Positions 1 through 64,000 of a stretch of 64,000 bases of DNA are shown here, piece by piece; position 1 is the first letter of the stretch; every line of letters starts with the position of its first letter. This DNA comes from Methanococcoides methylutens (GTDB lineage: Archaea; Halobacteriota; Methanosarcinia; Methanosarcinales; Methanosarcinaceae), in NCBI RefSeq assembly GCF_000765475.1, contig NZ_JRHO01000014.1:761687-825686 (forward strand), read 5' to 3'. The position numbers and the translations under genes are program-made. The notes below the pieces were generated by a model. That model was not told where the DNA came from. It did not search any database and saw nothing but the letters and a program-made list of their open reading frames with translations.

Positions 1-53
1 CATTTATCCAAATACAATAAAAAAGAAGGAAGGAGGAGCAATGATCCTGAGAT

Positions 54-1625
54 TCATTGCTCTTCTTCGAGGTACACTCCTTCAAGGTTAAGCCACGGAT
101 CCTCAGCAGTGATCTGGTATCCTTTTACGTAGCTATTGGCTGCGATGATCTTTTCTTCATGCACCAGATAGAATGCAGGCAGTTCTTCAAGTACCATGTC
201 CTGCAGGTCATAGTACAGCTGTTTCTGCTTTTCAGGATCAACTGTCGAATCTGCTGCATTTGCCAGCTTATCATACTCCGGGTTATTGTAATGTGAATAT
301 GGACAATAGGACTGATGGACAAAGAAATGGCGTGGGTAGGGTCCCCATACAAAATATCCTGTCCTGAAGATCACATCAAACTGACCTTCATTTTCAAGCT
401 TATTAATAGCTCCACTTTCCAGTACCTGTATATCCGCATCCATTCCTACCTTTTGCAACGTGCCCTGAATGGCTTCAGCCATTGGAACATGACGGGATGC
501 CCAGACGCCTTTTCCAACAACGATCGTTGCCTTAAGAGGTTCTCCGTTCTTCTCAAGAACTCCATCATTATCAGAGTCCTGCCAACCGGCTTCGTATAAT
601 ATATCCCTGGCTTTTTCCACGTTATATTCGTATAGGTCAAGTTCGGGGTTTGAATACATCATCACAGGAGAGAAAGCCCTGCCCTTGGCCGGAGATCCAA
701 TGCCTTCCAAAACCGTATTTACCATCTGCTCAGTATTAATGGAGTATGCCACAGCTTTTCTTACTTCCTTATCCTTGAACACTCCGCTATTGCAGTTGAA
801 TTGTAAAAAGTCCGTGAAGGTCGTTAATTTCCTGTATACATCAACATCAGGTTCTTCTTCCAGTCTCGAAACGTCATACTCAGGCAGTTTTATGGCCATG
901 TCGACTTCTTTTGTTTCAAGTGCCATCACACGGGTGGTGGCTTCAGGTATGACTTTGAAAGTGACAGTTTCAAGAGCTGGTTTGTCACCCCAATATTTGT
1001 CGTTCCTGACAAGCACGATCTCTTGGTCAGTGACCTGTTTCTCAAATTTAAAAGGACCTGTTCCAATAGGTTCTGCAAAATTCCCATTCTCATGAACACA
1101 GCTGGGACTCATGATGGGCCAGGCCACATGTGTAAGATAAAATGGCAATGGCATTGGTTTGTTCATGACGAATTTCACTGTGTTCTCATCGATGATCTCA
1201 ATATGATCCAGAGCTCTTAAAGCCCCCATCTTTTTGACATAAGATTCATTGCTGTAGGAAAATACAACCGAGTTCGCATCAAATGGTGTGCCATCATGGA
1301 AATATACGTCATCCCTCAGGTGGAATATCCATGTTTTCCCATCATCCGGTGTTTCCCATGATTCTGCCAATCCCGGCACTATGTTGAGATCTGTGTCCAG
1401 TCTTACAAGAGTTTCATATACCTGTGACCACACAAATCTGCCATCCCCATCGGGGAATTTGTCGAGATACCAGTTGTTTACATCGGTACTTATGCCAACT
1501 ACAAGTTCGTTTGTAGCATCATCTTCTTGCGGGGCTGTGCAACCAGCTGTTAATAAGACAGTCGCAATAAGCCCGCCCATAATTAGAAAGGTCAGGAAAT
1601 TACTCTTTTTATTCACCGCTATCAC
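54..1625 (-). CDS. ABC transporter solute-binding lipoprotein, peptide/nickel family (SBP_bac_5)
   Basis: Extracytoplasmic lipoprotein that binds the substrate of a dipeptide/oligopeptide/nickel-type ABC importer. The N-terminus has a positive stretch, a hydrophobic segment and the lipobox LTAGC, followed by an acidic linker. Family 5 features include AESWETPDDGKTWIFHLRD and HDGTPFDANSVVFSY near residues 85-125, and the length (about 520 aa) is usual. The start is GTG at 1625 with GGTGGG about 9 nt upstream; GTG at 1616 with AAGGAT upstream is equally possible. The gene overlaps the end of the upstream methyltransferase gene by 17 nt, so the two are probably cotranscribed. Downstream (positions 14-36, T-rich on the minus strand) looks like a poly-U terminator, so permease and ATPase genes are not immediately next. 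Whether the substrate is a peptide, Ni chelate or opine cannot be read from the sequence. Confidence 0.9.
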   Translation of the reverse strand: MIAVNKKSNFLTFLIMGGLIATVLLTAGCTAPQEDDATNELVVGISTDVNNWYLDKFPDGDGRFVWSQVYETLVRLDTDLNIVPGLAESWETPDDGKTWIFHLRDDVYFHDGTPFDANSVVFSYSNESYVKKMGALRALDHIEIIDENTVKFVMNKPMPLPFYLTHVAWPIMSPSCVHENGNFAEPIGTGPFKFEKQVTDQEIVLVRNDKYWGDKPALETVTFKVIPEATTRVMALETKEVDMAIKLPEYDVSRLEEEPDVDVYRKLTTFTDFLQFNCNSGVFKDKEVRKAVAYSINTEQMVNTVLEGIGSPAKGRAFSPVMMYSNPELDLYEYNVEKARDILYEAGWQDSDNDGVLEKNGEPLKATIVVGKGVWASRHVPMAEAIQGTLQKVGMDADIQVLESGAINKLENEGQFDVIFRTGYFVWGPYPRHFFVHQSYCPYSHYNNPEYDKLANAADSTVDPEKQKQLYYDLQDMVLEELPAFYLVHEEKIIAANSYVKGYQITAEDPWLNLEGVYLEEEQ

Positions 1626-2469
1626 ATCCTTTTTCCCACCACATCTTCACACGCGTGGTCAATCCTCTCAGGATAACGGCGCCATCATCATCTTCTTCAA
1701 GGTGGTCTTTAAGGTAGTCTCTTAGGATTGCATCCTGATGTTGTTCAGTGATGTTAAAATAAGACTTAAAATGGTCAACAGACTCTTCCTCGGAGGAAAA
1801 ACGGTGGACATGCTCAAATGGAATGACATTTATGTGCGGATAAATACCCATCCGGTAAAGCACATTATAAAGAATGTCGCATTTCGGTGCAGGATAATAA
1901 TTGGTCCCATGAAGGGAAGGCCACAATGCTTTAAAGTTAGCGTCCCATGAGGTTTCTCCTGCAAACCAGTAAATGTAAACATATCTTGAGGAGGCTGCCT
2001 CCATTTTCCGAACAGCTTCTTTTATGTCGGGCATTCCCAGAGAGTAGGAGGCTATTACCACATCGTAGGATCCTTCAAGATCAGATCCAATTTCGACATC
2101 CTCCCAGCGTTTATGAACACACTTGATGTTACCAATATCATTTTCTGTGATCTGGTCTTGCAACACACCAATCATGCCAGGAGAAGGTTCAACCGCAGTG
2201 ACATGAGATACCATTTCAGAAAGTGGGATTGCAAGTGTACCCGGTCCTGCTCCAATATCAAGAACTCTGGATTCCGGTGTTAAAGGAAGATCTTTGAGGG
2301 TATTTTCGATCAGTTTCTCCCCCTTTCCCTGAAACATTTTCAAAAATAGTTGTGCATTTTCTTTTTTGTCCCAGATAGCAGCACAATCTACAGCATGTTG
2401 TGATTGGTTCTGCATTAACATCTGTTCTTTCCAGACCTCATTCCAGTCGATCATATCTCTGTTCATCAT
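1609..2469 (-). CDS. Class I SAM-dependent methyltransferase (methyltransferase 11/25 type)
   Basis: Cytoplasmic methyltransferase of 286 aa with Rossmann-type motif I VLDIGAGPGTLAIPL at residues 69-83, an acidic residue after strand 2 (TAVEPSPGM), and the motif YDVVIASYSLGMPDIKEA for the post-motif region. The acceptor substrate is unknown. Start at ATG 2469 (a second ATG follows directly), with AGGAAT upstream. The 3' end overlaps the solute-binding protein gene, which makes a two-gene operon. This pairing with a family 5 binding protein suggests, but does not prove, a role in making or modifying a transported metal chelate or amino-acid derivative. A promoter and a possible operator lie directly upstream. 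Confidence 0.85.
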   Translation of the reverse strand: MMNRDMIDWNEVWKEQMLMQNQSQHAVDCAAIWDKKENAQLFLKMFQGKGEKLIENTLKDLPLTPESRVLDIGAGPGTLAIPLSEMVSHVTAVEPSPGMIGVLQDQITENDIGNIKCVHKRWEDVEIGSDLEGSYDVVIASYSLGMPDIKEAVRKMEAASSRYVYIYWFAGETSWDANFKALWPSLHGTNYYPAPKCDILYNVLYRMGIYPHINVIPFEHVHRFSSEEESVDHFKSYFNITEQHQDAILRDYLKDHLEEDDDGAVILRGLTTRVKMWWEKGCDSGE

Positions 2470-2516
2470 TATTCCTAGCTCTTTGTATTTTGAATATAAT
2501 GTTGAATCGACTTATT

Positions 2517-2554
2517 GCATATAAAAATGCCTATTTGTAACAACTAATGTTACA
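2517..2554 (-). promoter_or_regulatory. Putative promoter with TGTAAC/GTTACA operator for the methyltransferase/binding-protein operon
   Basis: On the minus strand a TATA-like stretch (complement of gcatataaaaatgcc, 2517-2528) sits about 50 nt upstream of the start codon. Just upstream of it is a perfect inverted repeat, TGTAAC-N7-GTTACA (2536-2554), in a position where an activator or repressor would touch the BRE/TATA complex. Seen directly; the regulator is unknown. Confidence 0.4.
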
Positions 2555-2679
2555 GTGTTAACTGTTCGTATGACATGCCCTATGGGATATAAAAGATAAA
2601 GAGGAACTTTCTCATCTGAATATTAACAAATGCCGAGACTGGAACAATTAAAGAGTGTTTGACCCCAGCTTTGACCGGA

Positions 2680-2993
2680 GGAGTATTTTTCTGCATGAGG
2701 AAAGATCACCCACCTGCAAAGTAGGCCCACAGGAGATACCACGAGTCAGATAAAAAGCAAATCACTTTAAGGATAAATGAACTTTCAAAACTGGTAGAAG
2801 ATGCTGTATCCGCAGACGGGTCGAACATCGGCATGAACAACAAGGCCGCCGCCGGTCAGCTTGTCCCGCATGCCCACGTCCACATCATTCCCAGTTCGAA
2901 GAAGACGGCGGCGGATCCATGCATTCCATTGTGTCTGTAAAAGGCGCAGCGGATGATCTGGAGGAGATGGCGGAGCTTTTGGTGATGGAGTGA
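2680..2993 (+). pseudogene. Decayed HIT-family (histidine triad) hydrolase gene
   Basis: Remnant of a histidine-triad nucleotide hydrolase. The frame starting near 2743 reads into NIGMNNKAAAGQLVPHAHVHIIP, which contains the HxHxHxx catalytic triad at about 2869-2892. One base is then missing, so the conserved tail FEEDGGGSMHSIVSV continues in the next frame and ends at TGA 2991-2993. Upstream, the usual start (Cys-rich strand plus GEIP) is split by a stop and another shift (PQEIPRV around 2725-2745). At least two frame disruptions and a stop make a functional protein unlikely. GC is clearly higher than in the flanking DNA, which hints at foreign origin or different constraint. A TATA-like GGATATAAAAGA (2583-2594) may be its old promoter. 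Confidence 0.7.
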
Positions 2994-3375
2994 GGAGTTA
3001 ATCCTCATTTTTTTGCATTCCTCACATCACGTGATCATTAAGGCTCATTTGCCCAGCACTCATTGGAGATATCCTACTTTTTGACGGCAGGTAGCCTGTT
3101 CAAGAGATTATTTTCTCATTTTAATTCTTGTTCTTCTATTACCAATCAGAAGACAGACACCTTTTTAATCACAATATTAAGAGTGTTATACAAATCATTG
3201 GTTTACCCATATTGATAAATCATGTAATCAAAAAAGATAGTGTTAAATATTTCCACATTTTAACATATTTTCAGGTTCCCAGGCAGACTTTGCTCTTACT
3301 CCATCCACGCAAGCAAGGAGATTCCAGAAAAGCTGCCCGGAACCACATTAACAGACAACCAAACGAGATGAGGAA

Positions 3376-3510
3376 ATGAGAGAAGAATCCGAACAGCCAA
3401 TGGAAACATGCAAACAGAACAGCGACCGGAACCTGTGCGTTTTCATACGCACCACAAAGACATATCATAAGCTCGCAAAGGAGCAGGACTACTACAGAGG
3501 ACCAAAATAA
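3376..3510 (+). CDS. Possible small hydrophilic protein, 44 aa
   Basis: Short open frame beginning MREESEQPMETCKQ and ending EQDYYRGPK, charged and without membrane segments. It lies between the HIT remnant and the 3' end of the helicase gene, on the opposite strand to the latter. The ribosome-binding context (GAGATGAGGAA) is weak. I do not recognise a family. The amino-acid composition is protein-like, but the gap of more than 1 kb around it is otherwise decayed sequence, so it may be a fragment of a lost gene. No other supported gene was found in 2994-3602. Confidence 0.22.
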   Translation: MREESEQPMETCKQNSDRNLCVFIRTTKTYHKLAKEQDYYRGPK

Positions 3511-3602
3511 TTGAAGTGAAATGAGGGTGTTGGGGAGAGAAAGGGGATAGTAGCGGAGCTTTGTATACGGATTTGGAAAAACGAAAATCAAGTCCAAATC
3601 CA

Positions 3603-6527
3603 TTAACTACTTGGTGCTGTAATGTACTCGTAAATCGAATCTTCAACAGGATGATTCATTTTATATCTTACTTTTACAACTGAAACACTTTTATTGTTGT
3701 CATCAATCAAAGTAGCTTCTTTGAAGCTTTCATCTATAGGAGTCACATCGCCCATATAGTAGAAATCATTGCTTTCACCATTGCTTTTTTTGATGAATAA
3801 AGGTAATCTAAGTCCATCTCTGTAATTTTTGATGGTAGAAACATCTTTGCTATCCAATTTTCGTCTGGATTTAGACATCCATTCAAATTCAGAATTATTG
3901 ACAAAACCTTCTTCATATTTCGTAGTACTCGAAATATGCTCTTCTTTGTGATAGTTTACGAATATTGGACAATTTGTTTTTTGAGGACTAATTAGATAGC
4001 CACCAACATTTTGTGCTAAAGGATTCTGATCCCAGTTCAGAATTCTAAAAACATCTTTCCTAGAATATTTCTGATACAATACGAAGCCATCAACATACTT
4101 ATTTTTGTCAAAATTTCTATTATAAGTTGTTTCGGAATAATCCAGCATGTCATTAAGAAAGCACAAGAAAGCCTCATTTTTGAGTAAATCTATAAATTCA
4201 TCACTAAATGAAATTAGTCCGTTTGCATAAGAAACGATGCTTAAATCATATATCTCACTTACACTCACTAACTTTTTATTATGATTTTCAGTTACAAATT
4301 CAAAATTGATATTTTTGACACACGATTCTATTGTTTCATCAGGAATAGAAATTCCATATTTATCAAAAATAATTGCTTTAAATTCTTCCTTTAACAGAAT
4401 ATTTCCAGAAATCAGTTTTTTAAGAATAATGACTTCTTCGACCCTCTTAGTGTTTGCAATTTCATTGGAAAATAACTCGAGGAGCTTGATTTCCTTTTCA
4501 GATAGTTTATTTTCTAAGGATTCTTCTTGACCCAATACAAAGTTAAAATAGGATTTTGAATAGCTTACATACAAATGTGGATCTCGGGAACCATGTTCCA
4601 AAAAGTCCATCATCATAGGAATTCTACCAACCTTGAACTTTAAAAGCTCGTAATCTTTTACAAGGTCTTTTTTGAGATGTAAATTTGCTTTGTCAATTGC
4701 TGCAAAAATCCTTTCATGTGTAATTTTATCAAAATTAATAGTTGAAGCACCCGGAATTAAACTGCTTCCACTTAGCATCAGTTTACGCAATGTATCCTTG
4801 TTGTAAGTAGTGTCTCCGTATAACGCAATTGGAACTAAGTAGCTATTATTGTAATTACCTATGAAATCAATCACAGTTAGGTATTCTTTGTCGTTAGCTT
4901 TACGCAATCCTCTTCCTAATTGCTGTACAAAGATTATGGCTGATGCAGTGGGTCTCAACATAATGATTTGATTTACTTTTGGAATATCAACTCCTTCATT
5001 GAAGATATCAACAGTAAAGATGTAATCTAATTTTTCAGATGAATCATAACTTTCCAATCTGTTTATTGCATCAATCCTCTCTTCCTCACTATTTTTTCCA
5101 GATAGTGAAACCGTTTTGTATCCCCTTGTATTAAATACATCAGACAATCCCTGACTTTCAGCTACACTGCTACAAAAAATGAGTCCTCTAACACAGCCAT
5201 TATCACAGCCATAAAATTCAGCTTTTTCAATGATCCTATCTACACGCTCTTTTGCTGTTAACAAAGAAAAAGCTGCATCTTCCTCTAAAACTTGACCACC
5301 TACACTAACATCCATTACACCAAAATAGTGAAAAGTCGATAACATTTTTTCTTCTAAAGCTCTGTGCAAACGGATTTCGTATGCAATATTGTGTTCAAAT
5401 TGAGAAAAGATATCGAATCCATCTGTCCTTTCAGGAGTAGCAGTCATACCCAACAAAAATCCTGGTTTAAAATGATTGAGGATTTTTTGATAAGTTTCTG
5501 CCCCTGCTCTATGAGTTTCGTCTATAACGATATAGTCAAAATGACTTTCATCGAATTGACTTAAATGTGCATCTCTTGAAATTGTTTGGATCGTAGAAAA
5601 TATAAAATCAGCATCAAGTTCTTTTTTATTTCCTGAGTAAATACCCATGCTTCGAGTATTTCCAAAAATCTTTTTGAAGCTTTTCATAGCATTTTCTGCA
5701 ATGTTTCTTCGATGTACTACAAATAAAAACTTTTTTGGATTATATGCCTTCACATCAAATGCAGACAGATATGTTTTCCCTGTACCAGTTGCAGAAATTA
5801 ATAAAGCCTTATCTTTATTATTTGACCTTAAATCTTTCAAGTTTGCCAATGCTTCCTTTTGCATTGCATTGGCAGTTATTGAATCATTGTGGCGATCTTC
5901 AATGCTGTTTCTTGAATTTGAAATGAATTTCTTTTTCAAATTATAATCTAATGCATAAGAATTAATGAATTCATCATCCACCGATACAGCATTTTCAAAC
6001 TCATTTCTAAATTCATTAATTGAATCAGCTATCAATTTTGAGTCACACATAGCTGAAATTTTTAAGTTCCACTCTCTATTTGAGCATAATGCATTGGCTG
6101 TAAGATTACTACTTCCAATAATCAAATTATATCGATTGCTTTTTTTGAATAGGTATCCTTTTGCATGGAAATCACAATTTACTGCTATCTTTAAGTCAAT
6201 ATTTTTGAACTTTGACAAAGACCTCAATGCTTCTGGCTGAGTGAAATATTGATATTGAGATACCAATACTTTTCCATTAATTCCAGCTTTTTCAAGTTCT
6301 TGGAATGAATTAATTAGACTAGTTACACCACTTTTTGTTGCAAAAGCTACTGAAAACCAAAACTCGTCACAATTTTTTAATTCCCTAGAGATAGTCTGTA
6401 GTACTTTTTTCCCATTTTCAGAATCATTTACTAGTAACTCTGGGAGGTACTCTTTTTTTGAAGTTAAAGACTGGTCAATAAAGCCAGTTTTCAAGCTATC
6501 TAATAAAGATACAGGAAAGTTATCCAT
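3603..6527 (-). CDS. PLD-nuclease/superfamily 2 helicase/DUF3427 protein (putative defence or DNA-repair helicase)
   Basis: Large 974-aa cytoplasmic protein. An N-terminal phospholipase D-type nuclease domain (about residues 35-175) carries the HKD-like HAKGYLFKK (121-129) and IIGSSNLTANAL. Then comes a type III restriction/DEAD-like helicase: Walker A ATGTGKT (246-252), Walker B DETH (336-339), TATPERTDG, and a C-terminal RecA lobe with QQLGRGLRK. The last 350 residues match the DUF3427 type by layout. The preceding gene, on the same strand and only one base away, is a NUDIX hydrolase; such pairs are common in variable genome regions. AT content is higher than in core genes of the window, consistent with horizontal transfer. 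It resembles restriction-like or anti-phage helicases, but no such role is proved. Confidence 0.85.
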   Translation of the reverse strand: MDNFPVSLLDSLKTGFIDQSLTSKKEYLPELLVNDSENGKKVLQTISRELKNCDEFWFSVAFATKSGVTSLINSFQELEKAGINGKVLVSQYQYFTQPEALRSLSKFKNIDLKIAVNCDFHAKGYLFKKSNRYNLIIGSSNLTANALCSNREWNLKISAMCDSKLIADSINEFRNEFENAVSVDDEFINSYALDYNLKKKFISNSRNSIEDRHNDSITANAMQKEALANLKDLRSNNKDKALLISATGTGKTYLSAFDVKAYNPKKFLFVVHRRNIAENAMKSFKKIFGNTRSMGIYSGNKKELDADFIFSTIQTISRDAHLSQFDESHFDYIVIDETHRAGAETYQKILNHFKPGFLLGMTATPERTDGFDIFSQFEHNIAYEIRLHRALEEKMLSTFHYFGVMDVSVGGQVLEEDAAFSLLTAKERVDRIIEKAEFYGCDNGCVRGLIFCSSVAESQGLSDVFNTRGYKTVSLSGKNSEEERIDAINRLESYDSSEKLDYIFTVDIFNEGVDIPKVNQIIMLRPTASAIIFVQQLGRGLRKANDKEYLTVIDFIGNYNNSYLVPIALYGDTTYNKDTLRKLMLSGSSLIPGASTINFDKITHERIFAAIDKANLHLKKDLVKDYELLKFKVGRIPMMMDFLEHGSRDPHLYVSYSKSYFNFVLGQEESLENKLSEKEIKLLELFSNEIANTKRVEEVIILKKLISGNILLKEEFKAIIFDKYGISIPDETIESCVKNINFEFVTENHNKKLVSVSEIYDLSIVSYANGLISFSDEFIDLLKNEAFLCFLNDMLDYSETTYNRNFDKNKYVDGFVLYQKYSRKDVFRILNWDQNPLAQNVGGYLISPQKTNCPIFVNYHKEEHISSTTKYEEGFVNNSEFEWMSKSRRKLDSKDVSTIKNYRDGLRLPLFIKKSNGESNDFYYMGDVTPIDESFKEATLIDDNNKSVSVVKVRYKMNHPVEDSIYEYITAPSS

Positions 6528-6528
6528 T

Positions 6529-6924
6529 TTAACATTCCTTCATTAATTTTGAAACAATTGGAAGATCCGCTTCAGCCCAATCCAAAATTAATAAATTTTC
6601 TGGATTTAACCACTTGAACTCAATGTGTTCTTTCAGATTAAATGTTGAATTTAAAGCACTGCAAATGAAACTGTGCATAGTAACACTAAAATCAGGATAC
6701 TAATGATTTACAGTTAGAAACTCCCTCTCAATTTCTATATTTAGATCGAGTTCCTCTAATAATTCACGTTCTAATGCTTGTTCTTTAGTTTCATCAGGTT
6801 CTATTTTTCCACCTGGAAATTCATATTTTAAAGAAATATAATCGTATTTTCCATGATCCCTTTGAACACATAGAACTCTGTCATCATCCATGATTATTGC
6901 TGCAACTACTTCATAGTGCTTCAT
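6529..6924 (-). CDS. NUDIX hydrolase (MutT-like) with one in-frame UAG (candidate pyrrolysine protein)
   Basis: 131-aa NUDIX hydrolase expected to cleave nucleoside diphosphate-X substrates such as damaged (d)NTPs. The Nudix box runs from G39 (GKIEPDETKEQALERELLEE). After residue 74 (TVNH) there is an in-frame TAG at 6700-6702. The same frame continues with convincing family sequence, YPDFSVTMHSFIC, then LKEHIEFKWL, NLLILDWAEADLPIV, and ends with TAA at 6529-6531, one base before the helicase ATG. With readthrough the length is exactly that of the MutT family; without it the protein would lose its C-terminal half. In relatives the position is usually a polar residue before YPD, so a CAG-to-TAG change is a simple origin. 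Pyrrolysine insertion is the favoured reading; a recent nonsense mutation is the alternative. Confidence 0.75.
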
Positions 6925-6960
6925 TTGTTTTGTACATCCCGGAAAATATGATAACTGAGA

Positions 6961-6978
6961 TAATTTATAAACCTTTTT
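6961..6978 (-). promoter_or_regulatory. BRE/TATA promoter of the NUDIX-helicase operon
   Basis: On the minus strand AAAAAGGTTTATAAATTA reads as a purine-rich BRE followed by a TATA box (TTTATAAAT), about 40 nt upstream of the NUDIX start codon. Spacing predicts a transcript start near 6940 and a short leader. The rest of 6979-7139 is AT-rich with no feature seen. Confidence 0.5.
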
Positions 6979-7139
6979 AAAATTAACAAGGACCTATATT
7001 TTTTCAAAAACACAACGATCAGAATAAGACTAAATAAACTACTAAAATGAGCTTTTTTAGAAAGTACAAATATTCCCACTCGGATTTCCCCAGTTTGAGA
7101 TCAAGAATAGATAACTTTCCAGGCTGTTTGGATTAAGAG

Positions 7140-7280
7140 ATGGAGAAATGTGAAGTCTGCCACGATGAACATATTGATGAATTGATATCACCATTTCAGC
7201 ATTGCAATGAGATAAAGTGCCCACTAATGCTGTTTTTACAAGAACTTCGTGCAGGAATACAGAGGAAAAGATTTAAATAA
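7140..7280 (+). CDS. 46-aa Cys/His microprotein (possible zinc ribbon)
   Basis: Small open frame starting MEKCEVCHDEHIDELI and ending at TAA 7278-7280. It has the pattern C4-x2-C7-H8, H21-C22 and C27, that is CxxC...C-x4-C, which fits a single zinc site, and a basic tail (QRKRFK). The length and composition are typical of archaeal zinc microproteins, which often act as regulators or adaptors. It precedes a two-TM protein and another small Cys-rich frame on the same strand. No known family recognised; the ribosome-binding site is weak. Confidence 0.45.
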   Translation: MEKCEVCHDEHIDELISPFQHCNEIKCPLMLFLQELRAGIQRKRFK

Positions 7281-7290
7281 AACATATAAG

Positions 7291-7533
7291 ATGCTATACC
7301 CAAATCCAATGCAAACTTGTATTGAATTTTATAAAGTGGTGGTAATCATTCAAGATAAAAAAGTTAAAATATTAATCGTTTCGTTAGTTGCAATTTCTTT
7401 GTTGCTGATATACAATTTAAGCTCTCTTTTAGGAAGGAACATAAGTTCACATAAAGCAATACCCTTGCTTTTTATCACAATCGGATTTTCGATCATCGGG
7501 ATGGTCTACCTGCTGGAAACCAGGAGAGTTTAA
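7291..7533 (+). CDS. Small membrane protein, two TM helices
   Basis: About 80 aa with two predicted membrane segments (KILIVSLVAISLLLIYNL and IPLLFITIGFSIIGMVYLL) and short basic tails. The start is uncertain: a longer frame begins at GTG 7249 but overlaps the Cys/His microprotein. ATG 7291 and 7309 are alternatives. A TATA-like ACATATAAG (7282-7290) and the purine-rich AAGTGGTGG (7333-7341) would suit a later start such as GTG 7336. No function can be assigned. Confidence 0.45.
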   Translation: MLYPNPMQTCIEFYKVVVIIQDKKVKILIVSLVAISLLLIYNLSSLLGRNISSHKAIPLLFITIGFSIIGMVYLLETRRV

Positions 7534-7547
7534 GCGGGAAACAAACA

Positions 7548-7667
7548 ATGTTACAGGAAGCGAGATCTTCCTGCATTGGCAGATGTGAGAGAGGAAATTC
7601 TCGTCGTGTGCTGTGTTGGAGTGACAAATGCATGGCAAACGTCATGAATGAGTGTGGAAAGGAGTAA
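7548..7667 (+). CDS. Possible 39-aa Cys-rich peptide
   Basis: Open frame MLQEARSSCIGRCERGNS... ending CGKE then TAA, with five cysteines in 39 residues (positions 9, 13, 23, 28 and 36). It follows the small membrane protein by 14 nt. A metal-binding or Fe-S microprotein is conceivable, but the frame may also be the remnant of a larger gene. GC is higher than upstream. No family recognised. Confidence 0.25.
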   Translation: MLQEARSSCIGRCERGNSRRVLCWSDKCMANVMNECGKE

Positions 7668-7736
7668 AGAGCTGATATTTTTTATATAAAATAAAAAAGG
7701 TGTGGTCAACACTTGAACCAGATCACCAAATAGCTC

Positions 7737-8243
7737 TTAAGTCTCCTCATCCGTTAAATATGCGCAACCCTGCTGCCTAAGTTTTGCAATACACTTATCA
7801 GCGAGTTCTCGTCCAATATGTAAATTTGAGGCTTTCCGGTAAACATCTTCAAGTAACACTTTATCGGAAGGGGAAGATGATCGAAGCTGGGCGATTATCT
7901 CACGTATGACCTCTATATCTCCACTTGAAACTGTCACCTCTTTATTATCGGCAGACAGTTTATTTTCTTTAATTTTTTCAATAGAGTTAGCTTCTAAAAC
8001 AAAATCGCCGGTAGTAGATGTTGATCTGAAGTCTGCTTTCAGCACTCCGGTTGCAATGATCTTATCTTTAACATTTACAGTATCCACCAGGTCCCCTACC
8101 AGATGAACGATCAATGACCCTGGCTCATAGATATTATCGAATTCCTTGATCTCAATCTGCCAAGAAGCGTTCATGGTTGAAACTTCACCTTCAACAGATA
8201 TTGTATTTGAAAGATCCTTGCTCCTAATATCCCTTATTTTCAA
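7737..8243 (-). CDS. MCM-like OB-fold/winged-helix protein lacking the AAA+ ATPase
   Basis: 168-aa protein. Residues 1-100 read like the OB-fold part of replicative MCM helicases (SVEGEVSTMNASWQIEIKEF, then a strand-rich region ending VLEANSIEKI). Residues 110-168 resemble the MCM C-terminal winged helix (IEVIREIIAQLRSSSPSDKV, LADKCIAKLRQQGCAYLT). The whole AAA+ core is absent, so it cannot be a helicase by itself. It could be a DNA-binding accessory factor or an RPA-like single-strand binder. It is a single gene between small ORFs and a kinase remnant. The family match is by eye and only moderately certain. Confidence 0.55.
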   Translation of the reverse strand: MKIRDIRSKDLSNTISVEGEVSTMNASWQIEIKEFDNIYEPGSLIVHLVGDLVDTVNVKDKIIATGVLKADFRSTSTTGDFVLEANSIEKIKENKLSADNKEVTVSSGDIEVIREIIAQLRSSSPSDKVLLEDVYRKASNLHIGRELADKCIAKLRQQGCAYLTDEET

Positions 8244-8366
8244 ATTTCCACTCCTGCTAATATGAATAACACACTCAACTATTATTAATGTTGTAGCAAT
8301 ACCTCGAATTGATCAGGAACACAGATTTTGGTGATATTGTCAACGCTGTCCACATCACAAATATGG

Positions 8367-8507
8367 GCCACCGGGCTTGGCCTTGCAATTGTCAAGAAAT
8401 TTGTGGAAATGCATGGTGGCGACATTTGGGTTGAAAGTAAACTCGGAAAAGGAAGTACCTTCGGATTTAGCATACCTATAGACAAAAAAACTTCAATAAG
8501 ATCCTAA
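8367..8507 (+). pseudogene. C-terminal remnant of a histidine kinase
   Basis: The frame from 8367 encodes [19 protein letters not shown] and then [18 protein letters not shown] before TAA 8505-8507. This is the G2 box and last strands of an HATPase_c domain. No matching kinase core precedes it: upstream sequence (8283-8366) has no open frame with N or G1 boxes. It is therefore the tail of a deleted sensor kinase gene and part of the decayed stretch 2.5-8.7 kb. Confidence 0.7.
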
Positions 8508-8511
8508 TTCA

Positions 8512-8545
8512 GGGGTATTAGTGATATTATCACTGAGTTCACCCC
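8512..8545 (+). terminator. Hairpin after the kinase remnant
   Basis: GGGGT (8512-8516) pairs with ACCCC (8541-8545) around an inner palindrome AGTGATATTATCACT (8520-8534). It directly follows the remnant's stop codon, so it may be that gene's old terminator. There is no T-run after it, so function is uncertain. Nothing else was seen in 8546-8720. Confidence 0.3.
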
Positions 8546-8722
8546 ATACGATACTAAAGAGAAACAAACAAATGATATAATTTTGTTGTCTCAACCTGAT
8601 CAACTGCCAGACACATGATCCTGAAATGTAATCAGGAGCAGGTATTTGGTTTACATGAAGGATTCTACAGAACCAGAATATTAAGCGTCAAAATGAGAGA
8701 GCTGAGGGTATTAGCAACAACA

Positions 8723-8746
8723 ATATATGTATAAATGCACATATAT
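8723..8746 (+). promoter_or_regulatory. ArsR-type operator, perfect inverted repeat
   Basis: ATATATGT-N8-ACATATAT is a perfect 8-bp inverted repeat with 8-bp spacer, directly upstream of and overlapping the first possible start codons of the ArsR-ArsM fusion gene. Its size and AT-rich dyad fit an ArsR/SmtB-family dimer, so autorepression is likely. Because 8727 and 8745 ATGs lie inside the dyad, translation probably starts at ATG 8754. Confidence 0.6.
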
Positions 8747-8753
8747 GCAATTC

Positions 8754-9794
8754 ATGCAAAACGAGAAAGCTAAATTCTTCAAAGCTCTTGGCGATAAAAC
8801 ACGCCTTACAATTGTGGGATGCCTACTAAAGCAGGACCACTGCGCATGTGATTTTGCGACAATCGCAGGAAAGGACCAGACAACTATATCCAGGCATCTG
8901 AAAATACTTTATGAAGCAGGCATCCTAAGATATGAGAAGAATGGCAGGTATGTAATTTACAGCATAATGGATGATAAAATGAAAGAAAAACTTGAGAGGT
9001 GCGGGCTTGAAAGTGTAGACTCGTGCTGCCCGGATAGTGCAATGGATGCAGATACGAAGAAGGATGTTGTGAAGAAAAAATACAGCAACATCGCGTTAGG
9101 TGTTGTACAGGGATGCGGATGCTGTGGAAGCCTCACAAATGAACAGCTGGCAGCATCCATAGGATATTCACCTGAAGAAAACCGATCATTCTCAGAAGCT
9201 AACCTGGGACTTGGATGTGGAAACCCTACAGCACTTGGAGAGATAAAAGAAGAAGACACTGTCCTCGATCTGGGTTCAGGTGCGGGATTCGACAGTTTCC
9301 TGGCTGCAAGAAAAGTTGGTAAGATCGGTAAAGTGATCGGCGTGGATATGACGGAAGATATGATTACAAAGGCCAGAGAGAACGCTGAAAAGTATGGGTT
9401 CAACAATGTCGAGTTCCGACATGGCGATATCGAGGATCTGCCTGTTGAAACCGGATCTATCGATGTCATCATGAGCAACTGTGTCATCAACCTCGCACCT
9501 GACAAGTACAGAGTATTCAAAGAGGCATATCGTGTGCTAAAAGATAATGGCAGGATGTACATTTCCGATATTGTCCTCCTGAAAGACCTGACTCCGGAGG
9601 AAAAGAACAATGATGAACTCATCTGTTCATGTGTAGGAGGTGCATTACTGAAAGACGATTACTTAAAGATAATAAAAGATGCCGGCTTCCATTCTAGTAT
9701 CATAGAAGAGGACAAGGATATCAGCGAAAGGCAGTATTCCGGATATCCGGTTGAAAGTCTTAAGCTCAAATTAGTTAAAATGAGGATGAATTAA
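8754..9794 (+). CDS. ArsR repressor fused to arsenite methyltransferase (ArsM)
   Basis: 346-aa fusion (355 if read from 8727). Residues 1-85 form an ArsR-type winged helix: [18 protein letters not shown], the metal-sensing CACDF that parallels the ELCVCDL motif of ArsR, and the recognition helix [15 protein letters not shown]. The rest is an ArsM-type SAM methyltransferase: [12 protein letters not shown] motif [18 protein letters not shown], and conserved cysteines in SNCVINL and CSCVGGAL, the three-Cys arsenite site of the family. Predicted role: methylate As(III) to less toxic or volatile species while repressing its own gene until arsenite binds. It stands alone, without arsA, arsB or acr3. 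The operator upstream supports autoregulation. Confidence in both domains is high; the biochemical output is inferred. Confidence 0.9.
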
Positions 9795-9899
9795 TGAGAT
9801 AATCAATGAATTTACCCACAAGAGATTAAAAAACCAGAGTTAAGGGATTTACAATTAACTACTATTCCTTTCAAAGCAGATCCGTCATTTAAACAATAC

Positions 9900-10661
9900 T
9901 TATGCAAATGAAAAAGTGCCATGGACAAACCTCACAGGCACCTGATAGACACCTCTTTTCTCCGCCTCAGTACTGATAATCCGATACATCTCATCCATTG
10001 AAGAAGTCCCGGGATCCACATCGCTCATTATCTGTATATAACCGGTCTTTGCAACGTGTCCGACACCCCTGGAAGAATTATCATCTATCGCCGGGAATTC
10101 ACTGTAATTTACACCGAAAACGATCTCACCGACGTTGTTCCGGTAAGACCTCTGCTCCTCGGTCAGCGGGTATGGAAGCTCTCCATAGGTACCATATACC
10201 TCATAGGTATCATTCAATGGCGCGAGAACGTATGCAGCATGATACAGGATAAGGCCATCATCACCATAGTTCAATTCCCTGAGAGACTCGAGTGCTTCTT
10301 CATCTCCGATATCTCCAAGAGCAAGGATTGAAGCCATTCTGAGGTACTTATTTTCGGATTCGTTCATTGAAATATCCAGAAGCAGGTCCGTTGTGCTGTT
10401 ATCACCGATCTTGCCAAGAGTGGTGATTGCATTTTTTCTCATTTCGATAGAATTATCTTCGTTTTGTACGACCTGCACAAGTGACCCAATTGTCTTTTCA
10501 TCACCCATCCCCACAAGCTCATCCATTGCATTGGACCTGATACTTTCATTCTCATTGTCAAGGTCCTCAATGAGAGAATCCACATTCGTATCCCCTGTGC
10601 ATCCCGAGAATATAATTAGTAAAGCAAAAAAGATCATTACAACAAATAGGGAGATTTTCAT
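9900..10661 (-). CDS. HEAT-repeat lipoprotein
   Basis: 253-aa secreted lipoprotein: N-terminal hydrophobic segment with lipobox IFSGC (Cys at 20), then about four HEAT/PBS-lyase-type helical repeats up to residue 140 (for example RSNAMDELVGMGDEKTIGSL, RKNAITTLGKIGDNST, RMASILALGDIGDEEALESL). The C-terminal 110 residues have no family I recognise. Such repeats normally serve as protein-interaction scaffolds on the outer face of the membrane. It is convergent with the arsM gene and separated by 105 nt. No operon partner. Confidence 0.8.
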   Translation of the reverse strand: MKISLFVVMIFFALLIIFSGCTGDTNVDSLIEDLDNENESIRSNAMDELVGMGDEKTIGSLVQVVQNEDNSIEMRKNAITTLGKIGDNSTTDLLLDISMNESENKYLRMASILALGDIGDEEALESLRELNYGDDGLILYHAAYVLAPLNDTYEVYGTYGELPYPLTEEQRSYRNNVGEIVFGVNYSEFPAIDDNSSRGVGHVAKTGYIQIMSDVDPGTSSMDEMYRIISTEAEKRGVYQVPVRFVHGTFSFA

Positions 10662-10880
10662 ATCGGATCAAACCTTCAATTTTTAAGTAAACAATAATTT
10701 TCGAGCCTTAACGTATAATTGGCAAATTATTGATCAATATACATAAAATCACTAACTTTGAGAATCTATTAATAGTTTTGCTTAATTTTTTGAGGGATGT
10801 CCGATAAATAATCGGCATAAGTTTGATTTGATAAGACTAAAATGTGTTGTAAAAACAGGAAAGTTAAAAATAAGCAGATG

Positions 10881-10950
10881 GTCCCGCAAGGATTATGCTC
10901 GGTTACTCTAATAAGACGCTCATCAAAAAAAGTGAAGCATAACCCACATG
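10881..10950. repeat. Repeat copy A (tRNA-3'-end-like element)
   Basis: From 10891 this segment matches copy B (22901-22959) without gaps at about 43 of 59 positions; the core is GATTATGC-N2-GGT-N-ACTCTAATAA. Its left edge, GGTCCCGC (10880-10887), reads on the minus strand as GCGGGACC, like a tRNA acceptor 3' strand. Together with B and C it may mark old insertion borders. It lies in the 500-nt gap 10662-11162, which holds no gene that I can support. Confidence 0.45.
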
Positions 10951-11162
10951 CATGTCTAGTATTATGCCTTTGTATGAGTTTAAACTAAAATTCGTGAGCT
11001 ACTGTAATTAAATAATGAATATTTCAAGAGTAATAACTAAATACAATGTAATATCAACTTTTAGAAGGACATTTGATCAATCAGTTTAAGCTCGTAATTT
11101 AAAAATATTATTTGAAAAAGGTTCAACTTCTCGACTACAAAAGGCACAGGAAAAGAAGTACG

Positions 11163-13196
11163 ATGGCAAAATTAGATGTAAAAACAGAACTAGAGTCAGT
11201 CATTAACAACAGTCCTGCTGTAGTATTTCTATGTAAAACCGAACAAGGTTGGCCTGTGGAATTTGTATCAGAGAATGTTGTAAAGTTAGGTTACAGTGTA
11301 GAGGATTTTGAATCAGGATGCATTAAATATGCTGACATTATTCACCCTCGCGATCTTGGATATGTTAATTCAGAGGTAGTAAAGAACTCTGAAGAAGGAA
11401 ACACAGAGTACACATAGGAATATAGGATAGTCACAAAGTCCGGAGATGTTCGGTGGGTTGATGACAGGACTTTTATTCGACGTGATGAAGATGGTACCAT
11501 AACTCATTATCAAGGGATTATTCTTGACATCACTGACCGCAAAAAGGCAGAAGAAGCTTTAGATGAAGCCTTAAAGAAAACAAAAGAATTGGAACTTGTT
11601 ATAAATAGCAGTCCTGTGGTCGTATTCTTATGGAAAAATGAACCCAACTGGCCAGTAGAGGTTGTTTCAGATAACATCCTTCAATTTGGTTATACTGCAA
11701 ATGAGTTGATATCAGGTGAGGTTCTCTATTCTGATATTATCTATCCTGATGATCTTGAATATGTTCGCTCTACTTTTGAAAGGAAATCTGGAGAGACTAG
11801 CAAGGGTTTAACTGCAGATTATAGGATAATCACAAAATCCGGAGATGTTCGATGGGTTCGTGAGAGAACTTTGATCAGGCGAGATGAAGATGGTCAAATA
11901 TCCCATTATCAGGGTATCATTCTTGACATCACAGAACGCAAAAAAGCAGAGGATGCTCTTCGTCTTGACGAGTTCCGTCTTGAGGCACTTTTGAAACTTA
12001 ACAAAATGACTGCTGCTCCTTTGCAGGAGATCACGGATTTTGCCCGTGAGGAAGCTGTAAAGCTAACCAAGAGCAAACAGGGCTATCTTGCATTCATGAG
12101 CCCGGATGAAGGTGCTCTTATTATGCATTCATGGTCAAAGGATGCAATGAAAGAATGTGCCATAGAAGATCGGAAATTCATATACCCCATCGAGACCACC
12201 GGGCTCTGGGGAGAAGCTGTAAAGCAGAGAAAACCAATAATTACCAATGATTACCAGGCCCCAAGTTCCCTTAAGAAAGGATATCCTCAAGGTCATGTGG
12301 AACTGACACGCCATATGAATGTCCCGATATTTGATGGTAATCGTATCGTTGCTGTTGCCGGGGTTGGAAATAAAGAAGAAGATTACGATGAATCTGATCT
12401 TCGGCAATTGATCCTACTTATGCAGGGTATGTGGAGACTTATTCAGCGCAAACAAATGGAAGAAGCTCTTCAGAAATATTCACAAGAACTGTCTAAAGCA
12501 GAGATCGAGCTCAAGTCCCTTGATAGGATGGAAGTCGAATTTATTTCAAGCAAAAAGGATCTTTCCCAGGTCACTGAATATGGTGAACTGATGGACGGTG
12601 AAACACTTGATATCATCGATGATCTGAAGAAAAAGGCAATTGACAATGTGCTGCATTACTCTCAAAGATTAAGACGTTTAGTAGATTCTTTCGTTTATAC
12701 AAGCATGGAAGAAGCTGGTAAGATCGAGTATAATTTCGAGCCAATTGATATTTCCGGTTCTCTGGAAAATTCCCTTCTGGACACAATCTTCATGGTAGAA
12801 GAGAAAGATATTCTGGTAGAAAAGATCATACCAGAACCACTTCCTTTGGTCAATGGGGATGAAGAGAAACTGACGGACATGTTCACGATTCTTATGGATG
12901 ATGCTATCAGGTTCACTCCTCCAAAAGGAAAATTGATCCTAAAGATCGATGCAGAAGAAAATTATCTGCATATCATGGTGAAAGATAGTGGTCCGGGAAT
13001 TCCGGAAAAATTGATTCCTCACATGTTCCAGAAGTTCTATGAGATCGGAGCCCTGATTAAACACAGTTATGAAGGACTTGAATCTGGCCTTTACATCTGC
13101 AAGAAAATAGTTGATGCTCATGAAGGCAGAATTAAAATCGAGAGCAAAATTGGTGCTGGAACCGAGGTTCATGTTTGGCTTCCTAAAGTAAAATGA
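11163..13196 (+). CDS. PAS-PAS-GAF sensor with degenerate histidine kinase core; in-frame UAG
   Basis: 677-aa cytoplasmic sensor. PAS1 (about 1-125) and PAS2 (143-262) are recent duplicates, both with IVTKSGDVRW/IITKSGDVRW and a PAC tail HYQGI-ILDIT. A GAF domain spans about 280-430, and an HATPase-like domain about 545-677. PAS1 contains an in-frame TAG at 11415-11417 (residue 85), at the site where PAS2 has Ala in LTADYRI; sequence before and after is fully conserved, so readthrough (pyrrolysine) is likely. The kinase core is unusual: the usual His box is replaced by SSKKDLSQVTEYGEL, the N box Asn is Asp (DDAIRFTP) and G2 is SGLYICKK, although DSGPGIP is kept. It may sense without classical autophosphorylation. 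The ATG at 11163 suits the PAS start; an in-frame upstream ATG is at 11112. The Msr-type regulator follows 105 nt later. Confidence 0.8.
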
Positions 13197-13301
13197 TGTT
13201 TAAAAAGCAGAAATATTCAAAAGCAATGCAATGCCCTTATATGTATAGTCTAAAATCAAAATCGACTGATAGATCTGATCAAATTACATGAGTGGGAATA
13301 A

Positions 13302-14093
13302 ATGAAATCTGAGTTATTAGGTACGCTCTTCCTTTCGGAAAAAAGAAAAGATCTTCTTCTTTTGCTAATAGAAGGTCCCAGGGATATTGATGAGATCAAA
13401 GACATACTTGATGTAACTTCAAGTGCAATAATGACTCAGATAAAGATCCTTATGAGCCAGGGCCTAATAGTTCATGAAAGTGGTCTCTACAGATTATCCG
13501 ACATGTGTAAAGTAATTGTAAAAAAAATGCAGCCCTTATTGGATACTTTGTCGGTCTATGCAGACAACAAGGATTATTGGGAAAATCATAATCTCAATGC
13601 CATTCCTTCTTATCTTCTGGACAGGATCGAAGAGCTTTCCAATTGTGAAGTGGTCGAACCAGACCTTAACCGCATGTATGAACTTCCAAAGAAACTGGAA
13701 GATTCTCTTAAGCAGTCGAGTTATGTGAAAGAAGTTTCTTCATATTTTAGCCCGGCATATCCCGGAGTCTATATCGATCTTGCAAAAAAAGGTATTGAAG
13801 TTTCTGTTATCGTAACAGAGCCGGTTTTTGACAGGCTTCAAAATGAATATAAAGAAGGAACAAAAGAGTTCGTGAATTTGGAACATGGAAACCTATTTGT
13901 TTGCGAGGAGAAAGTAGAGCTTGCATCAAGTACTGTGACGGACAAATTCATGTCTATATCACTTTTTTATAAAACAGGAATATACCACAACCATGCAGTC
14001 ATGAGCTTTGAAGAAAGTGCTTTGAATTGGGGAGAAGACCTATTCATGCATTATCTGAACATCTCAAAACAGATCACAGATTCAGATATATAA
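13302..14093 (+). CDS. Msr/FilR1-type winged-helix transcriptional regulator (DUF1724)
   Basis: 263-aa regulator. Residues 1-75 form an ArsR-like winged helix (KDLLLLLIEGPRDIDEIKDI, TSSAIMTQIKILMSQGLIV), and the remainder is the methanogen FilR1/DUF1724 domain (YLLDRIEELSNCEVVEPD, VSSYFSPAYPGVYIDLAKKG, SISLFYKTGIYHNHAVMSFE). In Methanosarcina, Msr proteins of this architecture control methanol and methylsulfide methyltransferase genes, and one (MsrG) is linked to the sensor kinase MsmS. Here the gene lies between a PAS-GAF sensor and a corrinoid methyltransferase gene, so control of the latter is the natural inference. The likely target is the repeat-rich region at 14285-14326. Confidence 0.85.
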   Translation: MKSELLGTLFLSEKRKDLLLLLIEGPRDIDEIKDILDVTSSAIMTQIKILMSQGLIVHESGLYRLSDMCKVIVKKMQPLLDTLSVYADNKDYWENHNLNAIPSYLLDRIEELSNCEVVEPDLNRMYELPKKLEDSLKQSSYVKEVSSYFSPAYPGVYIDLAKKGIEVSVIVTEPVFDRLQNEYKEGTKEFVNLEHGNLFVCEEKVELASSTVTDKFMSISLFYKTGIYHNHAVMSFEESALNWGEDLFMHYLNISKQITDSDI

Positions 14094-14284
14094 TGAAAAT
14101 CTTGTCTAATCAGAACTCCACAATTTTAAACTTTTTTATAAGATATTATTTTTGAATTCAGGATCTATCTAACGTTTCTTTATTTTCTACTAACCTCATT
14201 TTTCTATAAATTCTTAAAAAACGTTAATTCGTTCGAAGCCTTTGACTTTCACATAACCCTGTTGAGAAGTTTAGAGATAATGCG

Positions 14285-14326
14285 ATTAACATGATTAACA
14301 CCGTTAACGAAATTAACAGCGTTAAC
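14285..14326 (+). repeat. Five RTTAAC boxes at exact 9-bp intervals
   Basis: Hexamers ATTAAC, ATTAAC, GTTAAC, ATTAAC and GTTAAC start at 14285, 14294, 14303, 14312 and 14321. The exact 9-bp period and the palindromic GTTAAC core are not explained by coding sequence. The array lies 92 nt upstream of a TATA box, where an activator would bind. Best guess: multiple half-sites for the Msr-type regulator encoded just upstream, or a tandem minisatellite. Confidence 0.6.
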
Positions 14327-14417
14327 ATGATGGAATCCATCCTTACTATTAATATAAATGATATTGTTAATGACCTCTACTAATATCAACGTAGTTAATA
14401 TATTACCGCGAGTTATG

Positions 14418-14426
14418 TTATATATT
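14418..14426 (+). promoter_or_regulatory. TATA box of the fused methyltransferase gene
   Basis: TTATATATT lies 102 nt before the favoured start codon (ATG 14528), predicting a transcript start near 14450 and a leader of about 75 nt. The gap 14094-14527 contains this promoter, the RTTAAC array and further GTTAAT-like boxes (14222-14227, 14355-14360), and no gene. Confidence 0.5.
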
Positions 14427-14527
14427 CTTAGTCCTTATCATTAGATGTAGTGAATTGAGATATGGACAACATTTGTCCAGCTAATATCTCGATAAAAAAC
14501 AGCAAAAAATGCTGGAGGCAATATCCT

Positions 14528-16432
14528 ATGACAGAAGAACTCTTTAACAAACTAGCGGAAGCTGTGGTTTCTGGAAACAAAGATGAGGCAGTCGAGCTGT
14601 CTAACAAGGCATTAGAGCAAGGTGTTGATGCATATGAGGCTATCATTAACGGATTGGCCAAAGGAATGGAAATAGTCAGTGACAACTATGAGAAAGGAAC
14701 AGCTTTTGTTCCACATCTGCTGATCGCTTCAAATGCAATGTATGGTGGCATGGAAGTTCTCACTCCTCATATGAAGACCGAAGGCGTAGCTAAACCCTCA
14801 AATATTGTCATTGGTACTGTAGAGGGCGATGTCCATGATATCGGTAAGAACCTTGTCAAGACAATGATGACTGCAGGAGGATTCAACCTTATCGATCTTG
14901 GACATGATGTTCCTCTTGAAAAATTTATTGAGACTGCAAAAGAGAACCAGGCAGATGTCATCTCAATGAGCGCACTTATGACCACCACAATGGTTGGAAT
15001 GGAGAAGGTCATCGAGATGCTTCAGGAAGATGGTTTAAGGGACTCCCTGATCGTGATGGTTGGAGGAGCACCTATCTCTGAAGAGTTTGCTGAGGAGATC
15101 GGAGCAGATAAAACTGCACCTGATGCGTTGCATGCTTCACACTGGGTAAAGGATGCTGTAAGGGACCTTCCTCCTTCTGAGGAGAGATGGAGTGATGAAA
15201 AGATCAACCTTTCCAAGGTAAAATACAGGGAGATCCTTTCAAAGAAGAAGGTCAAGAGCAAGACAGATATTGGCCTTGAGACTGCCAGACAGATCATTGA
15301 TGAGTTCGAAAGTGTTGGTGTCAAGACAAAGGAAGAAATGAGCCACGCTGACAGAAGTCTTGCAGCTATGGCTGACAAGAAAGTTGATCGTCTTCCAGTA
15401 TATCCACTTGCCTGTGGTGTTCTCAGAAAATTCGCAGATGCAAGTTACAAGGACTATGCACTGGATCCTGCCAAGTTCGCTGAGAGCGCATTCCTTGGTG
15501 CAAAATATTTGGACCTTGACATGTTCGTTGGTCTGATCGACCTTTCAGCAACTTCAGCTGACTTTGGATGTAAGATAAAGTACCCTGAAGATGACACACC
15601 ATCATCAGAAGGTCACCTTGATGACTATGAAAAACTCGAGGTTCCGGATGTTAAGGAAGGTACCCGTTCATATGAACTTATCAAGGCATCAAAGCTTGCC
15701 AAGGATAAGCTGAACAAGGAACTTGGTACTCCATTCGTTGGTTTCCACGAAGGTCCACTTCTTACACTTACCCAGCTTATGGGTGCAGATCGTGTCCTTA
15801 TGGACATGAAGACCAACCCTGATGTTGTCCTTGAGGCAGTCCAGAAATGTACGGACTACATCTGTCAGGTGTCAGAGGCCTTCTTCGAAGAAGATGCCTG
15901 TGATGCTCTTTGTATTGATAACCTCTGGTCAAACAATGTGATAATGGGTGAAGAAGATTACTGGAAGTTTGATGGTAAGTTTGTCTATGACCAGCACCTT
16001 CCGATCTTCAAGAAGTATGACCAGCCTTACATTATCCATAACTGTGCTGACGCGGTCCATTTCGACACACAGATCAAGAAATTTGGAACTGCTTTGTACA
16101 GCTACGCCTACTATGAGAAATCAAAGGACAAGGGCTCACAGAACTATGCAGACCTTATTCCAAAATACGGAGATACCTGCTGTATGATGGGAGAAGTAAA
16201 CCCGATCGAGTTCATGGACAACTCTCCGGAAGGCATACAGAAGATCGAAAATGATACCGAGGAGCTGCTTCAGGGTGTCCTTGAAACCCTGAAGGAGAAT
16301 GGCATGCAGTCCAAGTACGTCATGTCCACCGGATGTGAGGTACCACCAGGAGGTCCATTGACAGGTGTCAAGGCAATGGTCGACAAGGTCAAGGAACTTG
16401 GTCCACAGCTACAAAAAGAGATAATAGGGTGA
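14528..16432 (+). CDS. Fused corrinoid protein/methylcobamide:CoM methyltransferase (MtsD/MtsF/MtsH-like)
   Basis: 634-aa soluble fusion. Residues 1-85 are the four-helix cap of corrinoid proteins, and 88-215 the B12-binding domain with D101-x-H103-x2-G106 (EGDVHDIGKNLVKTM), the base-off/His-on cobalt ligand. Residues about 270-634 are a UroD/MtaA-type methyltransferase with zinc ligands H504-x-C506 (IIHNCAD) and C603 (STGCEVPPGG). Thus one chain can take a methyl group on cobalt and pass it to coenzyme M. Methanosarcina fusions of this build (MtsD, MtsF, MtsH) act in methylsulfide metabolism, so dimethylsulfide/methanethiol is the best substrate guess. The start at 14528 has GGAGG 8 nt upstream; the in-frame ATG at 14462 has none. 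A terminator follows, so it is transcribed alone. Confidence 0.88.
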   Translation: MTEELFNKLAEAVVSGNKDEAVELSNKALEQGVDAYEAIINGLAKGMEIVSDNYEKGTAFVPHLLIASNAMYGGMEVLTPHMKTEGVAKPSNIVIGTVEGDVHDIGKNLVKTMMTAGGFNLIDLGHDVPLEKFIETAKENQADVISMSALMTTTMVGMEKVIEMLQEDGLRDSLIVMVGGAPISEEFAEEIGADKTAPDALHASHWVKDAVRDLPPSEERWSDEKINLSKVKYREILSKKKVKSKTDIGLETARQIIDEFESVGVKTKEEMSHADRSLAAMADKKVDRLPVYPLACGVLRKFADASYKDYALDPAKFAESAFLGAKYLDLDMFVGLIDLSATSADFGCKIKYPEDDTPSSEGHLDDYEKLEVPDVKEGTRSYELIKASKLAKDKLNKELGTPFVGFHEGPLLTLTQLMGADRVLMDMKTNPDVVLEAVQKCTDYICQVSEAFFEEDACDALCIDNLWSNNVIMGEEDYWKFDGKFVYDQHLPIFKKYDQPYIIHNCADAVHFDTQIKKFGTALYSYAYYEKSKDKGSQNYADLIPKYGDTCCMMGEVNPIEFMDNSPEGIQKIENDTEELLQGVLETLKENGMQSKYVMSTGCEVPPGGPLTGVKAMVDKVKELGPQLQKEIIG

Positions 16433-16456
16433 TATCTAAACCCTATTATTTTTCCA
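16421..16456 (+). terminator. Perfect 10-bp hairpin terminator
   Basis: ATAATAGGGT (16421-16430) pairs perfectly with ACCCTATTAT (16440-16449) around a 9-nt loop, followed by TTTTTCC. The left arm contains the end of the methyltransferase gene. It separates that gene from the downstream ASKHA/chaperonin operon. The rest of 16457-16656 is non-coding; an AT-rich TATA-like TTTAAAAATTAAA at 16599-16611 could drive the next operon. Confidence 0.65.
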
Positions 16457-16656
16457 TATAGACTAACGTAGGCTTGAAATTAGCTGATTTCCCATTGGTC
16501 TTGCTTTGTGGAAGTTATCCAGACTAAAATCACCAATTAGTTTCCGTCTATGTGTCCAGGTGGATTTCTGCAAAGCAAGCTCAAACAATTGTGTAATATT
16601 TAAAAATTAAATGTATTCGAAAAATCTTGAATGATAATATAATGGAGATGATTGAT

Positions 16657-18585
16657 ATGTATCTTGGTCTTGGTATTGATACGGGGGGAACCTATACTGA
16701 TTCGATTATTATGGACATTTCAGCCGGAACAGTAATGGATTCCAATAAGTCGTTGACAACACACTCCAATCTTATAAAAGGGATCAAGAATTCCATTGAA
16801 GGCCTGGATAACAGTTATTTGAAAGATATAGAATTTGTTTCAGTTTCAACTACTCTTGCAACCAATACGACACTTGAAGGAAAAGGGCATCCTGCAGGCC
16901 TTATACTTATCGGGCATTCGATCACTGGAGCTCTTTCAACTGACAATGTTCTTTCCATTAAAGGTGGTCATGATGCAGATGGTAACGTTATAGAGGATCT
17001 TGATGATCTTGGATTGGTTGAAGATTTTGTTATGGAGAACAAAGACAAAGTCTCCTCTTTTGCAGTTTCATCTTATTTCGGGGTCAGGAATCCTGAACAT
17101 GAAATAATAGTTAAAGACCTTATTGGGGAACTGACCGATAAACCCGTTGTATGCGGACATGAACTTTCAAGTAGCCTCGGTGCTTATGAAAGAGCTGTAA
17201 CAGCATTGCTGAATGCACAACTTATTCCTGTAACTGATCAATTCATACGCTCTATCCTTTCTGTAATGGAAGAAAAAGGAATTGATGCCGACCTGATGAT
17301 GATGAAATGTGATGGCTCCCTTGTCAGGATAGAAGATGCGCTCAAAAAACCTGTCGAATCAATCTTTTCGGGTCCCGCAGCCAGTCTTGTAGGTGCTTCT
17401 CATCTTGCAGGTGTCAAAACATGCCTGACTATGGATGTAGGGGGTACAAGCACCGATGTATCAATGATATCCAATGGAATTCCTGAAACAAGTGATAGTG
17501 GAGCTAAGGTAGGCGGGTGGAGCACTATGGTAAAGGCCATAAAGATGTGTACATCTGCTCTTGGAGGTGATAGCCATGTGTGGGTTCAGACGGGTGTTTC
17601 CATTGGTCCTAACAGAGTCACACCTCTATGTCTTGCAGCAATTAATCATCCTGATCTAATAGACAAACTTGCTGAAATGGATAAGCCGAATGTACGTCAT
17701 ATGAATGATATCATACAACCAACTACTTTCTTTGTCAGAAGTGATTCCGAATTCCAGGGTATGAAAGATGCTGTATTAAGTTCTAATGAGAAAGAAGTTC
17801 TCGATGTACTTGGCGATGAACCCCTCTCCCTATCCGATATTTCGATGAAACTTGGTGAGCATACCCTGATGTTCTCCAGTATACTTGCATCACTGGTCAA
17901 GAGAAGATATGTTCAGCAAATCGGTTTTACACCTACAGATGCCCTGCATGTGCTGAGGGATTATATCAAGTGGGATTCAAAGGCATCTCGTCTGGGGGCT
18001 GAACTACTTGCTGAGTATTTGGACATGGGAATGGGTGGTTTTTGCTCATACATAAAAGAGCAAGTTGTAAAGAACATGTCTTTGAATATAATCTCCTTCT
18101 TTGAAGAAGATGTCAGGAGATCAGACATAGAAAAAATGATTGACTTTTCATCTCCTCTTACCTTCAAGGTGAATCATCCGGTGGTTCTTGTGGGAGGTCC
18201 TGTGAAGGCGTATTTGACAGATATCAACAACATGATAGATGCCAATATAATAGTCCCTGAACATCATGAGGTCGGAAACGCTGTTGGTGCACTTCTTGGG
18301 GATGTTGTTCACAGAACTGATGTTCTTGTAAGGGGGGCTGGTGCTGGTAGCAATCAATATGCTGTTTTCTCAGAGACCGGAAGGGAGGTCTTTGACGAAT
18401 ATACAGATGCTGTGGCACATGGCCTTGAACTCAGTAAAAAGCTGATAGCCGAACATATGACCGGATATGGGCTGGACATGAATATGATAGATTTTGATCT
18501 AGCCAGGCATGATGTAAGAAGTGGGTTCGGTACAAGTCTTGAGACCAAGCTGGTTGCAACCGGTATTGGAAGTCCAAGGAGGTAA
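16657..18585 (+). CDS. ASKHA-family ATPase, hydantoinase A/oxoprolinase-like (putative corrinoid-protein activator)
   Basis: 642-aa cytoplasmic protein with two actin-like phosphate motifs: LGIDTGGTYTDSII near residue 4 and TMDVGGTSTDVSMI near residue 259, plus an adenosine-type motif VLVGGPVKAY and a late GAGAGSNQYAVF. This is the HyuA_N/HyuA layout, but with a long insertion in the centre (about 300-480) that includes a helix-turn-helix-like LSLSDISMKLGEHTLMF. No hydantoinase B partner is present. Its neighbours are corrinoid methyltransferases and a chaperonin-like protein, so an ATP-driven role in reactivating or maturing the corrinoid protein is more likely than hydantoin hydrolysis. Start ATG 16657 has GGAG 9 nt upstream; the longest frame begins at TTG 16627. 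The stop codon overlaps the next gene's first ATG. Confidence 0.7.
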   Translation: MYLGLGIDTGGTYTDSIIMDISAGTVMDSNKSLTTHSNLIKGIKNSIEGLDNSYLKDIEFVSVSTTLATNTTLEGKGHPAGLILIGHSITGALSTDNVLSIKGGHDADGNVIEDLDDLGLVEDFVMENKDKVSSFAVSSYFGVRNPEHEIIVKDLIGELTDKPVVCGHELSSSLGAYERAVTALLNAQLIPVTDQFIRSILSVMEEKGIDADLMMMKCDGSLVRIEDALKKPVESIFSGPAASLVGASHLAGVKTCLTMDVGGTSTDVSMISNGIPETSDSGAKVGGWSTMVKAIKMCTSALGGDSHVWVQTGVSIGPNRVTPLCLAAINHPDLIDKLAEMDKPNVRHMNDIIQPTTFFVRSDSEFQGMKDAVLSSNEKEVLDVLGDEPLSLSDISMKLGEHTLMFSSILASLVKRRYVQQIGFTPTDALHVLRDYIKWDSKASRLGAELLAEYLDMGMGGFCSYIKEQVVKNMSLNIISFFEEDVRRSDIEKMIDFSSPLTFKVNHPVVLVGGPVKAYLTDINNMIDANIIVPEHHEVGNAVGALLGDVVHRTDVLVRGAGAGSNQYAVFSETGREVFDEYTDAVAHGLELSKKLIAEHMTGYGLDMNMIDFDLARHDVRSGFGTSLETKLVATGIGSPRR

Positions 18586-18590
18586 TGAAA

Positions 18591-20201
18591 ATGAGTTCAA
18601 TAATCAATAATGTGGGTCAACAACAGAACAATTTGGATGATATATATCAACTTGCACAGAGTGTGCGCCAAAAGATCGGACTGGAAGGAGATGTTGAGGA
18701 TAAAGAACTGATCGATCATCTGGAAACTGCATGTTCTGAGATAAAGGAACTCCTGAGTTCTTCTTTTGGTCCCAGAGGTCTTAATAAGCTGATTACAAAT
18801 CATGTTGATGACATCTATCTGACCAATGATGGAAAGACCATAATAGAACAAATTGATGTTTTGCATCCAATAGTGACTTCCTTGAAAGAACTTTCAAGAT
18901 CGATGGATAAATCCTGTGGCGATGGTACAAAGACTGCAGTTATACTGGCATCCGGCCTGATAATAAATGCAGTTAAGCTGATCAAAATAGGTTTCCACCC
19001 TACTACTATTATAAAAGGCTACAAGCTTGCCCTTAATAAGGCATACGAACTTCTCGAGCTCAATAGTATAACTGCCAGAACATACGATGAGTCCTATGCT
19101 GCTATCCTGAGTGCAACTGTTAGTAAAGGCATAGAGTTCGATCAGGCAGAGGTGCTTTCAACTATAGTTGTCGATGTGATCGAACATTTGAGAACATTAT
19201 CCGTTGATGGTTATCTTGATCTCGATGAAAATGTGAAGATCATGAAAAAGGTCGGTGGTCCTGAGATCGTTCACCTTAACGGTGTCATTCTTGATGAATC
19301 TCCTGCAAGATTTGACATGCCACGATCATTTATTGATTCTAAGATCCTTATCCTGAACTATGATGTCAAGCTCAAGAGTGAAATTGTAAACTCCAGGCAT
19401 AACATCAGTATGGATAGTATTGAGACTGCTTATCTGTTTGAAGAAGAGCGTAAGAGGATACTTGGCAACTTTGCTGAGAAGATCATCAATACTGGTGTAA
19501 ATGTTGTTTTTTGCGAGGGTGATGTGGACTCTTGCATCGAAGAAAAGCTTGTAAAGAACAATGTATTGATGTTCAAGAAACTTAAAATGAAAGACCTCGA
19601 GAACATTTCAATGGCAACAGGTGCAGAGATCATGTCCATAAGGGATGATCTGAATGAACAGCACCTTGGAAAAGCAGATAAGGTTGAAGTTAAAAAGAGA
19701 TGTGGAGAGGATTTTGCTTTCATAGAAATTAAAGATCAGAAGTTTTCGACAATTCTGATATGGGAGCCTGTAAAATATGCACTTGAAAAGGTCGAAGAGG
19801 CTGCAGACGATGCATTGAACACAGCAGCATTCATCCTCAGGAACAAAATGGTAGTTACCGGAGGTGGTGGAATTGAGTTTGAACTTTCACAGATGTTGAG
19901 GAGCTATGCTTCTACAATAGAAGGAAAGGAGCAGTTCGCCGTTATCGAGTATGCCAATGCACTTGAAGACATACCACGGATATTGGCAAAGAACATGGGC
20001 ATGAATGTTATCGATTCAATGACAAAAATGTCCTATCTCTATAACAAGGGTCTTGATGCAAGGGTAGATTATTCCAGAAAGATCACTGAGAACAATCCTC
20101 TTGTCTACGATTCTGCTACCATCAAGAAACTGGCGATAATCTCTGCCACCGAGACTGCAAACAGCGTTCTGAGAATTGACAAAATAGTAATGAAGAAATA
20201 A
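18591..20201 (+). CDS. Divergent group II chaperonin (thermosome-like) in a methyltransferase operon
   Basis: 536-aa homologue of the thermosome subunit. Equatorial domain: SSFGPRGLNKLI, LTNDGKTIIEQIDVLHP, and the ATP motif GDGTKT (110-115), which keeps the Asp but changes the usual third Thr to Lys. The apical segment contains VILDESPARFDMP, and the C-terminal equatorial part VVTGGGGIEFELS, ALEDIPRILAKNMGMNVID and KKLAIISATETANSVLRID. Length is normal and hydrolysis residues look present, so it is probably an active ATPase. The divergence and the place between an ASKHA ATPase and methyltransferases argue for a dedicated folding or assembly factor rather than a housekeeping thermosome. Methanosarcina acetivorans also has extra divergent Hsp60 proteins. 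ATG 18591 has GGAGG at ideal spacing. Confidence 0.85.
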   Translation: MSSIINNVGQQQNNLDDIYQLAQSVRQKIGLEGDVEDKELIDHLETACSEIKELLSSSFGPRGLNKLITNHVDDIYLTNDGKTIIEQIDVLHPIVTSLKELSRSMDKSCGDGTKTAVILASGLIINAVKLIKIGFHPTTIIKGYKLALNKAYELLELNSITARTYDESYAAILSATVSKGIEFDQAEVLSTIVVDVIEHLRTLSVDGYLDLDENVKIMKKVGGPEIVHLNGVILDESPARFDMPRSFIDSKILILNYDVKLKSEIVNSRHNISMDSIETAYLFEEERKRILGNFAEKIINTGVNVVFCEGDVDSCIEEKLVKNNVLMFKKLKMKDLENISMATGAEIMSIRDDLNEQHLGKADKVEVKKRCGEDFAFIEIKDQKFSTILIWEPVKYALEKVEEAADDALNTAAFILRNKMVVTGGGGIEFELSQMLRSYASTIEGKEQFAVIEYANALEDIPRILAKNMGMNVIDSMTKMSYLYNKGLDARVDYSRKITENNPLVYDSATIKKLAIISATETANSVLRIDKIVMKK

Positions 20202-20222
20202 TGTTGTAGGGGGTTTCCACAC

Positions 20223-21260
20223 ATGCATGATCTCAACTTAAAAGACAGGCTTCTGAAGTTATTTGAAGGAGAAGATGTCGATAAAGTTCCGGTAGGGTCC
20301 TTCACCACAAGCCCGGTTGTAGAACTTATGGACATGTGTGGCGCTGCAAGACCTGAAGCAGACAGTGATCCGAATAAAATGGCTACACTGACAATTTCAC
20401 AGCAGGAGATTGCTGGTTTTGAAATGGTAAGGTTCCCTTTTGATTGCACCATCCTTGGAGAGGCCATGGGTTGTGAAATTTATAGTGGTACAAAGGAGAG
20501 AACGCCTTCGGTTATAAACGGACCTTTCAAAGACCCGCTCAATGGCTTTGAAGTTCCCAGTAACCTGTTGGACAGGGGAAGGATCCCATCAATTCTTGAA
20601 GCTGCTGACATCATCAGGGAGAGAATCGGAGATGAGCTTCCCATAGTTGCAGGTCTTGAAGGACCTACGGACCTTGCAGTAAGTCTTTCCAGCCTCAGGT
20701 CATTTCTTTTGTGGACCATAAAGGACCGGGAGAAGGTTGAACAATTGCTGGACATTTGCACTGAAGCATGTATAGAACTGGGAAATGCATATCTCGATCA
20801 TGGTGTGGATGTGGTCTGCATTGCTGACGCTGTAGCTTCTCCTGAGTTAGTACAACCATCTGATTTCGAGGAACTTATAAAACCAAGATATTCCCGAATC
20901 ACGAAAGGCATCAATGGTCTCAGTGTATTGCATGTCTGCGGGAAGGCAGATCCGATAATATCTCATATGACCGGGTGTGGGTTTGATGGTATCAGCATTG
21001 AAGAAAGCATTCAGGACCTGAATACTGCTGTAGAGGTGGCACACAGAAATAATACGATCGTAATTGGGAATGTTTCTACCTCAGTGACGATGTTCAGCGG
21101 AACCCCTGAGCAGGTAAAAGAAGAAGCTTTCAAATCCCTAGATGCTGGTGTTGATATACTTGCTCCGGGATGTGGCCTGGCTCCCCAGACACCTATTCGG
21201 AATCTCAAGGCACTGGTGGAAGCAAGAAACGAGTATTGTGATCAAAGTTATACGATCTAA
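20223..21260 (+). CDS. MtaA/MtbA-family methylcobamide:thiol methyltransferase (UroD superfamily)
   Basis: 345-aa soluble TIM-barrel protein of the uroporphyrinogen decarboxylase superfamily, methyltransferase branch. Zinc ligands typical of MtaA/MtbA are visible: H237-x-C239 (LHVCGKAD) and C317 (APGCGLAP). It also has the MtaA-like start LKDRLLKLFEGEDVDKVPVGSF and GLEGPTDLAVSL. Zinc activates the thiol of coenzyme M, or of a related thiol, for attack on methyl-cobalt. It lies 21 nt after the chaperonin gene with a G-rich ribosome-binding site. It could be the partner for a different corrinoid protein or an alternative acceptor for the fusion enzyme. Decarboxylase function is unlikely because of the HxC...C set. 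Confidence 0.85.
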   Translation: MHDLNLKDRLLKLFEGEDVDKVPVGSFTTSPVVELMDMCGAARPEADSDPNKMATLTISQQEIAGFEMVRFPFDCTILGEAMGCEIYSGTKERTPSVINGPFKDPLNGFEVPSNLLDRGRIPSILEAADIIRERIGDELPIVAGLEGPTDLAVSLSSLRSFLLWTIKDREKVEQLLDICTEACIELGNAYLDHGVDVVCIADAVASPELVQPSDFEELIKPRYSRITKGINGLSVLHVCGKADPIISHMTGCGFDGISIEESIQDLNTAVEVAHRNNTIVIGNVSTSVTMFSGTPEQVKEEAFKSLDAGVDILAPGCGLAPQTPIRNLKALVEARNEYCDQSYTI

Positions 21261-21291
21261 AATATTCAATCGAAATAAGGAGGAAAATCCC

Positions 21292-21606
21292 ATGACAGAA
21301 GTAACCGTAAAATCAAATGTTTGTGGTTTTACCCACAAGGTATGTGGAAATATGGAAGGTGACAGGATTGTCGTCGATATAGACACACCCTGTGAAAAGG
21401 TCAGGAAAATGTCCCATCTGGAAGTTCCGATGATGGACCTGTTTGACATAAAGGACAACCATGTAATGCAAAAAGCGCAGGAAGCAAAATGCAGCGTAAC
21501 ATGTCTCATTCCCTCTGCAGTACTTCATGTATGCTGTCTTGAAGCCGGTCTTATGTCAAAGTCCCTGGCAGGGAATGTAGGGGAGGTTGGTATAGAGTTC
21601 GAATGA
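21292..21606 (+). CDS. Small Cys-rich protein of methyltransferase clusters (DUF6951-like)
   Basis: 104-aa soluble protein beginning MTEVTVKSNVCGFTHKV. Cysteines occur at CGFTHKVCG, TPCEKV, AKCSVTCLIP and LHVCCLEAG, which would suit a metal site or redox role. The start has a strong ribosome-binding site (AAGGAGG). It lies between two UroD-type methyltransferase genes and about 30 nt after the first, so it is cotranscribed. I recall that such small proteins are annotated as DUF6951 next to corrinoid methyltransferases, but this is memory, not a search. No function is known to me. Confidence 0.8.
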   Translation: MTEVTVKSNVCGFTHKVCGNMEGDRIVVDIDTPCEKVRKMSHLEVPMMDLFDIKDNHVMQKAQEAKCSVTCLIPSAVLHVCCLEAGLMSKSLAGNVGEVGIEFE

Positions 21607-21667
21607 CATTGATTTGCTTAATGTCTGAAAGATTTCAGTAAACAAAAAGGTGGTTAGAGGTGGTCCA

Positions 21668-22765
21668 TTGACAGAGGAAATGACTTCAAAAGAGAGATTC
21701 GTTAATGCTATTGAGATGAAGGATGTAGACAGGATGCCTTATGGGTACCTTTGGTTCGGTGCAGGTGATGCAGTCCTTGAACGTATGGGTGCCAGTATGA
21801 GCGATGCCTACTATTCTGCAAAGGGGATTGCCAGAGCACAGATACTTGCAAGGGAGATGTATCATCATGATAACGTGATGTCTCCCTGGGGATGTCTGCT
21901 TGTAGAGGCGGAAGCCCTTGGTACCAAACTGAACATCAAAGATAACAGGTATCCTACAATAGCTGAGCATCCTATAGGATCGGCAAAGGAATATGATAAA
22001 ATAGATCCTCTGGATATTGAGAGGTCTGAAAGGGTGGATACGGTTGCAAGGTCCATTGCCATTCTCAAAAAAGAGCTCAATGACGAGGTTTTCATAACCG
22101 GAAGTATGCTTTCTCCCCTGATGCTTGCTGCCCAGATCCTTGAGGCGAGTAATCTTTGTATTGAGATGCTAACGGAGAAAGAAAGCGTACATGCTCTTCT
22201 TGAAAGGCTTACTCAAAGCTGCATTTTGTATGCGAATCGGATGCTCGAAGAAGGAGCTGATGGCATCTTAGTGGAGAACGGGGAGAACACAGCAGACCTT
22301 TTCAGTCCTGAGATGGCTGACGAATTCATGCTTAAGTATACAAAAGAACTCTATGAAAACATTCAGGCAAACGGTGGATATGTTATATCCCATAATTGTG
22401 CAGAACATGCCTTCCATGAAATGGAACTGTCCCTGAAACCGGATGTCCTTAACTTTGCTTTTGGGGATGTTAAAGCACTGGGGAAACAACATGGTGTTGA
22501 ATGTGTGAAGATCCACAAAAAGACAGGCTGTAGCCCCAGATATTGTTTTAAGGACATTGGAAAACATGATGTATGTCTGATGGGCAACATCAATCCAAAC
22601 GTATTTGGTGACGGTTCATTTGCTGATATTGAGAACGAAGTGAAAAACTGTATGGATGCAGCTCCTGAGAAAGGCTTCATCCTCTCTACAGGATGTGAGA
22701 TTCCACTTAATACACCACTTGAAGAGATGGAAACACTCTGGCAGGCAATGAGTTCCCGCTTCTGA
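21668..22765 (+). CDS. UroD-superfamily methyltransferase, related to the C-terminal half of the fusion enzyme
   Basis: 365-aa protein with the same zinc set as the other methyltransferases of the island: H242-N-C244 (VISHNCAE) and C343 (STGCEIPLNT). The closing signature STGCE(I/V)P-x4-PL matches the C-terminal domain of the fused enzyme at 14.5 kb, so the two are probably related by duplication. Residues 60-120 keep the SPWGCLLVEAEALG region seen in methyltransferases rather than decarboxylases. The start chosen is TTG 21668, 5 nt after GAGGTG; ATG 21680 is an alternative and the longest frame begins at 21650. It is the last gene of the operon. Confidence 0.82.
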   Translation: MTEEMTSKERFVNAIEMKDVDRMPYGYLWFGAGDAVLERMGASMSDAYYSAKGIARAQILAREMYHHDNVMSPWGCLLVEAEALGTKLNIKDNRYPTIAEHPIGSAKEYDKIDPLDIERSERVDTVARSIAILKKELNDEVFITGSMLSPLMLAAQILEASNLCIEMLTEKESVHALLERLTQSCILYANRMLEEGADGILVENGENTADLFSPEMADEFMLKYTKELYENIQANGGYVISHNCAEHAFHEMELSLKPDVLNFAFGDVKALGKQHGVECVKIHKKTGCSPRYCFKDIGKHDVCLMGNINPNVFGDGSFADIENEVKNCMDAAPEKGFILSTGCEIPLNTPLEEMETLWQAMSSRF

Positions 22766-22793
22766 AAGCAAAATCACTGAAGTGATTAACTAC

Positions 22794-22960
22794 CAAATGT
22801 TGGTTGATGAATTGTATCCATTGTAAAAGTTCTTATTTTTAAAAAAGAAAAAAGTCCCTATCAAAATCGGACTGTCTCAAGAAATTTAGCAGCCCCGCCC
22901 GATTATGCCAGGTAACTCTAATAATACGTATATTAGAATAACTGAAGCAGCCACTACATT
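22794..22960. repeat. Repeat copy B (matches tRNA-Gln flank and copy A)
   Basis: Left part 22794-22904 is an imperfect direct repeat (about 80% by eye) of 28721-28830, that is, of the DNA downstream of tRNA-Gln plus the first bases of the tRNA 3' end (CCCTATCAAAAT, GAAATTTA, CCCCGCCCG). Right part 22901-22959 matches copy A. The segment lies in the 376-nt gap 22766-23141, which has no gene. A small hairpin GAGCTT-CAA-AAGCTC (23003-23017) also lies here. Confidence 0.6.
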
Positions 22961-23089
22961 CACATTATAGATTGTTAATTCAAACATTGGCTATAAGAAA
23001 GAGCTTCAAAAGCTCAAAATCCCCTTTATGCCTTTTAGGGTATGCATATAACCAGGTATTGAGAATCCATCACTTCGATAATCAAATTA

Positions 23090-23128
23090 AAAAAATAAAA
23101 AAGCACTTCGACAATATTATCGAAGTGC
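23090..23128 (-). terminator. Terminator of the CobN-like gene
   Basis: GCACTTCGA (23103-23111) pairs with TCGAAGTGC (23120-23128) around an 8-nt loop. On the minus strand it is followed by a run of T broken by single A (23090-23102), 14 nt after the stop codon. A clean intrinsic-type terminator. Confidence 0.7.
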
Positions 23129-23141
23129 CACTTAGTTGATT

Positions 23142-26100
23142 TTAGAGCCTTCGTCTCCTGAAACCGATAGTAATGACAGCAACGGATAACACGACCAGCA
23201 CGCTGCCTAAGATATCAGCACCGGAGAAGGATGTAGACGATGAGGCCGAATCACTTGTCACGGATTCTTTTGTCATTTCATATCCTTCAACGTAGTTGTC
23301 TGGTGTGCTTTGCTGTGAAGCATCTGCTGGCTGGTCAGTGGTAGTTCCATACCCCCCATTAACAGTGCTTGTGCTAGTGGTATTGACGATCGAAGCAGAT
23401 GCAGTATTTCCGCTACTGCTGCTGCGGGTACTGGAAACTGATGATTGAGAATTACTCTGTGTGGCCTCTTCCATCAGTCTATTGTACTCGTCGATGGTCT
23501 CCTGGTCGACAACTCCAGGTACTGACATTATGCCCTGCACGTACTCATCAAGCAGAGCATTTCCACAGGTGTGGTGACAGCATGTTACACCATCATTGAC
23601 CACCGATTCAACGTATTCCTTTACAAGGCTTTGTTTAACCTCTTCTGAAGCATCCCAGTAGTCCTTTCGAATGGTTTCGAGCATACGTGCAGTTATTGAC
23701 TGATACTGATATGGATTTTCAGTCTTCAGGAATTCGTCCACTCCAATATCATACTTGTCCATAACATAGATATCGTATATCTCATCCCAATCAGAATCAG
23801 CGACCATATCCGGGTTCGTTACATCCCATCCCCACAGATATTCAATGGATTTCATCATCTGACGAGCACCTGCATAGTCACCTTCCATCATACCAGAGAT
23901 CCATGTCGGGTTGAAGTTACGTGCACGCAATTCTGTCCTGAATGCCTCTTTCAGCGTCATCATCTGAAGGTCATCCGTATTTTCCTGATTGGCTATATAC
24001 AATTCAGGCGTCTCACCTGTGAGTGACCTTATTGTAAGTCCGATCGATCCAAGATAACCGTAGTATCCATCACCGTCAAGTAGCCCGAACAGGTTTGTAG
24101 AGTCACTGTGTACAGCAGCATCAACATCCATCAGGTTCATTGTGAACACATCTTCATAACCTTCGCCCCACATATCCTGTCCATAGATGTAAGACGATGA
24201 TGATATGAAGAGGTCGGCAAGTTTGGATTCATCTTCCCATGTATCACTTGCAGCAATCGCATCTTCCATTCCGTTGTCATAATTACCGGGTGCTTCACTG
24301 AATATCCTTGATCTTGACAGGTACTCTGCTGTTTCATTATCATAGCCCATATCAATGAGAGCAGCTTCCATTGCCAGTGAGTTACATCTTACATAGTTAT
24401 CCTCACAGGACTCCCAATCGCGTTCTGCAACCGTTCGAATGGCCTCATCGATCAACTCCAGCTGATAGGGGAAAGTATCCCTGTACAGTCCTGAGGAGTG
24501 AATTACCACATCGATCCTTGGATGGTTCATATCCTCAATATCTATTACCGTAAAACCAGTAATACGCCCATCATCTCTTACGGGTTCTACTCCTAAAAGT
24601 GAATAGATCTGGGCTTCCATAAGTCCGTGATGGCGCAGTGTTTCCATAGCCCAGAGGACATACGACACCTTATTCGGGTAAGTTCCGTTATGATTGGTGT
24701 AGTAGTCCTCTACAAGCTGGTCTGCAAGGATGACACCCATTGCCTGGGTTTCCACATCAGGGAATTTCCTCTGGTCAAAGCCATAGAAGTTCCTGCCGGT
24801 TGGCAATGCATCCGGATTGCGTATCGGATCATTTCCTGGTGCCGGTTCAATGTATTCCGCATTCAGTGCATGCAATGTCTGGTTGATCTCACGCGTGGTC
24901 TGACCGAGCTTATCAGCATAATCCAACCCCAGAGTAAGATCGGCTGTAATGGTAGTATTATTAAGACCAAGGATATTGTCCTGAGCGGTCACAACATCCA
25001 TACCATTGAGTACTGTGGCATTCAAAAGCTCAGTTGCATAAGTATCGGCTTCATCTTCCCAATCCTCTTCGTCTCCAGTATCCTTCGGGATCACATTATA
25101 GATATGGTTGACAAAATCACTGCGAAGCATTGATTTGACCATACAGACAAGTTTTTCTTCTTCCGGTGCCACTCCAAAAGTGTGGACACCGTAAGGCATC
25201 AGTGTTTCTTGTAATGTATGGAGATAATCATGGACTGCAGTACCTACAAATTCTCCAAATACCTCATCAGACATTGATCGGAGTTCATCCGGGGTGACTC
25301 CAAGATCATTTTCCATTGAGAGGTTTGTGTAAAGGTTGATTGTACTGTTGCGATAACTATCGGCCATAGTGCTGTTGGCTTTTATAGCGTCTTCGTAACT
25401 GTGTATCGTGTCATGCATGGTGGTAAGATCACCATAGATTCCTGCCGCCATTATCGGTGGGGTCAGGTGATCTATCATCACCGCATAACCACGGTGTTTA
25501 GCCTGACTGCCTTCACCCACATTATCCATTATGTAGGGATATATGATAGGTGTATCAGCCGCACATATTGAAGGGTAATCATACCTCCACAACCCGATCT
25601 CTTTTCCAGGTGACCATTCCATTGAACCGTGCGTACCAAAGTGGATGATGGCATCGGCATCATATACCTGGTTGATCCAGAAGTAAGCTGCCAGATACTG
25701 GTGAGTTAGCGGTATTGACTCATTGTGATATATGAGTGATTCATCAGAAAGCTTGGCTTTTGTTGGTTGTGGCATGAAGATGACATTTCCAAGCTGGACC
25801 GTTGGCATCACGAAGTATTCTCCGCTCTCGTTCTCATATACCATGATATCCCCAGGAGCCTCGCCCCATGTACCTTCAACTTCAGTCCTGACTGATTCAG
25901 GTAATGTATTATACCAGACAAGATATTCCTCGACCGGCCAAAGAGTTGCTTTGCCAGAGTTTACAACCTTCTCAAGTTCACCAGGAGCCCATGCTCCAAC
26001 ATTCCTGCTTTCGATGAAAAGGTCAATGAACTCACTGCCGTTTGGAATACTACCGTTGCCTATGTCGTAACCTTCTGCCCGCATTTGCTCAAGCAGCAAT

Positions 26101-28229
26101 GTGAAACTTGATCCGATATCAAGGTAACTGGCACCAATATTTTCCTTACCACCGTCGTGGTTGTAATAGAGAATACTGACTTTCTTGTCCTCGTTGCTGG
26201 CCCCTCCAAGTTCTGCCCAACCGATCGCACGGTCACACAAGAATTCCACCTGCGACATGATAGGTTCGTAATATAACTGGTCAGGGTTTTCAGGATTCTG
26301 CACTCTTCCGCTTATCCATATGAAATCGGTGCACCCATCAACTTCAGGTTGTGTAACCATAGCAGGAAGACTCATCAGATCTGTTCCATGCAGGCTGTTG
26401 TTGAATTCCCCTGGTGTTGTGTATGGATCCTGTATTCCTTTAAGGATAGGAACATTGTATTTCTGAAGATATTCCACACCCTGTGTCTGATTCTCATAGT
26501 TAAGATAGAAAGCCTTCAAGTGGATAATAGCATCTACGAGTACTTCACCATCTTTGGTGAAATAATCAACATCATCATTGAATGCAACATCGGTGGTGTA
26601 GATAACATTGCATCCTTTCGATTCAAGATACCTGATTATTGCATCGTCGGTGGTGAAATAGATCTCTTCTTTTTGAATTTCATAGTTTACAATACCAATC
26701 GTGGATGCGGATTCATTATAACCATGATCAGCATACCACTCAAGATATTCTGTACTGTCTTGGAAAACCTTCGGATAATAGTCCGGATGATAGATCCCGT
26801 CATCAGGAATTACCGGAGGAGCTACAGGCGAGTATTCTATATAGACATCATCAATCTCTCCTCCCAAGTAACGAACCAGACTCTCCATGTTTGTGTTTCC
26901 GCCGATATCAAGATATTCCTTAATCACATCATGAGGAGGATTTTGCAGGTCGATCGTACCTATTCCATAGGCATCTCCCGTTCCAAAACCAATTTGCGCA
27001 CCTTTATCCTTTGCATCAGATAATACTTCCGCCATCTTCAAGATATCAGTGGCACCGACCATATCAACTATTATAATGTCCTGATCTGAAGCATCAGTGA
27101 GGTTTGCAATTGCCTCGCTGCCGGTCATGACATTTATGTTGAAACGATCAGTGATCACGCCTCTCTGGGAAATAATAACGCTAAGAGATTGACGATTAGC
27201 GTCGACTCCGTTAATAAACGTTATATTCACTTTTTCCTGCAACAACCCAGGTTCAGCAATCTCCTCACCTTCCCAGAAACCGGAGAAATTCTGGCCCATG
27301 AATTTGAGCATGCTCTTCATGTTTGCGTCGCCACCCTGTATCCAGTATCGTTCAATGTCTGTGTATTCATCTGAATACAAGTCAACATTTGGAAGGGTGA
27401 TGTTGGAGGAGAGGTTATAGCCTATGACCATTGCACCGCCTGTTTTAGCAGACTTTATGCTTGAGGTCCAATTATTTACTACAGCTTCATCCTCTGACTC
27501 GATGAAGATCATTCCATAATTCGAAAAATCGAATCCTTCTGGTACAGGATTATTCTTCGTGAAAATTTTGACATTTAACTCTGCAGATATATTCACATCC
27601 GAAGACGCATTATTTAGTGCCAGTTCATTGAACTCTGTACCCAGAACAAATACGAATTTACTACTATCTACATTTGTATTTCCAAGAATCGAAGTTCTCA
27701 GGAGTTCAGGACCATTTGTTGAAAGGTATATAAGCAGGTTCTCTGCGTTTTCCAGACCTTCTCCCCCAGTACCCATGTTCATGAAATAGTTACAGACAGG
27801 ATCATTGGAAATACCGTCTGAAATGTAGTCCGGATAAGCAGGACAGGTTCCCATGGTCCTTAAGGCGTATATCTCTGCGCCATTAGCCTGTGCACTTATC
27901 AAGCTCTCACTGATTGAGGTAGCGTTTAAGATAGTGCTTCCAAGGTAATCACAGAAAATGACATCCTGAGTTTCCAAAAAACCGGATTCAGCAGCTTCAC
28001 GAAGATCATCACTGATTCCATCATCAGCACTGGAATTATAGTAGTTGATATAATTGTACTCGATGAGATCGCTATAATCATTTGTCTCACTGGCCATCTC
28101 AAGAGCGTCATTTGGAACATAACTGATGTAAGTGACCTTTGTCACTTGTTCTTCTGCCGATACCACTGGCGAAAGCGCCAGCAAAACCAAAATACTTAAA
28201 ATTAACAACTGATGTTTTATATTTCGCAT
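23142..28229 (-). CDS. Secreted, membrane-anchored CobN/BchH-like chelatase-family protein
   Basis: 1695-aa surface protein. The N-terminus is a signal peptide (LLILSILVLLALSPVVSAEE). About 480 residues of two Rossmann-like repeats follow (each with TDxxIxxD-type strands). The CobN core then has IHFGTHGSMEWSPGKEIGLW around residue 860, PYIMDNVGEGSQAKHRGYAV, and GRNFYGFD. Near the end are a Ser/Thr-rich linker (about 1590-1660) and a single TM helix closing in RRRRL. Family members CobN and BchH insert Co or Mg into tetrapyrroles in the cytoplasm with ChlI/ChlD-type ATPases. Here the domain is outside the cell and no such partner is adjacent, so ATP-driven chelation is doubtful. Binding or salvage of corrinoid, heme or metal is the better guess. 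ATG 28229 has GGTGG upstream; an upstream in-frame ATG at 28265 would bury the signal peptide. Confidence 0.85.
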   Translation of the reverse strand: MRNIKHQLLILSILVLLALSPVVSAEEQVTKVTYISYVPNDALEMASETNDYSDLIEYNYINYYNSSADDGISDDLREAAESGFLETQDVIFCDYLGSTILNATSISESLISAQANGAEIYALRTMGTCPAYPDYISDGISNDPVCNYFMNMGTGGEGLENAENLLIYLSTNGPELLRTSILGNTNVDSSKFVFVLGTEFNELALNNASSDVNISAELNVKIFTKNNPVPEGFDFSNYGMIFIESEDEAVVNNWTSSIKSAKTGGAMVIGYNLSSNITLPNVDLYSDEYTDIERYWIQGGDANMKSMLKFMGQNFSGFWEGEEIAEPGLLQEKVNITFINGVDANRQSLSVIISQRGVITDRFNINVMTGSEAIANLTDASDQDIIIVDMVGATDILKMAEVLSDAKDKGAQIGFGTGDAYGIGTIDLQNPPHDVIKEYLDIGGNTNMESLVRYLGGEIDDVYIEYSPVAPPVIPDDGIYHPDYYPKVFQDSTEYLEWYADHGYNESASTIGIVNYEIQKEEIYFTTDDAIIRYLESKGCNVIYTTDVAFNDDVDYFTKDGEVLVDAIIHLKAFYLNYENQTQGVEYLQKYNVPILKGIQDPYTTPGEFNNSLHGTDLMSLPAMVTQPEVDGCTDFIWISGRVQNPENPDQLYYEPIMSQVEFLCDRAIGWAELGGASNEDKKVSILYYNHDGGKENIGASYLDIGSSFTLLLEQMRAEGYDIGNGSIPNGSEFIDLFIESRNVGAWAPGELEKVVNSGKATLWPVEEYLVWYNTLPESVRTEVEGTWGEAPGDIMVYENESGEYFVMPTVQLGNVIFMPQPTKAKLSDESLIYHNESIPLTHQYLAAYFWINQVYDADAIIHFGTHGSMEWSPGKEIGLWRYDYPSICAADTPIIYPYIMDNVGEGSQAKHRGYAVMIDHLTPPIMAAGIYGDLTTMHDTIHSYEDAIKANSTMADSYRNSTINLYTNLSMENDLGVTPDELRSMSDEVFGEFVGTAVHDYLHTLQETLMPYGVHTFGVAPEEEKLVCMVKSMLRSDFVNHIYNVIPKDTGDEEDWEDEADTYATELLNATVLNGMDVVTAQDNILGLNNTTITADLTLGLDYADKLGQTTREINQTLHALNAEYIEPAPGNDPIRNPDALPTGRNFYGFDQRKFPDVETQAMGVILADQLVEDYYTNHNGTYPNKVSYVLWAMETLRHHGLMEAQIYSLLGVEPVRDDGRITGFTVIDIEDMNHPRIDVVIHSSGLYRDTFPYQLELIDEAIRTVAERDWESCEDNYVRCNSLAMEAALIDMGYDNETAEYLSRSRIFSEAPGNYDNGMEDAIAASDTWEDESKLADLFISSSSYIYGQDMWGEGYEDVFTMNLMDVDAAVHSDSTNLFGLLDGDGYYGYLGSIGLTIRSLTGETPELYIANQENTDDLQMMTLKEAFRTELRARNFNPTWISGMMEGDYAGARQMMKSIEYLWGWDVTNPDMVADSDWDEIYDIYVMDKYDIGVDEFLKTENPYQYQSITARMLETIRKDYWDASEEVKQSLVKEYVESVVNDGVTCCHHTCGNALLDEYVQGIMSVPGVVDQETIDEYNRLMEEATQSNSQSSVSSTRSSSSGNTASASIVNTTSTSTVNGGYGTTTDQPADASQQSTPDNYVEGYEMTKESVTSDSASSSTSFSGADILGSVLVVLSVAVITIGFRRRRL

Positions 28230-28251
28230 ATTATCCACCCGATGATGTGTA

Positions 28252-28293
28252 AGATATCCCGGCACTTTGCTTGGCGGCTGTTCTGGGATATCT
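28252..28293 (-). promoter_or_regulatory. Leader hairpin upstream of the CobN-like gene
   Basis: In the transcript of the CobN-like gene, AGATATCCC pairs with GGGATATCT (28285-28293 with 28252-28260), enclosing a 24-nt G/C-rich interior. The right arm ends 23 nt before the start codon at 28229. It could be an RNA regulatory element or mRNA stabiliser. I do not see a cobalamin-riboswitch B12 box. Confidence 0.35.
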
Positions 28294-28412
28294 CAAACTT
28301 TCATTATCCACACATTTTTATTTTATTTTCTTATTGCTCATTTCCACACACGTTTGGAATAATTGAATTATTAACCTGAATTATATTTCATTATAACATA
28401 GTTCTCAATCCC

Positions 28413-28491
28413 AGTAGTAATTAGAGCAATATATCGTAATACAAACACCACTGATTGTAATACGAAACTTTAGTAGCTAGAACAATATAGT
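28413..28491. repeat. Duplicated boxes in the upstream region of the CobN-like gene
   Basis: Two pairs of direct repeats: AGTAG-N3/5-TAGARCAATATA at 28413-28433 and 28472-28489, and ATYGTAATACRAA at 28433-28445 and 28454-28467, the latter 21 bp (two helical turns) apart. They sit 180-260 nt upstream of the start, in a 586-nt gene-free AT-rich gap (28230-28815). They are possible regulator sites or the product of a short duplication. Confidence 0.35.
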
Positions 28492-28720
28492 ATAAAAATA
28501 TATGTAACCACATAACATACGTAAGTTCAAATACAAACAATTGTGTAATCAGCAATTCGTTAGATTTAATTGAAACTAATAGCAATCGACATCATGTCAC
28601 ACATATGAGTGGAAAACGTTCTCCTTTAGAAATGTATATACAATCAAAAAAGAGAACTTATTTAATTTGATTTTTTTATGCTTTAATTTTATTTATTTTT
28701 AAAGATGAATGAGCAAAAGC

Positions 28721-28830
28721 CAAATGTTGAATGATGATATGCATTCATAGCAAAAGTTCGATTTCAAAAAAGTAAAAAGTAGCCCTATCAAAATAGGAAT
28801 ATCTAAAGAAATTTATAGTCCCGCCCGGAT
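28721..28830. repeat. Repeat copy C (3' flank and end of tRNA-Gln)
   Basis: Direct repeat partner of copy B (22794-22904). It covers the 95 nt downstream of tRNA-Gln and about 15 nt of its acceptor/T-arm 3' strand. Duplication of a tRNA 3' end plus flank at both ends of a segment is the classic footprint of integration at a tRNA gene. Here the enclosed segment contains only the CobN-like gene. Confidence 0.55.
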
Positions 28831-28888
28831 TTGAACCGGGGTCCCAGGCTCCAAAGGCCTGAAGGATTGACCGCTACCCTACGGGACT
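28816..28888 (-). tRNA. tRNA-Gln (anticodon TTG)
   Basis: On the minus strand a full cloverleaf can be drawn: acceptor AGTCCCG with CGGGACT and discriminator A, D-arm AGGGTAGCGGTCAATCCTT, anticodon stem CAGGC/GCCTG with loop CTTTGGA (anticodon TTG at 34-36), and T-arm CCCGGTTCAAATCCGGG. No intron and no encoded CCA. It reads CAA codons. Its 3' end is duplicated at copy B. Confidence 0.95.
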
Positions 28889-28941
28889 TCACATCCTGCA
28901 TATTGCACAATAATACTTATTTGTTGTGGAAAAATTTAAGA

Positions 28942-30033
28942 TCATTTCTGGATGATAAGGGTCAGCACATCGCCATCTTCCAGATAGTGGTCAAGACCAG
29001 CTCGCTGGCCTGGGTGTTTGGCTGATGGACCCCATATCTGAGAATACCTGAACTTATCGCGGAAATCGCGGTGCAGGCGGTCACAAATATCACCTACTGT
29101 CACGCCGTTGGTCACGATCATTGGCTCATCCATGTCTGCGGGACCACCCTGTGGTTTCAGGTACACCCTAATGAAATCCAGGGTTTCGTAGATCAGGTCC
29201 TTGACGGCTTCAAGGTTCTTCTCCTCGTTGGCGGAAATGAATGTCGCATCAGGGAACTTTGCCTTGCAGAACTCAAGGATCTCCTCATCAGCCATGTCTA
29301 CCTTATTGATGACGATCACAGCGGGGATGTACACCCTGTTGGCCATCACGCCATCGATAAGCTGATCCATGTTGATGTTGTCCCTGAGAAGCACATGGGC
29401 ATTGTGTATCTTGTACTCGCCCAATATCGCCTTGATAAGGTCATCGGACATCTCAAGTTCCATGGTCGCACTGATGACCACGCCACCCCTGTCCATCCTC
29501 TTGATAGTAACATCAGGTTCTGACATATTGATCCTGATCCCGGCATCGTAAAGTTCCTGCATCAGCACCTTATGATGCTCGGTCTGGAACACATCCAGCA
29601 GGAAAAGCACAAGGTTTGAGTTCCTTACCACAGAGATTACCTCCTTACCACGGCCACGGCCGCTGGCTGCACCTCTGACCAGACCCGGCACATCCAGTAT
29701 CTGGATCGTCGCGCCCTTATACTCCAGAACACCCGGGATCACGTCGAGGGTCGTGAACTCATACGCACCGACCTCGGAATTGGCACCGGTCAGCTTGTTC
29801 AGGAGGGTGGACTTACCCACAGAAGGGAATCCCACAAGTGCAACAGTAGCATCACCTGACTTCCTTACAGAATAACCCTCGCCGCCGGACTTGGCAGAAG
29901 CTCTCTTCTGCACATCTTCCCTCAGGCGTGCGAGTTTCGCCTTTAACTTACCGATGTGATGGGATGTTGCCTTATTATAGGGAGTCTTACGGATCTCGTC
30001 CTCGACTGCCTGGATATCTTCGTGTAAACTCAT
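28942..30033 (-). CDS. DRG-family GTP-binding protein
   Basis: 363-aa cytoplasmic GTPase of the OBG/DRG group (archaeal and eukaryotic Drg). It has an N-terminal helical region (KATSHHIGKLKAKLARLRED), G1 GFPSVGKST (68-76), G2/G3 with TTLDVIPG and DVPGLVRGAASGRGRGKEV, G4 NKVDM, an S5D2L-type insertion after residue 170, and a C-terminal TGS domain (about 285-363) ending HYLEDGDVLTLIIQK. Drg proteins act in translation or ribosome function. Full length is as in relatives. The stop codon lies 53 nt from tRNA-Gln, and the gene follows moeA on the same strand. Confidence 0.95.
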   Translation of the reverse strand: MSLHEDIQAVEDEIRKTPYNKATSHHIGKLKAKLARLREDVQKRASAKSGGEGYSVRKSGDATVALVGFPSVGKSTLLNKLTGANSEVGAYEFTTLDVIPGVLEYKGATIQILDVPGLVRGAASGRGRGKEVISVVRNSNLVLFLLDVFQTEHHKVLMQELYDAGIRINMSEPDVTIKRMDRGGVVISATMELEMSDDLIKAILGEYKIHNAHVLLRDNINMDQLIDGVMANRVYIPAVIVINKVDMADEEILEFCKAKFPDATFISANEEKNLEAVKDLIYETLDFIRVYLKPQGGPADMDEPMIVTNGVTVGDICDRLHRDFRDKFRYSQIWGPSAKHPGQRAGLDHYLEDGDVLTLIIQK

Positions 30034-30088
30034 CTGCTCCCTACCATAACTTCAATATAAAAAAGATTTTCCTTAGGAGACCCGGAAA

Positions 30089-31306
30089 TTACCTGTACAC
30101 ACCTTCAAAAAGGATAACTTCTACATCGCTTCCTTTCTTCAGCATCGGCACTTCCGCAGGAATCTCAATGAATCCATCCGCACCTGCAAGAGTGGTGATC
30201 GACGCGGAGGTCTTACTGACGGAGAAGACCTTGCCCCCTTCCACCCGGACAGCATGGAGCTCATGCCTGTTACCGGAATTGAGGTCCTCCTCTAAAACTC
30301 CGGCGATCTTCTGTTTCACCTGTTCCGAAGCTCCCAGGCATCTTCTTATAAGCGGCAGAAGAAACTCATAAAAAACCGTAAGCGAAGAAGTCGGATGACC
30401 CGGCAAAGCCACGATCGGAACCTCATCTATGATTCCCAGGATCACAGGTTTTCCCGGCTTGAAATTAAGCCCGTGTGCCAGCACCTCTCCTTTTTCCTCA
30501 ATAATGCTATACATGAAATCATCAGGCCCGGCTGACGTACTGCCGGATGTGAGCACAAGGTCACATTCTGCAATTGCCCTGTCCACAACATCCCTGAACC
30601 CTTCCCTGTCGTCTTTCACAATACCATAGGAAACAGCATCCGCACCACAGTCCGTAACACTGGCATAAAGAGAATAGGAATTGCAGTCATAGATCTTGCC
30701 ACTATCAAGAGGCTCTCCCGGAACAGTTAGCTCATTTCCGGTGGAAATTATACCAACCTTCATGGAACGGATATCCACATCCCTCTTTCCGATAGCTGCA
30801 AGCACACCTGCCTCACGTGCCCCTATACGTGTGCCTTTACGGAGCACACGCTCGTCCTTTGCAACATCAAGACCCGCATGTATCAGATATTGACCTGCCT
30901 TAGCAGCCACCTTTATGAGAACATTACCGTCCTGAAGTTCAGTGTCCTCCACCATCACCACTGCATCAGCACCTTCAGGTATAGGACCGCCAGTTGCGAC
31001 CTCTACGGCCTCCATCTCATTCACACGATATTGCGAAAGCTGACCCACCGGGGAGAATCCGACCAGCCTTAAGGGAACCGGATCTTCCTTTGCTGAAAGC
31101 AAGTCCTCTGAACGCACAGCGTACCCGTCCCTTAAGGATTTATCGAAATCCGGGACAGCTATGGCTGAAATAACGTCCTCTGCAAGAACACGTCCTGTTG
31201 CAGTCTCAATCGGCATTGACCTTACATGAGTACGGACATCAATTCCTTCAAAAAGATTCCTGGCATCCTCAATGGAAAGCAGGTCCCGCAATATTTTCCG
31301 TGGCAT
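30089..31306 (-). CDS. moeA: Molybdopterin molybdenumtransferase MoeA
   Basis: 405-aa enzyme that inserts molybdate (or tungstate) into adenylylated molybdopterin. In methanogens the cofactor serves formylmethanofuran dehydrogenase. Visible family motifs: MoeA_N with VLAEDVISAIAVPDFDKSLRDGYAVR, the GEILHAGLDVA-equivalent region QYLIHAGLDVAKDERVL, and the MoCF-biosynthesis domain with GIISTGNEL, TSGSTSAGPDDFM and ALPGHPTSSLTVFYEF, then the C-terminal beta domain. One oddity is DFDKSLRDGYAV in place of the common FDNSAMDGYAV. It lies 55 nt upstream of the DRG gene on the same strand and 44 nt after ilvE. Confidence 0.95.
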   Translation of the reverse strand: MPRKILRDLLSIEDARNLFEGIDVRTHVRSMPIETATGRVLAEDVISAIAVPDFDKSLRDGYAVRSEDLLSAKEDPVPLRLVGFSPVGQLSQYRVNEMEAVEVATGGPIPEGADAVVMVEDTELQDGNVLIKVAAKAGQYLIHAGLDVAKDERVLRKGTRIGAREAGVLAAIGKRDVDIRSMKVGIISTGNELTVPGEPLDSGKIYDCNSYSLYASVTDCGADAVSYGIVKDDREGFRDVVDRAIAECDLVLTSGSTSAGPDDFMYSIIEEKGEVLAHGLNFKPGKPVILGIIDEVPIVALPGHPTSSLTVFYEFLLPLIRRCLGASEQVKQKIAGVLEEDLNSGNRHELHAVRVEGGKVFSVSKTSASITTLAGADGFIEIPAEVPMLKKGSDVEVILFEGVYR

Positions 31307-31350
31307 TGTTAGTTCAAATTAAGAAAGAAAAAAGAATGATCGAAAAAGGA

Positions 31351-32229
31351 TCATTCGAAGATCGGAGTACCTATGCTGCCGGTGACCTCTTCAAAAGCAG
31401 CGACTGCTACCTTGGTAATAGGACCAACAGAACCATCGCCGATAGGACGTCCGTCAAGCTTTGTGATAGGTGCAGCCTCTGCTGCGGTACCTGTGACGAA
31501 GATCTCATCTGCGGTGTACATGTCAAACAGGCCGAGGTTTCCGACAATGACCTCATAACCGCGCTCCTCGAGAAGCTCAATGGCAGTAGCCCTTGTGATA
31601 CCCTTGAGGTTGTTGATGGTTGGCGGGGTGTAGACCTTGCCGTTCTTGATGACGAAGATGTTATCTCCGGAACCTTCAGAGACGAAACCGTTCTGGTCAA
31701 GGAAGATAGCCTCATCGCCACCCTTCGCGTTTGCCTCGATCTTTGCAAGGATGTTGTTCAGGTAGTTCAGTGACTTGATATTAGGGGACAATGCATCCGG
31801 TGCATTACGCCTGATCCCGACGGTAATTGCTTTGAGACCGACCTCATAGAGATCGCCATACATTGCACCCCATTCCTGTGAGACGATGTAGATGCTTGGC
31901 TTTGGGCACTTGCGCGGGTCAAGACCGAGGTCACCAATACCACGTGTAACGATAGGACGGATGTATGCATCGGTCAGATTGTTCTTCCTCAATGTCTCAA
32001 GGATAGCCTCGCTCATCTCTTCCTTTGAGATCGGGACCTCAAGAGCAATAGCCTTTGCAGAATCGTACAGCCTGTCAACATGCTCCTGAAGCTTGAAAAC
32101 ACGACCATTGTATGCCCTGATTCCCTCAAAGACACCGTCACCGTACAGGAAACCGTGGTCGTAGATAGAAACCGTTGCATTTTCCTTTGTGACAAACTCA
32201 CCGTTGTAATAGATCAGTAATTCGCTCAT
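31351..32229 (-). CDS. ilvE: Branched-chain amino acid aminotransferase IlvE
   Basis: 292-aa class IV PLP aminotransferase, the last step of Val, Leu and Ile synthesis using glutamate. Family marks: start [38 protein letters not shown], the PLP lysine K152 in [10 protein letters not shown], and [35 protein letters not shown] and [15 protein letters not shown]. Length is normal for archaeal IlvE. The gene begins a run of three co-directional genes (ilvE, moeA, drg) with gaps of 44-55 nt. Confidence 0.95.
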
Positions 32230-32397
32230 ATGAATCCTCTTTAATAATACCGGTTAAAGGTACGTTTTTCTAAATATTGTATTCCTGATGATATCTATGT
32301 TATATATGAATATTTGTACCAGTTGGAATACTGAGGAGAGTAAAAGTGCTACTTAAACAGTGAATTACAAAAAAGGAGAATAATTGGAAAGCCAGGG

Positions 32398-32955
32398 TCA
32401 GGGATGTTCCTGCTCAGTTGAACTTTTCATAGCCCGCTGTTCAGAATATTTCCTGAAGATCGATTCATACTCATACCATCCCATTACAAATATGACAATT
32501 GCAGCAGGAACCAGAACGAGCATATTCAGGGAGATATCAGAGAACAACGTCATCACTACAAAAATGAAGAGCATAAAACCGGTCTGGAATAAAGAACAGC
32601 CGATCGCTGCCTTTCTTGGTCCCTTGGTCAGTGCATAGACACCCCAGAACCTTAAATTCAGGATGTCCTTTAATGCAAGAGAAGAAGTGGTCTCTATGCC
32701 CTCCATTCCCTTCATGAATTGCTTCATCCTCATGTCTGAGATCGTTTTAGAATAAAACAGAGCCAGAAGCAAAATAATAATGAATCCAAAACTGCCGATC
32801 AGGGACTGCCCAAGAAGGATCAGCAGGGTTGAGGCGAACATTAGGAGACCAAAGATCGCCGGAAGGTAGCTGGTCTCCTCACTGGTTGCTTTTTTCAGAT
32901 TGTAAAGTGTCATTAGTGCAAAGAAAATGAGCCCTGGAATGAGAATTGTTTGCAT
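32398..32955 (-). CDS. Uncharacterised membrane protein, five or six TM helices
   Basis: 185-aa integral membrane protein. Hydrophobic segments lie at about 2-20, 30-48, 50-66, 120-140 and 143-160 of the chain (ILIPGLIFFALMTLY, FGFIIILLLALFYS, GFMLFIFVVMTLFSDISL, LVLVPAAIVIFVMGWYEYES), with a cytoplasmic loop around 70-105 and a charged C-tail. No family recognised. Separated by 168 nt from ilvE and pointing the same way. The flanking gap 32956-33167 is AT-rich with nothing supported. Confidence 0.7.
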   Translation of the reverse strand: MQTILIPGLIFFALMTLYNLKKATSEETSYLPAIFGLLMFASTLLILLGQSLIGSFGFIIILLLALFYSKTISDMRMKQFMKGMEGIETTSSLALKDILNLRFWGVYALTKGPRKAAIGCSLFQTGFMLFIFVVMTLFSDISLNMLVLVPAAIVIFVMGWYEYESIFRKYSEQRAMKSSTEQEHP

Positions 32956-33167
32956 GATTATTTGGGCCTCTGTTGTTTATACCTGACATCAACAAGTACA
33001 TTACACAAAAAAGTATTGAATGGATAAATTTGTTTTGCCATGTGTCCATATATTGAGACACAATCTTACATTTAACCATCAAATTAACCCGATAAAACTC
33101 TCCTGTACAAAAGGCTTTTATGTATAAACACCCATGTCGTATCTCATCCGCCCAGAATAACAATTTT

Positions 33168-33242
33168 GGGCCCGTGGCTTAGCCAGGATATAGCACCGGG
33201 CTTCTAACCCGGGGGTCGTGGGTTCAACTCCCACCGGGTCCG
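33168..33242 (+). tRNA. tRNA-Arg (anticodon TCT)
   Basis: GGGCCCG pairs with CGGGTCC (discriminator G). D-arm GGCTTAGCCAGGATATAGC, anticodon stem CCGGG/CCCGG with loop CTTCTAA (anticodon TCT), and T-arm GTGGGTTCAACTCCCAC. No intron and no encoded CCA. It reads AGA/AGG. A terminator hairpin follows. Confidence 0.95.
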
Positions 33243-33253
33243 TTAGAATCAAC

Positions 33254-33291
33254 AGATAGTCCTGATACGACTATCTTCTTTTTGTTTTTTT
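33254..33291 (+). terminator. tRNA-Arg terminator hairpin
   Basis: AGATAGTC (33254-33261) pairs with GACTATCT (33269-33276) around a 7-nt loop and is followed by a T-rich run to 33291. The remaining gap to 33624 has a further weak hairpin (GAGGG...CCCTC near 33385-33408) and a TATA-like AAATATAAATA (33563-33573) in front of the glycosyltransferase gene; no gene seen. Confidence 0.6.
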
Positions 33292-33624
33292 GAAATCAAA
33301 CTTTTGAGATTCATCCATCCCAACATTCAATAGATATATTCTGACCATTAAAGATCAGTACACGAGCAAATTTATTTGCAAAATGAGGGATCATATTACA
33401 TACCCTCGTTAATTTTTGAATCTGGAACTCACTTTTAATTAGAGCTCCAGCCGATTACAACTAAGACAACCTGTTTTATAAAAACCAAATTTTTTATTAA
33501 TACGAGGTCTAATGCTTCGGTTTTAAAATATCATATAAGTAAGTATTTAGATAAATCCAAATGATAAATATAAATACGTGTAGAAATACTTAGTTAACCA
33601 CACAAAAAATTGGGTTTGAAAGAA

Positions 33625-35259
33625 ATGGGGAAATTTTTGAACATCGGGATGTTCTCCTGGGAGAGTTTACACTCGATAAAAGTAGGCGGTATAGCACCGC
33701 ATGTTTCCGAACTTGCGGAAGCTCTTGCTGAGAAGGGAAATTCAGTCCACATATTTACCAGAAATTCAGGACTTGAAACATATGAGAAAGTGAATGGAGT
33801 TCACTACCATCGTGTGGACCATTCTCTTGACGGAGGCATTGTCCAGCAAATGGACAGTATGTGCGATTCAATGTACTCAAGATTCCTTGATGTTACCGGG
33901 GAATATGGTAAGTTCGATATGTTGCATGTCCATGACTGGCATCCTGTCAATGTGGTCTCAAGGATAAAACATGAATTTGGCATACCCTTTATGTTCACAT
34001 ACCACAGTACCGAATGGGGAAGAAACGGTAACGTACACGGGGACTGGTGGGAAGCCAGGGAAATATCCCACAGGGAATGGAAAGCCGGCTATGAATCTGT
34101 AAAGGTAATATCCACCTCACAACAACTTACAGATGAGATCAAGTTCCTGTACCAGATACCCGATGAGAAGATATCCATCATTCCAAACGGCATCTTCCAT
34201 GGGAAGATCAAGAAGGACGTTGACCCCGGTGAAGTGAAACAAAGATTAGGGATACATCCTCTTGCACCAGTTGTACTGTTCATAGGACGAATGAGCTACC
34301 AGAAAGGACCCGACTTACTTGTTGAAGCGGTTCCAAAAGTGTTGGACCATCGCTGGGACACTCAGTTTGTCTTTATAGGCGAAGGTGAAATGCGCCCCCA
34401 CTGTGAATATCTTGCAAATGCAGAAAATGTTTCAGATAGATGCCATTTCCTGGGATATACAGATGATGAAACAGCCAGGGACTGGTTCAATGCATGCGAT
34501 ATCCTCTGTGTCCCAAGCAGGAATGAACCTTTTGGAATAGTCGTTCTTGAGGGTTGGGATGCTGAAAGGAACATCGTTGCAACAGATGCTGTCCAGACAA
34601 TAGACAATTTCGTTGACGGAGTACTTGTATACAAGAATCCAGAGTCTATTTCATGGGGATTAAATTACGTGCTTGATGACCTCTCCAATGACAGCCTTAG
34701 AGAAACAGGTAAAGAGCTCATCGAAACAAAATTCAACTGGCACACAATCGCAGAAAAGACAATTGAAGCGTACAATTTGGATGAACAAAATGATTGGGTA
34801 CCTGAGAAGACACTTGGAAAAGCAAAACCATTTTGGTGGAAAATTGATAGTGACCTCAACCTTTTCATAAGCAGAGAATTTAGTTCACCAAATGGTAAGG
34901 TCAAAGTTGATAAACTCATCATGAAGGATGAATTGAGTAAATTAGATACTTATATGACAGATGACAATTGGAAAGATCTGTCAAATAACGTATCAAGATT
35001 AAGGAACGGGACCGAAAAAGAAGGAATTGGGAAATTCCTTTATCATGATCTTAATTGGACTCAGACAGAATCTCAGTTATCAAGTCACATCGGATCAATA
35101 TTCCATCAGGCCGGTGTTTGGGAATACAATGGAAAAAAGAGAGGGATCCAATTTAGAAAAGTAGCAGGCGATTGGCACAAGCTGATGAAATGCTACTATG
35201 GAGAATGCATTAAAGAACTTGGTGAAACAGACCAATATAATAGCGTTGATCTTAAGTGA
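33625..35259 (+). CDS. GT-B glycosyltransferase (glycogen synthase-like, family GT4/GT5) with extra C-terminal domain
   Basis: 544-aa (549 from TTG 33610). Residues 1-390 form a GT-B fold: VGGIAPHVSELAEALAEKGN, HDWHPVNVVSRIKHEFGIPF, HSTEWGRNGN, the sugar-nucleotide motif GRMSYQKGPDLLVEA and the E-x7-E element NEPFGIVVLEGW. It should transfer a nucleotide-activated hexose, and glycogen/starch synthase is a common annotation. After about residue 395 comes a 150-residue extension (KPFWWKIDSDLNLFIS to the end) rich in Trp and Lys that I do not recognise. ATG 33625 fits the family start. The gene stands alone between tRNA-Arg and a hairpin, so it may serve storage polysaccharide or surface glycan synthesis. 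Confidence 0.85.
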   Translation: MGKFLNIGMFSWESLHSIKVGGIAPHVSELAEALAEKGNSVHIFTRNSGLETYEKVNGVHYHRVDHSLDGGIVQQMDSMCDSMYSRFLDVTGEYGKFDMLHVHDWHPVNVVSRIKHEFGIPFMFTYHSTEWGRNGNVHGDWWEAREISHREWKAGYESVKVISTSQQLTDEIKFLYQIPDEKISIIPNGIFHGKIKKDVDPGEVKQRLGIHPLAPVVLFIGRMSYQKGPDLLVEAVPKVLDHRWDTQFVFIGEGEMRPHCEYLANAENVSDRCHFLGYTDDETARDWFNACDILCVPSRNEPFGIVVLEGWDAERNIVATDAVQTIDNFVDGVLVYKNPESISWGLNYVLDDLSNDSLRETGKELIETKFNWHTIAEKTIEAYNLDEQNDWVPEKTLGKAKPFWWKIDSDLNLFISREFSSPNGKVKVDKLIMKDELSKLDTYMTDDNWKDLSNNVSRLRNGTEKEGIGKFLYHDLNWTQTESQLSSHIGSIFHQAGVWEYNGKKRGIQFRKVAGDWHKLMKCYYGECIKELGETDQYNSVDLK

Positions 35260-35267
35260 TCAACGCT
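35242..35267 (+). terminator. Perfect 10-bp inverted repeat at the glycosyltransferase stop codon
   Basis: AGCGTTGATC (35242-35251) and GATCAACGCT (35258-35267) around TTAAGT. It overlaps the stop codon region. No T-run follows, so it may stabilise the mRNA 3' end rather than terminate. 35268-35492 holds no supported gene. Confidence 0.4.
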
Positions 35268-35492
35268 TAAGATCCCAACTCATCATTTTACATATTAATC
35301 AGATGCTTTGCCCATTTCATCCCTTCAACCATTCATTTTCATTAATGTTCTTTCCGATACATTTCATGCACCCGGATCTGCCAGATTTTAAAGACGGAAA
35401 AAGTTATTCCTAAGTCTTTTTTGAACTTTTATTTTGCTTTATGTTAGCGTCGCATTTTAATGAAAAGGAAAAGGAAAGGAAAAATATCAAAT

Positions 35493-37082
35493 TTAGCTGA
35501 TGTTTGCACTCATTTTCTCCAGGGTATCGACCTCAGGCGAATAGTGCTTATTATTGCCCATCTTAACCCTTCTTGAGATCTCAATTTCCATCTGTCTCAT
35601 GAAATCATCCACGGTATTACCCATGAGAATTATGGGAAGTCCCTTCTTTTCCATCTCATCGAGGACCAGGGATACATCATCACTTGCACTGAACTGCCGC
35701 GTTGGTGCTTTGAGATTCCTTACGAACGGATCAGTTGTGCGCCCACCAACGAGAACCTCATCGATATAGCCTTTCTCAAAAAGATGGTTCAGGTAATTCA
35801 CAAAGGAGAAGGACCTACCCCTGCGCTCATCCCTAAGGTATACAAACGGAAGTATCTTGTTCTTCCCGGCAAGCTGCTGGCGTATCATCTCGGTGCTTTC
35901 CACATCGTTGACCTCGGCGGCATTGAAGATAGTACAACCTTCAAGTTCCATCCACCGGGGCTGCATGGCTTTTAGATAGGAATCAAGCTCCTCGAACGGT
36001 ATCGGCCCACTGCCAACCTCATCGAGAACGTAATTTAAAGAATGTACAGTTTCAGAACCCAGAAGACCCCTGTGCTCTTCGGGGACCTCCACATTCCTGA
36101 CAGTAGCCCCGCGCTTTTCGATCTCTTTTTTCATGTAATCCTGCAAAACCTCATTCTGCTCACAATTGATAACAACAGTACCTTTAGGGATTGAACGGGC
36201 AAATGCTCTTGCGATCTCACTTTTATCCCTGCCAAGTGTGGAGAGGTGGTCCTGTCTCACATTGGTGACCACCACGATATGTGGTTTTACAAAGACATCG
36301 TTGACCATCCTTGTGGTATATTCGGTGATCGCCTGATTTTCAAAGATAGCAACATCCTTCCTTTCATCAGGAGTATAGGACTCAATGACAGGTATGAACT
36401 CCTGATACCCATGGATGTTCTCATAAAGCGTTACATTTGAACCCATTCTTTCGATAGGTATCGAAAATCCGTTGACGATAAGATGAGGACGGTTTCCTGT
36501 CACCTTTGCCAGTGTATTATATCCACGCCTTGTGAAGATCTCAGAAAGACGATGAACAGTGGAAGATTTACCCCGGATACCCACCACATCAATGCGCGTA
36601 TCTGTCAGATCCAGAAGTTCACGGTGTTTGCGACCTCTTTTTAGGAAACAATTAAAGCAACCAAAGGGCCCGTGTTTCTCGATCTTGAGAGTCAGCAGAT
36701 CATCGCTTTCATCCATTACGAATACCTTGACCGCCCCAACCATATCCCTAAGTAGTTCCTTGCGCATCTCTTTGGCATCTTCGTGGACATCGAAGTGCCT
36801 TGCACTGCATGCAACGGTATTGCCACTACAGAATGTCAGGTGCCAGTCTATAGCATCCGCATTTTCAATTTCCATTGAAGGAATTTCATCAAGAGGTATA
36901 TCCTGGTATGCGTCTATTCCCGCAAGTCTTGCAGCCATTGCACGTACACGGTCGACCTCCCTCCAGGCCTCGGAGGAACTGGAGAACATCTTCCCGCTGT
37001 AAGCAAGCATCTCCTCCTTGTTCCGCAATCTCCAGGTCCATCCACCGGACTTATTGTATATCTCATAGATTGCACGTTTCAT
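35493..37082 (-). CDS. CapB/PgsB-like poly-gamma-glutamate ligase with N-terminal DUF1508-type domain
   Basis: 529-aa protein. Residues 1-50 match the DUF1508/YegP repeat (AIYEIYNKSGGWTWRLRN, FSSSSEAWREVDRVRAMAA). A linker with a Cys pair (CFNCF) follows. From about 165 comes a Mur-ligase-like ATPase of the CapB type: DVVGIRGKSSTVHRLSEIF, YNTLAKVTGNRPHLIV, VVVTNVRQDHLSTLGRDKSE and VVINCEQNEV. CapB adds glutamate to a growing gamma-linked chain with ATP at the membrane, together with CapC. The first ATG overlaps the last codons of the CapC-like gene by 4 nt (ATGA), so the two are coupled. The DUF1508 fusion is unusual. The polymer could be a capsule or an osmoprotective product; substrate choice is inferred. 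Confidence 0.75.
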   Translation of the reverse strand: MKRAIYEIYNKSGGWTWRLRNKEEMLAYSGKMFSSSSEAWREVDRVRAMAARLAGIDAYQDIPLDEIPSMEIENADAIDWHLTFCSGNTVACSARHFDVHEDAKEMRKELLRDMVGAVKVFVMDESDDLLTLKIEKHGPFGCFNCFLKRGRKHRELLDLTDTRIDVVGIRGKSSTVHRLSEIFTRRGYNTLAKVTGNRPHLIVNGFSIPIERMGSNVTLYENIHGYQEFIPVIESYTPDERKDVAIFENQAITEYTTRMVNDVFVKPHIVVVTNVRQDHLSTLGRDKSEIARAFARSIPKGTVVINCEQNEVLQDYMKKEIEKRGATVRNVEVPEEHRGLLGSETVHSLNYVLDEVGSGPIPFEELDSYLKAMQPRWMELEGCTIFNAAEVNDVESTEMIRQQLAGKNKILPFVYLRDERRGRSFSFVNYLNHLFEKGYIDEVLVGGRTTDPFVRNLKAPTRQFSASDDVSLVLDEMEKKGLPIILMGNTVDDFMRQMEIEISRRVKMGNNKHYSPEVDTLEKMSANIS

Positions 37083-38242
37083 TCGTCTTCCTCCGAGAAC
37101 AGTGAAGCATTCCAGACATGTTCGTCCAGCGGTTTGCGTATCCAGTTGTACTTTACAAATGCAATGGAAATAGCAGCACCCAGCACCACTACAAGCAACT
37201 GGACAAGCCCGAACTCATGGAACATACCCTGTGGCTGCCCTTCTCCAAGAGCTCTTGCAAGGACTATAAGCGGTGCCAGCAAAGATAACTGCAGAGGCAC
37301 GAACAATTTCCGCTCTGCAGGAGGTGTAACATGAAGGTTATATGCATTTAATCCCGCGATCAATCCAAGAAAGAAGATCGACAGCCCACGCGACACCGGG
37401 AAGATGAACACTAATGGAATCGTCAACAGCAGGGAAATACAGGTCCCAAGCCCGATCAGGTTCCTTCCATAGATCAAAGTTGCCTTCTGAATCAGACTTA
37501 TACCAATAAAGGAAGCAAAAAGATTGATAAAATAAAGTGCAAAGAACCACTTGTTTTCAATTGAGAATATCGCAAGGATAGCCATTGAGACCACACCCAC
37601 GCGTATCCCGGAGACCTTCCTGACAAACTCTGAAAGTACCAGGGAGACCATGAAAAGGATAAATGCAGAAAAACGATCGATTATCGCAGGTGCGGGATAA
37701 GTACCCACAGCCGCATTCTTCAGAAGAGCCAGATCAGATGTCGGGCTGAAAAGGATCGCAGGTGTTAGCATGCCTATAGCATCGCTGATGGCAGGGGTCA
37801 CAAGGACCCACGCAATTGCCAGAAGTCCGGCGAATATACCGACAGATGCCATTGCATCATGCAGCCTGTATTCCGGTTTGATCCTGGAATAATTATAAGC
37901 TGCAAGCCCCGGAAGGATGCTTCCAAAGAACACAACATCAGTAAGATCATAACCTACCCCTTTCATAAAAAAGAGAGCCACAACAGGCAATACAGAGCCA
38001 AGCAACAGTGTTGCAACAAGTTCATCCCTTCCATAAATCATGGTCTTCTTCTGCAAATAACGAAGTCCCACATATGCAATTATAGCACCTGCAAGGAACA
38101 AAGGCAGCATAAGGAAATTCTTGCACGTATAAACAGCAAGGACCGGTACAACTATAACTCCTCCAAGACGATACCCGTAAAATTGGGTGAAGATAATGAC
38201 CGAGAGAACACCAATAACCCCAAGTAACACTGCGATAAGCAT
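37079..38242 (-). CDS. CapC/PgsC-like membrane protein, internally duplicated
   Basis: 387-aa integral membrane protein with about ten to twelve hydrophobic segments. Two halves repeat the PgsC pattern: LGGVIVVPVLAVYTC with TMIYGRDELVATLLLGSVLP in the first, and RVGVVSMAILAIFSI with TLIYGRNLIGLGTCISLLLTIP in the second. PgsC works with the CapB ligase in making and moving poly-gamma-glutamate. The usual PgsC is one unit of about 150 aa; this tandem form is double length. The C-terminus is a short charged tail. It is translationally coupled to the CapB-like gene downstream. No CapA or Cap gamma-glutamyl hydrolase is seen nearby. Confidence 0.7.
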   Translation of the reverse strand: MLIAVLLGVIGVLSVIIFTQFYGYRLGGVIVVPVLAVYTCKNFLMLPLFLAGAIIAYVGLRYLQKKTMIYGRDELVATLLLGSVLPVVALFFMKGVGYDLTDVVFFGSILPGLAAYNYSRIKPEYRLHDAMASVGIFAGLLAIAWVLVTPAISDAIGMLTPAILFSPTSDLALLKNAAVGTYPAPAIIDRFSAFILFMVSLVLSEFVRKVSGIRVGVVSMAILAIFSIENKWFFALYFINLFASFIGISLIQKATLIYGRNLIGLGTCISLLLTIPLVFIFPVSRGLSIFFLGLIAGLNAYNLHVTPPAERKLFVPLQLSLLAPLIVLARALGEGQPQGMFHEFGLVQLLVVVLGAAISIAFVKYNWIRKPLDEHVWNASLFSEEDE

Positions 38243-38337
38243 AATAAATAGATGATTTCGGATATATATATTAAGTCTGGTATGTAAGTTGCAAAAAGAA
38301 ATTTGGTCAGATATATCCTCTTTTACAAATTAGCTTT

Positions 38338-38823
38338 TTAATGAGAACACAGATCTGAACTTTCATCAACCACCCTCTCAGCCCTGATAAAGCTTCCTTT
38401 GATACCGAGATTCTTCCCATCATACCATGTCCCAAATACACGTACAGTGTCATCCATTGAGACAAGACAGATCCCCGGATAGACCACAATAACTAAACCT
38501 TTCTGAGTCCTGATCGTGAAAACACTCTCATATTTGCTGAATATCTTTCCCAGTACGATGCCTATGGGAATTCCAACAAAGAAATTTGCTTTCTCGTAGA
38601 TCCTCGAATCAGCCAGTACCTTCCCCTCAAATTCTTCCTGAGCAGGAGAGGTCTTTGACAACTTTGGCCCCCCCATATCCCGGACAGGGACCAATAAAAT
38701 GATAATAACCAATAAAGCCAGGAGAACTCCTGAGAGCAACTGACCTATGTAGTAGCAATAAAGCAGTATCACCAGTCCTATTAATACCCCAGCGATAATT
38801 CGATCCCTATAATTAGTATCCAT
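38338..38823 (-). CDS. Uncharacterised protein with two N-terminal TM helices
   Basis: 161 aa (167 if read from ATG 38841). The N-terminus has two adjacent TM helices (AGVLIGLVILLYCYYIG and GVLLALLVIIILLVP); the rest is a small soluble domain with ESVFTIRTQKGLVIVVYPGI and TVRVFGTWYDGKNLGIKG. ATG 38823 is preceded by AGGTGATTCA, a good ribosome-binding site, whereas ATG 38841 overlaps the stop of the previous gene (TAATG). It is part of a run of four co-directional exported or membrane proteins. Family unknown. Confidence 0.65.
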   Translation of the reverse strand: MDTNYRDRIIAGVLIGLVILLYCYYIGQLLSGVLLALLVIIILLVPVRDMGGPKLSKTSPAQEEFEGKVLADSRIYEKANFFVGIPIGIVLGKIFSKYESVFTIRTQKGLVIVVYPGICLVSMDDTVRVFGTWYDGKNLGIKGSFIRAERVVDESSDLCSH

Positions 38824-38840
38824 TGAATCACCTGAACCCA

Positions 38841-39653
38841 TTATTCGTACACACCCTCACCGGTCACTACATGCCCTTTTACAGTTACCCAACCATCCTG
38901 TCCCCCGGTAAGTTCTGTAGAGATACGGTCATTGTAACCATTGTAGCTCCAGCCATACACCCACCACTGGTTCAGACCTTCCATTCTCACTGAGATCTGT
39001 ACATTGGTATCAGAACCTGTTTCATAATCCGCATAGATACGACTCTCATATTCATACAACTGAGTATGCTCTCCACGGGATACGGGATGTGCAGGATCAT
39101 CAATTGCTACCTCCAGACCATACTTTGGAGCTAATATCGCCTCGCTCCCAAAAGGATACCTGGTATTTATTTCCGGCTCCACCTCCAGATTCATCCCGAA
39201 GCCGAACAACTCCAGCACCGGACTTTCGTCCGAATATTCACCAGAGGTCATCCACTCATCTGCAACATCAGGATCATTCACAGGATCATCTTCAGGGACA
39301 GCAACCGGATACGAATGATAGGTCGGCACGATCTCATCTGCAGTAATACTGAGCATCGGACCGTACTCCGTATCTACAAGACTGAAATTCCACCCCTCTG
39401 GCATATTATGAAGATTCTCAGAGATTAAACTTTCAGCTACCTTCGACCTGTTCTCAAAGACAGGAACCGGCAGGTAAAATGTAACATTTTCCAGTGTAGA
39501 ACTGGTAGCGATCACTACGCCATACTCATAGTCACTTCTGTAACTATCCTCATAGGATTTTTCACCGCTGTAAATTCCTATGGCACCAATTATGACCAGC
39601 ACTAGAACGAAAAACAAAACAACTCCGATCCCCAATTTTCTAAACCAGTTCAT
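38841..39653 (-). CDS. Uncharacterised exported/membrane-anchored protein
   Basis: 270 aa. One N-terminal TM helix (GIGVVLFFVLVLVIIGAIGI) anchors a large outside domain rich in Tyr, Glu and Asp, with beta-like stretches such as NVTFYLPVPVFENRSKVAES, PMLSITADEIVP and NVQISVRMEGLNQWWVYGW. The ribosome-binding site GGTGATC lies 5 nt before ATG 39653. No domain family recognised. It is followed without gap by the 38338-38823 gene, so the pair is probably functionally linked. Confidence 0.7.
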   Translation of the reverse strand: MNWFRKLGIGVVLFFVLVLVIIGAIGIYSGEKSYEDSYRSDYEYGVVIATSSTLENVTFYLPVPVFENRSKVAESLISENLHNMPEGWNFSLVDTEYGPMLSITADEIVPTYHSYPVAVPEDDPVNDPDVADEWMTSGEYSDESPVLELFGFGMNLEVEPEINTRYPFGSEAILAPKYGLEVAIDDPAHPVSRGEHTQLYEYESRIYADYETGSDTNVQISVRMEGLNQWWVYGWSYNGYNDRISTELTGGQDGWVTVKGHVVTGEGVYE

Positions 39654-39682
39654 AAGCGATCACCAGAAATATGATATTCTTT

Positions 39683-40156
39683 TTAATAATCAAATGCTAA
39701 CGAAGGGTTCGATATGATAAGCCGTTTTACTTCTCCCACAGGCAACATATACCCATAGACCTCATCCAGCTTTGGGTTTGACACATCAACACCGTATATC
39801 TCAAGATATCGTTGCCTTGCATCCGCTTCGATCACGATCATTTCCTCTTCGCTAATGACCATTTCATAGTCTACCCCTTCCACCATACCTTCAGGAGACT
39901 CACCATCCTCAGTTACAAGTAACCTCACATCACTATTCAGCACAGTACCCTCCAGATAATGAGGTAGTTCCCCCTTTGCAAACTTTATGTCGTTCTCAGT
40001 TACGTTGAATTCAGAATAAAGCTCATCCAATTCCTCATCAGTATAACTTATATCCGCTGACATACCACCATTTTCACCATGATCTACCCCAACAGCCAGA
40101 ATAACAATAGAGCACAATGAAACAACCACCAGAACTGCTGCCAATATTTTCCTCAT
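39683..40156 (-). CDS. Uncharacterised exported protein
   Basis: 157 aa from ATG 40156 (160 from 40165), with a signal-anchor helix (MRKILAAVLVVVSLCSIVILAVGV) and an acidic outside domain (TDEELDELYSEFNVTENDI, VDYEMVISEEEMIVIEADARQ). ATG 40156 has AGGTG about 9 nt upstream. No family recognised. It lies 29 nt before the next exported protein gene on the same strand. Confidence 0.65.
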   Translation of the reverse strand: MRKILAAVLVVVSLCSIVILAVGVDHGENGGMSADISYTDEELDELYSEFNVTENDIKFAKGELPHYLEGTVLNSDVRLLVTEDGESPEGMVEGVDYEMVISEEEMIVIEADARQRYLEIYGVDVSNPKLDEVYGYMLPVGEVKRLIISNPSLAFDY

Positions 40157-40229
40157 ATGACCCACACCTTAACGATCCATGTGTATGCTTGGGCAGCTGA
40201 CCCAAAAAACGGCTGCCCGAATGTTAACA

Positions 40230-41330
40230 TCAATTCATCGACCCTGCGACCTCCAACATCTCATCCTTGTCAAGGGAAGCGGTTATCACCAGCTCAATAT
40301 CATCCACATCCCATCGAAGCATTTTATTTCCATAAACCTCAACAAAGTCCCCGGGAGAGCCATTGACATCAACACTCTCGGAACCAGGGAACTCCGTTGG
40401 TCCGGGGAAACCGGCTTCATAGAATATTTCAGTAATATGCAACTGGGAGTCACCATTAATGTAAACCAGAGTGACCCTTTGCAGGACCTGACTCCCGGAT
40501 GCGAACTCGCTGTTATCGAACAGTGATGCATGATCGAACTCGTAGCCCTCAGGGACATATGATGGGAGGAGAATATCAAAATCTGCTTTTTCCTGTGCTT
40601 CCTCCAAGGTTATATCCTCAGGAAGAGCAAACTCGTTCATGTCAAGGGTGCTAACTTCTGCACCCTCGGGGATCTCGAACTCGAATACTTCATCTGAAAT
40701 ACCGGTATTCACCTGCAAATTGCGAACCTCTACTGAAATAATTACGTTTCCATCGGTATCATACATGTCGTACTTCAGCGGCATCCATGTCTCTTCATCG
40801 ACCCAGACCTTGATATTCCCGGTAAATGGCCCTGCAGATGATACTTCCTCTTTTGGCTCAAGGTTCATTATGAAAGTGTTCCTGCCTTCGATATTTTCCA
40901 TTCCGGAAAAAGAGACATCGCTTTCATTAAGGAACTGTGCAATGAGACCAGCATAACTTATTTCCTGATCCAGATCGAGATCCGGCATTTCCATTATAAA
41001 GACCGAGTTTTGCCCGGGATCATATGTCCACATGGTCTCTCCATTGGAAACGACAATTGTACCTGCCTGTTCTGCAGGCTGTTTAGTGACCGACCTCATC
41101 TTCTCTTTTTTCTGGATCATATCCTGCTCCATCACGGATTCCTGACCCATGAGTGACATTGTCAGATACAAAGTGAATGAGGAGTCTTCAATAAGGTCAT
41201 TTTTCTGTTGCATTTTTTCTGCGATCTCTTCTGCTGAGACCTGATCATCCACGCACCCTGCAGATAAAAATGCAGAAAATATCAAAAGGAGAACAAACAA
41301 AACTTTGGTTCTTGCCATATTACGTATCAT
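40230..41330 (-). CDS. LolA/RseB-fold lipoprotein with DUF4367-type C-terminal domain
   Basis: 366-aa lipoprotein with signal peptide and lipobox FLSAGC. Residues 30-225 read as a LolA-like lipid-binding sheet (IEDSSFTLYLTMSLMGQE, TIVVSNGETMWTYDPGQNSV, GNIKVWVDEETWMPLKYDMY). Residues 245-366 resemble DUF4367 (FDILLPSYVPEGYEF, SQLHITEIFYEAGFPGP, NGSPGDFVEVYGNKMLRW). Proteins of this build carry or sense lipids or misfolded envelope proteins. It is the first gene of the four-gene exported-protein run leading toward the CapBC-like genes. ATG 41330 or 41318 could be the start. Confidence 0.75.
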   Translation of the reverse strand: MIRNMARTKVLFVLLLIFSAFLSAGCVDDQVSAEEIAEKMQQKNDLIEDSSFTLYLTMSLMGQESVMEQDMIQKKEKMRSVTKQPAEQAGTIVVSNGETMWTYDPGQNSVFIMEMPDLDLDQEISYAGLIAQFLNESDVSFSGMENIEGRNTFIMNLEPKEEVSSAGPFTGNIKVWVDEETWMPLKYDMYDTDGNVIISVEVRNLQVNTGISDEVFEFEIPEGAEVSTLDMNEFALPEDITLEEAQEKADFDILLPSYVPEGYEFDHASLFDNSEFASGSQVLQRVTLVYINGDSQLHITEIFYEAGFPGPTEFPGSESVDVNGSPGDFVEVYGNKMLRWDVDDIELVITASLDKDEMLEVAGSMN

Positions 41331-41475
41331 TTCAATTCACGACCACCATTCTCACGGAAGGTTTATGTTTGATATCCACAATGCAGATAAACATAATAAA
41401 AGTTTTGCATTTATGACAAAATTGTTTTATCAAAGCACCCCATTTCAAAAGACAGAAGCCCGGAGAAGAGAGATT

Positions 41476-41844
41476 ATGCAGAGAAAAGAAGGAAAAGTAT
41501 TAGGCATAACCGGAGGACTCCTAGCGATTATCGCAGGAGCATATATGTTCGCAGTTACAGTCGGTGGCCTCCAAATAGGAGGATGGGGAATTATATACGG
41601 AGTACCTTCAGTATTTGGGATTTCTGACCCCGAGCTTATCATGTCCGCATTTTGCTTAATGATAATGCTCTTCGGAGCAATGGGGATAGCAGGAGGGATA
41701 TATGCCGAAAAAGATCAGCTGATTGCAGGCATATTGATGATCATACCGGCTATCTTCGGATTTGCATTGCTGAGCGTGATGTGGGCACCTGTCGCTGCCA
41801 TGCTTATTCTGGGAGGGATAATGACAATACGTTCAGGCAAATGA
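41476..41844 (+). CDS. Small membrane protein, four TM helices
   Basis: 122 aa. Segments LGITGGLLAIIAGAYMFAV, LIMSAFCLMIMLFGAMGIA, QLIAGILMIIPAIFGFALL and VAAMLILGGIMTIRS span the membrane. The Gly-rich pattern recalls DUF4064-like small membrane proteins. ATG 41476 follows GGAGAAGAGA; the longer frame from 41305 reads through non-coding DNA. Divergent from the lipoprotein gene at 41330 and possibly regulated from the shared 145-nt interval. Function unknown. Confidence 0.7.
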   Translation: MQRKEGKVLGITGGLLAIIAGAYMFAVTVGGLQIGGWGIIYGVPSVFGISDPELIMSAFCLMIMLFGAMGIAGGIYAEKDQLIAGILMIIPAIFGFALLSVMWAPVAAMLILGGIMTIRSGK

Positions 41845-41867
41845 ATTCTTGCCTGATGGGAGGAGGG

Positions 41868-42290
41868 TCAATATTTTCCCGTCAGTTTGGCAATCGCCCT
41901 GTGTACGCCATGGATGCTCAGATCACTGCCTAAGTACATCATGGGACACCTGCCTGTAAAACATTGATGTTCAGCACATAGCTCCCTTACAGCAGGCGTG
42001 TCGGTCCTCCAGTGGATCCAGGTATTGACAACACCTTTGTCAAAGAGTTGCTTCATAGTATCGGCAGGTTCCATGGTGGTCAGACCTATCACCGCATTCT
42101 CAATACCATCAGGGACTTCCCCTACGGACTTGATGGCATCAAACTCCGGCCTATTGGAAAGATCAACATAATAGACGCTTTTACCACGTTTTTTCAGCTC
42201 ATTGACTGCCCACTTGATCGCAGGTTTTGTTTTGTCGTCCACTACGACATACTCATCTGCATTCCAGAACTCCGAATAATCCAATCCCAT
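41868..42290 (-). CDS. CoA-binding-domain protein (YccU-type)
   Basis: 140-aa Rossmann-type protein like the CoA-binding domain of succinyl-CoA synthetase: DEYVVVDDKTKPAIKWAVNE, KRGKSVYYVDLSNRPEFD, AVIGLTTMEPADTMKQLFD and VNTWIHWRTDTPAVRELC. Family members of this size bind CoA, but their cellular role is not established. The C-terminal Cys cluster (CAEHQC, GRC) is present. A single gene, convergent with the small membrane protein gene 24 nt away. Confidence 0.85.
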   Translation of the reverse strand: MGLDYSEFWNADEYVVVDDKTKPAIKWAVNELKKRGKSVYYVDLSNRPEFDAIKSVGEVPDGIENAVIGLTTMEPADTMKQLFDKGVVNTWIHWRTDTPAVRELCAEHQCFTGRCPMMYLGSDLSIHGVHRAIAKLTGKY

Positions 42291-42359
42291 ATTAGCACTC
42301 CCTTGATATCGGAAAATAATTTTACTATAATAAAATGTAATTAACTACTTAAAATAATC

Positions 42360-42476
42360 TTATACTTCGTCCTTTAAAATACCTTCTATTTGCTCTTTAG
42401 TCAGATTCACACCCCGGAATTTGCCTAATATTATACAGATATATCCGAAAAGTGCAAAATATCTTGATCCGAACAA
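42360..42476 (-). CDS. Possible 38-aa single-TM peptide
   Basis: The minus frame ending at TAA 42360-42362 encodes FGSRYFALFGYICIILGKF followed by RGVNLTKEQIEGILKDEV: one membrane helix and a charged amphipathic tail. A GGAGG lies 3 nt before TTG 42476, the only usable start found. The frame stays open about 80 nt further upstream (CPHKPPYFHWRK), so a longer product or a gene remnant is possible. Family unknown. The gap 42291-42659 otherwise holds only AT-rich DNA and the promoter side of the thioesterase gene. Confidence 0.3.
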   Translation of the reverse strand: MFGSRYFALFGYICIILGKFRGVNLTKEQIEGILKDEV

Positions 42477-42659
42477 TTTCCTCCAGTGGAAATAGGGGGG
42501 TTTATGCGGACATACATCCTTATTCTCATTAATGGATAGTGCTTTCCTAATTGAATAGTCGTTTTAGTAACATATGGTAGTTTTAAAGATAATGATGGAG
42601 TACAAATATAGCATATGCAAACAACTACCCCTCTATTAAAGCAAAAAAGAGGAAAGAAT

Positions 42660-43073
42660 TTGAACCAGATAAAAGAGTTCTTCAAACGAGACAAATTTGC
42701 AGAATACATCAACGCCGAGCTTCTGGAAGTCTCAGAAGGATATGCAAAAGCAAAAATGGACATTCAGGAACACCACCTCAATGGCGTAGGCATCGTACAG
42801 GGCGGAGCAACATTTACCCTTGCAGACTTCACTTTTGCAGCTGCTGCCAACTCCCATGGGACAGTTGCAGTTGCAATAAATGCAACAATATCTTTCGTGA
42901 CAGCTGCAACCTCAGGAACACTGATAGCCGAAGCACGAGAAACCTCAAAGAACCCGAAGATAGCAACCTATACCATCGAAGTTACCGATGACAACAGCAA
43001 TACAATTGCCATCTTCCAGGGAATGGTATACAGGAAAAAACAGACATTAGAGTCATTTATTGATCAGGCGTAA
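42660..43073 (+). CDS. PaaI-type hotdog-fold acyl-CoA thioesterase
   Basis: 137 aa, single hotdog domain. The family core is present: LNGVGIVQGGATFTLADFTF with the catalytic-type HxxGxxxGG spacing, AAANSHGTVAVAINATISFV, GTLIAEARETSKNPKIATY and NTIAIFQGMVYRK. It should hydrolyse an acyl-CoA, probably an aromatic or medium-chain one, as a tetramer. TTG 42660 follows AGAGGAAAG and gives the usual family length; the ATG at 42615 would add 15 unlikely residues. Its 3' end overlaps the end of the convergent HAD gene by 21 nt. Confidence 0.85.
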   Translation: MNQIKEFFKRDKFAEYINAELLEVSEGYAKAKMDIQEHHLNGVGIVQGGATFTLADFTFAAAANSHGTVAVAINATISFVTAATSGTLIAEARETSKNPKIATYTIEVTDDNSNTIAIFQGMVYRKKQTLESFIDQA

Positions 43074-43739
43074 GGATTCGACCTCACCTTTTTCCGGATG
43101 TTCGAGCCCAAGCAGGAATTCCTTCAGCATCCGGTGATCATCCACAATTTTGTCAGCATTGATGATGCTCTCTTTACTGACATAAGTAGGCACACCCACA
43201 CAGAACATACCGGCCCTGTTCGCAGCCTCCACACCCATTGGTGCATTCTCCACCACAAGGCAATCACTCCGGTCAACATTCAACATCTCAGCAACTTTAA
43301 GGAAAGGGTCAGGTGCAGGTTTTCCATTTTCTACATCCTCGCCACTGAGAACAATGTCAAAAATACCATCAAACAATCTCCCAATAACATCATGCACGAT
43401 ATTCCTGTCGGCACCCGAGACCACTGAAAGCATGAAACGCTCCCTCAATATCGGAAGGCAATCATCAATTTCCCTGAACGACTTCAACACAAGTATCCTT
43501 GCAAACTCTGCCCTGTATCTTTTAATCAGGCCATCGACATCAAAATCAAGAGGATCGATACCTTCCTTCTCAAGCAGGAAACTGACGATCTCTACGGTCT
43601 TTGACCCTTCCTTGTCATAGATGTCCTGTTTGTCCATATTGATACCCAATTCATCAAAGATATGCTGCATAGCCTCGGTGTGATAGGACATAGAGTCCAC
43701 CAGTACACCATCCATGTCAAATATCAAAACTTTTAGCAC
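43053..43739 (-). CDS. HAD-family hydrolase, beta-phosphoglucomutase/phosphatase-like
   Basis: 228-aa HAD protein with a C1 cap. Motif I FDMDGVLVDSMSYH has both Asp residues (D8 and D10), motif II is SVVSGADR, motif III Lys is in GKPAPDPFLKVAE, and motif IV VVENAPMGVEAANRAGM. Likely phosphatase on a sugar phosphate or nucleotide, or a phosphomutase; the sequence alone does not decide. The final 20 residues are basic and overlap the thioesterase gene end. The gap 43740-43920 (181 nt) has no feature seen. Confidence 0.85.
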   Translation of the reverse strand: MLKVLIFDMDGVLVDSMSYHTEAMQHIFDELGINMDKQDIYDKEGSKTVEIVSFLLEKEGIDPLDFDVDGLIKRYRAEFARILVLKSFREIDDCLPILRERFMLSVVSGADRNIVHDVIGRLFDGIFDIVLSGEDVENGKPAPDPFLKVAEMLNVDRSDCLVVENAPMGVEAANRAGMFCVGVPTYVSKESIINADKIVDDHRMLKEFLLGLEHPEKGEVESLRLINK

Positions 43740-43920
43740 AAATTACACCCTTTAAAATGAATAGATTCCAAACGCTCAACATACTAAGATGAAGGGAGCT
43801 ATAACACAGGTTATTGATATAGCTTATTAAAATAAGCTATTCTCATAACGTGACAACAAAAAACTTACACTAAAAATACGAATATACCTGCAACGTCTGC
43901 AGATACAATTTCCCATCCAG

Positions 43921-44313
43921 TTATTTTAACCTGATCTCTTTCTCATGCTTGTGGAGGGCCATCTCGATATTGGACTTGAGGTCCTGTTCCTTGAACGGCT
44001 TTGAGATGTAACCATAGGGCTCGGCGAGTTTCGCCCTCTCAAGGGTCTTATCATCAGTATATGCTGTAAGGAAGATCACCGGAATATCGAATTTTTCCCT
44101 GATCTTTTCAGCTGCCTCGATGCCATCCATCTCGCCTCTGAGCATTACGTCCATCAGCACAAGATCAGGATAGAACAGATCCGCTTTTATAATAGCATCC
44201 TCTCCTGAAGGAGCCGTGCCAACTACGGAATATCCCATCATTTCAAGCTTGTTCTTTATGCTTAAAGCAACGATATTCTCATCCTCGACGACTAAAATAT
44301 TTGCCTGTTTCAT
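43921..44313 (-). CDS. Single-domain response regulator (CheY-like)
   Basis: 130-aa receiver domain without output domain: acidic pair VVEDEN (E10, D11), phosphoacceptor D55 in LVLMDVML, Thr in FLTAYTD and Lys in [15 protein letters not shown] 44313 starts the domain exactly; it overlaps the end of the upstream kinase gene (stop at 44324), so the two are coupled. Such stand-alone receivers in methanogens usually relay signals by protein contact. The kinase upstream is the obvious partner. Confidence 0.9.
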
Positions 44314-44323
44314 CTTGTGACCT

Positions 44324-46621
44324 TCAGATCCTATTTTTTTCATTGAATATTATTGTGAAAGCTGTTCCGCAATTTCGATCCATATCAATAGTTCCCCCTA
44401 TCTGATCGACCAGCGTTTTCAAAAGCTGTAAACCCAATGAAGTGCTTTTCTTATAATCAATTCCCTCAGGGAACCCTACACCATTATCACTCACGAATAG
44501 TATAAATTTATTTTCATCCCCATGCTTTAGATCAATACAGATCTTCCCCGACATTCCCTCAAAAGCATGTTTCAAAGAATTGGTCACTAATTCATTTATG
44601 ATTATCCCAAGAGGGATTGCCGTATCCATGCTCAAAAAGATATCCTCGACACGAAGTTCCAGTTCAATATCCTTATCAAGAGAATATGAACTGATAAGCT
44701 CAGCTGAGAGCTTCTGGATATAATCAGCAAAATTAATGCTTTCCATATCTGTTGACTGGTAAAGTTCCTCATGGATCAACGACATCGACATAACGCGACT
44801 CCTGCTCTCCATAAAAGCCTGAACCACAGAAGAATCATCAAACTCCATAGAACAAAGATCGAGCAAACTGCAGATTATCTGAAGGTTGTTCTTGATACGA
44901 TGATGTATCTCCTTTTTGCGCATCGCTTCGACCTCCATCAACGCCTTTTCTGCGTTCTTGCGCTCAGTGAGATCATGGATTGTGACAATTATGCGCTCCT
45001 TACCTCCGATCATAGCCGATCTTGCCATGACCTCGGTCCAGAACAGCTCACCATTCTTCCTCTTTCCCTGCCATTCAGCATTTGCAAACCCATTTTCAGA
45101 TGCAGTATCGATAAGCCACATGATCTTTTCCAATGAATAGAGAGCCTTTCCCTGCTTAATATCCTCAGCAGTCCTTCCAAGCACTTCTTCCCTGGAATAG
45201 CCTGCCATCTCACAACCCCTGTCATTGATATCAAGCATCTTGTAATTCTCCTTTTCATGGATAGTTATACCATCAAGTGAACCATTGAAAACGACACGAT
45301 AGGTTTCCTCAGAACTTTTCAGGGCTTCCTCTGTGTTCCTGAACTCGGTCACATCCTCACCAGAACATAACATGCCTGTGATAACACCTTCATCATCTTT
45401 CAGAACCACAGTATGCCATGCAATGATCCGTACATCCCCGGCGCCAGTGACAATGCTACTCTCAGAATATTCCATGACATTAGTGTCGCCAGCCATTATT
45501 TTAGGGAAAGCTTTGCGCCCCTGAAAACTGAACTCTTCTGAAAACCCCAGATCATACCATTTCTTCCCGAGGAGCTCGGACTCAGGAAGACCGAACATCC
45601 TGCACCCCTTCCTATTTATAGAGATCACCGTCTGATCCCGATCAACTGCAAAAATGATTACACCTGCTATATTCAGGTAATTCTGGAGCTTGTCCTTTTC
45701 CATTTTTAGCATAAGTTCTGCACGTTCCCGATCGGAGATATCCCTGCATATGCTAAAATAGGCATCTTTTCCATTCCATTTGCCAGGAGTTACTTTCACT
45801 TCAACCGGAATGGAAAACCTGTCTTTTGTGAGTATGGGAATTGAAAAGGAAGCATGGTTTTTCTAATGCACTTCCTCAATGGCCTTTATGACCTCACCGT
45901 GATATTTTTTGGAATGCAAACCCATAGGACCTAATTTGCAGAACTCTTCCAGCGTATAGCCCAGCCTATCAAGGGTCTTTTTGTTGGCATCGATGATATT
46001 ACCCTCTATATCTAGCACAAAAAAAAGGTCTTCAATACTTTCGAACAGGGTCTGCAGATCCTTTTGCCTTTTTTCCAGTTTCATTTCGGACCGGATCCTT
46101 GCGATGAAACCACCTATCTGTACAGCAATGGCCTCCAGAGAATCCTTGATTTCAGAAGGTAGTATATCATGGCTATGTGAAGCAACGTTCAAACTGGCCA
46201 CCACTTTACCACCGTATGTTATCGGAAGAATCCCACACCCAAGCATACCTTTTGTGAACGGATCAGAAGGGATCTTATCCGTAAACTCAAAACAAGCCCC
46301 ATACAAAGGCAAACCTTTTTCGAGGACAGCATGCTGAGGAGAATCTGACCCATAATGGGAATTTCTGCGAATGAATTCCTCTGAAAGGTTCTTCTGCATT
46401 ACAAGATAGATCTCATCAGTATCCTCATCGACAAAATATATGCCACCACAATCAATAACCCCTATGTTAAGGGTCGTTTCAAGCAAAAGTTCAAGGTTTG
46501 TGAGCAGATTGCTACTGGAACACAAGGCAATGCCTATATCTCGCTGGATACGCAGCAACCTATCCGACACAGGAGCATTTACATCAACCCCTTTTACAGG
46601 TTCATTTTCAGATTCGTACAT
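44324..46621 (-). CDS. GAF-PAS-PAS-PAS histidine kinase (HisKA_2) with in-frame UAG
   Basis: 765-aa soluble sensor kinase. GAF domain about 25-185; PAS1 about 190-300, PAS2 about 310-425, PAS3 about 435-555; HisKA_2 with H573/H574 ([19 protein letters not shown]); and HATPase with [17 protein letters not shown] and [10 protein letters not shown]. An in-frame TAG at 45863-45865 (codon 253) lies inside PAS1: before it is AIEEVH and after it [20 protein letters not shown], a continuous PAS sequence. If TAG were a stop, both pieces would be useless: GAF plus half a PAS, and half a PAS plus kinase. Readthrough as pyrrolysine is the favoured reading. ATG 46621 has GGGAG 5 nt upstream. Coupled to the response regulator gene downstream. 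Confidence 0.85.
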
Positions 46622-46747
46622 GCTAACTCCCAAAAGAAAAACGCAGATATTGAATATTAAGTTACTTGACTGCTTATAAATAAACCTTGATTTCTCCCGA
46701 GGGAAATGAATTATTAATAGAAAACCATTATAATTCTCCGTGATACT

Positions 46748-47371
46748 ATGCCAGAAAACGTTGAAGCAAATCCGATAACTTCATGGAATCCGCAAAGCAA
46801 GCATCCGAATATCTCTGAAACAGCATACATACACCCACAGGCAATGGTCATCGGGGCAGTTTCCATCGGTGAAAAAGTGATGGTTGCGCCCTACGCATCT
46901 GTAAGGGGAGATGAGGGACTGGACATCAGGATCGATGATCACAGTAATGTCCAGGACGCAGTTGTCCTTCACGGTCGTCAGACCATTGACCAGAATGGCA
47001 ACCCGATAAAGGAGAACCAGGTGGAAGTCGACGGGGAGAACTATTCTATCTACATAGGAAAGCGTGTATCCCTTGCCCACCAGGCACAGGTTCACGGACC
47101 AGCTGTTGTTTTCGACGGTGTGTTCATAGGTATGCAGACATTTGTCTTTAAGGCAACAATTGGAAAGAACTCAGTACTTGAACCAAAGGCCTGCGTGATC
47201 GGCGCGAATGTCCCGGAGAACAGATACGTCCCTGCAGGAGTTACCATCACATCCCAGGAAGATGCAGACAAACTGCCTGAAATATACGAAGGATACACAT
47301 TCAAGAACACCAACCGGGAGGTTGTCGAAGTAAACGTAGAGCTGGCAGATGGATACAACCAGAGGAAATAA
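46748..47371 (+). CDS. cam: Gamma-class carbonic anhydrase (Cam type)
   Basis: 207-aa left-handed beta-helix enzyme for CO2/bicarbonate interconversion. Metal ligands H75 (VVLHG), H111 and H116 (LAHQAQVHG) are in place, as is R53/D55 (SVRGDEG) for trimer salt bridges. The acidic loop between H75 and H111 (DQNGNPIKENQVEVDGENYS) is the mark of true Cam rather than CamH. Unlike the exported Methanosarcina thermophila Cam, it has no signal peptide, so a cytoplasmic enzyme is expected. It has its own promoter region (divergent from the sensor kinase). Confidence 0.9.
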   Translation: MPENVEANPITSWNPQSKHPNISETAYIHPQAMVIGAVSIGEKVMVAPYASVRGDEGLDIRIDDHSNVQDAVVLHGRQTIDQNGNPIKENQVEVDGENYSIYIGKRVSLAHQAQVHGPAVVFDGVFIGMQTFVFKATIGKNSVLEPKACVIGANVPENRYVPAGVTITSQEDADKLPEIYEGYTFKNTNREVVEVNVELADGYNQRK

Positions 47372-47379
47372 AATAAGGA

Positions 47380-47817
47380 TCAGGACCCGCTCACGTACGG
47401 GTAACCCTCTGCTTTCCATTTGTTGATACCACCCAGCATGTTGTAAACATCGGCATATCCGGCATCAACAAGAATGTTGCTTGCTGTGACACTTCTCGCA
47501 CCCGTCCGACAGTAGACCAGTATCGTTTCATCCCTTGAGACCTCGTCCAGCCGTGAGCCAAGTTCGTTAACATTAATGTTCACAGCACCTTCGATGTGCT
47601 CAGTTTCGAACTCATTGACAGTACGGACATCCAGCAGGAAAACTTCCCCGGAATCTATCATTTTTTTTGCTTCCTGTACCGATACATCCGTGTATCCTGC
47701 GGTTCTATCGACCTCGACCACCTGATCTGATGTAGCCGGTTTAGCACAACCTAAAATGAAACAGGAAATTACCAGAATTGCAAGAACCAGTACAATTTTC
47801 TCAGAGATCATATTCAT
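47380..47817 (-). CDS. Rhodanese-domain lipoprotein
   Basis: 145-aa exported protein with signal peptide and lipobox FILGC (C24), then one rhodanese domain with active-site loop VYCRTGARS (C103) and the start motif VFLLDVRTVNEFETEHIEGA. It would transfer sulfane sulfur or bind sulfide/selenite outside the membrane. It is coupled to the DUF2769 gene: its ATG overlaps that gene's stop by 4 nt. Convergent with the carbonic anhydrase gene 8 nt away. Confidence 0.9.
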   Translation of the reverse strand: MNMISEKIVLVLAILVISCFILGCAKPATSDQVVEVDRTAGYTDVSVQEAKKMIDSGEVFLLDVRTVNEFETEHIEGAVNINVNELGSRLDEVSRDETILVYCRTGARSVTASNILVDAGYADVYNMLGGINKWKAEGYPYVSGS

Positions 47818-48056
47818 TCATCCTCCATTCTGCAAAAATATTCGCCTTCAAGAGCGAACTGGCCATAAACATAGCATTCTTTACAGAGACAGCCCGCTTT
47901 TTCAGGAACAGGTAACTTGTTACCCCTTGCACAGAACATATACCCTTCTCCAGGGGATGATGGACAATGTTTACAATTGCAGGCTTTGGAATGATGAAAT
48001 GAAGGGCATATCCCAAAGTATTTCCCGCCGATCTTTTCTCCTTCAATATCAGACAT
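47814..48056 (-). CDS. DUF2769 Cys-rich protein
   Basis: 80-aa soluble protein with ten Cys in CPSFHHSKACNCKHCPS, FCARGN, CLCKECYV and FCRM, matching the DUF2769 pattern common in methanogens, probably binding zinc or Fe-S. Function is unknown; it precedes and overlaps the rhodanese lipoprotein gene. The four-cysteine clusters are intact, so it is not a remnant. Confidence 0.85.
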   Translation of the reverse strand: MSDIEGEKIGGKYFGICPSFHHSKACNCKHCPSSPGEGYMFCARGNKLPVPEKAGCLCKECYVYGQFALEGEYFCRMEDE

Positions 48057-48098
48057 AATTGATTCCCATAAAATATAGGGAATAACTTCCCTTTATCT

Positions 48099-48785
48099 TT
48101 ATCTGAGAACCATTTGTGCGATCAGACCGAGGTGGTCCTCATGGAAAGGTGCAAGATCCTGCTTTTTTATGATCTGGAACTTAGTATCAAATTCCTTTTC
48201 AAGCTTCTTTACTTCTTCTTTGAACACCTTTGCGGGATTGGCAACAGTATCAATACTCCTCGCCTTGATAGACAGGAGAAGGTGACCCTCATTCTTCAGA
48301 AATTGTCCGCAGTTCACTGACGCGATCTGTGCCTGGTTGGGCTGTGCCACATCCTGGAAGACCACGTCGACCTGTTCAACGATATGTGCATAGGAAGCAG
48401 GATGATTAGCATCTGCAAGGATCGGGATTATGTTCGGCCTTGTATCGCATAGCTGTATCAGTTCCCTCATGGTGCGAGGGGAGAATTCCACAGCATAAAC
48501 CAGACCATCGGTGACAATATCAGAAACGTGGCTCACAGTGGTTCCGGAGGCTGCACCCAGATACAGGACATGGGAATCCCTTTTGATGGGAATGGTCATC
48601 TTCTTGAGAACCATGGCAGCAAGCTTGCTCCTGCGTGCATCCCAGATGCGGTACTCGTCCCCTTCCGCCTCTACGAGTCTTTCACCGTAGACAGCTGAAC
48701 CGGGTACTGCATTCTTTGTACCGATGAACCTCTTGCCACTCTTCTGTACTTCGAAAATACCATCTGAAAGTTCTTTTGCAGCCAT
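48099..48785 (-). CDS. flpA: Fibrillarin-like rRNA/tRNA 2'-O-methyltransferase
   Basis: 228-aa catalytic subunit of the box C/D sRNP, which methylates ribose 2'-OH sites chosen by guide RNA. It shows KKMTIPIKRDSHVLYLGAASGTTVSHVSD with the SAM site, VYAVEFSPRTMRELI and NIIPILADANHP, and the catalytic QDVAQPNQAQI. Length is typical for archaeal fibrillarin. The gene starts one base after the nop5 stop, as is usual in archaea. Confidence 0.97.
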   Translation of the reverse strand: MAAKELSDGIFEVQKSGKRFIGTKNAVPGSAVYGERLVEAEGDEYRIWDARRSKLAAMVLKKMTIPIKRDSHVLYLGAASGTTVSHVSDIVTDGLVYAVEFSPRTMRELIQLCDTRPNIIPILADANHPASYAHIVEQVDVVFQDVAQPNQAQIASVNCGQFLKNEGHLLLSIKARSIDTVANPAKVFKEEVKKLEKEFDTKFQIIKKQDLAPFHEDHLGLIAQMVLR

Positions 48786-49814
48786 TTAACGCCTGCCCCC
48801 TGAATTCATGTTCCCTTTAGCCTTACCCCGACCTTTCCCGGAAGGTTTCTCCCTTGCAGGAGGCTTTGGATTGGAACTTTTTATTGAGTTTACCTTCTTC
48901 TCAAGACCGACCTTTATAGCAGGACTCAGTTCTCCTGAATACACATCTGTGCGGCAGGCAAGACTGATCTTTGCAGCCAGTGCACGTGCGATCTTACCCC
49001 TCTGCCACCAGGGAGAGTTCTTGATGAGTGGATGATTGAATATCAGGCCATGCTTCGGCGAAGGAGCACGGGACCTGAGATGCTTGAAAAGTGCCCGGCT
49101 GGCACCCATTACCTGGACCGTGCTGGAGGGGAGTTGTGAGAGTCTCTCAAGACCGCCTGTCATACTGATCAGGCGTGCGCCGATGAGAGGACCTGCAATA
49201 TTGGTAAGGTTGGGAGCGATCTCTTCCATGTTCCGGAGAATGCTTTCCTCGATACTGTGCCGGTTATCATACATATCACATATGTTCGAAGCGAACTGCT
49301 TCACAAGTTCCTCATCAGCAGGAGGAAGTTCGGCACCCATGGAGGATGAAGCCTTTTCGAACATCGCGTCATCAACAGGTATGTTGGAACGTGCACCATG
49401 CTCTTTTACGAATCTTGCAAGCTGCTCTGAACTGAATCCCAGTTCCGGGAAATGCAATCCATACCACTCAGACAGGCGCTCGGACAGTGCATTTGCTGCA
49501 TCATCAATGTCACCCAGTGCTTCAACTGCCTGAATGATACGCATGTCCGGTGTGTTGGTGCGGGAAATACGTAATTTTCCTGCACGTATGCTCACATCGC
49601 GAAGCAGGGAATCGTATTCCCGATCATCTTCCACAAAATAGAAGGAGATCGCCGGAGCGCGGATGTCGAACCCTGCTTCGGGGGGGTGTGCACCTGCAAC
49701 ATTCCGTTGAAGCAGACCTTCTGCAAGCTCCTCGACGTCCTTATTGAAAAGTTCGCAATCAACAACAACATTATCCTCAAGGGTTAGGACCCCATACCAT
49801 GTAATGATCTTCAA
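48786..49814 (-). CDS. nop5: Nop5/Nop56/58 box C/D sRNP scaffold protein
   Basis: 342-aa scaffold joining L7Ae-bound guide RNA and fibrillarin. N-terminal domain about 1-120, coiled coil about 120-210 (MCDMYDNRHSIEESILRNMEE), and a Nop domain with IAGPLIGARLISMTGGLERL, ALFKHLRSRAPSPKHGLIFNH and ALAAKISLACRTDVYSGE. The basic tail (KGRGKAKGNMNSGGRR) is normal. The start is TTG 49814, just after the mptG stop and with GGAAGGATTGA upstream; the longer frame to 49853 would overlap mptG. Cotranscribed with flpA. Confidence 0.95.
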   Translation of the reverse strand: MKIITWYGVLTLEDNVVVDCELFNKDVEELAEGLLQRNVAGAHPPEAGFDIRAPAISFYFVEDDREYDSLLRDVSIRAGKLRISRTNTPDMRIIQAVEALGDIDDAANALSERLSEWYGLHFPELGFSSEQLARFVKEHGARSNIPVDDAMFEKASSSMGAELPPADEELVKQFASNICDMYDNRHSIEESILRNMEEIAPNLTNIAGPLIGARLISMTGGLERLSQLPSSTVQVMGASRALFKHLRSRAPSPKHGLIFNHPLIKNSPWWQRGKIARALAAKISLACRTDVYSGELSPAIKVGLEKKVNSIKSSNPKPPAREKPSGKGRGKAKGNMNSGGRR

Positions 49815-49815
49815 A

Positions 49816-50775
49816 TCAATCCTTCCATATTTTTGCACCGGAGTTGTTCGCACGTGTCAGGACAACGTTGCCGCCAACGGTATCATCAAGGAAAAGCTGT
49901 GCTTCCTTTCTTATCTGTTCAGCCATACGTCTGTGGTCCACAATACCAAATACCACAGGTCCAAAAGAGCTCATTCCTGCACCTGCTGCCCCAAGGTCCT
50001 GCATGAACTCGATAAGGTCCCGCACAGCCGGTGACTGCAAAGCAACCTCTCGTTTCTTGAAACCAACTGACTGCAAATGGTTCAGGGCCATTCCGAAGTT
50101 TTCAATATCGCCCTCTATGATAGAAGGCATCATCTGCATCAGCACAACATGACTGACTTCCTGTACTTCCTGAAGAGGAATAGGACACTCTTTTTTGAAT
50201 ATATCCACTTCCTGGGCATCATGTGCCCCTTTGGAATCCGGAAGTGCCAGTATGATGTCCCACTCTGGAAAGTCATGCCTGAAGATCACCGGAGCTGGAT
50301 CCGCCCTGCTGGCAGATGAAGGGGAAAATGACCCCTTATCACTGAACTTATGCCCGCAATCAACAAGGAAACCGCCATTTTCAAAAGAAGCAACACCTAT
50401 ACCGGAAGTACCACCCCTGCCAACCCTGATGGCAAGTTCGTTGACGCTCAACCCAAGATCGTAAAGTTCGTTAACTGCCGCTGCAGCGCTCAGGGCTATC
50501 TGGGTACCTGACCCCAGACCAACATGAGGAGGCATATCTTCTTCCACATGAACCTTTACGCCTTCACCTTCGGGAAGTAAAGCTTCCACAGCAGCATGCA
50601 CCCGGTCTGAAAGGCTTGATCCACCTGTAATTTCGATCCCATCATGCTTTTCAGCACTCAGTGTGATATTAGGCGAATCAAGGGTTATCCCCACACCGCC
50701 ATCCACCCTTCCGAGCTCTGCATTCATGTCTATTAAAGACAGATGCAACCTGGATGGAGATCTTATTTTTATCAT
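49816..50775 (-). CDS. mptG: Beta-ribofuranosylaminobenzene 5'-phosphate synthase
   Basis: 319-aa GHMP-kinase-fold enzyme of tetrahydromethanopterin synthesis. It condenses PRPP with 4-hydroxybenzoate or p-aminobenzoate, releasing CO2 and pyrophosphate. Seen: start IRSPSRLHLSLIDMNAELGR, VDGGVGITLDSP, PHVGLGSGTQIALSAAAAV (GHMP motif), VGRGGTSGIGVASFENGGFL and LGAAGAGMSSFGPVVFGI. Full length. This gene marks the organism as a methanopterin user. It heads the mptG-nop5-flpA run with 1-nt gaps. Confidence 0.95.
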   Translation of the reverse strand: MIKIRSPSRLHLSLIDMNAELGRVDGGVGITLDSPNITLSAEKHDGIEITGGSSLSDRVHAAVEALLPEGEGVKVHVEEDMPPHVGLGSGTQIALSAAAAVNELYDLGLSVNELAIRVGRGGTSGIGVASFENGGFLVDCGHKFSDKGSFSPSSASRADPAPVIFRHDFPEWDIILALPDSKGAHDAQEVDIFKKECPIPLQEVQEVSHVVLMQMMPSIIEGDIENFGMALNHLQSVGFKKREVALQSPAVRDLIEFMQDLGAAGAGMSSFGPVVFGIVDHRRMAEQIRKEAQLFLDDTVGGNVVLTRANNSGAKIWKD

Positions 50776-50799
50776 GCTCGTTTATCAGCGTTCATAATA

Positions 50800-51498
50800 T
50801 TAAACACTAACACCCGAACGGGAAGAGCGTTTGTTTTTCACAAACCACCACCCTACCCCCAATACTTTCCTGCTGAACATGAACCTCAGCAGAGGGGGAA
50901 TAAAAGACCCGATGCGGAACCGGATATCGCCTGACATGTTCACATCTAACCCCTCTTCGGCAAACAGAGGATCAACAGAATAATGGAATTTCCTGCAACC
51001 ACTGTGAACCACAGATGCCAGGGTGTGAAGATATCCGCAAAGCATCCCTGTATCTGCCGGGTCAGGAAGACCGTAGTCCAGGTCACAGGACAACTCACGA
51101 ATATGTATGGCTGAAAGGATCCCTTTCAACAGGCTAAAGACAGGATCGCGGATACCATAGACCATACGTCCTTGTGTGTAATAATCATCAAAGGACTCCC
51201 GCATGCCAGATCCTTCCTCGAGATCGTTTTCCCCCTTGCCTTCCACTTTGCGTTTTATCCATTCCAGGGTGCCACCTTCATCGGCCTTACCCGAAGGCTT
51301 TTCTTTGTTGTCAGGTTCCTTTTCCAGAGTATTCTTCTTCGAGAAATGCGTCGAAAGGATTGTCCACTTCACATATGCCCTGCTATGAACGCCATTCAGA
51401 TCGGCCCTTACATTGAAAACAACGTCTATCGGAGCTAACAGGACAAGCCCCAGTAAAAGAATAATGCAAAGGCTAAGCGAGTAGATGAGAAGTGACAT
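50800..51498 (-). CDS. DUF2953 membrane protein
   Basis: 232 aa from ATG 51498 (TTG 51504 is also possible). One N-terminal TM helix (LLIYSLSLCIILLLGLVLLAP), a beta-rich portion VVFNVRADLNGVHSRAYVKW, a charged variable middle, then YGIRDPVFSLLKGILSAIHIR and LDYGLPDPADTGMLCGYLHTL, the DUF2953 signature. The gene directly follows, and is on the same strand as, the GerW-family gene (41-nt gap), a pairing widespread in bacteria and archaea, so joint function at the membrane is likely but unknown. Confidence 0.85.
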   Translation of the reverse strand: MSLLIYSLSLCIILLLGLVLLAPIDVVFNVRADLNGVHSRAYVKWTILSTHFSKKNTLEKEPDNKEKPSGKADEGGTLEWIKRKVEGKGENDLEEGSGMRESFDDYYTQGRMVYGIRDPVFSLLKGILSAIHIRELSCDLDYGLPDPADTGMLCGYLHTLASVVHSGCRKFHYSVDPLFAEEGLDVNMSGDIRFRIGSFIPPLLRFMFSRKVLGVGWWFVKNKRSSRSGVSV

Positions 51499-51539
51499 GT
51501 TCAACCGCTTACGATGTTGTCAAAAGAAGTGATAGCGGA

Positions 51540-51944
51540 TTATTCGCCATCATCCTCGGGCACATCGCCCTCAGGTTCTTTTCCTTCACTCTTTTTCATC
51601 TTCCCTTTTGCAGATTTAATCTTCTCGAACACTTCCGGGACGGCTTCGATCAGTTTCCCGAAATCGCTCTTTCCGGAAAGGGTCATCAGGCGAACACCTT
51701 CTTCCTCGATCACGAGGAAAGCAACAGGCTCGATCTTAGCACCGCCACCGCCACCACCGCCGAATCCGGTTTCAGTTTCACCTTTGGTGCCTTCTCCGCC
51801 ACCGCTGCCAAAACCAAAGGAAACCTTGGTAACAGGGATGATGGTCTTGCCCCCGGCAACTACTGGTTCTCCGATCACTGTCTTTGCACTGACCATCCGC
51901 TCAAGCTCGGTGGTCACTTCTTTTATAACATCTTCGACTCCCAT
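51540..51944 (-). CDS. GerW/YtfJ-family protein
   Basis: 134 aa from ATG 51944, preceded by GGGAGGTTATCGAT. It has the GerW/YtfJ pattern: MGVEDVIKEVTTELERMVSAKTVIG, KTIIPVTKVSFGFGSGGGEG, the Gly-rich ETGFGGGGGGGAKIEPVAFL, and an acidic C-tail (GKEPEGDVPEDDGE). In spore formers GerW is a germination/coat protein. In archaea the role is unknown and, as here, the gene travels with a DUF2953 gene. Confidence 0.85.
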   Translation of the reverse strand: MGVEDVIKEVTTELERMVSAKTVIGEPVVAGGKTIIPVTKVSFGFGSGGGEGTKGETETGFGGGGGGGAKIEPVAFLVIEEEGVRLMTLSGKSDFGKLIEAVPEVFEKIKSAKGKMKKSEGKEPEGDVPEDDGE

Positions 51945-52072
51945 ATCGATAACCTCCCAATTATCCGGAAGCTGGATCACAACACCCGGATATGTGCTAT
52001 ATAAAAGAAATTATGGTGGACAACAGTATAAATGTATCCCCACAGGAATACATTTTAAAATTTAAAATGCCG

Positions 52073-54253
52073 TTACTGCCCCTCGTTGTCCATGAAGAAG
52101 TTCATCAGCGAATACTTCACTTTCTCAGGGTCCACATCCACGAACTCTTTACTTTCTGCAGGCGGGAACACATCGAAGACAGCAAACTTGCCGAACCTCT
52201 GCTTTGAATCGGTCAGGAACCTGCCATCAAGAAGTATGCGTGCACCGTAATCCTCAGGGGAACGGACAACCCTGCCCATGGCCTGCCGGATCTTGCGTAT
52301 CGTTGGAACTTGTATGGCATATTCCCATCCTGCACCGTAACCAAAGACATGATCATATGCTGATTCCACTGCATTCATCCTGTCATTGAGGGCCGGATAA
52401 CCCACCCCTACGATAATAACGGTGCGACCCCTGCCATCACGGTAATCTATACCCTCACTCAGGGTTCCCCAGAGATAGGACATCAGTACGGCCTTGCCAC
52501 CGGACTCACCTATAGTAAAGAATTCCTGCCTGACTTCCTGGGAAGACACACCGACCTCATCAAGGAAGATAGGGACATCTATTCTGGGTTCAACTTTTGA
52601 ATAGAACCTCTTTGCCTCAAAGGAGCTCTGGAAAAAGATGATAACATTCCCCTTTGAATGCTCAATTGAATCCAGGAGGACCTGTTCCAGCAACCCGACC
52701 GTATGCGGATCATCCCGGTTCTTGGCAAAGAGAGGAGGAATGGACACTGCAATTGAAAGGCGTTTTTCTTCCGGGAAGGAGGTGCCGAAGGATATCTCGC
52801 AGGTTTCCCGTGTGATCCCAAGTGTCTTCTTCACCATCTCGAACGGATGAAGTGTCGCTGACATCAGTACACCTGAGAACAGGGAATTGAAGAGCGGTTC
52901 TGTAACGTTTTTAGGGATACATGTGAACAGTTCCACGCGACCGTAGATCTCATCGTTCATATCCCTGCGGACATTTAGTATAGGATAATAGTTAGGATTA
53001 TGGGACAGCTCCAGGTAAGCTGAAAGGAAATCTGCAACATACCGAATGTGGGAGCGCTTCATAACACCAGTTAAACCTTTCTTATACTGGTCACGGTAGG
53101 TCTCATCGAGTTTTGCCCCGATCTCGCTTGCCTCTGAGAGAAGTATCTGGATCTCATCCTTGTCACCAAAATCCTCCTTTGCGTTGCGAAGGAACCTTGC
53201 ACGTACTATGTCGTTGCGGTCATAGGGATCACTGATACGCATATCATACCAGTTCTTCCTGACACGTTCGCGCTCACCGAACTTGAACCTGGAATTGTAG
53301 GTTTCGGTAATAACATCCTGGAAGACCTTGAACAGGTTATGGATATTGTCATCTGCCAGAAGGTCGATGTTGGCCTCAAGTTCTGCCCTTGCTTTTTCGA
53401 TGGAATGCTCGGTCAGGGAGATAGATGAATGGGAACGTGCTGCCGATTCAATGTTATGCGCTTCATCAAAGATAGCGATGACATCCTGGGGTTCCTTTTC
53501 AAGCCAGCCCAGTACCGTTGAGAAGATATCCGCATTCAGCACATGATGATAATTGCATATCAGAAGATCCGCATGCTTGAGCTCACGTTTTAGCAGCTCA
53601 TATCCACACATACCATTTTGAAGAGCATGGTCATTGACCTCTTCAGGAGTGCGTACTTCTTTAAAGAGCCAGTCACGGAACTTTTCACTATCGGACCTAA
53701 GCACCTCATAAAGGTCATTGCAGGACCGATCACGCAGGCCTTTGGCCTTCTCTTCCAGGGCATCGAGCTCCTTTGCAAGTTCATCGCGAAGTGCTACAAA
53801 GGCCTGGTCATGGGATTTCTTGTAACTTTCTCTTGCGGACCTGAGCTCCTGCCGCTTAAGATGCATTTCCCGCTCGGCTTCCATAAGCTCAAAGGTGTTC
53901 TCCCTTTTGACAGAGCACTCCTCATAATCCGCTTCATGGGGACACATTGTGGTCTTCCCTTTCACAATAGCAACCTTGACATCATGCATCTTCTTGATGT
54001 CCCGGGCTTCATTGATGAACTGGACCATCTGCTGATGTACATTCGTAGCTATAATGACAGTCTTGTCAAGCTGCTTACCCACGTGAAGTGATGGTGACAA
54101 GGCACTCAGCGTCTTGCCGGTTCCGCATGCGCCCTCAAATAGTACGAACTGCTTCTGTAGAAGGGCAGAATGTATTCGGTCCATTGCCTCCTTCTGGTTA
54201 TTATAACATGAACTCTTGGGAAAATATTTCATATACGCGGGATTGTCACTCAT
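52073..54253 (-). CDS. XPD/Rad3-like Fe-S DNA helicase
   Basis: 726-aa superfamily 2 helicase of the XPD/DinG group, unwinding DNA 5' to 3' in repair. Walker A GACGTGKT (41-48), Fe-S cluster cysteines C104, C113, C178 and C216, DEAH box (263-266), motif with SATLHPFEMVKKTLGI, and motif VI IRQAMGRVVRSPEDYGARI. The iron-sulfur domain spacing (9, 65 and 38 residues) is longer than in Sulfolobus XPD but is like methanogen relatives. It starts MSDNPAYMKYFPKSSCYNNQ. No operon partner evident; the pilin gene lies upstream on the same strand with a 45-nt gap. Confidence 0.93.
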   Translation of the reverse strand: MSDNPAYMKYFPKSSCYNNQKEAMDRIHSALLQKQFVLFEGACGTGKTLSALSPSLHVGKQLDKTVIIATNVHQQMVQFINEARDIKKMHDVKVAIVKGKTTMCPHEADYEECSVKRENTFELMEAEREMHLKRQELRSARESYKKSHDQAFVALRDELAKELDALEEKAKGLRDRSCNDLYEVLRSDSEKFRDWLFKEVRTPEEVNDHALQNGMCGYELLKRELKHADLLICNYHHVLNADIFSTVLGWLEKEPQDVIAIFDEAHNIESAARSHSSISLTEHSIEKARAELEANIDLLADDNIHNLFKVFQDVITETYNSRFKFGERERVRKNWYDMRISDPYDRNDIVRARFLRNAKEDFGDKDEIQILLSEASEIGAKLDETYRDQYKKGLTGVMKRSHIRYVADFLSAYLELSHNPNYYPILNVRRDMNDEIYGRVELFTCIPKNVTEPLFNSLFSGVLMSATLHPFEMVKKTLGITRETCEISFGTSFPEEKRLSIAVSIPPLFAKNRDDPHTVGLLEQVLLDSIEHSKGNVIIFFQSSFEAKRFYSKVEPRIDVPIFLDEVGVSSQEVRQEFFTIGESGGKAVLMSYLWGTLSEGIDYRDGRGRTVIIVGVGYPALNDRMNAVESAYDHVFGYGAGWEYAIQVPTIRKIRQAMGRVVRSPEDYGARILLDGRFLTDSKQRFGKFAVFDVFPPAESKEFVDVDPEKVKYSLMNFFMDNEGQ

Positions 54254-54298
54254 CGCACACCCTATGTATTCACCCTACTTTAATGGTATGATGGATCC

Positions 54299-54928
54299 TC
54301 AGTCCAGAGGTCTTACCGACACAATGTCCTCTGCAATAACACGATCTGTAGTACTATCAAACACCTTAACAGTCATCAGAGTGCCTTGCCTGAAGCCGTA
54401 ATTATTAGAAGTATCCGAGTAACCCCCTACACTAACACGGACCGTGGAAGCATCCGTACCATTTATACTGTCATCACCATTAAGCACCAGGAACTCACCG
54501 GCAGACCACAGACCATCATCGATGCATGGATTATTGCTCTTGTAGGTTGCACATGTACCGGAAGGTGTCAGGTCGTAATATTTTGCAGTTACCTGCCCGT
54601 ACACCTTGAACCCGCCATGCCCCACTTTACCTACATAGCTGCTTCCATCGCCACTTAGGACCACAAAAGTGGAGTCAAGGTCCAGCGGGTCTCCGCCTTT
54701 GTGTTCGAGTATCACATAGTTCTCTTTATACTGTACTGAATTAGGAACGCCGCCAACAGCATCTTTGACCTCTATCATAGCCATGGGCGTAGAAGAGGAA
54801 ATGCTTCCAAAGATACCATCACCAATTACTGCTGCTGCCACCACACCTCCAAGAAGCACGGTCAGCATGACCAGCAGAAGCGCTCCGATTATTGGTGCTA
54901 CTGCACCATCGTTTTTTAGGATCGCTAA
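54299..54928 (-). CDS. Archaeal type IV pilin-like protein
   Basis: 209 aa from ATG 54928 (TTG 54943 is a weaker start). The N-terminus is the class III pilin signal: basic leader, then NDGAVAPIIGALLLVMLTVL and a hydrophobic helix to residue 35. This matches the archaeal type IV pilin N domain, cleaved by an EppA/PibD-like peptidase. The outside domain carries strands such as YVILEHKGGDPLDLDS and two Cys (GTCATYKSNNPC) likely forming a disulfide. Probably an adhesion pilin or minor subunit. The archaellum motor genes begin 1.7 kb away on the other strand. Confidence 0.85.
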   Translation of the reverse strand, partial: LAILKNDGAVAPIIGALLLVMLTVLLGGVVAAAVIGDGIFGSISSSTPMAMIEVKDAVGGVPNSVQYKENYVILEHKGGDPLDLDSTFVVLSGDGSSYVGKVGHGGFKVYGQVTAKYYDLTPSGTCATYKSNNPCIDDGLWSAGEFLVLNGDDSINGTDASTVRVSVGGYSDTSNNYGFRQGTLMTVKVFDSTTDRVIAEDIVSVRPLD

Positions 54929-55234
54929 CATAATCTCAACCAACCGGGTAGATTGCAGAGGAATATTAAAGATTTTTGACAGACAGTTGCTATATATAAA
55001 ACAAGAACTTGAATTGAACCCACTTTTTTAAAAATAGGAGATTCAATTTATTGAAAAGTATACCCTGAAATAGCAATGAATAGCCAGATATATACATAGC
55101 CGGTCTTACTAGTTTCTTAAAAGTGAGAAACGTGTTTGGATAATCGATAGCTTTTTATCTAACTTATTTAATGGGTATATTGCAAAATTTGCAACTAATA
55201 CAAGTTAAACCAACTTGAATAGGAGAAAATAATA

Positions 55235-55411
55235 ATGGTAGCAGTAATTAACAGAGATGAATGTGTAGGATGCGGAACATGTGTAGATGACTGCCCATCC
55301 GAAGCAATTTCAATGGACGGCGACAACATCGCTGTAGTAGATGCTGACGAATGTATTGACTGTGGTGCATGTGTGGACTCCTGTCCAACAGATGCGATCA
55401 CAATGGAATAA
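55235..55411 (+). CDS. 2[4Fe-4S] ferredoxin
   Basis: 58-aa ferredoxin with two classical clusters: C10-x2-C13-x2-C16-x3-C20-P and C40-x2-C43-x2-C46-x3-C50-P ([18 protein letters not shown] and [18 protein letters not shown]). Electron carrier of the low-potential pool in methanogenesis. Start ATG 55235 with AGGAG 8 nt upstream. It lies alone between the pilin and UMP kinase genes. Confidence 0.95.
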
Positions 55412-55708
55412 GCCTGCTTATTCCATTTATCTTTCTATTTTTCTATTAATTATTTTGTATTGTATCATATTTTTTGTTTTGCATCTTTTGTTTTGCATAC
55501 TGTTTATTTCAATTGCTGATTTAGATTCAGTCATTTCACATTGATCATTATCAGAAGAGTTACGTTTCAGATCCGAGCGTACATTTAATAGTTAACACGG
55601 TTGAGTGAACAATAACTTTTTTACCCGCAACCAAAAATAAAGCTATAGGATGTTGTTCATTGTGGCGATAGATTTAAAGCATTGACAACGTTAGGAGTAA
55701 AGATCATC

Positions 55709-56413
55709 ATGTTAGTTGTATTATCAGTAGGTGGATCCATACTCGCAAAGGACCTGGATCCTGAGCATTTTGTTGCTTATGCTTCCGCACTCAGGGAACT
55801 GGGACGTGAACATAAGTTAGTGATAGTAACCGGTGGCGGTGTTGCAGCAAGGAATTACATAGACGTTGCAAGAAGTGTCGGAGCAAACGAAGTTGTATGT
55901 GATTTTATTGGAATTGACATCACAAGACTCAACGCCCAGCTCCTGATCGCAGCACTTGGAAAAGATGCGTACCCTGAACCACCCACCAGCTACAAGGAAG
56001 CTGAATCTGCCCTTGCATCCGGAAAGATAGTGGTAATGGGAGGAGTTATTCCAGGCCAGACCACAGATGCGGTTTCCGCAGTTCTTGCCGAATATCTCAA
56101 TGCAGACATGATGGTGATCGCAACATCCGTTGACGGTGTATATTCAAGTGATCCAAGAGAAGACCCCAATGCAAAGAAATATGATGTCATGACAGCAAAG
56201 GAACTTGTCAGCGTCGTAATTTCAACAGAAATGAAAGCCGGATCCAAATCACCTGTAGACCCTCTTGCTTCCAAGATCATTGAGCGCTGCAACATTGATA
56301 CCATCGTAATGGATGGAACTGATCCCGAAGATGTACTTCAGGTCGTACTTCAGGAATGTTCAAAAGTAGGAGAGATAACCGGAGTACACCTTGGAACACG
56401 TATAATCGGCTGA
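55709..56413 (+). CDS. pyrH: Uridylate (UMP) kinase, archaeal type
   Basis: 234 aa from ATG 55709; the 55682 start adds nine unlikely residues. It converts UMP to UDP with ATP. Amino acid kinase fold: MLVVLSVGGSILA, KLVIVTGGGVAARNYIDVAR, EVVCDFIGIDITRLNAQLL, GGVIPGQTTDAVSAVLAEYL, ADMMVIATSVDGVYSSDPRED and TEMKAGSKSPVDPLASKIIE. Full-length archaeal PyrH (about 225-235 aa). Own promoter region in the 297-nt gap 55412-55708. Confidence 0.95.
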   Translation: MLVVLSVGGSILAKDLDPEHFVAYASALRELGREHKLVIVTGGGVAARNYIDVARSVGANEVVCDFIGIDITRLNAQLLIAALGKDAYPEPPTSYKEAESALASGKIVVMGGVIPGQTTDAVSAVLAEYLNADMMVIATSVDGVYSSDPREDPNAKKYDVMTAKELVSVVISTEMKAGSKSPVDPLASKIIERCNIDTIVMDGTDPEDVLQVVLQECSKVGEITGVHLGTRIIG

Positions 56414-56525
56414 TATAAAGACAAATGCAGGGCTGATAAACGACATTTTTCATTGATGGCAAAATAAACTTGTGATGGAGATTGAATAAAAACCATCACA
56501 GGAAAGCATCTTTTTTTGGAATATT

Positions 56526-56535
56526 TTTATATAAT
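56526..56535 (+). promoter_or_regulatory. TATA box of the archaellum operon
   Basis: TTTATATAAT lies 76 nt before the FlaD/E-like start codon, giving a predicted transcript start near 56556. The genes from 56611 to 62950 run in one direction with gaps of at most about 45 nt or overlaps, so this is the likely single promoter. 56414-56525 has nothing else supported. Confidence 0.45.
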
Positions 56536-56610
56536 AGCATGATACATCTATATTAATACATATATGTTTGAGGTTAAATCTACAGTCTAATTACAGCATT
56601 CCGTGAAAAT

Positions 56611-57924
56611 ATGGCTGGGTTCAGTAATAAATTGAAGAATCTTACAAAGGGGATTCTTCGAAAAAATGGGAGCAACGGACAGGAAGGTTCACCTTTCGAT
56701 TCACAACCGTCTCCGTTTGATTCACCGCAATCCCCTTTTGCAGCAGGCCCCCTTGATTTTGGTGATGCCACTAATTCTCCCGGAGGGTCACCTTCGGGAC
56801 CACCGGTAGGTTCGCCTTTCGGAGCTGCACCCTCATTCACTTCACCGGCAGGTGCAGGTGGAGAAAACACCAAGGAAACTGAACCTGTTGACAATAAACA
56901 GATCAACGAGAATGCTGAAAAGATCAAAGCGCTTGAGTCCAAACTCTCAAAAGTAGATACAGCCATATCTACAGTCCAGAGAGAAAGCCAGAGTGTGAAG
57001 ACAACAGTGGAAAAGATAGACCAGAGCGTACTGGAACTGCTTTCGCTTTACGAGCTGGTCTCGAACCAGGTAAATCCTTTTGTTGGAGATGAGCTTGGTG
57101 GTCGTGCCACCATTGAGCGTTTTGAAAAAGCTGATAAAAGGATAGCTGAAGTTGCTGATTTTGTAATGATGCTCCAAAAAGAGGTAGAAGGACTTAACCA
57201 GAGCATACAGATACCAGGACTTCCTGCTGAAACTGAATCAAAGATAGAGAATATAACTACAAAAATGGATGTGTTTGCAGATTCTCTTGTTACACTTCAG
57301 GAAAGCGTTACGGAGATCGCATCCCAGGTCAAGGATGCGTACGAAAGGGAAAAGCAACTTGACATGGACATCGTGGATATTGCACAAACAACAAGTACCT
57401 TTGCAGGCAGGATAGGCGAACTTGAGAAGATCGACCTTTCCGAGCTACAGGAAAAAGTGGAACAGGCAATTCTAAAACGATCACAGGTGGCCGATGAGGC
57501 TATTTCAAACCAGACCGATGAATACGGACAGCCGGTGAATGGGGGAAAGGAAGCAAGCGCAAGAAACCCCATAGTCCGTCTGGAGTCCATTAAGAAGAAC
57601 CCTATGAGCGTCGTGGTCCTGCTGAACTGGATAGAGTTCCTGATGGAACGTGTCGGCAGAAACAACCTTATGGATGCTCTTGATTATTATGTTGATATTG
57701 GCTGGATAAGTGAAGAGGTCAGATCAGAGATCATGGCCTATGCCAGAGGAATAGACTACTATGTGGAAAAACCCACATGGAGGCTTTTACCGGAAGATCA
57801 CACAAAGTCACTGCTTTTCATCGAAAAACTTTGCGGACGCAAGATTGACAGGAACATGCTCAGCATGATCGACAGGGAGATGGCGAAAGTGAAACATGGG
57901 TTGGAGGAGCTTTATGGGATTTGA
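56611..57924 (+). CDS. arlD: Archaellum accessory protein ArlD/E (FlaD/FlaE)
   Basis: 437-aa cytoplasmic protein. The N-terminal 100 residues are a Pro/Gly/Ser-rich linker (SPFDSQPSPFDSPQSPF); residues 95-320 are coiled coil (INENAEKIKALESKLSK, FEKADKRIAEVADFVMMLQK); and the last 125 form the FlaD/E domain (RLESIKKNPMSVVVLLNWIE, LDYYVDIGWISEEVRSEI, WRLLPEDHTKSLLFIEKLCG). It belongs to the cytosolic ring that links the motor to chemotaxis CheF/ArlCDE. It heads the archaellum operon. A separate ArlC is absent, as in some other euryarchaea. Confidence 0.88.
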   Translation: MAGFSNKLKNLTKGILRKNGSNGQEGSPFDSQPSPFDSPQSPFAAGPLDFGDATNSPGGSPSGPPVGSPFGAAPSFTSPAGAGGENTKETEPVDNKQINENAEKIKALESKLSKVDTAISTVQRESQSVKTTVEKIDQSVLELLSLYELVSNQVNPFVGDELGGRATIERFEKADKRIAEVADFVMMLQKEVEGLNQSIQIPGLPAETESKIENITTKMDVFADSLVTLQESVTEIASQVKDAYEREKQLDMDIVDIAQTTSTFAGRIGELEKIDLSELQEKVEQAILKRSQVADEAISNQTDEYGQPVNGGKEASARNPIVRLESIKKNPMSVVVLLNWIEFLMERVGRNNLMDALDYYVDIGWISEEVRSEIMAYARGIDYYVEKPTWRLLPEDHTKSLLFIEKLCGRKIDRNMLSMIDREMAKVKHGLEELYGI

Positions 57925-58354
57925 GACCACTGTTGTTATTTCCATATTCTTTGTCTCGATCCTTGTCCTCGGCACAAATTCCTACGCTGTGATGAGCAAT
58001 TCAAATGATGTCATAAGCGATGCTGAAAGCATAAGGTATGAAATGCAATATACGAAACTGAACAGTGGAATATCCCTTGATTCAATGACATTGGACGATG
58101 AAAACTCCACATTTATGGTCGAGGTGACCAACAGCGGGAATATTGTCCTTGATTCTGATGAAATAAGTATACTTGTAGATGGACATCTCTTAAATTATGA
58201 TTATTACCCGGAAACTGCAAAATGGTATCCAGGAGAGGAAAAAACATTTGCAGTTGAAGATGTCACCAAACCTGGATACAAAAGAGTGAAAATTATTACC
58301 GATAGTGGAGTGTCCGGATATCTTAGCGGTGTTCCGGATAAAATAAAGGATTAA
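57914..58354 (+). CDS. arlF: Archaellum stator protein ArlF (FlaF)
   Basis: 146 aa from ATG 57914, with GGAGG upstream; it overlaps the preceding gene's end by 11 nt. An N-terminal TM helix (TVVISIFFVSILVLGTNSYA) anchors an extracellular beta-sandwich (FMVEVTNSGNIVLDSDEISI, PGYKRVKIITDSGVSGYL) that in ArlF binds the S-layer as a stator. Typical length and context. Confidence 0.88.
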   Translation: MGFETTVVISIFFVSILVLGTNSYAVMSNSNDVISDAESIRYEMQYTKLNSGISLDSMTLDDENSTFMVEVTNSGNIVLDSDEISILVDGHLLNYDYYPETAKWYPGEEKTFAVEDVTKPGYKRVKIITDSGVSGYLSGVPDKIKD

Positions 58355-58398
58355 TAATTAAACTGAGATTATACTAGTGAATCGTAAAAGGTGTAGAT

Positions 58399-58902
58399 AT
58401 GGCGTTCCTAAAAAGCTCAGATACCCATTGTTTTATCAAAGACAGGAAGGCTGAGACTGCAATTACCCACATGATATTTTTCATAGCTGCCATTCTTATA
58501 GCTATGACCGTTATTGCAGTAATGTCTGCAAATGTCCAGTCACTTACAGGTGCTACTGCATCAAGCAGCAAGGTACTGTCGGAGCAAATAAAGACAGACA
58601 TCACCATCATCAGCGATCCAAAGATAATACCATACGACAGTACTTCAAAAGAGTATACATTCTATGCAAAAAACACTGGCAGGACTGATCTGGATACCGA
58701 ATACCTTGACGTGTTCATAGATGGCCTGCATGTTGATCCGGAAAATATAGAGATGGAATTTTTTGATCAGGATGTACTCTGGCGGCCAGGAGATACACTT
58801 GTTGTCAATATGAAAGTAACAGATGAAATGACCACAGGTGATCACAGAATACTGATCGCCACAGAAAATGGAAAGTCCGACTCAATGGATTTCAGGATAT
58901 AA
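58399..58902 (+). CDS. arlG: Archaellum stator protein ArlG (FlaG)
   Basis: 167 aa. A short leader with KAETAITHMIFFIAAILIA and a TM helix, then an extracellular immunoglobulin-like domain with KEYTFYAKNTGRTDLDTEYL and VLWRPGDTLVVNMKVTDEM. ArlG forms a filament capped by ArlF and acts as part of the stator. The stop of ArlF is 44 nt upstream. Well conserved. Confidence 0.88.
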   Translation: MAFLKSSDTHCFIKDRKAETAITHMIFFIAAILIAMTVIAVMSANVQSLTGATASSSKVLSEQIKTDITIISDPKIIPYDSTSKEYTFYAKNTGRTDLDTEYLDVFIDGLHVDPENIEMEFFDQDVLWRPGDTLVVNMKVTDEMTTGDHRILIATENGKSDSMDFRI

Positions 58903-58912
58903 GAGAGGAAAT

Positions 58913-59608
58913 ATGCCATCGATTCGTTCTTTCGAGATTCCCAGAGATGAGTTCAATAGAAAACTTGGAGGAGGATTCCCAATGGGATCCCTTGTCGTCA
59001 TCGAGGGAGGTAGTGGAGGAGGTAAAAGTACCATCTGTCAGCGTATTACCTACGGCCTGATCGAGGGAGACACAAGTGTTACTTTCATCTCCACACAACT
59101 CACAACAAAGGGATATATCAACCAGATGTACTCGCTTGACTATCCGATCGCTCCACACCTACTGAAAGGAAGACTACTCTATATCCCGGTAATACCCCTT
59201 ATACAATCTGCAAAGTCAAGGATCGATTTCATTGAAAGATTAATGGGTGCAGAAGAACTATTCGAGAAGGATGTCATTGTAATAGACACAATATCTGCAC
59301 TCATAAAGTACAGTGCAAACACTGAAAAAAGTCTGGAACTGATATCGTTCTTCAAAAAGCTTAATGGAATGGGAAAGGTCATAATCCTGACAATAGAAGC
59401 CAGTGAACTGGGAAATGAACTTGCATCGATGTTCCGCTCATCCTGTGATATTTATATGACACTGCAGTCAAAGGCAATGGCTTCTGAGGTAAAACGTACA
59501 GTTATTGTGAATAAGTTCACTGGGGCAAAAGGCCCTGTGGGGCAGATGATAGGTTTCAGGATCGAGCCAAAGGTAGGACTGGTCGTTGAAATAGCATCCG
59601 TCGTATAA
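58913..59608 (+). CDS. arlH: Archaellum ATP-binding protein ArlH (FlaH)
   Basis: 231-aa RecA/KaiC-like protein on the cytoplasmic face of the motor. Walker A EGGSGGGKST (31-40), Walker B-like DVIVIDTISALI, and the LGGGFPMGSLVVIEGG start. ArlH binds ATP with little turnover and regulates the ArlI motor. ATG 58913 follows GAGAGGAAAT; the longer frame from 58868 overlaps ArlG. Standard position before ArlI. Confidence 0.93.
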   Translation: MPSIRSFEIPRDEFNRKLGGGFPMGSLVVIEGGSGGGKSTICQRITYGLIEGDTSVTFISTQLTTKGYINQMYSLDYPIAPHLLKGRLLYIPVIPLIQSAKSRIDFIERLMGAEELFEKDVIVIDTISALIKYSANTEKSLELISFFKKLNGMGKVIILTIEASELGNELASMFRSSCDIYMTLQSKAMASEVKRTVIVNKFTGAKGPVGQMIGFRIEPKVGLVVEIASVV

Positions 59609-59631
59609 AAAAACAAGCTGAGGAATATTAA

Positions 59632-61284
59632 GTGGAAGCTGAGTATCAAAAAACATTACAAAGAAACCCCCATCTGGGAGTTTACATCAAGGACTTTGTA
59701 AAAAGGACCGGCAATAACCCTGAGTTCGTAACCAGCCTCTCAAAAGATATACAGGACGATGGATACATCAACCTGATACTCCCTGTGGGAGATCCCGTTT
59801 TCATTCATCTGTACGGAACCCCCGAAATGGGAGAGATCGGATATTATACAATAGAACCTCCCCTTAATAATCTTGAAAAGGCGAAATACGATGCCATTAT
59901 GAACATAATCCTTGAAAGGTCTGCAAACGAACCTGTCCCAAAGAATGAAGATAAATTGAAGGAACTCATTGGGAAACTTTTGACCGAAGTAGTGGATATC
60001 GGAGTAGGTGGCCAGATCGCCACTGACAATAAGTTGAGTTTAATAGAGAAACTCATCGCAAGACAAAAGAAAATTCCTGTTACCCAGCAGGAATTCAACA
60101 ATCTGCAGTACCATATTGAAAGAAATATCATTGGTTCAGGGCCCATAGAACCAATAATCAGGGACCCCCACCTTGAGGACATACACAGCATAGGAATATC
60201 CGGAGTCTTTATCGTCCACAGGATACTGGGTATGATGAAAACAGACCTTTCTTTTGGAAATGAGGAAGGCCTTGACCACTGGCTCAGGAGCATGAGTGAA
60301 AGGATCGGCAGACCTGTAAGTGATGCCAGACCTATCGCCGATGGTGCACTTCCGGACGGATCGCGTATCAATATCGTTTACAGTCATGATGTAAGCAGGC
60401 GCGGAAGCAGTTTTACCATGCGTAAGTTCAGTGAGGTTCCGGTAAGTATTATCGAACTGATCATGTGGGGAGCTATCAGTTGTGAGATAGCCGCATACAT
60501 GTGGATCTGCCTTGAGAATGGGATGAGTATATTCTTCAGCGGAGAAACTGCAAGTGGTAAGACCACCATGCTCAACGCGTGCCTTGCATTTGTTAACCCG
60601 AAATCCAAGATATTCACAGCAGAAGACACAGCAGAGGTGCAGCCACCACAGCCAGTCTGGCAGCAGCTGATAACCCGTGAGGACGGACCACCGGACTCAA
60701 GGGTCGACACTTTTGCACTCCTGAAAGCAGCTCTGCGGTCCAGACCGAACTATATCATTGTGGGTGAAATACGTGGGGAGGAAGGAGCAGTAGCTTTTCA
60801 GGGCATGCAAACAGGTCACGCAGTAATGGCAACATTCCACGCATCTGCTGTCACAAAGATGATCCAGCGTCTTACCGGTGACCCGATAAATATTCCCGTT
60901 ACCTTCATTGATAACCTCAATGTTGCAATGATATTACAAGCAGTATATCGAAACGGAAAAATCATCAGGCGGTGCCTTGCTATTGAAGAGATAGAAGGAT
61001 ACTATGAAGATGCAGGCGGTGTCGTTACAAGAGCCGTTTTCCAGTGGGATCCGGATACCGACACCCATAATTTCAGGGGTATTAATAACAGTTTCATCCT
61101 TGAGAATAAGATCGCAACCAAACTCGGATATGAGGACAAGAGGCAGATATACAAGGAACTGATGTTGCGGGCAAGAATACTGGAAGAGATGAAAGAAAGA
61201 GAGATCAAGGATTACTACGATGTCCTTGAGATCATTATCAACTTCTACAAGTATGGTGTTGAAGGACTGCCTTTTGCAATATGA
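59632..61284 (+). CDS. arlI: Archaellum motor ATPase ArlI (FlaI)
   Basis: 550-aa hexameric AAA-like ATPase of the GspE/VirB11 group, powering assembly and rotation. Walker A FFSGETASGKTTMLNA, Asp box region KIFTAEDTAEVQPPQ, Walker B YIIVGEIRGEEG, and His box QTGHAVMATFHA; an N-terminal domain of about 220 residues. Starts at GTG 59632, 23 nt after the ArlH stop. Full length. Confidence 0.95.
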   Translation: MEAEYQKTLQRNPHLGVYIKDFVKRTGNNPEFVTSLSKDIQDDGYINLILPVGDPVFIHLYGTPEMGEIGYYTIEPPLNNLEKAKYDAIMNIILERSANEPVPKNEDKLKELIGKLLTEVVDIGVGGQIATDNKLSLIEKLIARQKKIPVTQQEFNNLQYHIERNIIGSGPIEPIIRDPHLEDIHSIGISGVFIVHRILGMMKTDLSFGNEEGLDHWLRSMSERIGRPVSDARPIADGALPDGSRINIVYSHDVSRRGSSFTMRKFSEVPVSIIELIMWGAISCEIAAYMWICLENGMSIFFSGETASGKTTMLNACLAFVNPKSKIFTAEDTAEVQPPQPVWQQLITREDGPPDSRVDTFALLKAALRSRPNYIIVGEIRGEEGAVAFQGMQTGHAVMATFHASAVTKMIQRLTGDPINIPVTFIDNLNVAMILQAVYRNGKIIRRCLAIEEIEGYYEDAGGVVTRAVFQWDPDTDTHNFRGINNSFILENKIATKLGYEDKRQIYKELMLRARILEEMKEREIKDYYDVLEIIINFYKYGVEGLPFAI

Positions 61285-61294
61285 GGACAGATAA

Positions 61295-62950
61295 ATGGAC
61301 TTTCAAAAGGCATTCAACGCACTGGAAATGGAACCTAAAGCTTATGTGAAAAAAATAGCTTTGCCAGTAGTGTCTTTTGGATTTATCTTCTCGATCCTTA
61401 TCTATGTGTTGTTACCGGGCCTCTTCACTGGAAGCGCTCAGATCATTCCTGCACTTATTCCAGTTATATGCATTATTTTTGCATTCTACTACCCTTTTGC
61501 GATACTTGGAAGTAAAGCTGCACAGATCGATAACAACATGCACTACTACATCACACAGATGGGGGCAATATCCACAGCTGAGACACCAAGGCTGGATATA
61601 ATAAAGATAGTTTCCAAAAATGAGAGTTACAAGTTCCTTGCAAAGGAAAGTGAAAAGATATACAACCTTGTCACAGTATGGAACATGAGCCTTTCCGATG
61701 CATGCCGATTTACATCAAAGAGAACTCCCTCTGTCCTTTATGAAGACTTTCTGGACAGGTTTGCACATGGCCTCCAGTCAGGAGAGGATATCAAAGTTTT
61801 CCTTGCTGCAGAACAGAATGTCGTAATGAACGAGTATGAATCGATATACAACGGAGCACTCTATGCAATAGAGGTCATCAAGGAACTGTTCGTTTCCCTT
61901 ATTATGGCACTGATATTCCTTGCTTCTTTTGCAGTGATCATACCTGTCATTACCGGAATGGATGCTGTTCTGCTGATGAGCATAGTTGTTAGTGTTTTCG
62001 TAGTAACTGATATTGTGATGATCACTTTTACAAAATCAAAGGTCCCGAAAGACCCTATCTGGCAACAGACAAAAATAACAACAAAAGCCAAGACAAAATT
62101 ATACCAGTCCATCCCAATTTCATTTGCAGGCTGTATTATCGTCGCCATAGCTGTCATATTATACGGCAAACTGGAACTGCCTATTGCTGTTGCAGCAGTA
62201 ATGACACCACTGGTATATATAGGCCATGTTGCAAAAACAATTGAAAAAGAGATCAAACGTAAGGATGAGAACTATTCCTCGTTCATCAGGTCCCTTGGAA
62301 GTTCTGCAGGTGCAAGAGGAGGACTTATCGACGAGGCACTTAAATCATTGCGTATACATGACTTTGGCCCACTTACTGATGATGTTAATGCACTTTTCAA
62401 GAGAATAAACACCCGTGTGGACAAAAGTAAGTCATGGGACTTCTTTTCAGCCAGCACCGGAAGCAACCTCATACACCGGTTTAGCGCCATGTTCGTTGAA
62501 GCCACCAAACTCGGTGGACAGCCGGAAGTGATCGGTGATATGATCGCCACAAACTTCCACCGCATCGTAAATCTGAGAAAAAAAAGGTACCAGTCTGCTT
62601 CCAATCTTGTAGGAGTACTATACGGACTTACAGCAGGAATCGGTTTTACCCTTTATATCTCACTTGGAGTCGTTGACCTTATGCAGGACATGTTCACGAC
62701 AATTTCGATGCCAGAAGGGATGGGTATGCGAATGATCCTGAACACGGACATAGGGAGTATAGAACTTCTTTCGGCTATGATATTGTTCATCATGATAGCA
62801 CATTCACTCATGTCAGCGCTGCTAATCCGATTTGTTGACGGGGGGCATGTCCTCCGTTCAACGACAGATTTTGTGATTATGACATGGATTTCGGCTTTCA
62901 GCGCAGTGTTCACAACATCAGGCGTTGCATCCCTGCTTGGGGCCACGTGA
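61295..62950 (+). CDS. arlJ: Archaellum membrane platform protein ArlJ (FlaJ)
   Basis: 551-aa polytopic membrane protein of the GspF/TadC group. TM clusters lie near 22-65 (VVSFGFIFSILIYVLLPGLF), 190-240 (LFVSLIMALIFLASFAVIIP) and 270-310, and C-terminal segments at 430-550 (LLSAMILFIMIAHSLMSALL). Two GspF-like cytoplasmic helix bundles contain ITQMGAISTAETPRLDIIKIV and SFIRSLGSSAGARGGLIDEA. Last archaellum gene; a termination site was not identified. No flagellin (arlB) gene accompanies the operon in this window. The gap 62951-63080 is AT-rich with nothing supported. Confidence 0.95.
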   Translation: MDFQKAFNALEMEPKAYVKKIALPVVSFGFIFSILIYVLLPGLFTGSAQIIPALIPVICIIFAFYYPFAILGSKAAQIDNNMHYYITQMGAISTAETPRLDIIKIVSKNESYKFLAKESEKIYNLVTVWNMSLSDACRFTSKRTPSVLYEDFLDRFAHGLQSGEDIKVFLAAEQNVVMNEYESIYNGALYAIEVIKELFVSLIMALIFLASFAVIIPVITGMDAVLLMSIVVSVFVVTDIVMITFTKSKVPKDPIWQQTKITTKAKTKLYQSIPISFAGCIIVAIAVILYGKLELPIAVAAVMTPLVYIGHVAKTIEKEIKRKDENYSSFIRSLGSSAGARGGLIDEALKSLRIHDFGPLTDDVNALFKRINTRVDKSKSWDFFSASTGSNLIHRFSAMFVEATKLGGQPEVIGDMIATNFHRIVNLRKKRYQSASNLVGVLYGLTAGIGFTLYISLGVVDLMQDMFTTISMPEGMGMRMILNTDIGSIELLSAMILFIMIAHSLMSALLIRFVDGGHVLRSTTDFVIMTWISAFSAVFTTSGVASLLGAT

Positions 62951-63080
62951 CAGAAACAGAGAGTTAACCTAAGAGATTCAAATTAATGTAGTCAAATCCG
63001 AAAATCGATGGTTTTCAAAATGAGTTGATAAAAACTAAATGAACAAATTATAAAAATAATAAAAAGTCAACCGGATGGGA

Positions 63081-64000
63081 TCATCTATCCAGCATGTCCT
63101 TTATGTAATTTGCAATTGCCCTGCCAACCTCAATGGTACTGGCATCCCCACCAAGGTCAGGAGTAGTTATTTTTTCAAGTATGCTTTTGCCTACAGCCTC
63201 TTCAACGAGGTCTGCTTCTTTCTGATAACCCATCCATTCCAGCATCATCTTCATACTCAGGATAGCTGCTATCGGGTTTGCAATACCTTTACCTGCAATA
63301 TCAGGACCGCTACCATGTACCGGCTCAAAGAAAGCATATTTATCCCCTATGTTCGCACTGGGAGCAAGCCCCAGACTGCCAACAAGTGCTGCTGACATAT
63401 CGCTCAGTATGTCACCAAAGAGATTGGTCGTGACAACAACATCATACCTCTCAGGATATGTCATCAGGCTATATGCCATTGCATCCACCAGCATATCCCT
63501 GTGATCAACTCCTTCTGACCTTGCGGTCTCACGGCAGACATCCAGGAATAACGTATCCGACTTCAGTACATTGGATTTATGAACGATCATAAGATCATTC
63601 CGTCGCTCTTTGGCTAGCTTGCAGGCACTCTTTGCGATCCGCTCGGATCCTTTCCGGGAAACCACCCTTTTCGTATATGCCACATCATCATGAATCTCTT
63701 CGATGGATGAATACATACCTTCGGTATTTTCCCTCACGATCACAAAATCGAAATCACTTTTTCCGGTCACACCTGTTACACCGGGAAGAGGTTTGATCGG
63801 ACGGATGTTCGCATACATGTCAAGCTCTTTGCGTATTGTGAGGAGCACACTCTTGTAATTGGGATCAGCCGGTGTGGTGATCGCTCCAAAAAGAACACAA
63901 TCACAGCTTTTCAGCACATCAAGGTCATCGTCATCGATAGCTACCCCACATTTCTCCCACTTTCCATATCCTAATTCAAGCGGAACCTTTTCGATTGGAA
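63081..64000 (-). CDS. Isopropylmalate/homoisocitrate/isocitrate dehydrogenase family protein, start outside the window
   Basis: The C-terminal 306 or so residues of a beta-decarboxylating dehydrogenase. The frame stays open to the window edge (P-I-E-K-V-P-L then ELGYGKWEKCGVAIDDDDL), so the N-terminal 40 or so residues are missing. Motifs: LFGAITTPADPNYKSVLLT, VRENTEGMYSS (the loop that sets substrate choice), HKSNVLKSDTLF, DMLVDAMAYSLMTYPERYDV, TNLFGDILSDMSAALVGSLG, and FEPVHGSGPDIAGKGIANP for NAD(P). LeuB (leucine), AksF (coenzyme B pathway) and isocitrate dehydrogenase share these; the VRENTEG type with Lys/Asn in HKSN fits the AksF/LeuB group of methanogens. The exact role is open. Confidence 0.85.
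   Translation of the reverse strand, partial: PIEKVPLELGYGKWEKCGVAIDDDDLDVLKSCDCVLFGAITTPADPNYKSVLLTIRKELDMYANIRPIKPLPGVTGVTGKSDFDFVIVRENTEGMYSSIEEIHDDVAYTKRVVSRKGSERIAKSACKLAKERRNDLMIVHKSNVLKSDTLFLDVCRETARSEGVDHRDMLVDAMAYSLMTYPERYDVVVTTNLFGDILSDMSAALVGSLGLAPSANIGDKYAFFEPVHGSGPDIAGKGIANPIAAILSMKMMLEWMGYQKEADLVEEAVGKSILEKITTPDLGGDASTIEVGRAIANYIKDMLDR

Follow-up and report, generated by a model that had tools for sequence, protein, structure and literature searches.

In the family Methanosarcinaceae, a divergent group II chaperonin is encoded beside fused corrinoid-binding/UroD-type methyltransferases of the MtsD and MtsF types. The operon described here probably makes and runs an MtsD-type methyl-sulfide:CoM methyltransferase, with the chaperonin serving as a dedicated assembly chaperone for the fused enzymes. 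The locus lies in a window of 64,000 nucleotides from Methanococcoides methylutens, the whole stretch of DNA that was analysed (Table 1). A first-pass annotation had described a fused corrinoid/CoM methyltransferase, a hydantoinase-like ASKHA ATPase with no hydantoinase B partner, a divergent group II chaperonin, two UroD-type methyltransferases and a Cys-rich small protein, and profile searches recovered this gene set in full.

Table 1. Genes of the chaperonin-containing locus, in window coordinates.
Feature	Coordinates	Strand	Evidence and remarks
PAS/GAF sensor histidine kinase	11589..13196	+	Pfam PAS_3, GAF_2, HATPase_c; associated, not core
FilR1-family HTH regulator (Msr-like)	13302..14093	+	PF08350 129.8 bits, HTH_5
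Fused corrinoid-binding/UroD-type methyltransferase, MtsD orthologue	14528..16432	+	PF02607 + PF02310 + PF01208
HyuA-like ASKHA ATPase (mts-ASKHA)	16657..18585	+	PF05378 (Hydant_A_N), PF01968 (Hydantoinase_A)
Divergent group II chaperonin (mts-CPN)	18585..20201	+	PF00118 (Cpn60_TCP1) 401.7 bits
MtaA, methylcobamide:CoM methyltransferase	20223..21260	+	NF040654 494.6 bits, curated cut-off 400
DUF6951 small Cys-rich protein	21289..21606	+	PF22263; first ATG at 21292
Second UroD-family methyltransferase	21674..22765	+	PF01208 233 bits

The order FilR, fusion, ASKHA, chaperonin is kept through many genera, Methanimicrococcus included. The FilR1-family regulator and the PAS/GAF kinase are members of the conserved block as well: the regulator keeps its position upstream of the fusion in most loci, and kinase relatives stand directly upstream of it in most. 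The ASKHA stop codon (TAA) and the chaperonin ATG share base 18585, with AGGAGG ahead, and a 4-nt overlap of the two genes, common among related loci, implies that their translation is coupled. Operon membership of this kind shows co-expression, not client binding. A scan for bacterial-type promoters, a model ill-suited to archaea, found no excess over shuffled sequence at the locus.

The fusion protein carries its B12-binding_2, B12-binding and URO-D domains within a single frame, the same architecture as MtsD, MtsF (CmtA) and MtsH of M. acetivorans (MA0859, MA4384 and MA4558). It is 75% identical to the protein at the M. acetivorans MtsD position, 70% to MtsH and 56% to MtsF, and groups inside the MtsD clade; by sequence it is an MtsD orthologue, with a methyl sulfide as the likely substrate. 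The locus pattern in one surveyed genome (G080) agrees with the mtsD/mtsF/mtsH locus tags of MTP4 (PMC7374477). An alternative start for the fusion reading frame is found at 14462.

The association between chaperonin and fusion was surveyed in 186 genomes of the order, with genes within 3.5 kb counted as close and kinship among genomes ignored in the counts. A fused methyltransferase lies within 3.5 kb of 59 of the 61 chaperonin copies, where about 0.3 close pairs would be expected at random, and chance clustering is rejected on this ground. Both genes occur in 47 genomes, the fusion alone in 6, neither in 133 and the chaperonin alone in none. The two unlinked chaperonin copies (G127, G128) sit on broken contigs that begin at the ASKHA gene, while the fusion-bearing contigs of these genomes end at the ASKHA start. 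In three of the fusion-only genomes (G161, G166, G170) the contig breaks off within the chaperonin gene, so that true absence is rejected there, and the remaining three (G121, G122, G175) are incomplete or fragmented assemblies. Outside the Methanosarcinaceae, a search of 393 genomes from across the phylum found no member of the chaperonin clade apart from a 35% match in G455.

Across the Methanosarcinaceae among the 186 genomes, ASKHA and chaperonin genes stay with homologous fusions, so the condition that the first-pass annotation had named as refuting its reading, a lack of the two genes beside such fusions in other genomes, was not borne out. Fusions of the MtsD and MtsF types both have chaperonin-bearing loci; MtsH loci (L067, L080) have no chaperonin. 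A scan of contigs gave two named loci, from Methanococcoides alaskense and Methanimicrococcus blatticola, and in M. acetivorans the chaperonin-bearing MtsD and MtsF loci lie at 1.02 and 5.41 Mb. The M. acetivorans MtsF block, MA4384-MA4394, responds as a single unit to HdrED repression (PMC11619418), and the MtsF-linked chaperonin falls inside it by position. The persistence of chaperonin with fusion across the family suggests a general folding machine that has become specialised for building one metabolic enzyme.

The ASKHA ATPase scores above cut-off with both of its profiles (97.2 bits for PF05378 and 105.5 for PF01968) and retains the invariant motifs D8-GGTYTD15, D260-GGTS-D267 and G513-PV516; its predicted model includes a helical, winged-helix-like insert. 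The closest matches in a fold search were NMHase, acetone/acetophenone carboxylase and caprolactamase, with no reactivase among the leading matches, and a sequence search of solved structures also places the protein in the HyuA/oxoprolinase/acetone-carboxylase family. Neither the RACo domain (PF14574) nor an Fe-S domain was found in it with Pfam. By domains, structure-sequence search and fold, a RamA/RACo-type activase is rejected; the proposal that this ASKHA is of the corrinoid-reactivating kind must be given up, and on sequence and modelled fold the protein is assigned to the HyuA/oxoprolinase/acetone-carboxylase family.

With such an affiliation, the ASKHA could be an unrelated ATP-dependent enzyme of hydantoinase- or carboxylase-like metabolite activation, leaving the chaperonin alone to serve the methyltransferase. 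Besides the HyuA-type fold and motifs, this reading can draw on the several ASKHA paralogues per genome, some of them not beside recognised methyltransferases, and on the MtsF-linked chaperonins, to which no ASKHA is directly adjacent. We nevertheless regard it as unlikely, if a serious contender: no HyuB was found among the neighbours scanned and a carboxylase partner subunit is missing nearby, at MtsD loci the ASKHA and chaperonin genes are coupled, and one paralogue adjoins mtaCB together with RamA and MtaA (L149). ASKHA proteins partner several B12 enzymes, and a further reading would have the chaperonin-ASKHA pair act after folding, repairing or reloading damaged corrinoid enzyme in the manner of the diol dehydratase reactivases. 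Weak echoes of the glutamate mutase accessory protein profiles (MutL/GlmL) in the ASKHA sequence fit this picture, as does translational coupling of the pair, but those matches fall below cut-off, the fold is nearest to HyuA-type subunits, and reduction is already supplied by RamA, all of which make a repair role improbable.

The chaperonin itself matches Cpn60_TCP1 over its full length (profile positions 1-489 of 490), far above the Pfam cut-off of 34.3 bits. Three other Cpn60 genes of the same genome score higher (526-635 bits), and mts-CPN misses the NCBIfam thermosome cut-offs (350 bits against 671 for TIGR02339, 341 against 450 for alpha and 338 against 400 for beta). Its clade is separate in the tree, with support of 100/100 and a long branch from the canonical thermosome subunits; with three other Cpn60 genes in the genome and a clade of its own, it is rejected as an ordinary thermosome subunit. 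Within the clade, neither GDGT nor the DDAL motif's catalytic Asp varies, and the TNDG motif reads TSDG in most members. Domain and ATPase motifs point to a group II chaperonin by superfamily membership. The apical region aligns with few gaps to the solved group II chaperonins 9rwp and 6xhi in a sequence alignment, and a built-in lid region (helical protrusion), as in group II chaperonins, is predicted. Conservation between genera is lowest in the client-binding apical domain (41-50%, against 56-62% for the equatorial domain), which is not as expected for a strictly fixed client contact.

A divergent subunit might still join the general machinery: mts-CPN could be an extra thermosome subunit made during growth on methyl sulfides, forming mixed rings with a shifted client range instead of a private ring with a single client. 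The five group II genes of M. acetivorans are treated in the literature as thermosome subunits, with hexadecamers expected (PMC6420498, PMC5220055), and the three canonical subunits are kept in these genomes. Mixed rings nonetheless seem a poor fit for a protein on so long a branch, with 32-36% identity to the canonical subunits, a different N-terminus and no C-terminal GGM tail, and whose presence follows the fusion gene and nothing general.

Further evidence for a dedicated assembly chaperone comes from genomes with two copies. MtsD- and MtsF-linked chaperonins cluster by genome in the tree and are 92.7-99.6% identical within most genomes, beside MtsD and MtsF proteins that are only about 55% alike; the chaperonins thus appear to be kept alike, as expected of a single shared function. 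Decayed or missing copies (frameshifts in G157 and G154, a deletion in G168, loss at the G158 MtsD locus) occur only where another intact copy remains. That the chaperonin is a mere passenger or stress gene on the operon's promoter is very hard to credit: although what is known so far is co-location, plus co-regulation for the MtsF block, the gene is retained at two distant loci, within-genome homogenisation is mostly confined to it, its translation is coupled to that of the ASKHA, and it never occurs in a genome by itself.

The two methyltransferases downstream of the chaperonin are both URO-D proteins; the first is MtaA, and the second scores under every MtaA/MtbA cut-off. In many related loci a relative of the second is the gene immediately after the chaperonin. 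In DUF6951, Cys12, 35, 68 and 72 are invariant; a fold search gave no significant match, and the best, IscU (E 0.2), was left unused. RamA (TIGR04270), the true activase, is encoded away from the locus in the Methanococcoides methylutens genome. In many relatives its gene stands farther down the operon itself, and a CobW GTPase gene occurs in that operon in relatives too; together they indicate a maturation context.

These elements can be assembled into a working model. The FilR1-type regulator and the kinase would turn the operon on, and the fused protein of ~70 kDa, a corrinoid-binding part joined to a UroD barrel, would be translated. The chaperonin ring would then take up the fusion and either fold it in an ATP-driven cycle or hold it open until corrinoid is loaded. 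In 2012, Vepachedu and Ferry reportedly overproduced MtsF/CmtA in E. coli and reconstituted it with cobalamin, which would speak against the chaperonin being strictly required. The co-translated HyuA-like ASKHA may act on the same client, most likely in an ATP-driven step of delivery, cofactor loading or conformational change. RamA would reduce Co(II) to Co(I), and the finished enzyme would pass a methyl group from the methyl sulfide to CoM.

Chaperonins are usually regarded as generalist folding machines. In this archaeal lineage one seems to have been set apart for a single enzyme class and to have stayed bound to that class family-wide. A stronger version, that the Methanosarcinaceae possess a private second chaperonin system of group II type, which takes no part in general folding and which, with the ASKHA, an Hsp70/actin-superfamily ATPase encoded by the overlapping gene, folds or corrinoid-loads MtsD/MtsF fusions, is tentative and falls a little short of an even chance. 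If true, it would be the first chaperonin of a B12 enzyme, as we know of no earlier chaperonin tied to one, and it would account for the extra M. acetivorans chaperonin genes. Subunits reported as role-less since 2005 would gain a testable role in an organism with good genetics. The arrangement hints that making methane from methyl sulfides involves a maturation step so far unrecognised, and it suggests that the chaperonin and ASKHA genes may help the production of these enzymes in foreign hosts.

The two components have partial counterparts in known systems. In the open papers searched, the methyltransferases and regulators of the Mts system are named, and neither a chaperonin nor an ASKHA is named as part of it, while MA4395/MA4396 are called predicted hydantoinases; a literature search on the chaperonin locus tags returned nothing relevant. 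M. acetivorans has five group II and one group I chaperonin genes (PMC6420498, PMC5220055). PMC6420498, in its account of Maeder et al. 2005, presents the fourth and fifth group II subunits as thermosome subunits without an assigned role, and it describes five such subunits as known from a single species. Genome G148 holds three canonical thermosome genes, two of the mts-CPN clade and one more distant Cpn60, a set that matches the published five plus one, and the mts-CPN copies are probably those unexplained fourth and fifth subunits. The published account ties them to one species, whereas mts-CPN is a family-wide, operon-bound lineage. RamA and RACo resemble mts-ASKHA as ASKHA-superfamily ATPases for corrinoid methyltransferases, RamA being encoded in many such operons, but mts-ASKHA is HyuA-like and has neither the PF14574 nor the Fe-S domain. 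It resembles HyuA-type subunits (N-methylhydantoinase, caprolactamase, acetone/acetophenone carboxylase) in the order of its domains, in its nucleotide motifs and in its predicted fold, and it differs from them in its winged-helix-like insert, its corrinoid setting and its want of a HyuB or carboxylase partner. That a chaperonin devoted to one system was undescribed, as first supposed, stands for the corrinoid setting in the literature searched, but bacteria offer a precedent: MmoG, a GroEL-like chaperonin encoded in soluble methane monooxygenase operons, has been proposed to fold that metalloenzyme (PMC9324122). In both cases a chaperonin-like gene sits inside the operon of a large metalloenzyme, an analogy of role only. 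MmoG is a bacterial group I protein without a built-in lid, from the operon of a di-iron monooxygenase, whereas mts-CPN is archaeal, of group II by sequence with a predicted built-in lid region, is linked to a corrinoid enzyme and has an ASKHA ATPase as its partner.

The divergent group II chaperonin of the window belongs to a clade that is closely linked to fused corrinoid/UroD methyltransferases of the MtsD and MtsF types. The HyuA-like ASKHA ATPase, the chaperonin and the fusion were each searched separately in 186 genomes of the order and their positions then compared; chaperonin matches were split by a gap between this clade (at least 46% identity) and ordinary thermosomes (36% or less). 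Consistent with the neighborhood drawn by the first-pass annotation, 59 of 61 clade chaperonins, from 47 genomes, have a fusion, complete or partial, no more than 3.5 kb away, where about 0.3 would be expected. Both genes occur in 47 genomes, the fusion only in six, the chaperonin only in none and neither in 133 (Fisher test, 7e-38 in the order and 2.5e-25 in the family, values that are descriptive, the genomes being related). The two unlinked chaperonins (G127, G128) sit on contigs cut at the ASKHA. Contigs of three fusion-only genomes (G161, G166, G170) break off within the chaperonin gene. In G161 and G170 the MtsD locus and an MtsF locus are both cut at the same residue, as expected when near-identical repeats are assembled. 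The other three fusion-only genomes are G121, G122 and G175. The same-genus genome G091 lacks fusion, chaperonin clade and close ASKHA alike. Across 393 genomes sampled from the phylum, no clade member was found outside Methanosarcinaceae, save one 35% match.

The source genome is 2.51 Mb and 99.9% complete (window, G000:C14:761687-825686), and the gene set first noted (fusion, ASKHA, chaperonin, two UroD proteins, small Cys-rich protein) was located there in full. Conservation extends upstream of the fusion to the FilR1-like regulator and the kinase. One base is common to the ASKHA stop and the chaperonin start, preceded by AGGAGG; many relatives have an overlap of 4 nt. In DUF6951 (also at L153), invariant Cys12, 35, 68 and 72 suggest a metal or Fe-S site; its relatives are also found outside these operons. 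The next gene after the operon encodes a CobN/Mg-chelatase (1707 aa, 1094 bits). Its N-terminus is signal-like, its C-terminal membrane stretch ends in RRRL, and the protein is apparently exported.

Coordinates of features in the window (plain numbers), in the source genome (C4) and at loci of relatives (L numbers)
Feature	Coordinates	Strand
Histidine kinase	11589-13196	+
FilR1-like regulator	13302-14093	+
Fused corrinoid/UroD protein	14528-16432	+
HyuA-like ASKHA	16657-18585	+
Divergent chaperonin	18585-20201	+
MtaA	20223-21260	+
DUF6951	21289-21606	+
Second UroD protein	21674-22765	+
CobN/Mg-chelatase	23142-28265	-
RamA	C4:26624-28216	
ORF between mtsF and chaperonin	L066:8907-9278	
CobW-family GTPase	L065:7529-8632; L066:12075-13178; L085:12333-13406; L073:13360-13965	
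Fusion copies, Methanococcoides alaskense	L069:739-4685; L070:1216-5248	
Surface protein with flanking fusions, Methanimicrococcus blatticola	L082:12290-19418	

Judged by sequence, the window fusion is MtsD: it groups in the clade of the MtsD-position protein of M. acetivorans and shares 75% identity with it, against 70% with the protein at the MtsH position and 56% with MtsF. Position names follow G148, taken as the C2A chromosome, and G080, whose fusion loci are spaced like mtsD, mtsF and mtsH in the list for Methanosarcina MTP4 (PMC7374477). According to a report cited in PMC10762971, M. acetivorans requires mtsD for methanogenesis from DMS. The two M. alaskense fusions are 97.8% alike, each with an ASKHA and one only with a chaperonin; in Methanimicrococcus blatticola, fusions flank a 1611-aa repeat surface protein on each side.

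At MtsD loci the chaperonin immediately follows the ASKHA, and at MtsF loci it usually follows a small unannotated ORF. This ORF of ~100-175 aa, present in nearly every MtsF locus (L066; equivalents in L079, L081, L098, L102, L103, L106, L108 and L116), had no Pfam match in its L066 copy and is a possible small partner. A third fusion type also carries a chaperonin in G160 and G174, of a further lineage (L084, L105), and gene order in G174 is ASKHA-chaperonin-fusion. MtsH loci L067 and L080 hold two tandem ASKHAs and no chaperonin, both genomes having chaperonins at other loci.

MtsD and MtsF fusions share ~55% identity and fall into two old clades; their linked chaperonins are under concerted evolution, via gene conversion or repeated re-duplication. 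Copies at the two loci of one genome are 96.8% (G148), 96.6% (G080), 95.5% (G155), 92.7% (G082) or 99.6% (G081) identical, exceeding identity to every other genome (except in G171 and for divergent third copies in G080 and G160), and pairs mostly join by genome in the tree. The DNA block alike at both loci typically runs from ~10-35 nt before the chaperonin to near its stop, extending in M. acetivorans across a CobW-type GTPase. Such a GTPase often directly follows the chaperonin and may act in the same system as a chaperone for metal or cofactor. Broken copies (frameshifted MtsF-linked genes in G157 and G154, an MtsD-linked gene with an internal deletion in G168) and absence from the MtsD locus of G158 are each accompanied by an intact chaperonin at another locus, which suggests that a single working gene per genome is sufficient and is retained. 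We infer one shared function for the MtsD- and MtsF-linked chaperonins. By position, the MtsF-linked copy of M. acetivorans lies inside MA4384-MA4394, the longest gene run changed by HdrED repression, which spans mtsF to just short of the hydantoinase-like genes (PMC11619418); that text does not mention the chaperonin by name.

A long branch with 100/100 support sets the clade apart from the three canonical thermosome subunits, and the window chaperonin falls below NCBIfam thermosome cut-offs. GDGT and the catalytic Asp of DDAL are retained, the apical region aligns throughout to solved group II chaperonins, a ~45-residue N-terminal stretch replaces the usual start, and the GGM-rich C-terminal tail is lost. 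Fixed changes are 84 A to K, 93 E to L, 101 V to K and 116 T to K (window positions). The apical domain is the most variable part between genera, which does not favor a rigidly fixed client contact. The Cpn60 genes of G148 (three canonical, two of this clade, one more distant) agree with the five group II genes and one group I gene published for M. acetivorans (PMC6420498, PMC5220055). That number is described there as found in this species only, but it is not unique: G080, for example, has three canonical genes and three from this clade.

The ASKHA was first read as a corrinoid-reactivating protein, a reading its fold does not bear out. Its domains are Hydant_A_N and Hydantoinase_A, and its model (mean pLDDT 85.7) best matches N-methylhydantoinase, acetone carboxylase, acetophenone carboxylase and caprolactamase (E 3e-19 to 9e-25), with neither RACo nor RamA among the leading matches. 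Since it has no Fe-S domain and RamA, the true reductive activase, is encoded separately, corrinoid reduction is RamA's task and the ASKHA probably has another; our best guess is that it would drive an ATP-dependent step on the same client as the chaperonin. A RamA gene follows the chaperonin in many relatives. The source genome encodes five more close ASKHA paralogues and one distant match, one paralogue adjoining mtaCB, RamA and MtaA (L149). These HyuA-like proteins (L121, L149-L155), several per genome and often in tandem, are a large family in methylotrophic methanogens.

We infer the client, the ring make-up and the ASKHA step. MtsF/CmtA has reportedly been produced in E. coli and reconstituted, which argues against a strict chaperonin requirement. 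The open papers searched contain no link between a chaperonin and a corrinoid enzyme, and none names the chaperonin or ASKHA genes as part of the methyl-sulfide system; most subscription papers, including the 2005 chaperonin paper, lay outside this search. The suggestion that a single-enzyme chaperonin is undescribed holds, in that literature, for the corrinoid setting, but not for bacteria, where MmoG provides a precedent as a chaperonin encoded in the operon of one enzyme (PMC9324122).
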